Source: Candidatus Absconditabacteria bacterium
GTDB taxonomy: Bacteria > Patescibacteriota > Gracilibacteria > Absconditabacterales > Absconditicoccaceae
Direction: 5' to 3'
DNA length: 41,575 nt
NCBI GenBank assembly: GCA_028685875.1
Contig: JAQUDD010000008.1
Span: forward strand, 1-41,575
The notes under the pieces are model-generated. The model did no database searches. It was not told where the DNA came from and saw only the letters and a list, made by a program, of their open reading frames with translations. Shown here piece after piece: positions 1 to 41,575 of this stretch. Position 1 is the stretch's first letter; every line of letters begins with the position of its first letter. The position numbers and the translations under genes are program-made.

Positions 1-25
1 ATTACTTCTGAACTTCAAAAAAGGA

Positions 26-50
26 AACTCTCTTCGCGGAGAGTTTTTTC
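26..50 (+). terminator. intrinsic terminator of an upstream gene outside the window
   Basis: The arms AACTCTC (26-32) and GAGAGTT (39-45) form a 7-bp stem with a six-base loop, followed by a run of T. It closes a rightward transcript that enters from outside the window. Bases 1-25 hold no recognisable gene end. Confidence 0.8.
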
Positions 51-78
51 TTGCATTCCTCAAATCTCTTACTATACT
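51..78 (+). promoter_or_regulatory. sigma70-type promoter of sod
   Basis: TTGCAT (51-56) and TATACT (73-78) are separated by 16 bp and lie directly behind the preceding terminator. A start near 85 would give a leader of about 45 nt before the ATG at 132. Confidence 0.7.
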
Positions 79-131
79 CAAGATAGATAGAGAAAACTCT
101 ATTGGACTTTTATACCTTATACCCATCACAT

Positions 132-710
132 ATGTACAACTTATCACCTCTCCCTTATAGCTATGATGCTCTCGAACCCGTGCTCGACAAGGAAACCTTG
201 GAATATCATCACGATAAACACCAGCAAGCCTATATTGATAAAGCAAATGCACTCGTTCCTGGGACTGAATTTGAGGGAAAATCCTTGGAAGAAATCGTAA
301 AAACTGCTCCAGCAGGACCTGTATATAATAATGCAGCGCAGGCAATTAATCACGAACTTTACTGGAATCAGTTTCAATCTCCGAGAGAAGACAACAGACC
401 TTCAGGAGCTTTGCTGGAAGCTCTTGAACAAAGATGGGGAAGCTTTGAAGCATTTCAAACGGCATTTGAAACAAGTGGACTTAATAACTTTGGTTCTGGA
501 TGGACACGATTAGTGAAAAATGCCGATGGATCTCTTGAAATCCTCAATACCAGCAACGCTGGGAATCCTCTTTCACAAGGGAAGACTCCTCTTCTAGGGA
601 TTGATGTCTGGGAGCACTCCTATTATATTGGATATAGGAATAGAAGAGCTGATTATTTGAAAGGATGTCGAAAACTAATCAACTGGGATGTTGTTGCGAA
701 GCAATACTAG
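132..710 (+). CDS. sodB: superoxide dismutase, Fe/Mn family
   Basis: Dismutates superoxide to oxygen and hydrogen peroxide in the cytoplasm. The 192-residue product starts like the family (NLSPLPYSYDALEP). It has the metal-ligand regions HHDKHQQAY, NHELYW and the C-terminal DVWEHSYY signature. NNAAQ before the NH..YW motif is the pattern of iron-type enzymes, where manganese enzymes usually carry a GG-H pattern, but metal preference is an inference. A TTG at 102 could add ten residues; ATG 132 is chosen because the family begins there. There is no Shine-Dalgarno sequence. It is a single gene with its own promoter and contains no UGA codon. Its TAG stop shares the CTAG palindrome with the stop of the opposite-strand small ORF. 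Confidence 0.95.
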   Translation: MYNLSPLPYSYDALEPVLDKETLEYHHDKHQQAYIDKANALVPGTEFEGKSLEEIVKTAPAGPVYNNAAQAINHELYWNQFQSPREDNRPSGALLEALEQRWGSFEAFQTAFETSGLNNFGSGWTRLVKNADGSLEILNTSNAGNPLSQGKTPLLGIDVWEHSYYIGYRNRRADYLKGCRKLINWDVVAKQY

Positions 711-907
711 TTCTGCATACTATGACGAACCGTTCTCATGAAGCGGACAGCATCTTTGTAAAAAAAAGAATGCATAGCAATAGAGGCTCTTCAGTTCTCC
801 GCTTTTGCGGGATCAACTCGTACGGGACGTAGCGCTTTATTCTGAGTGACGCTCTTTTCTTTTCTTGCTTTGTATTTCCCCTTCTTTACTTTTTGACTGT
901 TCACCAT
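707..907 (-). CDS. possible small basic protein, 66 aa
   Basis: This reverse-strand ORF fills the gap between sod and yraN exactly. Its stop overlaps the sod stop in CTAG, and its ATG overlaps the yraN ATG in CATG. The product begins with a lysine-rich stretch (MVNSQKVKKGKYKARKEK) and ends in an arginine- and aromatic-rich part (FFYKDAVRFMRTVRHSMQN). One UGA must be read as glycine. I recognise no family. The rightward frames of the gap contain early TAA/TAG stops, so if the gap codes at all it is on this strand. A chance ORF cannot be excluded. Confidence 0.45.
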
Positions 908-1247
908 GAATCTTAAACAAATGGGCTATGGATCAGAGGCTCTAGTACAGAGGTATTATCAGGGACTTTGATACAAACTCCTCAAAAAGAATTTTACCAT
1001 TCCTGGAGGGGAAATTGATTTATTGATGCAAAAAGATAAACTCCTCGTGGCTATTGAAGTAAAGACCGTGAACCACATTGATGAACTTGATAATTATATC
1101 AGCTTAAAAAAAATCTGACTTTTGGAAAAATCTCTTGTTTCCTTTCTACAAGATCAGGGAGAAGCATTTGAAGAGATCAGAATGGATGCTCTCTTTGTGA
1201 AAGAAGGGGAAATTATTGAGATCTACGAAGATATCACCAACAGCTAA
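906..1247 (+). CDS. yraN: YraN/UPF0102 family endonuclease-like protein
   Basis: A 113-residue protein of the UPF0102 family, which has a restriction-endonuclease-like fold. The family signature is clear: GYGSEALVQRYYQGLGYKLL, then IPGGEIDLLMQ and the core LLVAIEVKTV, where Glu, Asp and the E-x-K motif match the nuclease active site. Two glycines are encoded by UGA (the G of GLGYK and one in the middle), so the bacterial code would cut the protein to about 20 residues. The cellular role of the family is not settled; links to DNA uptake and processing have been suggested. The gene runs toward the S41 protease 19 bp downstream. Confidence 0.85.
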
Positions 1248-1266
1248 TTTAGTACTAAGAGAAAAG

Positions 1267-2487
1267 ATGAAAAAACATAAAAAGACGTATCACCTACAGA
1301 TAGGCTTTGCGTTGATCATTGGGATTCTATTGGGAGGGAGCGCTACTTTTTTCATTCCCTATTTTTCGCTAGGGAAGTATACTAGTAGGCAGCTCTCCAC
1401 CTATGAAAAATTTTCGGTCATTGATCAAATATTACAAAAAGAATTTTATGATCAAGAGCAGCTTTCTGGTGCTAAAGAAGGGATGATGGAAGGTGCTATC
1501 AAATGATATGTAAATGGACTCCAAGATCCCCATACTAATTATCTCAGCACGGAAGAGAATACCCTCTTTATGGAAGAGCTCAATAATAACGCAAATATTG
1601 AGGGAATTGGTGCCGTTATTGAAAAAAAAGAAGATTATATTCAGATTCAAGAGGTTATAAAAAACTGACCTGCCTATGAAGCAGGACTCCAGCCATTAGA
1701 TAGAATTATTATGATTGGTACTGGAGGGACACAAACACTCACTACCTCCGAAGCAGTACAGAAAATCAGAGGAGAGAAAGGAACAAGTGTACGCCTCTGA
1801 ATCTGGAGAATTACCAAGGAAGGGGAAGACGACATTTTTGAGATTGAAGTAGTGAGAGATACCATCAGTATTCCTTCTGTGAGAAGTAGGATGATTGACT
1901 ATCAAGGCAAGAAACTTGGCTATATTGAGCTTTCTCTCATCTCCGATAATACTACCAAACTTCTCTTGCAGGAAATTAATGCGCTGTATGCAGAGGGAAT
2001 GGAAGGGATCTTACTAGATCTGAGAGGAAATAGTGGAGGATTTCTGGAAGAGGCCGTAAAGATTCTTGGACATTTCGTTCCTCAAGGAGAACTCGTAGTG
2101 AAGAGTGCATATTATGCTTTTGATTCCGTAGAACATTATTCTAAGGGAAGAGGGGAACTTGCGGAAGTTCCTATGGTAATCTTGGTGGATCTTTTGACAG
2201 CATCTGCTGGAGAGATTATTGCACTTACCCTACAGGAAAGAGGCGTTTCTGTGGTGGGAACCCAAACCTTTGGGAAGGGAAGTATTCAGACCTATGAGGA
2301 ATTCCCTGATGGATCTAATATCAAATACACTATTGGGAAACGGTTTTCTCCTCGGGGAGTAAACATTGACGGAGTGGGGATGACTCCCAATGAAATCGTA
2401 GAACGAGATCAGGATGCTTATGCGAATAGCGGAATTGATAAACAACTTGAAAAAGCGGAAGAATTACTAGTAAGTATATTGAAATAA
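1267..2487 (+). CDS. ctpA: S41 family C-terminal processing protease (CtpA-like) with PDZ domain
   Basis: A membrane-anchored serine protease of 406 residues that trims the C termini of exported proteins. After a basic N terminus comes one hydrophobic segment (about residues 10-30). A PDZ domain follows (IEGIGAVIEKK, IKNGPAYEAGLQPLDRI), then the S41 catalytic domain. The catalytic Ser is in TASAGE (about 313) and the Lys in TFGKGS (about 337), giving the Ser/Lys dyad of the family. Three UGA codons supply glycines, including the G of the PDZ motif NGPAYEAGL. ATG 1267 is chosen just before the hydrophobic segment. Compared with the usual LR.NPGG motif it has LRGNSGG. Confidence 0.93.
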
Positions 2488-2519
2488 ATGCGATCAGATT
2501 TTTACTTTCTATACAAGAA

Positions 2520-2858
2520 ATGGACATGGCGGAGATTACAGTAATCATTAAAGACAATACTGGAACAGAACTCTGATCTTTTGTAGCAGAAGATAGGAAG
2601 AATTTTCAGGAATTGGCTGCGATGCATGGAATTGATATTCCCCTAAGCTGTGGAGGTGGAGTCTGTGGAATCTGTATGTGTAGTGTAGAGCAAGGAGCTG
2701 AATTCGTGGATGAAGCCAAGACTTCAACTCCTATTATGCCCATGCAAAGAGATGAGGAAGGGAACCCTACAGAAGTCTTGTCTTGTATTGCGGGAGTAAA
2801 AACAGAGACATTTAAGGATCCTTTAAGCCATACTATTATTCTCCAAAAGACATATTAA
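2520..2858 (+). CDS. 2Fe-2S ferredoxin
   Basis: A small electron carrier of 112 residues (110 if ATG 2526 is used). The cluster ligands are visible as C-x4-C-x2-C (CGGGVCGIC) and a fourth Cys in VLSCIAG, as in plant- and adrenodoxin-type ferredoxins. One UGA early in the chain (EL-G-SFVAED) encodes glycine, so under the bacterial code the N-terminal beta strand is lost. It starts 33 bp after the protease stop and is probably cotranscribed. No partner reductase is in view. Confidence 0.9.
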
Positions 2859-2928
2859 CATGTCACAAATCGAGAGAAATATCGTTTACTTAACTAGAAC
2901 AAAGGAGTTTTTTGCTGGTACTTAAAAC

Positions 2929-3495
2929 ATGGTTATTGATTTTGAATACAACTTTAAACTGCTCTTAATCGAGCAAGATGAAACAACCTTTAATGAATTT
3001 TACCTCCAGACGGTTGATATTTTTTATCGTTATCTGAAAGCGCATTATGTCATTTCTCCAGAAGATAGTCAGGATATTATTGCAGACTTCTATGTAAAAT
3101 GTTGGAATGGATTTACAAGATATGATAGTAGTCAGAATTTTAGTGGCTACGTTTGGTCTATTTTTAAGAATAATCTGAAAGACTTCTTTAAAAAGAAGGG
3201 AGAAGCCTCCTTTAGTAGTCTAACAAAAGATAGCGAGAACCCTTTTGAAGAAGGACTAGAGTCTGAGGAAAATATTATGGAACTCATGGAAATGGATTTT
3301 GCTTTTGAAAAGATCCAACTAGCCATGCAGAAGCTTGATGAAATCAATAAGGAAATAGTTTTTTTAAGATATATTGAGGAAAAGAGCTATGCCGAGATAT
3401 CCGAAATCCTTCGTATCTCACAAGAGAGCCTTAGACAAAAAATCTCAAGGGCAATTAAACAACTCAAAAGCCTTTTAGAAGATGAGCCTTCCTAA
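2929..3495 (+). CDS. ECF-like sigma factor (sigma-70 family)
   Basis: A 188-residue sigma factor with regions 2 and 4 only. Region 2 lies in about residues 20-90 (SPEDSQDIIADFYVKCW and SGYVWSIFKNNLKDFFKK). Region 4 is the C-terminal helix-turn-helix (LRYIEEKSYAEISEILRISQESLRQKISRAIKQL). These features fit the ECF group. A long acidic linker (about 100-130) joins the two. I see no anti-sigma factor next to it, so its signal is unknown. An AGGAG at about 2902 lies about 22 nt before the ATG, too far to act as a ribosome-binding site. Confidence 0.88.
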   Translation: MVIDFEYNFKLLLIEQDETTFNEFYLQTVDIFYRYLKAHYVISPEDSQDIIADFYVKCWNGFTRYDSSQNFSGYVWSIFKNNLKDFFKKKGEASFSSLTKDSENPFEEGLESEENIMELMEMDFAFEKIQLAMQKLDEINKEIVFLRYIEEKSYAEISEILRISQESLRQKISRAIKQLKSLLEDEPS

Positions 3496-3511
3496 TTGAT
3501 TTTCTTTCAAG

Positions 3512-3540
3512 AGATGCTAAAAAATATAGCATCTTTTTTA
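3512..3540 (+). terminator. intrinsic terminator after the sigma factor
   Basis: AGATGCTA (3512-3519) pairs with TAGCATCT (3527-3534), followed by a T run. The bases from 3541 to the HU promoter at 3673 are A/T-rich and show no gene. Confidence 0.85.
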
Positions 3541-3672
3541 TATATAATTTTAATTATGTCAATATATGAATAGCAAAGTAAGACTTTAGTACGGATAAAA
3601 CATAGGTTCTAAAGCTCACTTTCTCATTCTTTCTCCAAGTAATAAAAAAGAGTAAAAAAAGCTATAATTCCC

Positions 3673-3700
3673 TTGAAATTACGTGAATTTCTTCTATTAT
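3673..3700 (+). promoter_or_regulatory. promoter of the HU gene
   Basis: TTGAAA (3673-3678), a 16-bp spacer, then TATTAT (3695-3700). The leader to the ATG at 3745 is about 38 nt, A/T-rich and without Shine-Dalgarno sequence. Confidence 0.7.
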
Positions 3701-3744
3701 GAAGTTGTACAAGGTACATTTTATTTATTTATTAGTATCTACTA

Positions 3745-4020
3745 ATGACTAAGACAACACTTATCGCTCAATTAGCAGAAGAACTTGGAGTTTCTAAGAA
3801 ATTAGCTGCTGAATTGGTGAACGCTTTCATCGAAACTGTGATTGAAGGAGTTAAAAAAGAAGGAGAAGTAAGAATTCAAGGATTTGGAACTTTCAAGGCT
3901 TCTAAAAGAAAAGCTAGAGAAGGAGTTAATCCTCAGAATCCTTCACAGAAAATCAAAATCCCTGCGATGAAAGTTGTTACTTTCAAGGCTGGAACTGATT
4001 TCAAAAAGGCTGTTAAATAA
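3745..4020 (+). CDS. hup: HU family histone-like DNA-binding protein
   Basis: A nucleoid protein of 91 residues, the normal HU length. It starts with the dimerising helices (MTKTTLIAQLAEELGVSKK). The middle carries VRIQGFGTFKASKRKAREG, and the DNA-binding arm contains NPQNPSQKIKIPA with the intercalating proline. The C terminus VVTFKAGTDFKKAV is typical. It is a single-gene unit with its own promoter and a strong terminator. It has no UGA codons, like most of the abundant proteins in this window. Confidence 0.97.
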   Translation: MTKTTLIAQLAEELGVSKKLAAELVNAFIETVIEGVKKEGEVRIQGFGTFKASKRKAREGVNPQNPSQKIKIPAMKVVTFKAGTDFKKAVK

Positions 4021-4041
4021 TTTCTCACTAATGTGAAACGG

Positions 4042-4068
4042 AAAATCCCATACATTTGGGATTTTTTG
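4042..4068 (+). terminator. intrinsic terminator of the HU gene
   Basis: AAAATCCCA (4042-4050) pairs with TGGGATTTT (4057-4065) and runs into a T tract. Confidence 0.9.
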
Positions 4069-4081
4069 TTTAAAAAAGATT

Positions 4082-4109
4082 TTGACTTTCTAAGGGGAAA
4101 CACTACATT
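4082..4109 (+). promoter_or_regulatory. promoter of the coiled-coil membrane protein
   Basis: TTGACT (4082-4087), 16 bp, TACATT (4104-4109), located just after the HU terminator and about 50 bp before the ATG at 4161. Confidence 0.6.
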
Positions 4110-4160
4110 CTCAGATGAAAAGGAAAGCTTTTGTGTTTTTAAATTTTTTGTACATTTCTG

Positions 4161-4556
4161 ATGACACTCTATCTTATTTTGGCAGGAATTGGTGGAATCT
4201 GATTGGGATATCTCTTTTTTTATCTTAGATATGAATACAAAGATACGGTAAACGAACTCAGATCTCATTTAAAAGAAGCAAACAAACAGATTTGATTTTT
4301 ACAAGAAGAATTAGAAGAATTTAGTCTTCAAAATGAGATTCTTAAATCCAAGACTGCAGAACTTTTAGATAAAAATGATGAGCTCAATGATGTGGTAGCA
4401 GAACTGAGTAAATATTATGTCCATATCAAGAAAGCTTCTGAAAAGAGTAATGAACTCAGTAAATATTTAACCGAACCTGATCCAGAATTAGAAGAGAAAA
4501 TTATGAAACAACTCAAAAAAGATAAAAAAGCTGATAGTGAAAAGACGTTTTTCTAA
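4161..4556 (+). CDS. membrane-anchored coiled-coil protein, unknown function
   Basis: A 131-residue protein with a single glycine-rich N-terminal membrane helix (MTLYLILAGIGGIGLGYLFFY). It is followed by a charged helical region with heptad-like leucines (residues 30-115) and a lysine-rich tail. Two UGA codons encode glycine, one inside the membrane helix. The bacterial code would see no ORF here. I do not recognise a family. The topology (short anchor, cytoplasmic coiled coil) recalls division or envelope scaffold proteins such as YneA- or EzrA-like ones, but that is only topology. A 7-bp hairpin (4545-4561) overlaps the stop codon. Confidence 0.75.
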
Positions 4557-4595
4557 AACGTTCATAGAAACCTCTCTTACTTTTCCTACTCTCTT

Positions 4596-5207
4596 ATGAA
4601 CTATGATAGCAAACATACAGAAATTATTGCACCACAGGAGGGATATGACTTGGTAGCAAAACAATACAAAGATTACCACAAACATCTCGATACTTTTTAT
4701 CATATCAATTTTTTGAAATTCCTTCCAAGGAAGTCAGAATTTTCTATTATTGATCTCGGAGCAGGAGACGGGAGAATGTATAAAGAACTCAGCATTATCC
4801 CTCATTCAACCTATGTTGCTTGTGATATTTCCAGAGAGATGCTTCTTAACCATCCAAAAGGACCTCAGCATCTTGTTGCAAACTTGGAAGAGAAACTCCC
4901 CTTGGATGATGAGAGCTTTGATATAGCGGTCTGCTTCTTTACACTGGAACATATTGAGAAAAGTGAAGAATTCCTAGCAGAATGTTATCGTATCTTGAAA
5001 GATTGAGGAAAGCTCTTTATCGGACATTTCTTTCAAAGAAGAGAATTTAAGCGAAGTGCAAAGAATAGAAATTTCAAAATCAAACAATACAAAAGAGAAA
5101 CTGCAGACATTGTAGAAGAGGCAACTTTCGCTGGATTCACAACAGAAGTGCTTCCCCTCTATGATAAAGCTGACTACAATGGAGATCTCATCATCTGCGA
5201 GAAATAG
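4596..5207 (+). CDS. SAM-dependent methyltransferase (class I, Methyltransf_11-like)
   Basis: A 203-residue Rossmann-fold methyltransferase. Motif I is IIDLGAGDGRMYKEL (about residues 51-65). The acidic residue after the second strand is in YVACDISREML, and motif IV/post-motif is FDIAVCFFTLEHIEK. The strand that follows, RILKDGGKLFIGHFF, contains a UGA-encoded glycine at a position that is normally PGG or DGG. The substrate is unknown. It lies 24 bp upstream of the pyruvyl-transferase-like gene, so a role in envelope polysaccharide or lipid modification is plausible. Confidence 0.85.
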
Positions 5208-5230
5208 ACTTTCAAATTTTTTCTTGTCCT

Positions 5231-6361
5231 ATGAAAACAGACAATAAACTTGATATTAAGGGGGAAAAAGTCCTCATCATTGGAAACCGATCCTATAGAA
5301 ATATGGGGGATGAATTAATTCTTCTCGGGACGATCAAGCTTTTATTGAAACAAAAAAAACAGATTACGGTTTCCTGTTTTGATCCAGAATGGCTCAAAGG
5401 ATTTTATCGTCAGTTTATTGATGTAGATCAAATTACTTTTATCAAGGAAATACCAAAAGGATTTAGATCCTTCCTCAAATATCGAAGAAAAAAGGGGTTC
5501 AAAGAATTTCATTATTTTGCAGAAGCAGATTGTATTATTTTGGGAGGAGGAGAAATTCTGACTGAAGAAAACCCTCGTGCATACTCTTATTGGATTCTGG
5601 GGATGTTTCCTTTCTTTATTAGGAAATGGCGAGAGACTCGCTTCAAGAGAATCTCTCAGCGTGAACTTATCATCATGGGAGGGATCCAAATCCCCAAAAG
5701 GAAGAAAAATAAACGACTTCTCAGACTTCTTCTCAAACAGTCTAACCATAATTATCTGAGGGATTTCCAGGCTGTGGAAGAAGTGAAAGAATTTTGATTT
5801 CCTCAAACTTCCTTTTTTATGGACACGAGTTATTTTGCTTATCCACGAGATAAGGTGCATAGCCTAGAAAATACAACTACCACTTTAGAAATTAAAAAAA
5901 ACAGCATTAAGAAAATTGATTCTTCTTTTTTGAAAATCATAGAACGCAAAGAAGTCTATAGTACTCTCTCTACCAGTACGCAACCTTATATTGTGATAAA
6001 TCTCAATAGAAATGGAGAGAAGTTTTTGACTCAGATTGCACAGGAGATCCAGGAATATTATAGAAAAGGCTATCAGATTTTTTATGTTCCTGTGGGAAAA
6101 GGGAAGAGAAAAAGTTATAATGATCTCCAATATATCAATAAATTGAGAACGGTTCTAGAAAAAGGTGTAGTAATACATCTTCTGGATCGAGAGAGAGATT
6201 TTGAGACTTTTGCGCTGGTACTTAAGGGTGCAGAAAGAGTGATCAGCACGAGGTTACATCTTTTTTTGATTGCTTCTTTCATGGGAGTGAGAACCAAAGT
6301 TTATCCCTATCAAAGAAAGATTTTGAAAATGCAGGAAGTAATTAAAGAAGTTATGAAGTAG
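5231..6361 (+). CDS. polysaccharide pyruvyl transferase family protein (CsaB-like)
   Basis: A 376-residue protein of the family that attaches ketal-linked pyruvate to cell-wall or exopolysaccharide sugars. The N-terminal domain has IIGNRSYRNMGDELILLGTI, typical of the family (N.GD..i). It continues with ADCIILGGGEILTEE. The C-terminal half ends with the signature VISTRLHLFLIASFMGV near residues 335-355. One UGA (F-G-F at about 188) joins the two halves. The gene ends 11 bp inside the convergent glycosyltransferase gene. Together with the GT2 and O-antigen ligase genes it forms a surface polysaccharide block. Confidence 0.82.
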
Positions 6362-7388
6362 ATGATTTTCTCACTAATTTGTATCCCTCCCAAGCACCTT
6401 GAAAGAGTCCAGCAATAATAGGAAATCCCTTTCTTTTTCATATAAGTAATGCTTTAATGGAGAGCCAGAGTATACATCCTGGTAATCCAAAACATCGAAA
6501 TGCAAGCTTATCTTTTTTGATTCCATGCTTATAGACAAAAAGGAATCGGTTTCTTGCCTTTTGATAGGCTTGTTTTTTATTTCAGATCCAGGCTTGTTCA
6601 AGCTTTGTCTTCTCTCTCTCATAGTGCCTTACTTCTAAATCAGCAAAAACAAAAAGCTTTACTCCTCTCTCATGTAAAGAAAGTGTGAAATCTAGATCTT
6701 CTGCTATTCGCGCGATCTCTTCATCGTATCCCACACTACGAAATACTTCTGCATTTCAGAGTAGACCATTTCCACTAAACATTTGAATTTCTGCATAGTC
6801 CTTGCGAAATGACTGGATCTCGTCTTGAGGAATAGGTGTAACAATCTCTGAGGTATTTATTTCTTTAGCATCTAAGAGATGTAAGATGGGGCGAGATTGT
6901 CGGTAGGAGAACTTTGAGAATCCCTGATTCTGGATCTGCTTTGTGTCTCTATAGACCAGCGTTGGGGTAATAATAACTTCTGATCTTGTTTGCTGCCTCA
7001 TGTGATCATAGTGTAGTATTGCTTGTCTTAGATACTCTTCATCAAATCCATTATCATCATCGAAGAGCTGTACTAACTCCGTATCCACTTGTTGAAGAGC
7101 AAAATTTCTTACATAACTCGCTACTCACTTGTGATTTGGGAGAAAATCACTATTTATATTTGTTTTGAACTCGACTTTTTCTAGGACGGCGTCTTGTCCT
7201 ATTGCATGGAGAGAAGATTTCATGCTTTCATAAAACTGAGCAAAACTCTTCTCAGTAAACTCTCTATCACAGACTACAATACTCTGAAAATCTTGAAAAG
7301 TCTGTTGATGTAAACAGCTAAGAATTCTTTGAAGATGAGGAAGAGCATAGTCATTTGCTCTCGTTCAAAAGATAACGGAAAGTCTCAT
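6351..7388 (-). CDS. family 2 glycosyltransferase
   Basis: A 345-residue GT-A fold enzyme that transfers a sugar from a nucleotide donor. Residues 1-10 form the first strand (MRLSVIFGTRANDY). The nucleotide- and metal-binding region VRNFALQQVDTELVQLFDDDN carries the DxD motif (about residues 92-112). Later come SGNGLLGNAEVF and ARIAEDLDFTLSLHERG, the acceptor-side ED motif. Five UGA codons are read as glycine, which is why only fragments appear with the bacterial code. The C terminus has a weakly hydrophobic part that may associate with the membrane. It is convergent with the pyruvyl-transferase gene and probably acts in the same polysaccharide pathway. Confidence 0.85.
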
Positions 7389-7642
7389 TTTTGCTTAGAA
7401 AGCTAAACTCTATGAATAGTAGAAATCCTTGAATATAAAGCAAGAAATTATCTTGTGTTTGTACCTGGATGTTTGCATATTCTGAGTACGAGATAAGCAT
7501 TTAGATACTCAAGAAGGATTGTTATCTGCTTTGCAAGATTTAGTTGCATTGCTCGCGATAACAAGTGGATGATATCCTTCATCTTGCATTTTCTTGGCAA
7601 TTCCTCATAGTCATGAGCGATTATTTACCAAAATAAAAGATC
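7389..7642. other. 254-bp gap with only a weak reverse-strand ORF
   Basis: No confident gene. With UGA as glycine the reverse strand is open from 7673 to a TAG at 7410. It has a possible TTG start at 7631, giving 73 residues that begin LVNNRSGLGGIAKKMQDEG and end in a basic, Cys-containing tail. The first half looks protein-like, the second less so. It could be a decayed fragment of a sugar enzyme or simply the leader region of the divergent genes. Confidence 0.4.
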
Positions 7643-8980
7643 ATGCTCAGTTTTCTTTCTCTTTTTTGAATATTTAGTGCTTTGTACCATATTTTTGTAA
7701 CGATTACGGTCTATGGATTAGAGCTCTTTTCTCATTCTTTTCCTTCGTTAATTAGGGAAGGAATTTGGTGTCTTTTTATCCTTGGTATTTTTTTGTGTAA
7801 TTACAAACAACGGAAGGAATATTGGAAAAAGTGGAAACGAAGTTGGATATTTTTTATATTTGTCTGTGGATTCTGAGTGGTAGTATCCTACTTTCTTCAT
7901 GAGCGCAGTTTATGAGATATCTTTATTGGCTTAAAATACGGATTCTGGTGGACATTTATTCTCCTCTCTGCGAGTGCTGTAGGGTTTTTCTATCAAAAGA
8001 CATTCAAACATCTAAAAGTATTTCAATGGATTGCTGGAGGGTTGATGATGATTGTTATTCTTGGATTCCTCTGGCAAGGCGCGAAATTATTGTATCCAGA
8101 CTTCTTTTTTTCTTTGGGATATGGACCTTTGGATGATTTTCAGTTTGGTGAGAAGCCACCTCTTTACTATCTCACAGGATATGAAGGAACCCTCAGATGG
8201 CAAGGGCTTTTCTCTGGACCTAATAATTATGGCTACTTTCTCGTAGCATTTTTCCCGCTCATTTTGCTGTTTTTTGGAGAATCGCTTCGCAAGATTAAAT
8301 CCTGGACACTCTCGCAACGGATAAACGTTTTATTAGTCATCATCTGGATGCTGGCGATGGGGATGACGCTCTCAAGATCCGTGCTTATAGCGGGATTTTT
8401 GGTACTTATCTTTATCAATATTCCTCTTCTGAAGAAAAATAAGAGATTACTCATAGGAGGAGGGATTGCTCTTGTGATAGTATTTGGGATTCTCTCTCTC
8501 TTGAAGCGAGAGTCTACTCTCTGACATCTCACAAGCAAACTTTGAGCAATCCCACAAATCATCAATGCTCCTCTAGGATATGGACTAGGAACTTCTGGAC
8601 CCGCGATTCATCACAATGGAAGCTTATTACCAGAAAACTATTTCTTCCAAATTATGCTTGATATCTGAACACTAGGATTTATTCTCTGGGCGCTGATGCT
8701 TTTACAAATTATTGGAGTGCACCATGCCATCAAAACATCCCTGGAAAATAAAAAACTCAAGGAAGCTCAACAAACCCAACTTCTTCTCCTTCAAAGGGTG
8801 CAAATCTGATTTCTAGCACTCTTGTTGATTGGACTGTTTTTACATGTCTTTGAGGATAGTATGGTAAATTACATATTCTTCATCGTTTATGGAATCCTTC
8901 TGGGAAGTCTAAGCAGGGAGATCCATGGGGGAATTCCCTTCTTCTTTCCAAAACAGAAAAACGATAAAAAGGAGATATAG
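7643..8980 (+). CDS. O-antigen ligase/polymerase family membrane protein
   Basis: A 445-residue polytopic membrane protein of the Wzy/WaaL superfamily. These proteins polymerise or ligate surface polysaccharide units on the outer face of the cytoplasmic membrane. About ten hydrophobic segments are visible. The large external loop contains LRWQGLFSGPNNYGYFL and later GYGLGTSGPAIHHNG followed by PENYFFQIMLDIG, the conserved pattern of the family. Seven UGA codons encode glycine, several within membrane helices. The start ATG 7643 opens directly into the first helix (MLSFLSLFGIF); a TTG at 7682 is less likely. It is functionally linked to the neighbouring transferase genes. Confidence 0.87.
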
Positions 8981-8998
8981 GAAGGAAAAAAAATATTA

Positions 8999-9682
8999 CT
9001 ATTCCCTGAAATTTGTAATCATAGAACAAAGCTCTATTGATCAAGCAACTGTCGATGCATAAAATACTTTTACACAGAAGCGAAGTTCTTTCGGATTAGC
9101 ATTATTACAATCTCCTGCCGATGAACAAGCGAATACCACGTTTGGTCAAGTGGCTAATTTGTTATACACTCCGTATACTTTGAGTACTCTGTAAAATTTT
9201 GCTTCATTTTCCATGAGGTCCGAGATTTTTGTTTCTGTTATTCCTGAGTATACGGACCCTGTGAAACTTATAAGATAATCAGTTTTTTGTTGGTCCGTAA
9301 AATGTGTAATGCTCTCATATTGTTTATCATTCAGGGTCGTTTTTTTCTGTAACGTATAGTATTGTATTCCCGCAGAAGTGGTTTTCTCTGTGAATACATA
9401 ATAAGCATCTATCCCTCCAAATAATGGAGATGAGGTATTAAAAGGATCACTCAATAATCGATATCTATCTTTTTCTCCAGAATTTTTTCTTCGATTAGTA
9501 TCTCTGATATTATATACTATTTCTACTCCCTCTCTAGCAAGATTTACTGCCATTGCTTGTAATTTACTATGTTCTACATAGGAAAAAGCTCTATTAAGAG
9601 CAAAAACTATCCCTACAATAACAAAAGAAAAGACAGATAAGGCAATAACTACTTCTATCAAAGTAAATCATTTTTTGTTCAT
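8999..9682 (-). CDS. type IV prepilin-like protein
   Basis: A 227-residue pseudopilin/pilin. It begins MNKKGFTLIEVVIALSVFSF, the class III prepilin signature with G at -1, F at +1, E at +5 and a long hydrophobic helix. The -1 glycine, essential for prepilin peptidase cleavage, is a UGA codon; the bacterial code would discard the whole signal. Two further UGA codons lie in the C-terminal third, which ends in a Cys-containing region (FACSSAGDC, FCVKVFYAS, ELCSMI) that could form disulphides. The body resembles minor pilins more than a major pilin. It is transcribed away from the membrane-protein gene at 9777. Confidence 0.88.
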
Positions 9683-9702
9683 CCATACCGAGTGAAAATA
9701 AA

Positions 9703-9730
9703 TTGAAAAACTCTTATCAAAGAGTATAGT
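9703..9730 (+). promoter_or_regulatory. promoter of the 9777 gene, with a -10 box shared between strands
   Basis: TTGAAA (9703-9708), 16 bp, TATAGT (9725-9730). On the reverse strand the overlapping AGTATA reads as TATACT and could serve the prepilin gene, with a weaker TTGCAT 19 bp upstream. The two divergent genes thus appear to use a nearly symmetric -10 element. Confidence 0.6.
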
Positions 9731-9776
9731 AGCAAATACCGTTAGATATGCAATATTTTTATCTTCCTTCTCTCCT

Positions 9777-10385
9777 ATGGAAAATCGAATTGCTTACAGT
9801 ATAGGAATTGGGTGTGTTTTGATCGCAATTTGGTCTGTTTTGATGGGAGGCGACAAAATGATTAAGCTCATTATCAGTAATTTTATTATTGGAAGTATTT
9901 GTTTTGCTTTTGGAGAAAGTCTCCAACTCTGAATGAGTCAACTCTTACTTAATCCTGAAGGCAGATTTCTAGGAATTTCTTATGAAGGATATGCAAATTT
10001 TTTGAGCAATGGACAGTTTACTTTTACGATTATTTTATTTGCATTATTGGTGTGGTTAGCCTATAGCTCCAGCAAGATTCAGGTACAAATTGGCTCAGAT
10101 GAAATAAGTGAAAAGCTGATCTGAATTGTTCTCATTCCTTTGACAGTACTCAGCTTTATTTTCGGACTGTATATTGCCCTAATGGGAAATGGTCTCCACA
10201 ATATGGAGCGAATCCAAAATGCGGTGTCGGAAGATTTTGCATTTATTAGTAGCTTTATTGCGAATCTTCCTCTGCGAATGCTCGGACATGGACTGATAGT
10301 AATGGCGATCTGTAATCAGATTAAGTTTAACGTTTCTTTTAAAAGTAAAAGTACTACGCTTCCTGAATGACTAGGAGAGCTGTAA
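9777..10385 (+). CDS. polytopic membrane protein, unknown function
   Basis: A 202-residue protein with about five hydrophobic segments: an N-terminal one (IGIGCVLIAIWSVL), IISNFIIGSICFAFG, FTFTIILFALLVWLAYSS, VLIPLTVLSFIFGLYIALM and a C-terminal LRMLGHGLIVMAI. A short polar tail follows. Three UGA codons are read as glycine. I recognise no family. It is followed by a second membrane protein gene with its own promoter and is preceded divergently by the prepilin gene. A role near the pilus or envelope is possible but not shown. Confidence 0.75.
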
Positions 10386-10401
10386 AAAAAGGGGGGATTT
10401 T

Positions 10402-10450
10402 TTGCAAATTTTGCTTATATGGATATACTTAAGACGATTTAATATCCATA
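10402..10450 (+). promoter_or_regulatory. promoter with inverted repeat over the start site
   Basis: TTGCAA (10402-10407), 16 bp, TATACT (10424-10429). A perfect 9-bp inverted repeat, TATGGATAT (10418-10426) and ATATCCATA (10442-10450), flanks the -10 box and predicted transcription start. It could be an operator or a 5' hairpin. Confidence 0.6.
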
Positions 10451-10460
10451 CAAATAGCTC

Positions 10461-10901
10461 ATGAAAGTTATCTTTCCACAAAATATTCAAAAGGGGTTCT
10501 TCTCAGGGATGGGGATTAGCATCATGGGATTTACTATTAGCCTCTTGCAAATGGTGATATTGGCACTTGGTGCCGTTGTAGCACTTGCAGTTTTTAGTAG
10601 TCTCTCAAAAGGAGGTGCTCAAGCTCTGGGATTGATTTTGGCGGTGATTATTTTTTTGATTTTTATCGTGATTACTTTTTTCAAAGTTTCTGAAATGGGA
10701 CTCTTAGAATTTGTAGCTAAAAAAGTAAGAGATGTCTTCTTTGATACTGCGGAAAAAAAGCAAGTTAATTACAAAAAACCTCATCCAACGGATGTACTTA
10801 TTGCCAAGAATCGTACTGAGCAATCTAAACAAAAAATTGAACTAAAAACAAGTATTAATCTTGATAAAATCCAGGAATTAGAAGGGGGATGACTGCTCTA
10901 A
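10461..10901 (+). CDS. small membrane protein, unknown function
   Basis: A 146-residue protein. Two long hydrophobic segments lie at about residues 15-48 and 53-74 (LGLILAVIIFLIFIVITFF). A basic cytoplasmic tail follows (KKVRDVFFDTAEKKQ, then a Lys/Glu-rich end). The last UGA (GG-G-LL) would be mistaken for the stop under the bacterial code; the true stop is TAA. No family recognised. It is convergent with the DUF177 gene, with only 9 bp between the stop codons and no obvious terminator. Confidence 0.72.
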
Positions 10902-10910
10902 TCTTTGCAT

Positions 10911-11408
10911 TTATGCGTGATGAAACTGGATAATTCCTCAGCTCTCTGTGGTATTCTCATCAAAGTCTTCCTCCTCTTCTGTGGAAAGATTTTTTTCACA
11001 GATTGGACATCTTTTTACAAAGGGTTCATCGAGCTTGGCTGCTTGATAGAGCATATCTTCAACATTAATCGTATCACTTTTTGCATCAATTAAAAATAGC
11101 ACCTCATCTGAAGATTCCTGAAGCTCCTTGGGATCTAGGGTAAACTTAGCTATATATTCTGGGACAAACACAGCTCTCTCAAATTCTGCACCACAGATAT
11201 CGCAGGTTTCAATTACGCTACAAGAAAAATCTTGTAGAGTTACTAATACACTTTCTCCATCAATTGAATGAAAATCCAGTGTTCCACCCATTCCTTCCTC
11301 TGTTAGATTTGGGAGGAGTTCAGTACTTTTCCCCTCAAAATCTATGGAGTCAGCTCCTAAATGATTAAGCAAATCAGATACTTTTGTCTCAAAACTTTTT
11401 CCTTTCAT
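10911..11408 (-). CDS. yceD: YceD/DUF177 family protein
   Basis: A 165-residue member of DUF177, a family linked to 23S rRNA accumulation and usually encoded next to rpmF. The family's Cys pairs are seen in ETCDICGAEFER and KRCPICEKNL, with the intervening acidic block DEVLFLID..SDTINVEDMLYQA, LDEPFV. The order matches the family. ATG 11408 is chosen; a TTG at 11480 would add 24 residues but overlap the start of the divergent tilS. One UGA near the end encodes glycine before a short tail. rpmF is not adjacent here, which is unusual. Confidence 0.75.
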
Positions 11409-11465
11409 TTTCGCAAACAAATAGCTATAAGTAAAGTTGCATGATTCTATTTTTTCCCCTTGATA

Positions 11466-12755
11466 ATGCAAGATATTCAAACCATTTCAGCACTCAAAAT
11501 CATTACAAAACAAGGACTTCCTCCGTGGATGAAAGGGACGGTTTTTCCGATTCTTGAAAATACTTTAAGGAGGAATGAGGAGGTTGCTATCGCAGTATCT
11601 AGTGGAGTAGACAGTATGGCTCTCGCTTGTGCCGTTCTCCTTCGATATCAAGAAAAGCAGTTTTCGTGTGAACGTATCCACATTATTCACTGTAATCATC
11701 AGCTGAGAAGACAGAGCGAAAAAGAAGAGAATTATATCAAACGATTTTTTCAAGGGTTAGATGTTCATGTTTTTAGAAGAGAAAAAAGTCTGAAGTCCGA
11801 TGAGGCATCACTCAGAAAACGGAGATATGCCTGCTTTGAGGAGGTTTGTAAAGAAAGCAAATCTGCTTTTTTACTTGTAGGACATCATTTGGAAGATAGA
11901 ATTGAATCTAGTTTGATGAATGCGATTCGTGGATCGTGACTTAAAGGATTTTTGAATATGAAAACAACTCAGAAACACCAGTTCCTCTCGTCAGCAAAAA
12001 TTCATAGACCGCTTTTAGATATTTCAAAGCAAGAGTTGGTTGATTTTTGTGAACAGTGAAACATTTCCTATTTTGAAGATGAGACCAACCTTGATACTAC
12101 CACTTCACAGAGAAACCGGATTAGAAAGCAAATTCTTAATCCACTTAAGGAGCTATGAACTCCTGAATCTAATCATTTTCTCGAAAGTTTGCAGCATATT
12201 TATAGAGAGATTGAAGAGCTGGATGAGGAAGAGGAAGATACCTTGAGAACGATTCCAACCTTTCCGAGCTGGGAATCAGAATTCGCTTATCAATGGAATA
12301 AGAATCTCAGCAATGTTACGGAAAAGGAGCTTCTGAAGCTGCGAGATAGAGTGGGGATGTACTATAATATTAGAAGCACTCAAATCCAGGAATGGCTCAA
12401 GCGAATCAAAGAAACCCAAGCTGGCCGAAAACAACTCAAAAATACCTACTTTTTTATCCAGGATAAACAACTTTTTATCCTCAAAGCTAAAAAGGGTTTT
12501 TGGAAAGCATTTGTAGAGGAAGAACAGACAGTCACCAAACTTTGAACCTATACTATCGCAGGGGTTGAGATTATAATAAGTGAAGAAAGGCTTCTCTGAG
12601 TCACACTCAGATTTCCGAAAAAAGGAGATTTTTTCGCTGGGAAAACGCGGAATCGCCGATGCCTTAATCAAAAAATCCCTGTATTCTGGAGAAATTTCAT
12701 TCCTCTTGCAGAAAAAGGAGGAAAGATTATACATATGCGAAAGATTTATAAGTAA
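11466..12755 (+). CDS. tilS: tRNA(Ile)-lysidine synthase TilS
   Basis: Modifies C34 of the AUA-reading tRNA-Ile to lysidine using ATP and lysine. The 429-residue protein has the PP-loop AVSSGVDSMAL (about residues 43-53), with Ser in place of the usual first Gly. The catalytic region HCNHQLR and LVGHHLEDRIESSLMNAIRGS-G-LKG follows. Next come FEDETNLDTTTSQRNRIRKQI, the TilS hallmark, and a C-terminal domain with VTLRFPKKGDFFAGK. Five UGA codons encode glycine, including the one after RGS. A TTG at 11460 is an alternative start. It is divergent from yceD with overlapping leader regions. Confidence 0.92.
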
Positions 12756-12758
12756 ATT

Positions 12759-12821
12759 GTCATTCAGAGCGAAGCGCTGTGTCCCGCTGAGTGAAGCGAA
12801 CAGCGGGGAAGAATCTTTATA
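12759..12821. repeat. GTCATTC-type palindromic repeat, copy 1
   Basis: Begins GTCATTCAGAGCGAAGCG and ends GAAGAATC. It is a shorter, partly rearranged version of the three other copies at 13427, 17604 and 38653, located in the gap after tilS. Nothing else is visible in the gap. Confidence 0.7.
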
Positions 12822-12868
12822 GGTTTCTGAGCGGCAGATATTTACCCTTTACTCTTCTCTAAGCAACT

Positions 12869-13414
12869 ATGCAACAACTTGAACTTCTTTGGGCAGATCT
12901 TCTTTGGGAGCTCAATAAAGCACGAGAATGGCTCTCAGGACGGAGCAAAACCCTTACAGGATGGAGTGATATGGGAGTGCTTATTTTTTGGATTATCCTT
13001 ACCATCTACCTTATCGTATTCGGCATTTTTCTTCCTCTGCATCGTAAAATTCTTAGATCTCTCAAAAAAGCTGAACAAGATCTCGTGCAGCTGGTAGATA
13101 AGATTATCTATCTCCTCAGTAAAGCGCAATATCAATCAAATATCTCAAAGAGAGACCTCGGAGGAGATCCTTGTATGGCGCTGATGAAAGAGATTTTTAG
13201 AAGTGGAAACTTCAACTATCTCGACAATATTCCTAGAATTAAAGAAGATGTTGCTAAAGTGGAACTGCTCTTGCAGACGCAAGTAGGGACTGAAGAAGAA
13301 CGAGCTCAAATAGCAAAACTGCAAAAGAAAATGAAAAAACTCATTCGCTGGAAAAAGTTTTTTGGTCGGATTATCACTATTTTCACTCTCGGAATTTATA
13401 AGCCATTTTGGTAA
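12869..13414 (+). CDS. membrane protein with C-terminal coiled coil, unknown function
   Basis: A 181-residue protein. An amphipathic N terminus (residues 1-32) is followed by one strong membrane helix (MGVLIFWIILTIYLIVFGIF, about 35-54). Two helical segments with heptad character come next (KKAEQDLVQLVDKIIYLL and KEDVAKVELLLQTQ), then a basic amphipathic end (KKLIRWKKFFGRIITIFTLG). It superficially resembles LemA in layout, but I cannot match the LemA motifs. No UGA codons. It is flanked on both sides by palindromic repeats. Confidence 0.75.
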   Translation: MQQLELLWADLLWELNKAREWLSGRSKTLTGWSDMGVLIFWIILTIYLIVFGIFLPLHRKILRSLKKAEQDLVQLVDKIIYLLSKAQYQSNISKRDLGGDPCMALMKEIFRSGNFNYLDNIPRIKEDVAKVELLLQTQVGTEEERAQIAKLQKKMKKLIRWKKFFGRIITIFTLGIYKPFW

Positions 13415-13426
13415 AACTATTTTCAC

Positions 13427-13588
13427 GTCATTCTGAACGCAGTGAAGCAATCCAAAAACATCTCGTCATTCTGACCCAGAAAGGAAGGGGAAGAATCCAG
13501 ACAACAAATAATTTTTGTCATTGCGGGGAACGAAGCAATCCAAGGATTCTCATGTTATCTGGATCCTTCGTTTCACTCAGGATGACAT
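13427..13588. repeat. GTCATTC-type palindromic repeat, copy 2
   Basis: Starts GTCATTCTGAACGCAGTGA and ends with the inverted form GGATCCTTCGTTTCACTCAG-GATGAC. In between is a second GTCATTGCGGGGAACGAAGC unit. The outer arms are inverted copies of each other, giving a long imperfect palindrome of about 160 bp between two genes. Confidence 0.85.
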
Positions 13589-13592
13589 AGGT

Positions 13593-13808
13593 TTATTCTG
13601 TGAACCTTCTTCTTTTGATCAAGCGATTTTCAAATTTATCTAACTGAATAGAGATTTGATTAGGATCATTTCTTTTGGAGGCGGAAGATTGTTCAGAAGC
13701 GATCGTTTTTTTGAGATCAGCATTTTTGGTTGCTTTGGCCAAGGGATTGTGCATCGCCTTGCTAAGTTCATCTTCTTTTCCAGGAACAGGTGGCTGAGGA
13801 GTAGACAT
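13593..13808 (-). CDS. small hydrophilic protein, unknown function
   Basis: A 71-residue charged protein starting MSTPQPPVPGKEDELSKAM and ending in a basic stretch (FENRLIKRRRFTE). It has no cysteine and no membrane segment. The proline-rich N terminus suggests disorder. ATG 13808 is preferred over TTG 13814. I recognise no family. Upstream there is a hairpin with a T run immediately before the start codon, so expression may be attenuated. Confidence 0.6.
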   Translation of the reverse strand: MSTPQPPVPGKEDELSKAMHNPLAKATKNADLKKTIASEQSSASKRNDPNQISIQLDKFENRLIKRRRFTE

Positions 13809-13811
13809 GAT

Positions 13812-13840
13812 CAAAAAAGCTGAAAGTAAATTGCTTTCAG
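13812..13840 (-). promoter_or_regulatory. terminator-like hairpin directly before a start codon
   Basis: Read on the reverse strand, CTGAAAG (13840-13834) pairs with CTTTCAG (13826-13820) and is followed by a T tract ending four bases before the ATG at 13808. A promoter candidate (TTGACG, 18 bp, TACACT) lies upstream at about 13910-13880. The hairpin is therefore in the 5' leader rather than behind a gene. Confidence 0.55.
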
Positions 13841-13933
13841 TCTAGGGATTTTTTGATGAAATGCAAATAGTGTAATATTGAGAAACACATCTCGTCAAAT
13901 AATTTTTGACAAACAAAAAATACTAATTTCTAC

Positions 13934-13961
13934 TTGATTTTTGTGAAATTTTTTTTATATC
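13934..13961 (+). promoter_or_regulatory. promoter of comM
   Basis: TTGATT (13934-13939), 16 bp, TATATC (13956-13961), 28 bp before the ATG at 13990. Confidence 0.55.
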
Positions 13962-13989
13962 AAGATTATTTATGACACCACCATAGATA

Positions 13990-15537
13990 ATGGTACAAAC
14001 TATCAAAACATTCACAAATGTGGGACTCATCGGTCACGAAATCCACATTGAAGCAGATTCTAGCAAAGCACTCCCCTGCATCGAAATCATCGGACTACCT
14101 GATGCCAGCATTAAAGAATCCAAAGAACGTCTAAGAGGAACGTTTAGAAATTGTGAGCTCCAGCTTCCCAAGAGAAAGTTTATCCTCAACCTCGCACCCA
14201 GTGACATCAGAAAAGTCTGAACAAGTTTTGATCTTCCGATGGCGCTCGCTTTATTGCTTTTGGTTCAAGGAGGGAGAATTCATCATCCAGAGCATATCAA
14301 AGAGGGGCTTTTTTTTGGAGAACTTGGATTAGATGGGAGTGTGAAAAGGATTAATGGACTCCTTCCCTCTGTGCTCTCTGCCAAGAAAAAAGGACGAAAA
14401 CATTTTTTCATCCCTAAGGAAAATATTTTTGAGCTCGAATATATTCCGGATATTACCGTGTATCCCATTCAGCATTTTCAAGAACTGATAGACTACTTTT
14501 GTGTAGACAAAGAGTTACCACTTATCACTGGGAAAAAAGATATTCAAGAGCTCCAACGTACTGGAGATATTGAAGCAGATTTTGCTTATATCAAAGGACA
14601 GATTTTTGCCAAAAGAGCGCTCGCTATCGCGGCAGCAGGATTTCATAACGCTTTGATGATTGGAGCTCCAGGAAGCGGAAAAACGATGCTGAGTAAAGCA
14701 ATGAAAAGTATTCTTCCTCCATTGGATTTTTCTGAAATTTTGGAAGTCAGTCAGATTTATTCTGTGGTGGGAAAACTCAATAAAGAGCAACCTCTCATTA
14801 CTCGAAGACCTTTTAGACAGATTCATCATACCGCTTCGAGATTTTCGATTATTGGAGGAGGGACTCAGCTCACTCCTGGAGAAGTTTCGCTTGCGCACAA
14901 AGGAATCCTTTTTTTTGATGAATTGACGGAATTCCCAAGGGAAACTTTGGAAGTATTGAGGCAACCTTTGGAGGATAGAATTGTGAATATTTCCAGAGTG
15001 AGTGGAAGCGTGGAGTATCCTGCGAATTTTATGTTCATTGCCTCAATGAATCCCTGCAAATGTGGCTATTTCAAAGATAGAGTGAAGCCTTGTAATTGTT
15101 CTTCAATGGATATTAAGAGGTATCAAAGCAAGATCTCTGGACCACTTTTGGATAGAATTGATATGATTTTAGAAATTCCAAGAGAAAATATTGATACGAT
15201 TTTGGAACATCAACAGGGAGAAAATTCTGAATCTCTGAGAACGAAAGTTGTCTCTGCACGAAAACTCCAACAAGAGCGCTTCAAAGATAGTAATCTCAAA
15301 GCAAATGCCCATATGACTGCAAAGGAAATTCAACAGATTATTCCTCTGGATGATAGGTGTAAGGATTTTCTTTCTCAAGCTGCGAATAGTTTGAATCTTT
15401 CCGGAAGAGTTGTACATAGAACGATTAAACTTGCGAGAACGATTGCTGATATGAATCAGGAAGCATCTATCCAGATCAAACATCTCGCGGAGGCCATCCA
15501 GTATAGAAGTAAGACAATGTTTATTGATGAGGAGTAA
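13990..15537 (+). CDS. comM: YifB/ComM family Mg-chelatase-like AAA+ ATPase
   Basis: A 515-residue AAA+ protein of the ComM/YifB family; ComM is a branch-migration helicase for DNA taken up in natural transformation. The N-terminal Lon-like domain has GLPDASIKESKERLRGTF and LAPSDIRKVGTSFDLPMAL, where the G is UGA. Walker A is GAPGSGKT (225-232). The Walker B region is GILFFDELTEF, and the sensor ASMNPCKCGYF with its Cys cluster (CKCGYF, CNC) is typical. The C-terminal domain ends LSGRVVHRTIKLARTIADM. With the prepilin gene and YraN it hints at DNA uptake by type IV pili. Confidence 0.95.
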
Positions 15538-15562
15538 TCTTCAAAAAAAAGAATAAAATGTC

Positions 15563-15591
15563 TTGATTTTTATGTACCATTTCTTTAGAAT
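15563..15591 (+). promoter_or_regulatory. promoter of the candidate non-coding RNA
   Basis: TTGATT (15563-15568), 17 bp, TAGAAT (15586-15591). It starts 26 bp after the comM stop and is the only promoter before the terminator at 15855. Confidence 0.65.
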
Positions 15592-15597
15592 GTAAAC

Positions 15598-15887
15598 TAC
15601 AAAAACAAAACGCCATGAAATGTCTTTTAAAAGGGTTATTGGCTTTGTTGAGGAGGGATAGCATTTCTCTGTCGGTTTCGCTATTGGTTATTGAAATCAA
15701 TGCTGATGTGCCGACGGCAAAAAATCTTTTGACTGTGAATGATGCCACGGGACATCGGAACCCATCAACAAAAGCACGATGTAGGCGGCTCCCATTCCTT
15801 GGGGGAGCGAGAAAAAAATACCCGGAAAAAATAGGAAGTACCTAGTACCTAACCAGACCCCATTTTTATGGGGTCTTAATTTTTTTT
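15598..15887 (+). ncRNA. candidate structured non-coding RNA, about 290 nt
   Basis: This unit has its own promoter and terminator and is rich in complementary segments. GTCGG (15671-15675) pairs with CCGAC (15711-15715), enclosing an ATTG/CAAT hairpin. ACATCG (15752-15757) pairs with CGATGT (15777-15782). GCTCCC (15788-15793) pairs with GGGAGC (15803-15808). It contains a 76-codon ORF (15615-15845) whose product does not resemble a protein family. I checked for hallmarks of tmRNA, RNase P RNA, SRP RNA and 6S RNA and found none that convinced me. The family is unknown. Confidence 0.55.
15855..15887 (+). terminator. intrinsic terminator of the candidate ncRNA
   Basis: AGACCCCA (15855-15862) pairs with TGGGGTCT (15869-15876), followed by a long T run. 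Confidence 0.9.
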
Positions 15888-15927
15888 AGGAAAAAATTTG
15901 TATAAATATTTTCTGAAAATAAAAAAT

Positions 15928-16000
15928 AGCCAGCTGCCGGAATTGAACCGGCGACCTTCTCGTTACGAGTGAGATGCTCTACCGACTAAGCTAAGCTGGC
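15928..16000 (-). tRNA. tRNA-Thr (anticodon CGU)
   Basis: The reverse strand gives a full cloverleaf: acceptor GCCAGCT/AGCTGGC, D arm TTAGTCGGTAGAG, anticodon loop CTCGTAA with CGT, and T arm GCCGG-TTCAATT-CCGGC. No CCA is encoded. The base pair next to the anticodon loop is an A-C mismatch. It decodes ACG, one of the codons used in the thrS leader peptide. Confidence 0.93.
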
Positions 16001-16018
16001 ATATTTTTTCTATGTGTT

Positions 16019-16046
16019 ATGATAGTCTTTTTAAGCAAGTTTACAA
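16019..16046 (-). promoter_or_regulatory. promoter of tRNA-Thr(CGU)
   Basis: On the reverse strand TTGTAA (16046-16041), 16 bp, TATCAT (16024-16019), about 18 bp before the tRNA 5' end. Confidence 0.6.
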
Positions 16047-16060
16047 GAGGATGAAAAGCA

Positions 16061-16696
16061 CTATTCACTCAGTTTCTCCCAAATCTTCTCTATACATTCT
16101 TCCAGGGTTCCATCATTTTCTACTACAATATAAGGGATCTTCATCTTTTCTAATCCTGGTAGCATCTCTTTTTCATAACGTTGAGAGAGACTCATAAAAT
16201 CCTCTGCGATAAAGACATCTTTTGCTTTATTCTTCCAAACATTTCCTTGACTAAAAAGATTAGCATTTCTTGCATCCAAACGAGCACGAGAAATTTCCAT
16301 ATCTGCTTTCACATAAACTACAATCCCTTGTTGCTGTAAATTCTCCATAGCATGATGATATATTTCTCATCTTGCCTCCCGAGGGATCGCTGACTGAAAG
16401 ACCAGTCAAGAAGTTAAAGAATCTCTATCTTGTATATAATATACTTTATCGTGTTTACTTTTGATATGAAATCTATTAGAAAAAGCTGCATATAAAAGTC
16501 CTGTCACCTGCCATTCACGGACCAACTCCTTATCGGTAAGCGTCTGTCTAATTACCTGTCCAAGCTGGTCTGTTTCATCTGGAAAATGATAATACTGAGC
16601 TGGGAATCCTTGATCATTCAGCTTTTGAGTTAATGCTTTGGCTACACTGGTTTTCCCACTTCCGTGGATCCCTTCCACGACGATGTGCTTTTTCAT
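16061..16696 (-). CDS. tmk: thymidylate kinase
   Basis: Phosphorylates dTMP to dTDP. The 211-residue protein has the P-loop GIHGSGKT (residues 9-16) and FPDETDQLGQVIR, corresponding to the FPR/E region. The DRDSLTSGLVFQS motif is the family's DR-Y-x-S-x-AYQ element in divergent form, followed by a REARGE stretch in the lid area. Two UGA codons encode glycines there. In many Tmk proteins the lid carries basic catalytic residues, and R-E-A-R fits that. The start lies 22 bp after the murI stop, so the two are probably one operon. Confidence 0.85.
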
Positions 16697-16718
16697 ATAA
16701 AGTATATTAGAGCTAAAA

Positions 16719-17546
16719 TTATACCAGTTCGATATGTTCTGCCTCGATTTCTTTTCCTAGAAAGAGGGAAGCTGAAGCGGAGAAATCAGTGGAAGATTCG
16801 GTCGTCAGATAACGGCAAGTGGTTCCTTTGGTGCAAAGTGCTTCTATTTCAGGATGACGATGAAGATAGTCCGCTAAACTTTTCGCCACAATCTCTCCCT
16901 GAGAAATAAGCTGAACATGCTCAGGAAGCAGCTTTTTAATCTGATTTTGGATCAAAGGATAGTGGGTACAAGCCAGGATAATCGTATCGATGTTCTCTCC
17001 TTTTTGCATGAGATGTTGGACGTGTTGGCGGATGAAATAGTCACCTCCCTCGCTTTGCTGTTCATGATTTTCGATCAGAGGTACTCGCATCGGACAGGCT
17101 TCGGAAGTGAGTGTCACTTTGGGAGAGAAGCGCTGAATCTCCACATCATACGCCCTGGAAGCAACGGTTCCTGGCGTGGCGAGAAGTCCAACTTGTTTGG
17201 TTTTGCTCAAATTCCCAACGATTTCTGTGGTTGGACGAATGACTCCGAGGACTCTTTTTTCTGGATACAGGGAAGGAAGTTGTTCTTGTTGGATGTTGCG
17301 GAGTGCTTTTGCGCTGGCAGTATTGCAGGCGAGAATCACCAGAGAACAGCCAAGAGAAAAAAGTGTCTGCACACCTTCTCGCGTGTAGTGATAGACGGTA
17401 TCTGAGGAGCGCGTCCCGTAAGGACTACGCGCATTATCCCCGAGGTAGAGATAGTCGTAGTCGGGAAGCTCTTTGCGAATCTCTTTCAAAACGGTTAGTC
17501 CTCCGTATCCTGAATCAAATACTCCAATTGGACCAGCTTTCTTCAT
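16719..17546 (-). CDS. murI: glutamate racemase
   Basis: Makes D-glutamate for peptidoglycan. The 275-residue protein has all key motifs: GVFDSGYGGLTVL near the N terminus with the catalytic Asp and Ser, GDNARSPYG, LVILACNTASA with the first catalytic Cys, and ILACTHYPL with the second Cys. ATG 17546 is chosen because the family begins KKAGPIGVFDSG. Upstream in-frame codons to 17645 belong to the palindromic repeat. No UGA codons. The substrate route fits the next gene, murD, which adds D-Glu. Confidence 0.96.
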   Translation of the reverse strand: MKKAGPIGVFDSGYGGLTVLKEIRKELPDYDYLYLGDNARSPYGTRSSDTVYHYTREGVQTLFSLGCSLVILACNTASAKALRNIQQEQLPSLYPEKRVLGVIRPTTEIVGNLSKTKQVGLLATPGTVASRAYDVEIQRFSPKVTLTSEACPMRVPLIENHEQQSEGGDYFIRQHVQHLMQKGENIDTIILACTHYPLIQNQIKKLLPEHVQLISQGEIVAKSLADYLHRHPEIEALCTKGTTCRYLTTESSTDFSASASLFLGKEIEAEHIELV

Positions 17547-17603
17547 TCTGTATTGGTAAATAAATGTATTGCAAGTGCAGCGTGGCAATCCAGTGAACAT
17601 ATT

Positions 17604-17714
17604 GTCATTGCGAGGAACGAAGCAATCCAGAGAACACTTAGTCATTCTGAGTGAAACGAAGAATCCATAAGGAACATACGATATTCTGGATCCTTCGCTC
17701 TGCTCAGGATGACT
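17604..17714. repeat. GTCATTC-type palindromic repeat, copy 3
   Basis: Starts GTCATTGCGAGGAACGAAGC, has an internal GTCATTCTGAGTGAAACGAAG and ends with the inverted form GGATCCTTCGCTCTGCTCAG-GATGAC. Its end touches the murD stop codon. It separates murD from murI. Confidence 0.85.
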
Positions 17715-19032
17715 AAGAGGTTCCCAACTTTTTCACTCGCTGCTGGAAGAGATCGCCTTTCTCTTCAAAATCTTTCCACACCGAAAAGCTTGGTGTAGCG
17801 GTGGAAAGCAGGGCAATCTTTCCTGGTTTGGTATATTTATACGCGAAAGCAACAGCCTCCTGCATGTCACGCGTGTGAAGAATATTGTAGGAATGTTCAC
17901 CTAATAACTTTTCAATCGTTGGTCCAGAATCCGGGAATAAAACGAGATTAGCAATCTGACTCTTCTTGACTCTCTCGACCATGCTAGCGAAATCGTATCG
18001 TCCGTCTACTCCTCCGAGGAAGAGCGTATCCACCTGATCTCCCAGCGCATCGAGTGCAGCGATCGTCGAATAAGGAGAAGTCGATATCGCATCATCATAA
18101 AAATCAATGCCTTTGAAAGTTCAGACCTTTTCTAGTCTATGCCTCACTGCTGAAAAGTTTTTAAGCGTTTGCACAAGAATCTTTTCGTCAATCTTCAAAA
18201 TCTGAGCTAAAGCAACAATCGCACTGATATTCCAGAGATTATGTTCTCCGAGGAGCTTAATTTCAGAACGTGTAAAAAGCTGTTTTCCTCCTGCGTAAAA
18301 GTAGTTTTCATCTCGCGTGATGTTCGTCCCTTTTCCACATAAAGTAAGATGTTCGATCTGCGCATCAGGAAAATATTGCTCTTTGGTGGAGGAAAATACG
18401 ATGTTGTACTCTGATCCTTTGAGGATATTTGCTTTTGCTTTGAGATAGTTTTCCATACTTCCATGTCGATCCAAATGTACGGGAAAAATCGATCCAAGAA
18501 TAGAAACCAGATTTTTTTTGTGCAATGTTTCGAGCATAAAGCTAGAGAGTTCGATTACGACGTAACCGTCTTTATCCTCTAAATCTACTTGATCAAGTAC
18601 GGGTTTCCCAATATTCCCTGCAAGTGTCACCGGCAGTCCTGCATCGAGCAGAAGCTGATAGGCAAGAGAAGTCATGGTAGTTTTTCCTTTACTCGCGGTC
18701 AATGCGATGACCTTCCCCTGATAGTGATCAAAGAAGAATTGGACTTGGGTGATCAGCTTTTCTTTTACTTGTTGAATCTCTGGAGTGTAGGGAATTCCTG
18801 CTGATTTGAAGATGATATCGTAGTTCTCTAGGTTTTGGAGATAGTCACTACCCCCTTTGATAAAGGGGGGAAGGGGAGATTTTATATCACCAAGGTCTAT
18901 GGGATTTTTGTCGAGTATGGTGATATTTGCGGGAACTATCTCTTGCTTGAGGAGGAACTGCAAGGTAGATTTTCCTTCTCTTCCATATCAGAGAATAGCG
19001 ATCTTTTTATCTTGGAGATGAGGGAATTGCAT
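17713..19032 (-). CDS. murD: UDP-N-acetylmuramoyl-L-alanine:D-glutamate ligase
   Basis: Adds D-glutamate to UDP-MurNAc-L-Ala. The 439-residue protein begins with the UDP-binding motif KKIAILGYGREGKST, whose first G is UGA. The ATP loop is VIALTASKGKTTM (about 108-120). The Mur ligase core FPVHLDRHGSMENYLKAKANIL follows, then VRHRLEKVGTFKGIDFYDDAISTSP, again with a UGA glycine, and the C-terminal LFLGGVDGRYDF. Residues 52-61 (SPLPPFIKGG) are an in-frame palindromic insertion not expected in MurD. Order murD-murI-tmk on one strand; murI and murD act in consecutive steps. Confidence 0.94.
18851..18869. repeat. palindromic element inserted in frame in murD
   Basis: CCCCCTTT (18851-18858) and AAAGGGGG (18862-18869) form a perfect 8-bp stem with a 3-base loop inside the coding sequence, encoding the PPFIKG part of SPLPPFIKGG. 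The neighbouring GGAAGGGGAG continues the G-rich pattern. It resembles protein-coding palindromic elements known from other genomes. Confidence 0.7.
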
Positions 19033-19088
19033 AAGGATCGTGAAAGATAAATCTTTGGAAGTATAGAGAAAAAAAAGCTGACTTCTAG

Positions 19089-19115
19089 TTGAAAATAGCA
19101 AGAGGAATATATAAA
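19089..19115 (+). promoter_or_regulatory. promoter of the 19146 gene
   Basis: TTGAAA (19089-19094), 15 bp, TATAAA (19110-19115). A perfect AGGAGG follows at 19119-19124 but lies 21 bases from the ATG, too far for a functional Shine-Dalgarno sequence. Confidence 0.55.
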
Positions 19116-19145
19116 TTAAGGAGGAAACATAAAAAAATATCTACT

Positions 19146-19373
19146 ATGAAACATGACAGTATCCAAACAGCTTTTATAAAGCTTGCTAAAGAAAAGGAAG
19201 TTGAAATACCCAAAAATTTCCAACTTCCGACAGAGGAAGAATTTCAAAAGATCGAAGAAGAAGCGGAAACAAAGGTTACTTTCGATGATTTTTTGGAAAA
19301 ATTTTATTGGAAACAAGGATTTCTTGAAGGATACCTTCTAGGTGTTTTACGTACAATTACAGCTCCTCAATGA
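19146..19373 (+). CDS. small acidic protein, unknown; no code-25 stop before its terminator
   Basis: A helical acidic protein of 75 residues up to the first UGA (MKHDSIQTAFIKLAKEKEV..., ending GVLRTITAPQ). The end given here is that UGA. If UGA is glycine, as everywhere else in the window, the frame continues through the terminator and through tRNA-Ser to a TAG at 19518-19520. The UGA forms part of the second arm of the terminator hairpin. Either this mRNA lacks a stop codon, or the frame was changed by a mutation, or UGA acts as a stop here. No family recognised. Confidence 0.55.
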   Translation: MKHDSIQTAFIKLAKEKEVEIPKNFQLPTEEEFQKIEEEAETKVTFDDFLEKFYWKQGFLEGYLLGVLRTITAPQ

Positions 19374-19387
19374 GGAGTTGTTTTTTT
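19361..19387 (+). terminator. intrinsic terminator overlapping the end of the 19146 ORF
   Basis: AGCTCCTC (19361-19368) pairs with GAGGAGTT (19372-19379) with one G-U pair and a three-base loop, followed by seven T. Confidence 0.85.
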
Positions 19388-19389
19388 GA

Positions 19390-19417
19390 TTGAAAAAGGA
19401 CACTGAATAGCTATGCT
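19390..19417 (+). promoter_or_regulatory. promoter of tRNA-Ser
   Basis: TTGAAA (19390-19395), 16 bp, TATGCT (19412-19417), 10 bp before the mature tRNA 5' end. Confidence 0.6.
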
Positions 19418-19427
19418 TTCTCTCACT

Positions 19428-19514
19428 GGAAGGTTGGCAGAGCGGTTGAATGCGCATCGTTGGAAACGGTGTTTACGTGTGAACGTAACGTGGGTTCGAA
19501 TCCCATGCCTTCCG
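19428..19514 (+). tRNA. tRNA-Ser (anticodon GGA)
   Basis: The acceptor arms GGAAGG/CCTTCC and anticodon loop TTGGAAA with GGA are clear. A long variable arm (class II) and the T loop TTCGAAT identify tRNA-Ser. CCA is not encoded. A terminator follows at 19561. Confidence 0.95.
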
Positions 19515-19560
19515 AGTTAGCGTATTATTCACAGACATATCACTCAAGACAGAGTATATA

Positions 19561-19595
19561 AGCGGAATCTCAGGGGTTTGTATTCCGCTTTTTTG
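19561..19595 (+). terminator. intrinsic terminator after tRNA-Ser
   Basis: AGCGGAAT (19561-19568) pairs with ATTCCGCT (19582-19589), followed by a T run. Confidence 0.9.
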
Positions 19596-19678
19596 TTAGA
19601 AAGTTTTCTAAAAGAAACTTCCTTGCTTTTTCTTTCAAGCTAGATATCATACAAGTATACTCTTATCCTTCTATCAAC

Positions 19679-20482
19679 ATGTTTAAAGGCATTAGTAATA
19701 TCTTTCAGAAATCAACCAAATATAGCCTTGTCATCTCCTGAGGAGGAACAAGAGGATTTTATGCACTTGGAATTTTGAAGGCACTTGAAGAAGCTGGACT
19801 AAGAAATCAGATTGAGGCAATCTATGGGATCAGTATTTGATGACTTATTGCAGCATATTGGTCTGCTGGACGAAGTGCACAAGAAATCTTTGACGAATAT
19901 AAAGACCTTGAAACCACTCATAAAGATTGGCTAACCCTGTTTTCAACTAAGAATCTTTTAGACAACAAGCTTCTAGCAAGGAGATTTAAAAAAGATTTAC
20001 CAGAGACATTTGAAGAATTAAAAATTCCTACCTATATCGGGGCGACAGATATGAAAACATCCAGACTTATTATATTCCAAAAAGGGAAACTTTTGGAACC
20101 AATGCTCGGGACAATGGCCTTGCCGGGGGTATTCCCAAGTGTAGAATTTGAGGACTACTTCCTCAATGATGGGGGAATCGTTGATAATTTCCCAACCCAG
20201 ATTGCAAGAAAAAAATATCCCAAGAATCAAATTATTGGAATCGCTCTGAATATGTTCCAAAAAAACAAAGTACCAAAAAATATGATCGAAACCCTTATGC
20301 TTTCGTTAGAAATTATGATGAGAAAAGATATTGTGGAGAGAGTACAGGAAATAGAAATAGCATTTTATGAAAAGATTGATTGTGGAATTCTAGAATTGGA
20401 TAAGAAAAAACGGACAAAAGCATTTAATCAAGGATATGCATCTGGGAAAGAAAAATTTGAGACAATAAAAAAGAAGAAATAA
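19679..20482 (+). CDS. patatin-like phospholipase
   Basis: A 267-residue serine lipase of the patatin family, which hydrolyses acyl esters of (phospho)lipids with a Ser-Asp dyad. The oxyanion loop GGGTRGFYALG starts at residue 21 and its first G is UGA. The nucleophile elbow is GISIGG (50-55) with catalytic Ser52; both following glycines, 54 and 55, are consecutive UGA codons. The catalytic Asp is in the DGG motif NDGGIVDNFP (Asp164). No signal peptide. A weak promoter (TTTCAA, 17 bp, TATACT at 19656) precedes it. The gene ends in a terminator convergent with ndk. Confidence 0.93.
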
Positions 20483-20503
20483 TACTGTTTCTTCTTTTTT
20501 TCT
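20471..20503 (+). terminator. terminator overlapping the patatin stop
   Basis: AAGAAGAAA (20471-20479) pairs with TTTCTTCTT (20488-20496), flanked by A and T runs. The symmetry lets it serve the convergent ndk gene as well. Confidence 0.7.
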
Positions 20504-20524
20504 TCTATTTAAATGTAACAGCAA

Positions 20525-21007
20525 TTAAGAACTTGGAAACCACAATCCAATTTCCTTCCTAGCTTCTTCTAGTGATGCGGAAGCATGAACCGTATTTTCC
20601 AGGGCTCGCATTTCTTTGTTAGCCTTAGCAGATGAGTCATGTCGAAATATACCACGTATTGTAGAATCTTCTGCCTTTTCTGGTTCTGTTGCACCTACAA
20701 TTTTTCGTACCCGCTCTACAGCATTATCTCCTTCTAAAATGAGAGCCACAACTTTTCCCCTTGTCATAAAAGCGACAATTTGTGTAACTACTTGTTTTGC
20801 CCGTTCTTTTCCTAACTTTTCAGTTAATCTTTTTTCTAGGCCCCCAACTTTGTTATAATGGCAATATACTTGCTCTAAACCTGGGGTCTTCATTTCCATA
20901 TTGATCACTTTTAATTGCTGACTCTCTAAGAGAGAAATAATCTCTCCAATAATGTTTTGCTCAACGGCATCCGGTTTGACTAAAACCAATGTTTTTTGTT
21001 TTTCCAT
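20525..21007 (-). CDS. ndk: nucleoside diphosphate kinase, copy 1
   Basis: Transfers phosphate between nucleoside tri- and diphosphates through a phosphohistidine. The 160-residue protein has TLVLVKPDAVEQNIIGEI, MTRGKVVALILEG, VRKIVGATEPEKAEDSTIRG and the active-site His in ENTVHASASLEEA. The C terminus continues to IGLWFPSS. Common bacterial Ndk has NxxHGSD at the active site; here it is VHASAS. No UGA. It follows copy 2 on the same strand by 79 bp. Confidence 0.93.
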   Translation of the reverse strand: MEKQKTLVLVKPDAVEQNIIGEIISLLESQQLKVINMEMKTPGLEQVYCHYNKVGGLEKRLTEKLGKERAKQVVTQIVAFMTRGKVVALILEGDNAVERVRKIVGATEPEKAEDSTIRGIFRHDSSAKANKEMRALENTVHASASLEEARKEIGLWFPSS

Positions 21008-21086
21008 ATGATATGATTTTATTTTGTTTCGTCAGTATAAGGATTTTTCGTAGGTTTTCAATATTAAGCTCTGAGGCTTCTATCTT

Positions 21087-21590
21087 TTAATATAAGAAAC
21101 TTTGATCTGCTCTGTCATATTCAAATAATTCTGACTCAGTAAACCAATGAGCTATCTCTAATTTTGCTTCCTCTGCATCTCCACTTGCATGGATAAGATT
21201 TGGAATTGCCTTGAGTGCTGCATCTCCATAGGCATAGGACATATGTGCATAATCTCCTCTAATCGTTCCAGGCGCTGCAGAAGCAGGTTCTGTTGCTCCT
21301 ACCATTTGGCGAACCACTTTTGCTGCTTCTACTCACTCAATGGCTACTGCAATAACGGGAGTTCTCTGCATTGCCTCAAGATTAAGATCAAATACTTCCT
21401 GTCCACGACGAGAAATTACTTGTCCAATCGTTTCATAGTGATGATAGAAAAACTCTGCACTAGGTTTTACCATTTTCATCCCCACGATTTTGAGTCCTTT
21501 CTTTTCAAAGCGAGAAAGAATTTCTCCGCACACTGCACGAGATAGTGCATCAGGTTTTAAGAGAATAAGTGTTCTTTGGATCAATGACAT
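21087..21590 (-). CDS. nucleoside diphosphate kinase, copy 2
   Basis: A second Ndk of 167 residues with [27 protein letters not shown], a UGA glycine in [32 protein letters not shown], and the active-site His in [12 protein letters not shown]. The extended C terminus ([16 protein letters not shown]) resembles archaeal and long bacterial forms. Copy 1 ends shortly after the corresponding point and lacks this extension. The two paralogues are clearly diverged, so this is an old duplication or a separate acquisition. A TATACA box lies one base before its ATG. Confidence 0.92.
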
Positions 21591-21666
21591 TTGTATACTA
21601 AAGAAGAAATAAAAATCTGATTCTTTATGAAGCTAAGGATTTCCGTACAAAAAAGCAATGCTGTTT

Positions 21667-22131
21667 TTAAGATATTTGTATCACTTTTGAAAGCTTCATT
21701 TCTTCGCCTGTGAAGATAAAGCGATATTCAATATCTTGTTCTCCATTAAGTAATCTTGGGAGCCAAATAGGGTCATCTTCCCACATTTCTGAGAAAGGGA
21801 TAGCTTCGATATCAAACCATTTTGGCAACATTTCTTCCGTTTCATACACTTCTCACTCATAAACTCCAAAAAATACTGAGCAATCCTGATTTTTTTCTTC
21901 TTCGCCTTCAAAAACGAAATGCAAAACACCTTTATATCTTAGTGCGTCTTCTGAGATAAGTGCTCAAGTTTCTTCGTGGAGTTCTCTAAGAGCTCATTGA
22001 ATAATAGTTTCGCTATCTTTCACTTTTCCACCAGCACCATTTCGCTTCCCAGCACCGAATCAACGCTTCTTCATAGACAAAAGTATTTGTTCTTTTGGAT
22101 TAAAGAGGAAGACTAAGGTTGTTTTTCTCAT
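21667..22131 (-). CDS. Nudix hydrolase, MTH1-like (8-oxo-dGTPase type)
   Basis: A 154-residue Nudix protein. The Nudix box G-x5-E-x7-RE-x2-EE-x-G is at residues 35-56 (GKVKDSETIIQGALRELHEETG). Its internal glycines 46 and 56 are UGA. Residues 19-35 (SMKKRGFGAGKRNGAGG) match the nucleotide-binding segment of MTH1, and PKWF and EMWEDDPIWLP in the C-terminal half match the purine-binding Trp/Asp region of MTH1. Removal of oxidised purine nucleotides is the likely role, by homology. Four UGA codons in total. It lies upstream of the ndk genes on the same strand, all acting on nucleotides. Confidence 0.9.
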
Positions 22132-22202
22132 GGATTTCGCAAGGAAGATAAAACAGCTAAGAGCATAAAAAAAATAGGGAAAAGATAAAGTGAATTTTAA
22201 CC

Positions 22203-22240
22203 TTGTTAACAAATAACAAATTAGTATACTAACGATCGTT
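22203..22240 (+). promoter_or_regulatory. hrcA promoter with palindromic operator candidate
   Basis: TTGTTA (22203-22208), 16 bp, TATACT (22225-22230). The perfect palindrome AACGATCGTT (22231-22240) follows directly, at the expected transcription start. It is not a CIRCE element, but HrcA-type repressors usually regulate themselves. Confidence 0.65.
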
Positions 22241-22270
22241 GGGGACTTTTAGCTGTTTGAAAGTCTGTAT

Positions 22271-22936
22271 ATGAGACAAGACGAGAAATTGTTGGCACTT
22301 TTGGATGTGGTAATTGATACTTACATCAATAAAGGAGAACCGATTGGTTCTAAGTTTTTGCATTCCTTAGAAGATATGGAATACGCCCCTTCTACGCTAA
22401 GAAAATATCTTAATCAATTAGAGAAACAAGGGATGGTCTACCAGCCTTATAATTCTAGTGGAAGAATTCCGACTATTGAGGGACTTAAACTGTATATTGA
22501 GAATTATCTGGAACAAATGGAAGAGGAACAGACAGGTGAAGTTGTGAGTGCGAGGGAAAATATTAAAGAATTGATTGAACAATTAGGGGGATTGGTAGAT
22601 GGAGTGATTATTGGTTTTTTGAGGAATGATGAATATTATTATCTTGGAATGAATAATCTTTTGAAAGATGACCATAAAGAGGATTATGAAGAGACTAGAA
22701 ACATCATCACCTTTATTGAGGAGAGAAGAATTGTGAAATATATTGATGGGAAAATTCTGAAAAAGAATCAGATTTATTATACGTTTGTAGAGGATCAAAA
22801 TACTATGATTTCTACCGTGTACGCAAAAGTTACTCTCAATGGATATGACTGTATCCTCGCCATTGTAGGTCCAACAAGAGTCAATTATAAAAAGAATGTA
22901 GCTATTCTTTCTCAGATTGTCCAAAAGATGGACTAG
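22271..22936 (+). CDS. hrcA: HrcA-type winged-helix transcriptional repressor, short form
   Basis: A 221-residue regulator. Residues 1-80 match the HrcA winged helix well: LLALLDVVIDTYINKGEPIGSKFLHS, APSTLRKYLNQLEKQGMVYQPYNSSGRIPT. The C-terminal half (LAIVGPTRVNYKKNVAILSQIV) matches the end of HrcA, but the middle is much shorter than in classical HrcA of about 340 residues. HrcA represses heat-shock chaperone genes. No grpE, dnaK or CIRCE is in view, so its targets here are unknown. A palindrome in its promoter suggests autoregulation. Confidence 0.82.
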   Translation: MRQDEKLLALLDVVIDTYINKGEPIGSKFLHSLEDMEYAPSTLRKYLNQLEKQGMVYQPYNSSGRIPTIEGLKLYIENYLEQMEEEQTGEVVSARENIKELIEQLGGLVDGVIIGFLRNDEYYYLGMNNLLKDDHKEDYEETRNIITFIEERRIVKYIDGKILKKNQIYYTFVEDQNTMISTVYAKVTLNGYDCILAIVGPTRVNYKKNVAILSQIVQKMD

Positions 22937-22958
22937 TTTTGTTTTGATTAGTATAGCG

Positions 22959-23447
22959 ATGACTCCTTCAGAAAAAGAAAACAATATGGAAAAATTCCAC
23001 CCTCTTTTTGAGCAAATCCAAAAAGAGATCACAGATATTAGAAGAGAAATTATCAAGGAGAAAGAAAATAAAGAGAAGAATAAACAAAATCTAACAGAGG
23101 AAATTAACGCGAAAATTGGAGCTGCATGGGAAAAGATTAATCAACTTTCTGCTAAAGAAGTGGGAGAAAAGAACTTTAACCTTTTGAAACAACAGCTTAG
23201 TGCTATTGAAGGGCAGATTACTAAAGAAACAAATAATACGCTAACTTCTTTGAAAACAAGTGTAGAGAAAGATGCTAAGCAAATACAGAATGCTTGAGCA
23301 TATACCCAGCAACTCTGAAATCGTTCAAAGGAAGTGGCTAGCAATATTATAAAAAGTGCTAATAAGGTCGTAGATATTGCTAATGGGGAGGATAACAACA
23401 CTGTTGCGAGAACCATGCAAAGTTGGATAAAAAAACTCTTATCCTAA
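22959..23447 (+). CDS. coiled-coil protein downstream of hrcA, unknown function
   Basis: A 162-residue, almost entirely helical, Lys/Glu/Gln-rich protein with no membrane segment. It starts 22 bp after hrcA and is probably cotranscribed, in the place where grpE stands in many bacteria, but I see no GrpE motif. Two UGA codons supply glycine (NA-G-AYTQQL-G-NRS). ATG 22986 is an alternative start. The length and composition suggest a rod-like dimer. Confidence 0.7.
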
Positions 23448-23484
23448 TTTCAGATTATTTTAACCTACATAGATATTAGTAATC

Positions 23485-23985
23485 ATGTGAGAAATAGTAC
23501 AAAGCGCAGGAGGAATTATTTATTATATTCATCCTGATGGAGAACCTAGATATCTCCTCATCAAGAGACATGCGCTCTCCGGGAAAATTGAATGGGTTGC
23601 TCCTAAAGGAAAAATCCAAAGAGGAGAAACTGACAAAGAAGCAGCTGTCAGGGAAGCCTGAGAGGAGGCATGAATCCCAAAAGAGAAACTCCTTGTCAAA
23701 CATCTCCTAGGAACCACTTCCCTAAGAAGTAGTGAAACAAAAAAAGGACATTTAGATAAGGATGTTACTTATTTTTTGATGAAGTATACAGGAGCTCCCG
23801 ATAGTGTTTCTTTGATTGAAGGGGAAGGATATATTGGGATTTACAAATGGGCTACGATTACGGAGGTCCTAAGCCTGATGTATTATCAGGATATTAGAGA
23901 ACTGGTGAGAAAGGGGCACTTCTTGATTAAGGAATGAGAAAAAAATCAGAATGTAAAAGAAGATTTCCTCAAAAAATTGGGGTAA
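23485..23985 (+). CDS. Nudix hydrolase
   Basis: A 166-residue Nudix protein. The second codon is UGA (M-G-EIVQSAGGIIYY). The Nudix box at residues 42-64 reads GKIQRGETDKEAAVREAGEEAG, with Gly59 and the conserved Gly63 as UGA. The preceding WVAPKG and the overall layout are those of diadenosine polyphosphate or NDP-sugar hydrolases; the exact substrate is not visible. With the bacterial code this gene has no usable start and would be missed completely. It may continue the hrcA operon after a 37-bp gap. Confidence 0.9.
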
Positions 23986-24054
23986 ATTGCATTGCTTTTT
24001 TAGCGAGCTTCCCTACTATTCATCACGAATATTTTATTCTCTTTGCTAACAAAA

Positions 24055-24411
24055 ATGACAGAAACCTTGTTAACAGTATCAGAACTTAAAGAAAGATTTG
24101 TGGATGTATCAGAAGTAATGCAAGCGGATATCAAGAAGCTTGTACAGCACCAAATTAATACAAAAAGTCAGGCAATTCTTAAAAAGGTCTATGCCAAAAA
24201 TCCAGAAGCAAAAGTAATGATTGAATATACTATCATTAAAAACAAACAAGGGAAATATGAGGCTGACTTCATCTTTATTGCTGATGGAGAAAAGTTTGTT
24301 ACCGAGTCTCATCAAGGATTCAAGATTGCTACAGATTTGGTGAGTCATGCCTTTGATAAGTGGAAAAGAAGTATGCTTGGACTCCGAGGATGGAGAAAGT
24401 TGTTTAAATAA
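24055..24411 (+). CDS. ribosome hibernation factor (HPF/RaiA)-like protein, tentative
   Basis: A 118-residue protein with an alternating helix-strand pattern: KKLVQHQINTKSQAILKKVY, VMIEYTIIKNKQGKYEADFIFIADG, then a helix KIATDLVSHAFDKWKRSM. This matches the beta-alpha-beta-beta-beta-alpha order of HPF/RaiA, where the last helix is often followed by basic residues. Sequence similarity is weak and I cannot confirm the rRNA-binding residues. No UGA. It stands 26 bp upstream of greA and may share its transcript. Confidence 0.5.
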   Translation: MTETLLTVSELKERFVDVSEVMQADIKKLVQHQINTKSQAILKKVYAKNPEAKVMIEYTIIKNKQGKYEADFIFIADGEKFVTESHQGFKIATDLVSHAFDKWKRSMLGLRGWRKLFK

Positions 24412-24437
24412 TTTTATTCTTTAGCATCACTATACGA

Positions 24438-24908
24438 ATGGCTACTAAACAGTTAAGTAGAGAGGGATATGAAAAATTACTTCAGGAATTACAGGAACTT
24501 AAAAAGGTTAAACTTCCTGCGGTGCTTGAGAATCTTGCAGAAGCGAAAGCGATGGGAGATCTTTCAGAAAACTTTGATTATAAAAGTGCTTTAGAAGAGA
24601 AAGATCTGGTACACTCTAGAATTAAAGAAATTGAAGAATTAATTGAAGATGTAGAAATCGTAGATGCAGACAAGAAAAAGGGAGACAAAGTGGTAAACTT
24701 TGGATCTAAAGTTACGGTTCAGATTGAGAATGATAAACCTTATGATGTTATCATTGTAGGAACTGGGGAAGTAAGTATCAAGGATGAAGTTTCCGTTTCT
24801 TTTGACTCTCCGCTCGGACAAGCAATCAGAGGTAAGAAAGTTGGAGAGATAGCGAAAATGAGACTTGCAAATGCAAGGAAAGATGTAAAAGTACTTGCGA
24901 TTAAATAA
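24438..24908 (+). CDS. greA: transcription elongation factor GreA
   Basis: Rescues backtracked RNA polymerase by stimulating transcript cleavage. The 156-residue protein has the N-terminal coiled coil (residues 1-75) with the conserved tip GDLSENFDYKSALEEK carrying the catalytic acidic residues. The C-terminal domain follows (FGSKVTVQI, SFDSPLGQAIRGKKVGE). The length is normal and there is no UGA. A strong terminator follows. Confidence 0.97.
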   Translation: MATKQLSREGYEKLLQELQELKKVKLPAVLENLAEAKAMGDLSENFDYKSALEEKDLVHSRIKEIEELIEDVEIVDADKKKGDKVVNFGSKVTVQIENDKPYDVIIVGTGEVSIKDEVSVSFDSPLGQAIRGKKVGEIAKMRLANARKDVKVLAIK

Positions 24909-24926
24909 TTTGTGTCTTATAGAAAA

Positions 24927-24952
24927 AAGGGGGCACTAGCCCTCTTTTTTTT
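24927..24952 (+). terminator. intrinsic terminator of greA
   Basis: AAGGGGGC (24927-24934) pairs with GCCCTCTT (24939-24946) with one G-U pair, followed by a T run. Bases 24953-25074 are A/T-rich and show no gene. Confidence 0.9.
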
Positions 24953-25074
24953 GACAGTAGAACGTTTGAATAAAAGATTGGGGTTTTACTTGTACATGGA
25001 AAGTTATGCTTGCTTTTGCAATATTGATAATAAGGATACCTAGTCTTTCTCTATGTAGAAATTCTTTTCATAAA

Positions 25075-25214
25075 TCAAAAAAAGACTTCTTGGTACTATT
25101 TCCTATGGGGTAGCTGGGGATCGAACCCAGGACCACTAGCTTAAAAGGCTATTGCTCTACCGACTGAGCTACTACCCCGCATCTGAAATATTATTTTTCG
25201 AAGTCTTTTTTTGA
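25075..25214. repeat. 15-bp inverted repeat enclosing tRNA-Lys
   Basis: TCAAAAAAAGACTTC (25075-25089) and its exact reverse complement GAAGTCTTTTTTTGA (25200-25214) surround the tRNA gene with 110 bp between them. In the tRNA's transcript the second arm ends GAAGTC plus seven U, so the pair can form a terminator-like stem with the tRNA as its loop. A separate hairpin, CTGAAGGA/TCCTTCAG, lies at about 25214-25241. Confidence 0.75.
25106..25178 (-). tRNA. tRNA-Lys (anticodon UUU)
   Basis: Cloverleaf on the reverse strand: acceptor GGGGTAG/CTACCCC, D arm GCTCAGTCGGTAGAGC, anticodon loop CTTTTAA with TTT, and T arm CTGGG-TTCGATC-CCCAG. No encoded CCA. It lies 91 bp downstream of rpmB on the same strand and could be the last gene of the ribosomal protein transcript. 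Confidence 0.95.
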
Positions 25215-25269
25215 CTGAAGGAATATAAGTATTCTCCTTCAGATTTTTCAATAGATTACTGGAAAAATT

Positions 25270-25458
25270 CTAGAGAAACCCCTTGAACTTCTTGTAAAGT
25301 TTTGAGTTGATCTTTACTTTAACTTTTGAACCGTCTTCTAACCTGATCCATTTATTGATAAGATTGGGCTTAAAAGACCTTTTACCAGCTCTCATTGAGT
25401 GAGATCTTGTATTTCCTGAAGTTGTCTTTTTCCCTGTAAAATAACAAACTCTTGCCAT
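25270..25458 (-). CDS. rpmB: ribosomal protein bL28
   Basis: A 62-residue large-subunit protein with the family start [20 protein letters not shown] and the middle [13 protein letters not shown]. The usual length is 60-78 residues. Last protein gene of the rpsL-rpsG-rplS-rplY group on this strand; the stretch upstream to rplY is only 40 bp. No UGA. Confidence 0.95.
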
Positions 25459-25498
25459 TATAATTGAGTGAATATATCTAAAAGTTGATTATCTCTTA

Positions 25499-26128
25499 CT
25501 ATTCTGCTGCAGTCTCTTCTGTAGATGTTGCCCCTGTATCCTCTGTCGTCTCTGTAACTTCTGCCAATTCCTCTTCTTCTGGCTCATCAGACAATATTGC
25601 AACGGTCAAAATAGGTAATTCTAAATCATCAATAATTTCTACCTTGCTTCCCGCTTTTAAGTCTTTTACAAATACCACATCATTTACTGTTTCAATCACA
25701 GAAATATCTACTTCGAAACTACTTGGAAGATCTTGTGGGAATGCTTCTACTTCTACAGTATCTTTCACAAGCTGTACTCTACCTTCATTAAGTTTTTCTA
25801 ATGGAGACTCTCCCACCATTACTACTGGGATATCCGCTGTAACTTTTTCTGTTCTACTTACTGCAAGAAAATCGATAGTAAGTAGTTCATCTGTTACAGG
25901 ATCTAACTGTAAAGATTGAAGAAGTACCAATTGATCAACTTCTCCCTTGAGTTCAATAGGAGTTGTATATCCTGCTGTTTTATAGATTCTTAAGAAATCA
26001 TTTTTAATACAGCTAATTGATTGTGGTTCTACATGTTTCCCATATACTACTGCAGGAATAAGTCCTTCTTTTCTCAAAGATTTTACTTTTTTTCCTGTGA
26101 GTTCGCGTTTTTTAACAGCAAGTTTCAT
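25499..26128 (-). CDS. rplY: ribosomal protein bL25 (CTC/TL5 long form)
   Basis: Binds 5S rRNA. The 209-residue protein starts MKLAVKKRELTGKKVKSLRK with EGLIPAVVYGKHVEPQSI, the L25 domain. A second beta domain follows (DIPVVMVGESPLEKLNEGRVQLV..VEVEAFPQDLP), as in the long CTC form. The C-terminal tail is acidic (EPEEEELAEVTETTED) and likely disordered. ATG 26128 is chosen by the family start. No UGA. Confidence 0.95.
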   Translation of the reverse strand: MKLAVKKRELTGKKVKSLRKEGLIPAVVYGKHVEPQSISCIKNDFLRIYKTAGYTTPIELKGEVDQLVLLQSLQLDPVTDELLTIDFLAVSRTEKVTADIPVVMVGESPLEKLNEGRVQLVKDTVEVEAFPQDLPSSFEVDISVIETVNDVVFVKDLKAGSKVEIIDDLELPILTVAILSDEPEEEELAEVTETTEDTGATSTEETAAE

Positions 26129-26169
26129 TACTCTTCTTCTCAAAATTTAAAAAACAATAGTGCACCAAA

Positions 26170-26553
26170 TTATTCTGAAACCAAGTTTGCATCTCTTCTA
26201 TCAGGAGTAACAATACTCTTGAGTCTTGCGGCTTTACCAACCTTATCTCTCATATAGTAAAGTTTAGACTTTCTTACCTTATACTCATCTACAAGGATAA
26301 CTTTTTCAAATTTATTGAAAGAGAAGGGATAGATTTTTTCCACTGACACCCCTGAACACGTTCCTCTCATAGTGAAGGTTCCATCTGGATGATTTTCTTT
26401 TTTGGTCTTAATTACCAATCCTTTAAATTTCCAGATTCTTTCTGTAGTTCCTTCTCCTACTTTTTCGTGCACCTCCAAAAACATTCCTTGTTTAACAGGA
26501 AGGATGGGATATCCATTTTTATCATATACGGATTTTAATCTTTCATAGTTCAT
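26170..26553 (-). CDS. rplS: ribosomal protein bL19
   Basis: A 127-residue subunit-interface protein. Family motifs are GMFLEVHEKVGEGTTERIWKFKGLVI, FTMRGTCSGVSVEKIYPFS, and KVRKSKLYYMRDKVGKAARL near the C terminus. The usual length is about 115 residues. It follows two small unknown genes in the ribosomal protein operon. Confidence 0.95.
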   Translation of the reverse strand: MNYERLKSVYDKNGYPILPVKQGMFLEVHEKVGEGTTERIWKFKGLVIKTKKENHPDGTFTMRGTCSGVSVEKIYPFSFNKFEKVILVDEYKVRKSKLYYMRDKVGKAARLKSIVTPDRRDANLVSE

Positions 26554-26578
26554 GTGAACACCGTGATCAATAATAAAA

Positions 26579-26722
26579 TTATTTAGCTGATTTGCTGTTT
26601 ACTACCTTAGCTTTCCACTTCTTTTGTTGTTCAAGCATTCTTCTCACATCCATAATAACAGTTTTTTCAACTCTTACCAAGGCTTTATTGAGTTTTCTCT
26701 TTGCGTTAGTCTTTAATCTCAT
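26579..26722 (-). CDS. 47-residue basic protein in the ribosomal operon
   Basis: A very basic helical peptide starting MRLKTNAKRKLNKALVRVEK and ending QQKKWKAKVVNSKSAK. It begins two bases after the stop of the preceding 89-residue gene and ends 25 bp before rplS, which supports translation as part of the operon. It vaguely recalls bS20 in composition, but I cannot identify it. Confidence 0.65.
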   Translation of the reverse strand: MRLKTNAKRKLNKALVRVEKTVIMDVRRMLEQQKKWKAKVVNSKSAK

Positions 26723-26724
26723 GC

Positions 26725-26994
26725 TTATGCGATCTTAGATGATAAATCCTTGTGTCCCCTAGATTCGAGAACTTCTTTCACCTTACTCATAGGAATACCA
26801 TATTTCTTGAGTCTAGCTTCAGCTTTTTCTTTGGTTCTTACAACCCATTTATCTTCAGCACCAAACTTAGCCTCTTTTTTGAGCACCAAGATGTACCAAC
26901 CTATCGCACTCTCATTTTTAATAGAAGACTTTTTTCTATGCCAAGAAAGTCTTTTGAGAAAGTGCTTTATTTTTCTTCCGTTAGTATCTCACAT
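26725..26994 (-). CDS. 89-residue basic protein in the ribosomal operon
   Basis: A basic protein of 89 residues whose second codon is UGA (M-G-DTNGRKIKHFLKRLSWHRK). After a conserved-looking core with aromatic residues (ESAIGWYILVLKKEAKFG) comes a helical part (RTKEKAEARLKKYGIPMSKVKEVLESRG). It lies between rpsG and the 47-residue gene, in close spacing. It is not bS16 or another ribosomal protein I know, though composition and position suggest a ribosome-associated role. Confidence 0.7.
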
Positions 26995-27032
26995 ACGAAT
27001 AAACAACAAATAGATAAAGTATTTAACAATAA

Positions 27033-27485
27033 TTAGTTAACATATTTCGCCATATATGCAAAAGCTTTATTTGCTTCTGCCATCTTGTGTGCTTCTTCTT
27101 TCTTTTTTACTGCAGCTCCTTGGTTAGCGTATGCCGCCATCAATTCTTCAGCAAGCTTTTTGTACATTGCTTTTCCACTTTTTCCTCTTGCAGCTTCGAG
27201 AATCCATTTTGTAGCGAAGAAAAATCTCTTAGCAGGTTTTACTTCTATAGGAACCTGATATACCGCACCTCCAATTCTCTTTGATTTGATCATAGTATTT
27301 GGGGAAGCATTTTCAATTGCAGCTTGTACTACCACCGCAGGATTCATATGTCCACTTTTTTTGATTTCTTTGAGAGCATTTTCATAAATTTTTTTTGCAA
27401 CGCTCTTTTTCCCATCCTTCATCAAGTGATTAATTAACTTTTCTTCACTTGATTTTTGAATAATTGCATTTGTTGGCTTACTCAT
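27033..27485 (-). CDS. rpsG: ribosomal protein uS7
   Basis: A 150-residue small-subunit head protein that nucleates 3' domain assembly. Motifs are LINHLMKDGKKSVAKKIYENAL, ASPNTMIKSKRIGGAVYQVPIEV and AAYANQGAAVKKKEEAHKMAEANKAFA. It follows rpsL by 39 bp as in most bacteria. fusA and tuf, which usually follow, are absent here. No UGA. Confidence 0.97.
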   Translation of the reverse strand: MSKPTNAIIQKSSEEKLINHLMKDGKKSVAKKIYENALKEIKKSGHMNPAVVVQAAIENASPNTMIKSKRIGGAVYQVPIEVKPAKRFFFATKWILEAARGKSGKAMYKKLAEELMAAYANQGAAVKKKEEAHKMAEANKAFAYMAKYVN

Positions 27486-27524
27486 TAGATTAGCTAGCTT
27501 TTAAACATTAAAAAGAATTCTGAA

Positions 27525-27947
27525 TTATTTTGCTGCCTTTGGCTTTTTCACCCCATAGAGTGATCTAGATTTTTTTCTATTTGCTACAGGATTTGCGTCA
27601 TATTTTCCTCTCACGATATGGTATTTCACTCATGGAAGATCTTTTACTCTTCCTCCTCTTACTAATACCACACTATGCTCTTGAAGTGAATGAGCTTCTC
27701 CAGGAATATACGCCAATACTTCTGTCGAATTGGACAATCTTACTTTAGCAAATTTTCTCTGTGCAGAGTTTGGTTTTTTTGGTCCCATTACAGAAACTTT
27801 GAGACATACCCCCCTCTTGAATGGAGAAGGACTTGCTGTCTTTTTGTCAGCTTGGAGTTTGTTGATACCAAATTGTAACACAGGAGCTTTGGACTTAGTC
27901 TTTTTCTTCGCTCTTCCTTGTTTAATTAATTGATTAATAGTTGGCAT
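27525..27947 (-). CDS. rpsL: ribosomal protein uS12
   Basis: A 140-residue decoding-centre protein. It starts [20 protein letters not shown]. The conserved loops [17 protein letters not shown] and [20 protein letters not shown] are present. The streptomycin-region loop [14 protein letters not shown] has its universally conserved glycine (residue 106) as UGA. This is the cleanest proof of code 25 in the window. The bacterial code would cut 35 residues off an essential protein. A promoter with a 60-nt leader precedes it. Confidence 0.98.
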
Positions 27948-28006
27948 TAAGTAATACGATTACAAATAATTAAAGATACACATAAAAATTTATCACAGTG
28001 AAAGTA

Positions 28007-28034
28007 GATATAAAGAATCTGACATCAAAATCAA
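28007..28034 (-). promoter_or_regulatory. promoter of the rpsL operon
   Basis: On the reverse strand TTGATT (28034-28029), 16 bp, TATATC (28012-28007). The leader to the rpsL ATG is about 55 nt and A/U-rich. The gap 27948-28163 shows nothing else. Confidence 0.6.
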
Positions 28035-28163
28035 GTGGAATTTAGCAAAAAAACTCTTTATGTCGAGAGAAGACTATTGAGAAGCTGAATGTAATATATT
28101 AAAAATCTTTTTTTCTAGTTTTCACCTCTACTCCTTTCTGTTTATGAAAAAGAAAATTAAAGA

Positions 28164-28188
28164 AAAATCCTACATACTGTAGGATTTT
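28164..28188 (-). terminator. terminator of the DUF11 giant gene
   Basis: AAAATCCTACA (28164-28174) and TGTAGGATTTT (28178-28188) form a perfect 11-bp stem with a 3-base loop. Reading leftward the stem ends in TTTTTC. It is 20 bp after the giant gene's stop. Confidence 0.88.
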
Positions 28189-28207
28189 CTCTCTATAAAC
28201 TATCTGA

Positions 28208-31200
28208 CTATTTTCTATATACTGATAATGCGGTAGTAAATTCTTCTGCACCTGGAGGCATAGTCGCAGTGGTGAAGACGGATGGAGCATATTCGATAAG
28301 CACACTTGCCCCATTCATAATATCTTGTCTGCGAGAAGCTTTGGTGGCTAGGATATTATTTTTTGTATAGAACCATTCATTTAGGTTGGCCCTCCTCTCT
28401 GCAGTCACATTCTCCATTCCATTTCCAATTGCAATACCCTTAATTTGAAGATTTCCTCCAATACATCGCTTATTGCTCGTAGGATAATTTTTGGAAACTC
28501 CCACAGATTTAAATCCTTGTGCTGTATAGAAGATTCCTTTTACTGTCTGTGTATCATCACAATTATATTGTCCATCAAAGGTAATATATCCTTTGGTAAG
28601 CAACATTATATTATGATCAAGATTCCCCTCAATAACTGTATTTCCTGCCGTTTGAATGATAGTAAATGGTTTTTTAAATACATCAGTTCTTCCATATGTA
28701 CGAGTTTTTACGCTTTTACTCTCATCGTAAGTATAATAATACCCCTGCAGATTCATATCTCCGTTTACAAAGTAGATGTCTTTCCCTGGTACCTTTTTAA
28801 CCTCTGCAGTAGTCGAAATTCCATTATTATATCCTAAATTTACTTTTACTGCAAGTTTTTGGTACTTAGTGATAAAATCTTGCATGGCTTTTTCCACTTG
28901 AGTGTTCGCGCTATAGTCTTTTGAAGTTACTGCCAAGATTTTATTTAGTTCTGAGTAGGCAAACACATCAGTTCCATCCGCAAACATTTTATATTTATCT
29001 AATACATTAGTGGTAGCTGTAATCGTTCCTGAAGGAGTCTTTTGAAGGATATATGGTTTAGTTACAGAAAAGTTTACGTCACATACTCTAGGATACGGCT
29101 CCTGTGCTGTCCAATATCTGTCAACACATTGTACATAATTTACGGCATGTAATGAGAGCTTATATTCCCCATACTGACTTATTGGGGTTGAGGACATTTT
29201 AACAGATCATTCTGTGAGTAATTTTCCATTTGTGTCTGATCTTCCAAAATTATTGATAATAAATACTGATGACCTAAATGCATACCCCCTATCTTTTGTC
29301 AGATTAAAGGACCAAAACGTATCTCCTCACTGACTTCCGTTAGCAATAAAGTTGTTTTTATTTCGATTCACGAATGAATCTATAATGTTTGATCTCTCCC
29401 ATTCTATTTGATTATCTGTTCCCTTAGTAAAACAAGGAATCTGTATCTCATACACATAATCTCCTTCTGATTGTAACTCAAGTCAATTGTATACTCTAAA
29501 GGTACATACCATTGCGTTTAAGGCAATATCCCCATGTTCATAATCATCACATGTAAGCCCTGTTTTCCCACCATTAGTAGCATCTCCTAATCCAGCATTT
29601 TTACTGAGTCTATTATATGCTTCTATAGCGTCTTCGTTATCATATCCATCTACATCAACATACTGGTCATTGTCAATTTTCTCAATATTCCAGTAGAAAG
29701 GGAGCATTTCTCCTTCCTCAATAGAAATAGATCCATTATTGATATTGAAACATGCAATGGGTTCTACGGCGGAAATATCCCCTTTCCCTTGAATTTTACA
29801 ATTTATACATCTATATCCTTTATTTCTATAATCATCCCATTTACTGGAAGAAACTTGACTTGGATTTCTAATTGCTTGACTTAAAGGACAATCCTTAGGA
29901 TTCCCTCTTCCGCAATCACAATCTTCCCAATCTGTTGCTTCATTATCACCACAATAACCCATACCAGAACCGGAACTTTTTCTAAGAACGACCTTCCCAC
30001 TACAGGTATAATTATCTATAGGATTATAATCTGATCCATTTACTATACATCTCGGTGTAAAGGTTTTTGTTGTTGATGAACCACGATCATATATACAAGT
30101 TTCTGTCAGAGAGGAAACATTACTTGCTATGAATGTAGTACCATTACCACAATCCAGAACAATGGATCTTGCTGTCTTTTTACCTTCTGTCTCACAAGTA
30201 ATAGAACGCCTTAAACTGTCTCTATATTCATCAATATTTTTTGGGTTGGGATGGGTACAATAGGCTTTCTCACGAACCACCACATCTGCAGGGTCACAAT
30301 TTTCTGGATTATTAGAATCTGGTTCCCAATTTGGAAAGTCTAGATGAGTGAGACATACCCAGTTGGTGTGTTCTCCTATCTTATTCACAGTTGCTTTGAA
30401 GGTAAGAATGATAGATTGATTCTTTTGCAATATTTTGGTATAATTGCTCCATATAAGTTGTCTTCCTTTCTCTTCAAAAGATCAAAAGTCTGAACTTGCT
30501 CAGCCTTCAGAATTTAACACAAAGCTCAACTCACTTGGAAGAGTGTCAGTAACCGTAAATCCACTCATAGGCATATCTCCTTGATTAGTAATCTTCAAAG
30601 TAAATGTCACCTCATCTCCAATATTTACTTCTGTCTTGTTTACCGTTTTTTCAATAACAAGTTTTGGATTTTCCAATTTATATGTCACTTCATCACATTC
30701 CACTTTTTGATCTTCAAGATAAATACAGGCAAGATTTGTAGTTGAAGTAGTATATTCAGCAGTGATTTGTCCCGTCAATAACATATATCCTGCCGCTCCA
30801 CCTGGGATAGTCATTCCAGAAAATATATCAATATTGATTCATCCTGAAATAATCTGAGTGTGCCCTCCATAACTCAAAGAAATCTGGCTAGAAATATAGC
30901 TAAGATTTTGTGGTAAAAAATCTTTTATAGAAACAAAACTAGCAGCCCCACTTCCGGTGTTCCCAAATTCAATTCTATATCCCACTATATCTCCAATCTT
31001 ATACGTTTTAACTTCTTTTGTTCTATCGCTAAAATATTTCTTCAACCAAAGAGCGGGTTTATCACTTATCGTTGTTGCCTCATCACAAAGTTGTCTATCT
31101 TCATCCAGAACTAGACAAGCGATATTGGTAATAACTTCACCCGGTTTTGGCATAATAACAACTCTCGTGATCACCTTAAGCTGGACATATTCATCTCCAG

Positions 31201-33328
31201 CTACCCTTCCTTGCACATTCCAGGTAACTAATGTTCCTGTAGCAGTAGATCAGGTGGTAGGAGAGGAAACAACTACACCATTAGGAACGTGTACGACCTC
31301 ATATCCTACATATTCCAGCTGGACAGGTACTCCATCAACAATTTTAAAGTTTTCAATAAATTGGAAGTCTTCAATAAATCCACCATTAGGTTTTGCTATA
31401 ATATTCCAGTTTACTATTTCTCCGGTATAAGAAACAACTCCCGATCCAATCAGTGTCTTTTCTATAAAAGGCTTTCCAATATATTCTTCATCACAAATTT
31501 CAGTTCCGGAAACTACCAAACACGCTACATTTTCAACTTTTTGATTGTCTGCAGGCATCTTTACTACCTTCGTAGTAACCTTAAGTTCAATAGTCTCACC
31601 TTCATTCAGAGTTCCGTCTACTTTCCAGTTGATAGTCTTTGTGCTGGTTCCTGTAGGGGCATTCACCGTTATTCCTGAAGGTTTACTCACTACAACGTAA
31701 CTATCATATCCCAATTCTTCTGGCAATTTATCTACTATATTGAAATTAGTAATAGATCCTCCATTTGCTTTTACAGTAATAATCCACTCAACGATATCGC
31801 CAACCTTAGTTACAATTCCGTCTCCTATCAGGGTCTTTTCGATCCCTGGAGCACCGGTACTCGCTTCATCACAGAGTTCCGTTCCTGATATTACCAAACA
31901 CGCCACATTCTTCACTTTCGCATCCGCTGCTGGCATTCTTACTACCTTTGTTGTCAGCTCTATCTCAATTACTTCGCCCTCATTCAGAGTTCCATCTACT
32001 TTCCAGTTGATAGTCTTCGTGCTGGTTCCTGTTGGAGCATTCACCGTTATTCCTGAGGGTTTACTTACCACTCTATAACTTGCATAATCCAATTCTGTTG
32101 GCAACTTATCCACAATAGTAAAATTAGTAATTGGTCAGCCTTGAGCACTTACTACAATCTTCCATCTTACTTCATCACCGATTTTAGTGATAATCCCATC
32201 TCCAATAAGGGTCTTCGTGATCTTTGGGGTTCATGGAGTTGTAATATTTGCATCATCACACAGTTCTGTATCTCCAAGAATCAAACATGCAACATTCTTC
32301 ACTTTCTGATTTGCTGCTGGCAACACTACGACTTTCGTAGTGAGCTCTAGTTCTATACTTTCTCCTGCTTGCAGGATTCCGTCTACTTTCCAGCTTACGG
32401 TCTTAGTGGTAGTTCCTGTTGGAGCATTTACGCTTATTCCTGAAGGTGCACTCACTACTCTATAACTTACATAACCCAATTCTGTTGGCAACTTATCCAC
32501 AATAGTAAAATTAGTAATTGGTCAGCCTTGAGCACTTACTACAATCTTCCATTTTACTTCATCACCGATTTTAGTGACAATCCCATCTCCAATAAGGGTC
32601 TTCGTGATAACACCTTTTCCAGCCTGCTGATTAATAGGCTGACAAGTTGCATTACATCCAGCATTACCCCAATTAGTCTTCTGAGGATCCGCAGGATCAC
32701 ATTGTTCTCATCCAGCTAGAGGAGCATTAATATTTGTAGACGCTGAAGAAGATCCATTATCTAAAATTCCATCCCCACAAAATCCAATATGTACGTTTAA
32801 ACATTCCGGTTTTACTTGATTTGAAGCATTCAACTTACCAGACCACTTATAGGTATTTGTCATATTATAAATAATTGTATTAGCATTTCATTCTCTCCAG
32901 TCATAAGCGTTAGCATTAATATTATAGACAACTTGTGCCGCAACGGTAGATCTAGAAGTATAATTAGAAGGTTTATTTTTAATGGTAATTCATGCATCCG
33001 AAGAAACAGCAATAACCCTATTTATTCCTTTAGGTTTACCATTAGACTTCCATTGCCAACTTGTTACATTCAAAACATTACTAGGATCCCAAATAGAAAT
33101 ATAACTTTGTGTATAATTGAAAGTCCGTATATATTCATCCCCATTTAGAAAACTATCCGCCATAGAGTCTGAGGATCCTAGATAATAAACGTAATCCCGG
33201 TTATAACTGGATGGAGAACAGGTTTGTTGAGAGGATATGTTTTTCACCGAAATATTATCCGCAAAAGAGAGATTTGTAAGCACTCATACAACGAATAAAG
33301 AAAGGAGAAACGGTTTAAAAAATTTCAT
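28208..33328 (-). CDS. giant secreted protein with DUF11-type repeats, 1706 aa
   Basis: A single reading frame of 1706 residues that appears only with UGA as glycine (14 UGA codons). The N terminus is a signal peptide (MKFFKPFLLSLFVVGVLTNL, cleavage likely after SFA at about 25). Residues about 30-235 form a Cys-poor beta-rich region. Residues about 240-960 hold six DUF11-like beta-sandwich modules, each with an I.KTLIGDG..T..GD.V.W start and a F.IVDKLP core. The next part is Cys-rich with CGDNEATDWEDCDCGRG. The C-terminal 330 residues contain repeated G-x-I/V turns (NGDMNLQG, VIEGNLDHN). There is no LPxTG or membrane anchor at the end. DUF11 modules are typical of bacterial adhesins and stalk proteins, so a role in contact with a host or partner cell is an inference. 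Confidence 0.88.
31450..32610 (-). repeat. tandem DUF11 module repeats of about 380-387 bp
   Basis: Four modules begin near 32608, 32221, 31843 and 31455. The first two are 387 bp apart. Their junction segments (about 32485-32608 and 32098-32221) are nearly identical, with only a few mismatches in 120 bases, showing recent duplication. Later modules are progressively more diverged. Confidence 0.85.
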
Positions 33329-33372
33329 GATTCAAGGGATTTTAATGTAAAGAATTCTTACAACATATGTTA

Positions 33373-33400
33373 TGTATAAACATTAAATAACAAAAGTCAA
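33373..33400 (-). promoter_or_regulatory. promoter of the DUF11 giant gene
   Basis: On the reverse strand TTGACT (33400-33395), 16 bp, TATACA (33378-33373). The perfect palindrome AACATATGTT (33363-33372) follows at the expected start. The gene can therefore be expressed separately from the giant gene upstream. Confidence 0.65.
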
Positions 33401-33404
33401 TTAA

Positions 33405-36400
33405 TTATTCCGTAGATGTATTTCTTCAATCATTGCTGGTAGATCCCTCAATAGTCTGGACAATATTAGTTATTGCTGCTCCTAAAGATACATCTTGTCT
33501 AGGAGAATTATCTACATCGGTTATAAGTGGAGGAGAGACTGATCAAGGAGTTTCTATAACAACAGTAATCTGATCGCCTACTAAGGGAACCATTTCTCCT
33601 CCTTTAGTTAGATATCGTCTTCATTCGCTGTTCTGAATCACAGGGACATCAGCAACTTCAACCGCCTTTCCATCTTGAATGACATTAATATATTCATAAT
33701 TTAGATCATATTGCGTTCCATCGGGATGAGTATAAACATTACCTTCCACGGATCCTTCTGGTAGATCTGATTTACCAAGAACTGGCTCTGTATCGTGATC
33801 AGGCGCCTCTGGTAGAAGTGGTTCTGTATCATGATCTGGAATTTTTCTAGCATTCTCTTTCCCAACTACAACACCTAAAGCCCAAGTCTTCACCGTAGGT
33901 TTCGCTTCACTCGTAGTGGAAGCTTCTTGGTAATAAAGCGCCCCTTCTGGCTCATAGCGATTTTCTTTAGAAAAAGAACTTTCAACCTTCAAGTTACCAA
34001 ATACTAATCCCTCATTCATACAATCTGCAAAAATCGCGAACTGCATATCAAAATTCAATGTATGTTCGACACCATTTGCATCCTTTACTTTTTTGGTGCT
34101 AAGAGCGTCAACAAACTGACCTATCGTAAAGTCTTCAGGAAGTCAAACTTCTTTTTGTTTTTCGTTTTTCAAACAAGCAGAAAGTCCCTTCAATATTGCT
34201 TCATACTGAGTAGCATCTTTTTCCTTCATCTCCTTAAAGTAATTATGAACAAGACCTTTAGAAAGACTGGAGTTTCATCCAGCTAAAACAGGAACTTCGG
34301 ATCCTTTAACGATTCTTGCTCCTCCAATAAATTTTTCATCAATTTGTTCTGTACCTCTAGCATTACGAGCTTCATATCCTGCTACTGCCATAATATAATT
34401 TCCCTTTAAGTATTCACTCTCTGAAAGAGTAGAACCATCAGTAGAAGAAATATCTCCTTTTATTTGAGCAATAGAACGCTCTCTTGCGTTTAAGAGTTGT
34501 TGTTCTGCACCTGTGTTATCTCCACTATACTCATTTCTCACTCTTCTTTTATATGCCTCATTTCTTCCCTCTACGATAACATAAGCAGGAGCTAGTAAAT
34601 TATGAAGTCTATTAGATGCATCAGTTCTGGTATTCCAATCTGATCAAATTTTTAGAATACTTTTCATTTTCTTGTATTGCTCGTCTGTTAGTTTTCACCA
34701 TGGATTATTTGTAGTAAAAAGATTATTAATATAGTCTGTAAGCACGGATTTCTGCTCTGGCGTGATTCTTACCTGCTCTAGAAGGGCCTTTGCCTGAATA
34801 CCTGCAGCATCTAAAGAAAGCTGTTTGTCTACCGTTTGAGATACTCTGGAAAGAGAAGCGTAAATATATCTCAGATTATTCTCTGCCTGAGAAACATCGT
34901 TTGAATCTACATAAGTCTGTAAAGAAGGAGGTAGAATTTCTTTAGCCTTTGTAATAAGATCTCACTTTTTATCAGGATCTAGCTCATTCCTCAAAGTATG
35001 AATAGCCTTAGCAAAAGGATTTCATTGGGTTCTTTGACTATATCTAAATTTCACTAATGCATCAGATCACGCTATATCTCCTTCTAGATAGGTAACTAAA
35101 GTATCCGTCGGCTTTCCATCAATGGAAATATCACAGGTTTCTTGTTGAGAAATCGTCTCCACACTAACTCTATAGGTATCTGGAGATCCAGAATATACGG
35201 CATCAAAATCTAATTTCTGGGTACCTCTTCATGAGATTTGTCCAATAGCCACATATTGAGTAGTTTGATTGTTTTCTACCAGATTACCCACAGAAAAATC
35301 TGTAGAATAAGGAAGTAGTATTGTTCATTCTACTGTCTTGGTATTGTTTGCTGCCAATTCGTTTTCTATATTAAAAGAGACCTTCTTAGATAGTTTTTGT
35401 GCGGTAGCAATATCTAAAGCAATATATTTCTTCCCTTCTTGTTCAAAGACAGAAAAGACTGAGGAAGAAATCAGAGTATTCAGTCTCTTAAGCTTTGGAG
35501 CAACTACATCTCAATTTTCTGCGGGGATATCCAATTTATCATAGTACTCAGGAGTATTAAGGTATGATAACGCCGTATCTTTAGATTCTTTAGTTTGCTC
35601 GAAGCTTACCTTAGTTTTATCAAAAGCAATACTTGCTAATCCTAAAAATCCAGAGAATCATCTAATAAATGCTGTTCCTACACCAATCTGAGAAAGGCTA
35701 AAATTACCATTGATATCGTTCAATGACTCATCTCTCCAATATCTTGCAAATCTATCAGTCATAAGAGAGGATAAAACATCAGCATTCCCATTCTCAAGAT
35801 CTTTTGGGCTATAATTAATCAACATATTATTAAGCTTTACAGCGATCTCATAGAGAGTATCTCCACTCGTTTCTTTTCCATAAGTTGCTTGTAAATTTTT
35901 ATATACTACATCTATAAAATTATCCTTATTCCCCTCCAATCCCTGAAATAGCTCATTAAAAATTGGTTTCATTTTTTCTTTTATTGCGGCAGTTTGGTTT
36001 TCTATCCCTTCAACCTTACTACGTCTCAAATATATCTGTCCTGCAAAGTCTCCTGTAAAAGTAATAGTCCCTCATGCAGAATACAGGCTTTTAGCATCCA
36101 AAGAAGACGCAGATTTTGTTTTATTTAAAGTCTTCTCAATTCCTTGTGTAGTAGAAAGCAATAAACCACCAGTACCATAAGTTGCTCCTTCACTGTGAAA
36201 CCATCTCCATCACTTTCCTAAATCTTGACCACCAGAAACGATGGGACCCAGAGAAACACCAAATTTTCCTTGATTAATATCATAACTTATTCCTCCTACA
36301 ACAGAAGCATTACTTACCCAACCATGTAACTTCTCATCCAAAATAGTGTTCCATTTATTATTTGTAACTCCAGCTCACACTCAGACAGAAAAAATATCCT

Positions 36401-38396
36401 CCATTCCATTAGCCATATCAACATACCCAATCCCTGCTGCTAATCCAGAAATCATCCAATTATTTATCATTTCTTTACGTTGTTCTGCACTGAAAGTCTC
36501 TCCTGTAGATAAGGAAGCTTGTAATACTTTCATATCATCAATAATCTTTTGATATTCTACTTTTTTAGCTGGATCGGATTCTTTTTCCATTTTTTTATTC
36601 ACTTCTGCAATCTGATAATTAATATCTTCCTCTTTGAGATTTTGAAGAATTTCATCTATCTTTGAGTCAAATTCTCCATAAATTCTTTCTTTCTCTGCTT
36701 CAGGCAAAGCGTTTACATAATTTGTAGCAATTTCAGTCTTTTTTTCTTCTAGCGTTTGTTGGTTTTTTATCTGCTCAATACGAGCAGTAGTATAATCTAC
36801 ACCTCTTGTAAAGATAAGTGATGATGTTTGAGGATCAAGCATCATTTGATCTCTAAGTTGTTGTAATAAAGCAGGTCTTTGCTTAAAAAGATTAACAATG
36901 TCTTTTGCAGAAGAAACCTTACTATGATCAATACCTCTTCCATTATGAAAACTCGCTAATACCTTAGCAATATTTTTAGCAACCGTTTCTTCACCATAAG
37001 CAAGTACAGAATTACGATATGATTCTCCTATCTGGTATCCCATTTTAGTTCCTTGATCAATCTTTTTGGTATTATTGGTATCTCCCTTATTGATAAGTTT
37101 TGTATCATAATTAAGATCCGAAAAAAGATTTGCAAGTAAGGTAGATGCATTCTCTACTTCCTCCATATCTACTACATTATTAAGAATCTGCTTAGTATGG
37201 TACACATCTCTTACATCTCCTGATCCCAGCTGAGATATTAGTTCCTTTTTATCTTCTGGACTAATATTAGATAAATCTGCATAGAGTCCTACAAAGGATC
37301 CTAATTCGGAACCAGTTAATTTTCCTCATTTAGATTTTGGATAATACCCAGCTTGCTGTAAATAGGTAAGTGTCTTTTCATCAAGAGATGCTAATGCATT
37401 AAGAGCATCTCTAGTAATTCTTCCACTATTTAGCCTTGCAGCAAACGTCTGAAAATACGCCTTAGCTTCAGGATTATCATCAATTCGCTTTATAGCAGAA
37501 AGAGCACAAGAAGTGTTTAGTTTTTCCAACTTTTTTGCAATGTTTTTTCCTGTATCTCTATCCATAGATTCAAATAAACGATCTTTTGCATAAAAAAGTT
37601 GCTTTAGTGACTTTCCTTCTTTATCAGTAAGCCTAACATTCTCGATATAGATATACCCTTTTCCTCCTACGGCTTCTTTTCCTTTCCAAAGACGATTTAA
37701 GTCCTTTTCAACGGATTTCTTAGTAGACTTTAAGATATTTTCTTTTTTCTGAGAAAATTCGCTGATAGAGAGTTGATTATAAGAAATTTCTTTTTCTAGC
37801 CTTTGAGAAAGAATAGTATTAATGGTCTCTTGGTTAATTACTGCATTTTGAGGAAGATTAAACGTTTCTCTAACACTATTCTCAAAGTCAAACTTCTTTT
37901 GTTGATTCTCTGGTTTGTTTGCTCACCTACTCTCAAGCCATGTATCATAAACCATAGTAACAGAATTATCAGTTATTGTTTCTTTTAAACGATTGATTTC
38001 TCTTTGATGCTCAGTTAGTTCTTTTTGAGTTTCCCTGTTACTATTTTCTATCTCTGTTTGTTCATTCAGAAAATTGTCTGTAGACTCTTTAATATATGCT
38101 ATCAAAGCAATCGTATCATAGGAAGTTGTCAAATCTTTAAGTTTTTCTTCTGAAACCCAATTTTGAAAGGATTTAAGTCATTTATCTGAGGTATCAGGAC
38201 TATCCAAAAATAGTTTATAAATGGATTCAAAATCAGAATTCAATTTTGAAAAATCCGAATCTCATGCTGTTTCTTTAGATTCAGCAGCAAATAAAAATTC
38301 TGTTAAATCATGATACTTATCATCTACAGAAACTTTTCTCACAGTTTCCTGAGAAATATCCTTCACATAATCTTTTTGTTCTCCTAGATTATTCAT
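33405..38396 (-). CDS. giant protein of unknown family, 1663 aa
   Basis: A single frame of 1663 residues with 22 UGA glycine codons. It begins MNNLGEQKDYVKDISQETVR without signal peptide or membrane helix. The first 600 residues are helical and charged, with coiled-coil stretches (EEKKTEIATNYVNALPEAEK and following). Around residues 655-790 it becomes glycine- and beta-rich (AAGIGYVDM, GVGAGV, VVGGISYDINQGKFGVSLGP). The last third is mixed, with a doubled PDHDTEP motif near residue 1520. I know no matching family. It lies directly upstream of the secreted DUF11 giant on the same strand (76 bp gap), suggesting the two act together; export without a signal peptide is unexplained. Confidence 0.85.
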
Positions 38397-38427
38397 GATA
38401 ATACGATAGTGTATAAAACTTAACTCA

Positions 38428-38456
38428 AGTATAGTCTAAACATAATAAAGAAACAA
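38428..38456 (-). promoter_or_regulatory. promoter of the giant gene pair
   Basis: On the reverse strand TTGTTT (38456-38451), 17 bp, TATACT (38433-38428), about 32 bp before the ATG at 38396. Confidence 0.65.
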
Positions 38457-38533
38457 AGAATGCATCAATCATTTCCATAAAACTACTTCCGTTTTTTCTA
38501 AAATATGATATAATATATTACAAACAAAATACC

Positions 38534-38561
38534 TTGAAAAAAAAATCTAGCTTCCTATACT
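38534..38561 (+). promoter_or_regulatory. promoter of tRNA-Thr(GGU)
   Basis: TTGAAA (38534-38539), 16 bp, TATACT (38556-38561), 12 bp before the mature 5' end. Confidence 0.75.
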
Positions 38562-38573
38562 AACTCGCACTAT

Positions 38574-38646
38574 GCCAACATAGTTCAGTAGGTAGAACGC
38601 ACCCATGGTAAGGGTGAGGTGGCCGGTTCGATCCCGGCTGTTGGCT
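38574..38646 (+). tRNA. tRNA-Thr (anticodon GGU)
   Basis: Acceptor GCCAACA/TGTTGGC, D arm GTTC-AGTAGGTA-GAAC, anticodon arm CACCC-ATGGTAA-GGGTG with anticodon GGT, and T arm GCCGG-TTCGATC-CCGGC. No CCA encoded. It reads ACC and ACU, which make up five of the nine Thr codons of the thrS leader peptide. Confidence 0.95.
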
Positions 38647-38652
38647 AATCAA

Positions 38653-38806
38653 GTCATTGTGAACAAAGCGTAACAATCCAAACAACATCTCGTCATTCTG
38701 AACGTAGTGAAGAATCCAGAAAATAAATTATCATACAAGCTGTGAAACATAGTAGAAAATCCAAAACAGATCATAACTGGATCCTTCGTTTCACTCAGGA
38801 TGACAA
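38653..38806. repeat. GTCATTC-type palindromic repeat, copy 4
   Basis: Starts GTCATTGTGAACAAAGCG, has an internal GTCATTCTGAACGTAGTGA and ends GGATCCTTCGTTTCACTCAG-GATGAC. Same outline as copies 2 and 3. It lies directly behind tRNA-Thr and could fold to end its transcript, as no T-tract hairpin follows the tRNA. Confidence 0.85.
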
Positions 38807-38842
38807 ATAATAACACACCTATTTATCTATCACACTACTCCC

Positions 38843-39187
38843 ATGGCATCAAGAACAAACAAACAGGGAATCGCTAAGAAGAAGGCACAACAACAAAAAC
38901 AAGCTGCCAGAACCAAAGGAGCTAGGAGATTTGATTACCCCAAAAGGAGACTTGACCTAGAAGATGGAAAGGAACGAGGAGCAGTTGGAACTATGACCAA
39001 TCCTAAAGGGAATACTTATAATCGATTTCTTAGAGGGAGAAAGGTTTGTCGAGAAACTAGACTCAGAGTAGATCCTGATGGATATAGATATATCAAAACT
39101 CCTTCTGGAGGTTCGGATATGGTCTTTGTCCCTGCAAATGGGTGGGTAAGGACTAAGCTAAGGAAAAACACGAGAAATAAAGCATAG
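38843..39187 (+). CDS. small basic protein, unknown function
   Basis: A 114-residue, strongly basic protein. The N terminus is lysine- and glutamine-rich (TNKQGIAKKKAQQQKQ) and probably disordered. The core contains RRLDLEDGKERGAVGTMTNP and an aromatic/glycine region (DPDGYRYIKTPSGGSDMVF), with a basic end (RTKLRKNTRNKA). It looks like a nucleic-acid-binding or ribosome-associated protein by composition only. No family recognised. No UGA. Single gene with a terminator. Confidence 0.75.
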   Translation: MASRTNKQGIAKKKAQQQKQAARTKGARRFDYPKRRLDLEDGKERGAVGTMTNPKGNTYNRFLRGRKVCRETRLRVDPDGYRYIKTPSGGSDMVFVPANGWVRTKLRKNTRNKA

Positions 39188-39206
39188 GAAAAATTTACAG
39201 AACATG

Positions 39207-39237
39207 AAAAATCCTGATTCGTCATCAGGATTTTTTT
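39207..39237 (+). terminator. intrinsic terminator of the 38843 gene
   Basis: AAAATCCTGAT (39207-39217) pairs with ATCAGGATTTT (39224-39234), followed by T. Confidence 0.9.
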
Positions 39238-39317
39238 GTATATCAAGAAGTAGGGATTCTGGGATTCGTGTGTACTGATGATGTAAATCCCAGGATCAAA
39301 GGCAGGTAGATATTTAA

Positions 39318-41210
39318 TTACAAGCTTCTGCTATCTCTCAGCTCCTTTACTTTCCCCACGAGCTCTTTTGCAGAGCACTCATATTGTTCTTTGGTCTTTA
39401 ATACTCTTACGCTTACGCCATCAGCCTTTTCTTCTTTTTCCCCTACAATGAGGATATACGGCACTTTATCTACTTCTGCATTTCTAATTTTTTTACTGAA
39501 ACTATCGTTGCTCTCATCAATGCTCGCTCTCAGACGTTCACTCTTCAATTGCGTGAGCACCTTATCTGCATACGGAATAAAGGGATCCGCTACGGGGATA
39601 ATTCTCACCTGCTCTGGCGCGAGCCATACCGGAAATGCTCCTGCAAAATGCTCAATCATAATTCCCATAAATCTCTCAAAACTTCCTGCAATCGCTCTAT
39701 GAATAACCACAGGTCTTTCTTTCTCTCCTGCTTCGTTCGTGTATTCCAAGTTAAATCTATTTGGCAGATTAAAGTCACATTGAATGGTAGCAAGTTGCCA
39801 TTCCCTTCCTAGGCAATCCTTAAACATAAAATCAAGTTTAGGACCATAAAAAGCTGCCTCTCCTTCCACTCTCGTATAGGGAAGATCATTTAGCTTTGCA
39901 GCTTCTTCTAAACTTGCCTCAGCAACTTCCCATGCTGCATCTTCTCAGAGATATTTGCTCCTATCTTCTCCTCTCACGGATAAGCTCACCCAGTAATCAC
40001 CGAGCATTCCGAGTGTTCCATAAAACTCTTTGATAATATCCGTAATCGTTTTCACTTCATCCTTGATCTGATCAATCCTACAAAAGAGATGTCCATCATC
40101 CTGAGTAATTGCTCTCACTCTCGTCAATCCGCTTAATTGTCCTGTCTTCTCATCTCTATATACCGTTGCTGGCTCAAAATATCTGATCGGCATATCACGG
40201 TAACTAAACTGATTATCAGCAAAAATTTGCATATGATGAGGACAATTCATCGGTTTCATAATAAAGGCTTCCTCTTTTCCCTGCACTCTAAAGAGTTCAT
40301 CTCCAAACTTTGCAGCATGTCCACTGGTCTCGTAGAGATCAATCTTCGCAATATGTGGCGTCCATACTCTGAGATATCCTTTATGTTCGTGCAGCTCTCG
40401 AAGGTAATCTTCTACCTCCTTTCTTACGACCATTCCCTTAGGCTGAAGGAGAGGAAGTCCTGCTCCGATCAATGGAGAAATCGTGAATAACTTCAGCTTT
40501 GATCCTAGGACTCTATGATCTCTTTTTTTCGCCTCTTCCAAGAAATTTAGGTAGTCTTTCAATTGCTCTTTATTTTCAAACGCATAAGCGTAGAGCCTCG
40601 TCATCATCACCTTATTAGAATCTCCTCTCCAGTACGCTCCAGCAACTTTTGCTACTTTGAAACAGCTAGGATCGATTTCTTTTGCACTTTCAACATGAGG
40701 ACCCGCACACATATCTAGAAAGGTTACAAATCTGTCTCTGAATTGCTCTGGGTAGTGCTCAACGAAATAGGCAGTAATTTTTTCGTAATAGTGCAGATAT
40801 CCTTCATCAATTCCTTTGAGAAGGCTGTCTTTAGCAACTAAAGGGATAGTATTGAGATAGAAAGAAATTCCTTCTCCCGCTCAGCTAAACTCGTCTCTCA
40901 TCTCAGCTTTATATTTCTGCTGCATGAGCTCTTCGATGATGTATTTGGATTCTTCATCACTCACATCAAGGCGAGTAAAGGTTTGTCCTTCCTTGACGAT
41001 CTTTACCATCATGTCTTGGATTTTTTTTAAGTCCTCATCTTTGATCTGTTTATCGTCCGCGAAGAGGAAGTCATAATAAAACCCATTGTCAATTGCGGGT
41101 CCGATCGCAATCTCTACATCAAATTGTTGTACTCTCTGCACTGCTTCCGCCATAAAATGAGAGAGCGAGTGACGCACCTTAAAGAGCTGATCATGTGGTT
41201 CATTATTCAT
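39318..41210 (-). CDS. thrS: threonyl-tRNA synthetase
   Basis: Charges tRNA-Thr. The 630-residue protein starts directly at the tRNA-SAD editing domain (VRHSLSHFMAEAVQRV, GPAIDNGFYYDF) and so lacks the N-terminal TGS domain found in most ThrRS. The editing site motif CAGPH is at about 168. The catalytic core has MNCPHH with the zinc Cys323, motif 2 VYRDEKTGQLSGLTRVRAIT with DDGHLF, and motif 3 VIHRAIAGSFERFMG. The C-terminal anticodon domain begins WLAPEQVRIIPVAD. Two UGA glycines. Expression is controlled by the leader at 41397-41565. Confidence 0.97.
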
Positions 41211-41246
41211 GGTAATGGGAGAATAATAAGATAAAGGTATGTTTTT

Positions 41247-41378
41247 TATAGCCCCCTCTTCCGCTTCGCTCTCCCGCAGCTTGTGCGGGACAGGCTCTCT
41301 CCCCCTCTCAGGGGAGAAAGCATCTATTTCCTCCCTGTTAGGGGAGGTGACCCGCTAAAGCGGGTCGGAGGGGTTATA
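41247..41378. repeat. 132-bp palindromic (MITE-like) element in the thrS leader
   Basis: The ends are imperfect inverted repeats: TATAGCCCCCTC at the left and, on the other strand, TATAACCCCTCC at the right. Inside are smaller hairpins (CCCGCAGCTTGTGCGGG, CCCGCTAAAGCGGG and CTCCCCT/AGGGGAG types). No ORF. It lies between the attenuator terminator and thrS, so the thrS mRNA carries it. Confidence 0.75.
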
Positions 41379-41396
41379 GCAAGAAGACCTTTCTGA

Positions 41397-41433
41397 ATGA
41401 AAAACCTCTCCCAGCTAAGTAGGTAGAGGTTTT
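41397..41433 (-). terminator. attenuator terminator before thrS
   Basis: On the reverse strand AAAACCTCT (41433-41425) pairs with AGAGGTTTT (41409-41401) in a 9-bp stem, extended by CC/GG after one mismatch, and continues into five U. It lies between the leader peptide and thrS with no other gene between, so it acts inside the thrS transcript. Confidence 0.85.
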
Positions 41434-41461
41434 AAGTATGGTTCTACAAAAAACGCCTACC
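41422..41461 (-). promoter_or_regulatory. antiterminator of the thrS attenuator
   Basis: GGTAGGCGTTTT (41461-41450) can pair with AAAACCTCTACC (41433-41422). Eleven of twelve positions pair, including one G-U, with a single C-C mismatch. The second segment is the first arm of the terminator, so the two structures exclude each other. The first segment contains the leader peptide's TAG stop, so a ribosome finishing the leader blocks this pairing. Confidence 0.82.
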
Positions 41462-41507
41462 CCATCAAGGTGGTGGTACTAGTCGTCGTTGTAGTTGTAT
41501 GTTTCAT
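41457..41507 (-). CDS. threonine-rich leader peptide of thrS
   Basis: A 16-residue peptide, MKHTTTTTTSTTTLMG, ending in TAG. Nine of its residues are Thr, encoded by ACA, ACU, ACA, ACG, ACG, ACU, then after one Ser three ACC; all four Thr codons occur. It sits 23 bp after the start predicted from its promoter and directly before the antiterminator. Low charged tRNA-Thr should stall the ribosome on these codons, free the stop region for antitermination and switch thrS on. The layout equals that of amino-acid operon leaders such as thrL of E. coli, but E. coli thrS itself is controlled translationally and Firmicutes thrS by T-box. Confidence 0.9.
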   Translation of the reverse strand: MKHTTTTTTSTTTLMG

Positions 41508-41537
41508 CCGGAAGAGTTCAGAGAACTAAACATCGGG

Positions 41538-41565
41538 ATTGTAGGGTTTTTTTGAGAGAAAACAA
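41538..41565 (-). promoter_or_regulatory. promoter of the thrS leader transcript
   Basis: On the reverse strand TTGTTT (41565-41560), 16 bp, TACAAT (41543-41538). A small hairpin, AGTTC-TCT-GAACT, follows between the promoter and the leader ATG. Confidence 0.7.
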
Positions 41566-41575
41566 GAGAAATTTA

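Follow-up and report, generated by a model that had tools for sequence, protein, structure and literature searches.

In the genome of this absconditabacterium, the threonyl-tRNA synthetase gene thrS is very probably controlled by a ribosome-mediated transcription attenuator that would set its expression by the supply of threonyl-tRNA. In the window (the whole stretch of DNA analysed, 41,575 nucleotides), thrS is preceded by a short Thr-rich ORF and three mutually exclusive helices, and the same elements are conserved and co-vary in cis in related genomes. An earlier note on this DNA had interpreted the region as a threonine attenuator, a view supported both by the conserved stems of relatives and by the fact that no promoter was recognised past the terminator. 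At the sequence level, the elements that characterise a ribosome-mediated attenuator are all present, namely an ORF rich in the cognate codons, a terminator, an antiterminator that excludes it, a stop codon in segment 2 and a protector helix 1:2. The bacterium reads UGA as Gly (SR1-type code). The relevant features are:

41538..41565, minus strand: putative promoter, TTGTTT (41565-41560), 16-nt spacer, TACAAT (41543-41538)
41457..41507, minus strand: leader ORF MKHTTTTTTSTTTLMG, 16 codons, 9 of them Thr codons of all four types, with a TAG stop at 41459-41457
41444..41494, minus strand: 1:2 protector or pause hairpin, the Thr-codon region paired with the segment after the stop codon
41422..41461, minus strand: 2:3 antiterminator hairpin, 41461-41450 paired with 41433-41422, with the leader stop codon in its 5' arm
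41400..41433, minus strand: 3:4 intrinsic terminator, 41433-41425 paired with 41409-41401 plus CC/GG, then UUUUU
41253..41385, minus strand: repeat with short palindromes between terminator and thrS, with an 86% copy at C6:42292-42426 and further, shorter ones at other places in the genome
39318..41210, minus strand: thrS, threonyl-tRNA synthetase, 630 aa, with two in-frame UGA codons

The leader ORF and its alternative hairpins

The leader ORF (minus strand, 41507-41457) reads ATG AAA CAT ACA ACT ACA ACG ACG ACT AGT ACC ACC ACC TTG ATG GGG TAG, so that the previous description matches the sequence exactly: of its 16 codons nine specify Thr, and each of the four Thr codons occurs (ACA, ACT and ACG twice each, ACC three times). 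Its ATG is the first start, since an in-frame TAG lies upstream. When the whole genome was read (all 16 contigs, 1,025,715 bases), the Thr enrichment of this ORF reached p = 7.8e-10. It has the strongest Thr bias among 14,906 short ATG ORFs, nested starts included, and ranks second among them for any amino acid; the top-ranked ORF is Ala-rich and lacks a terminator. Across the 807 genes with 180 or more codons that were scanned in the same genome, the thrS leader is the sole unit combining p<3e-5 with a terminator ahead of the gene, and only there does the enriched amino acid obviously fit the downstream gene; no second cognate leader-terminator-gene unit for another amino acid was found among them. 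The genome as a whole carries no Shine-Dalgarno signal (5.3% vs 7.6% in the control), and the missing Shine-Dalgarno sequence before the leader is therefore normal and no argument against its translation.

Downstream of the Thr codons, the leader can adopt competing structures. The 12-position antiterminator has 11 pairs and a single C.C mismatch, and the leader stop codon (41459-41457) sits within its 5' arm, which is segment 2. Segment 3 is common to 2:3 and 3:4, making antiterminator and terminator mutually exclusive. The predicted energies of the hairpins lie near one another (-15.1 kcal/mol for 1:2, -13.1 kcal/mol for 2:3 and -14.1 kcal/mol for 3:4), and the U tract that follows the terminator is modest (UUUUUCAUU, five U only). 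Folding of the 110-nt leader gives -30.8 kcal/mol (z = -4.1), an energy equalled by none of 200 shuffles. The window leader is predicted to form 1:2 together with 3:4, and to form 2:3 once segment 1 is covered and segment 4 is unmade. On the ribosome-free leader, the 1:2 helix is the most stable predicted partner of segment 2, which completes the full four-segment layout of classical attenuators. The coordinates given in the earlier note for the antiterminator (41450-41461 with 41422-41433) and for the terminator stem (41425-41433/41401-41409) proved exact, the latter being extended by the CC/GG pairs. The overlap of the antiterminator with the stop codon is likewise confirmed, and the shared segment 3 and the folding of both states agree with the competition that had been proposed. 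Thus, the earlier description of the switch was right as to antiterminator and terminator but overlooked the 1:2 hairpin at 41494-41444.

In the proposed mechanism, RNA polymerase would start ~25-30 nt ahead of the leader ORF and a ribosome would follow. If threonyl-tRNA is scarce, the ribosome would stall in the run of Thr codons and cover segment 1, leaving segment 2 (GGUAGGCGUUUU, which spans the leader stop codon) free to pair with the newly made segment 3; with 2:3 formed, no terminator would arise and thrS would be transcribed. If threonyl-tRNA is plentiful, a ribosome at the UAG would mask segment 2, 3:4 would form and transcription would end before thrS. Should no ribosome initiate, 1:2 would form and the terminator would win again. 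In this scheme we infer that the promoter is active, that the leader is translated, that ribosomes stall on it, that transcription and translation are coupled, and that threonine limitation induces thrS.

In E. coli, the thrS operator consists of tRNAThr-like stem-loops at the thrS ribosome binding site, which are bound by ThrRS, and with this precedent the hairpins described here could in principle be protein sites through which ThrRS, bound to its own leader, would block translation or favour termination, with the short ORF of secondary importance. In the window, however, the hairpins lie at the leader ORF and the terminator and not at the thrS start 190 nt downstream, and such mimicry leaves unexplained both the run of Thr codons and the stop codon within the antiterminator arm. 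It is accordingly a very improbable account, and attenuation by the translating ribosome is preferred.

The promoter of the window is plausible and sigma-70-like, yet weak by consensus: when the 60 nt upstream were Markov-randomised, 7% of the versions scored as high. A stricter consensus scan for promoters and terminators, whose rules exclude a bulged stem and a weak -35, recovers neither element. Contig C5, and with it the window, ends 10 bases upstream of the -35, and the sequence can be followed no further in that direction. The order of promoter, ORF, antiterminator, terminator and thrS set out in the earlier note thus holds, although the promoter is weaker than it implied.

Conservation of the leader in related genomes

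The regions upstream of thrS were gathered from 59 related genomes and 80 named GTDB records. Inspection by hand or scoring of Thr enrichment identified a Thr-rich leader with competing hairpins ahead of thrS in 32 hand-checked genomes (21 + 11 distinct), which belong to SR1/Absconditabacteria, to Gracilibacteria and to families near them within the class. The comparison suggested by the earlier note therefore does find runs of Thr codons and conserved alternative stems ahead of thrS. One example comes from the complete genome of SR1 bacterium RAAC1_SR1_1 (L015/L125), with the leader MMHLGTTTTTTTSQ up to its stop codon. Another, the L030 leader MNGITTTTTTTTNHIW, likewise ending at a stop codon, contains an in-frame UGA and is open only if UGA encodes Gly. 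The 32 leaders carry 3 to 9 Thr codons and vary in length, in Thr-codon choice and in flanking residues. Their ORFs stop just before or within a segment like GGTAGGAGTTT, which is complementary to segment 3, and a hairpin with a U tract is present in all 32, the predicted terminator being weak in L013, L047 and L120. Folding of both alternative structures returned, for the window and for nearly all of the 21 leaders folded, 1:2 plus 3:4 in full and 2:3 with segment 1 hidden and segment 4 unmade. Roughly half of the thrS loci examined in family f1 have no recognisable leader, including the same-genus L011, which suggests that this control is dispensable or has shifted upstream of an operon.

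The thrS genes of Firmicutes are under T-box control, and since a terminator and a competing stem exist here too, a T-box or another tRNA- or metabolite-binding riboswitch might be imagined to drive termination, with the Thr codons incidental. The evidence speaks strongly against this. No T-box appears in the window up to E=1 or in 19 relatives at gathering scores, and a search of the Rfam families, T-box and Thr_leader included, gave no relevant match in the window or in those relatives. The element is just ~110 nt long, and 32 genomes retain the run of Thr codons although they differ in its synonymous codons and in the residues beside it. A riboswitch is thus extremely unlikely.

Pairing statistics support the helices themselves. 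In a swap test that compared the duplex energy of each cis partner with that of partners from other genomes, own partners pair better for 2:3, 3:4 and 1:2, with 0 of 20,000 permutations as good in each case. In an alignment of 13 sequences, the 1:2 helix shows two-sided changes at 6 of 8 pairs, and 1:2 and the terminator together show compensatory changes in 15 cells vs 5.6 in shuffles. Relatedness may inflate such counts, and the swap test suffers least from it. In 13 relatives, 94% of the antiterminator cells are paired, but this helix is nearly invariant there and so has no covariation of its own.

One further possibility is that the terminator ends an upstream unit, that thrS has its own promoter downstream of it and that the Thr-rich ORF arose by chance. 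The weak promoter upstream of the leader would fit this, as would the 190-nt gap between terminator and thrS start in the window, which is unusually long because of the inserted repeat (41253-41385, ~130 bp); a cryptic promoter may lie within that repeat. A consensus scan, however, recognised no promoter between terminator and thrS in the window. A promoter in that position, which the earlier note had named as grounds for abandoning its reading, is also improbable in several relatives, where thrS follows the U tract closely: its ATG lies ~25 nt away in L023, and thrS is similarly near in L033 and L036, so close that an extra promoter is unlikely there. Several gracilibacterial relatives have strong promoters ahead of the leader instead (TTGACA-16-TATATT, ~27 nt upstream), the whole arrangement is conserved in 32 genomes, and its helices co-vary in cis. 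A separate thrS promoter with a fortuitous ORF is therefore hardly credible beside attenuation of thrS itself. An Rfam match in the repeat to a hepatitis C element (E=0.088) was attributed to chance.

Distribution across the class and the phylum

A covariance model was built from 13 relatives, leaving out the window, and run on 353 genomes of the class. It recovers the window at E=1.3e-6. Further matches checked singly add thrS leaders in families f5, f7, f14 and f19, with as many as ten Thr codons in the G060 leader MYICLTTTTTTTTTTI; most leaders across the class have 5-10, and two f14 members have 3-4. Matches with E above ~1e-3 are mostly chance terminators, and the stronger matches L226, L227, L232, L254 and L255 were inspected and dismissed as such.

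Some leaders stand before operons rather than directly before thrS. In G049, G092 and G096, other short genes stand between the leader and thrS, which is the last gene of a small operon. In G070 and G071 (L235, L236), the operon that the Thr leader would control consists of a NUDIX-like gene with thrS behind it; the NUDIX-like product might act in nucleotide sanitising or repair. Thr leaders also precede the gene of a small zinc-finger/HTH protein (L238-L241, L243, L246; G242, G049, G243), with thrS further downstream in G049 and, in G242, a model match before thrS on another contig. In family f28 (G263:C2:61113-61207 and G264:C1:78236-78327; L216, L217, L242, L247), a Thr/Ile-rich leader, MNAAKIIITTTTTTTIM, and a terminator precede a gene identified by Pfam as aspartokinase-homoserine dehydrogenase, with threonine synthase two genes on in G263. 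By its layout, this is a classical thr operon attenuator that follows the logic of the E. coli thr operon. Outside the class, L249 (G617:C8:79372-79468) has a leader, MNKIFLTTTTTTIFFSY, ahead of a HAD-type phosphatase gene possibly involved in serine or homoserine metabolism. In L248 (G609:C21:102221-102444), two leader-terminator units, one with MKIKSINTTRSTTTP and the other a second match to the model, lie in tandem ahead of a gene of unassigned function.

The same filter detected no leader at any of 69 thrS loci drawn from across the phylum, almost all of them from outside the class, which speaks against phylum-wide occurrence; sporadic thrS leaders outside the class occur in G380 and G396. 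On the thrS tree, the trait is clustered yet patchy, requiring 12 changes vs 18.6 expected on shuffling (0 of 500 shuffles as low), and some apparent absences are presumably leaders too short or too far upstream for recognition. The leader is thus common in the class, patchy within it and rare elsewhere in the phylum. It is likely, if less firmly so than for the window itself, that leader-peptide attenuation is a class-wide system of these Patescibacteria (SR1/Absconditabacteria, Gracilibacteria and neighbours), with thrS as its main target and the threonine biosynthesis operon as the target in one family. If true, the candidate phyla radiation would gain its first system of this kind. Such a system would imply that transcription is coupled to translation in these tiny and partly recoded genomes, and it would include at least one leader legible only with UGA as Gly.

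Threonine physiology and comparison with known systems

The thrS product matches Pfam tRNA-synt_2b, HGTP_anticodon and tRNA_SAD, and exceeds the cut-off of TIGR00418. Three tRNAThr species, with anticodons UGU, CGU and GGU, are encoded in the genome:

15928..16000, minus strand: tRNA-Thr(CGT)
38574..38646, plus strand: tRNA-Thr(GGT)
L101:17023-17095: tRNA-Thr(TGT), the third of the genome

It is the charging of these three species that the leader would sense, and because it reads all four Thr codons it would sample all of them. The genome also encodes a 74-nt tRNA with anticodon UCA (L088:17426-17499), labelled SeC by ARAGORN, which is probably its UGA-reading tRNAGly.

Neither a homoserine dehydrogenase nor the N-terminal domain of threonine synthase was found in the genome, so the organism is likely a Thr auxotroph and thrS a logical control point. 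A cell that imports threonine can tune only uptake and charging, which makes the synthetase a reasonable target. The leader would be a natural threonyl-tRNA sensor in likely auxotrophic, host-dependent cells and a well-supported, gene-specific regulatory circuit in a lineage about whose gene regulation very little is known, one that predicts tight coupling of transcription and translation there. Both the covariance model and the leader motif lend themselves to annotating thrS operons across the class.

Several known systems resemble this one. The E. coli leader thrL, which controls thrABC biosynthesis and reads Ile codons as well, shares with the present leader, as does the Rfam Thr_leader family, a Thr-rich ORF, a competing antiterminator and terminator and the same presumed logic; here, in contrast, the controlled gene is the thrS of a likely Thr auxotroph, and the Rfam Thr_leader model gives no match. 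In enterobacteria, pheST is subject to leader-peptide attenuation (pheM) by its own amino acid, a case alike in the control of a synthetase gene by a leader peptide but different in amino acid, gene and lineage. The same likeness and the same differences apply to the leader-peptide attenuators of leuS and trpS in Streptomyces (PMC1262725). In bacilli, hisS has a leader peptide in place of a T-box (PMC2965389), which resembles the present case in placing a leader peptide before a synthetase gene outside Proteobacteria; that leader concerns histidine and Firmicutes. T-box-free leader-peptide control of synthetase genes would thus reach well past Proteobacteria, Actinobacteria and Firmicutes.

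The closest precedent is Streptomyces lividans, in which a leader peptide, thrL, has been proposed upstream of thrS (PMC8079986, Table 4). That peptide, MKRVRPFLETTPGFVPAR, has two Thr only, is leaderless and comes with one hairpin and no U-rich tract according to the authors (PMC8079986), so that it lacks a clear terminator. A literature search that reached few subscription journals found no published leader-peptide attenuation in Gracilibacteria, SR1 or candidate phyla. The earlier note had held a peptide-leader attenuator of thrS to be undescribed; as far as that search reached, this holds for the lineage, but not for a peptide leader of thrS as such. Compared with the single-species proposal in S. 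lividans, the leaders described here have a terminator, an antiterminator, comparative support and mostly 5-10 Thr codons. Ultimately, the mechanism is an ordinary one, and what is new is the lineage together with a well-supported thrS target that includes a terminator.
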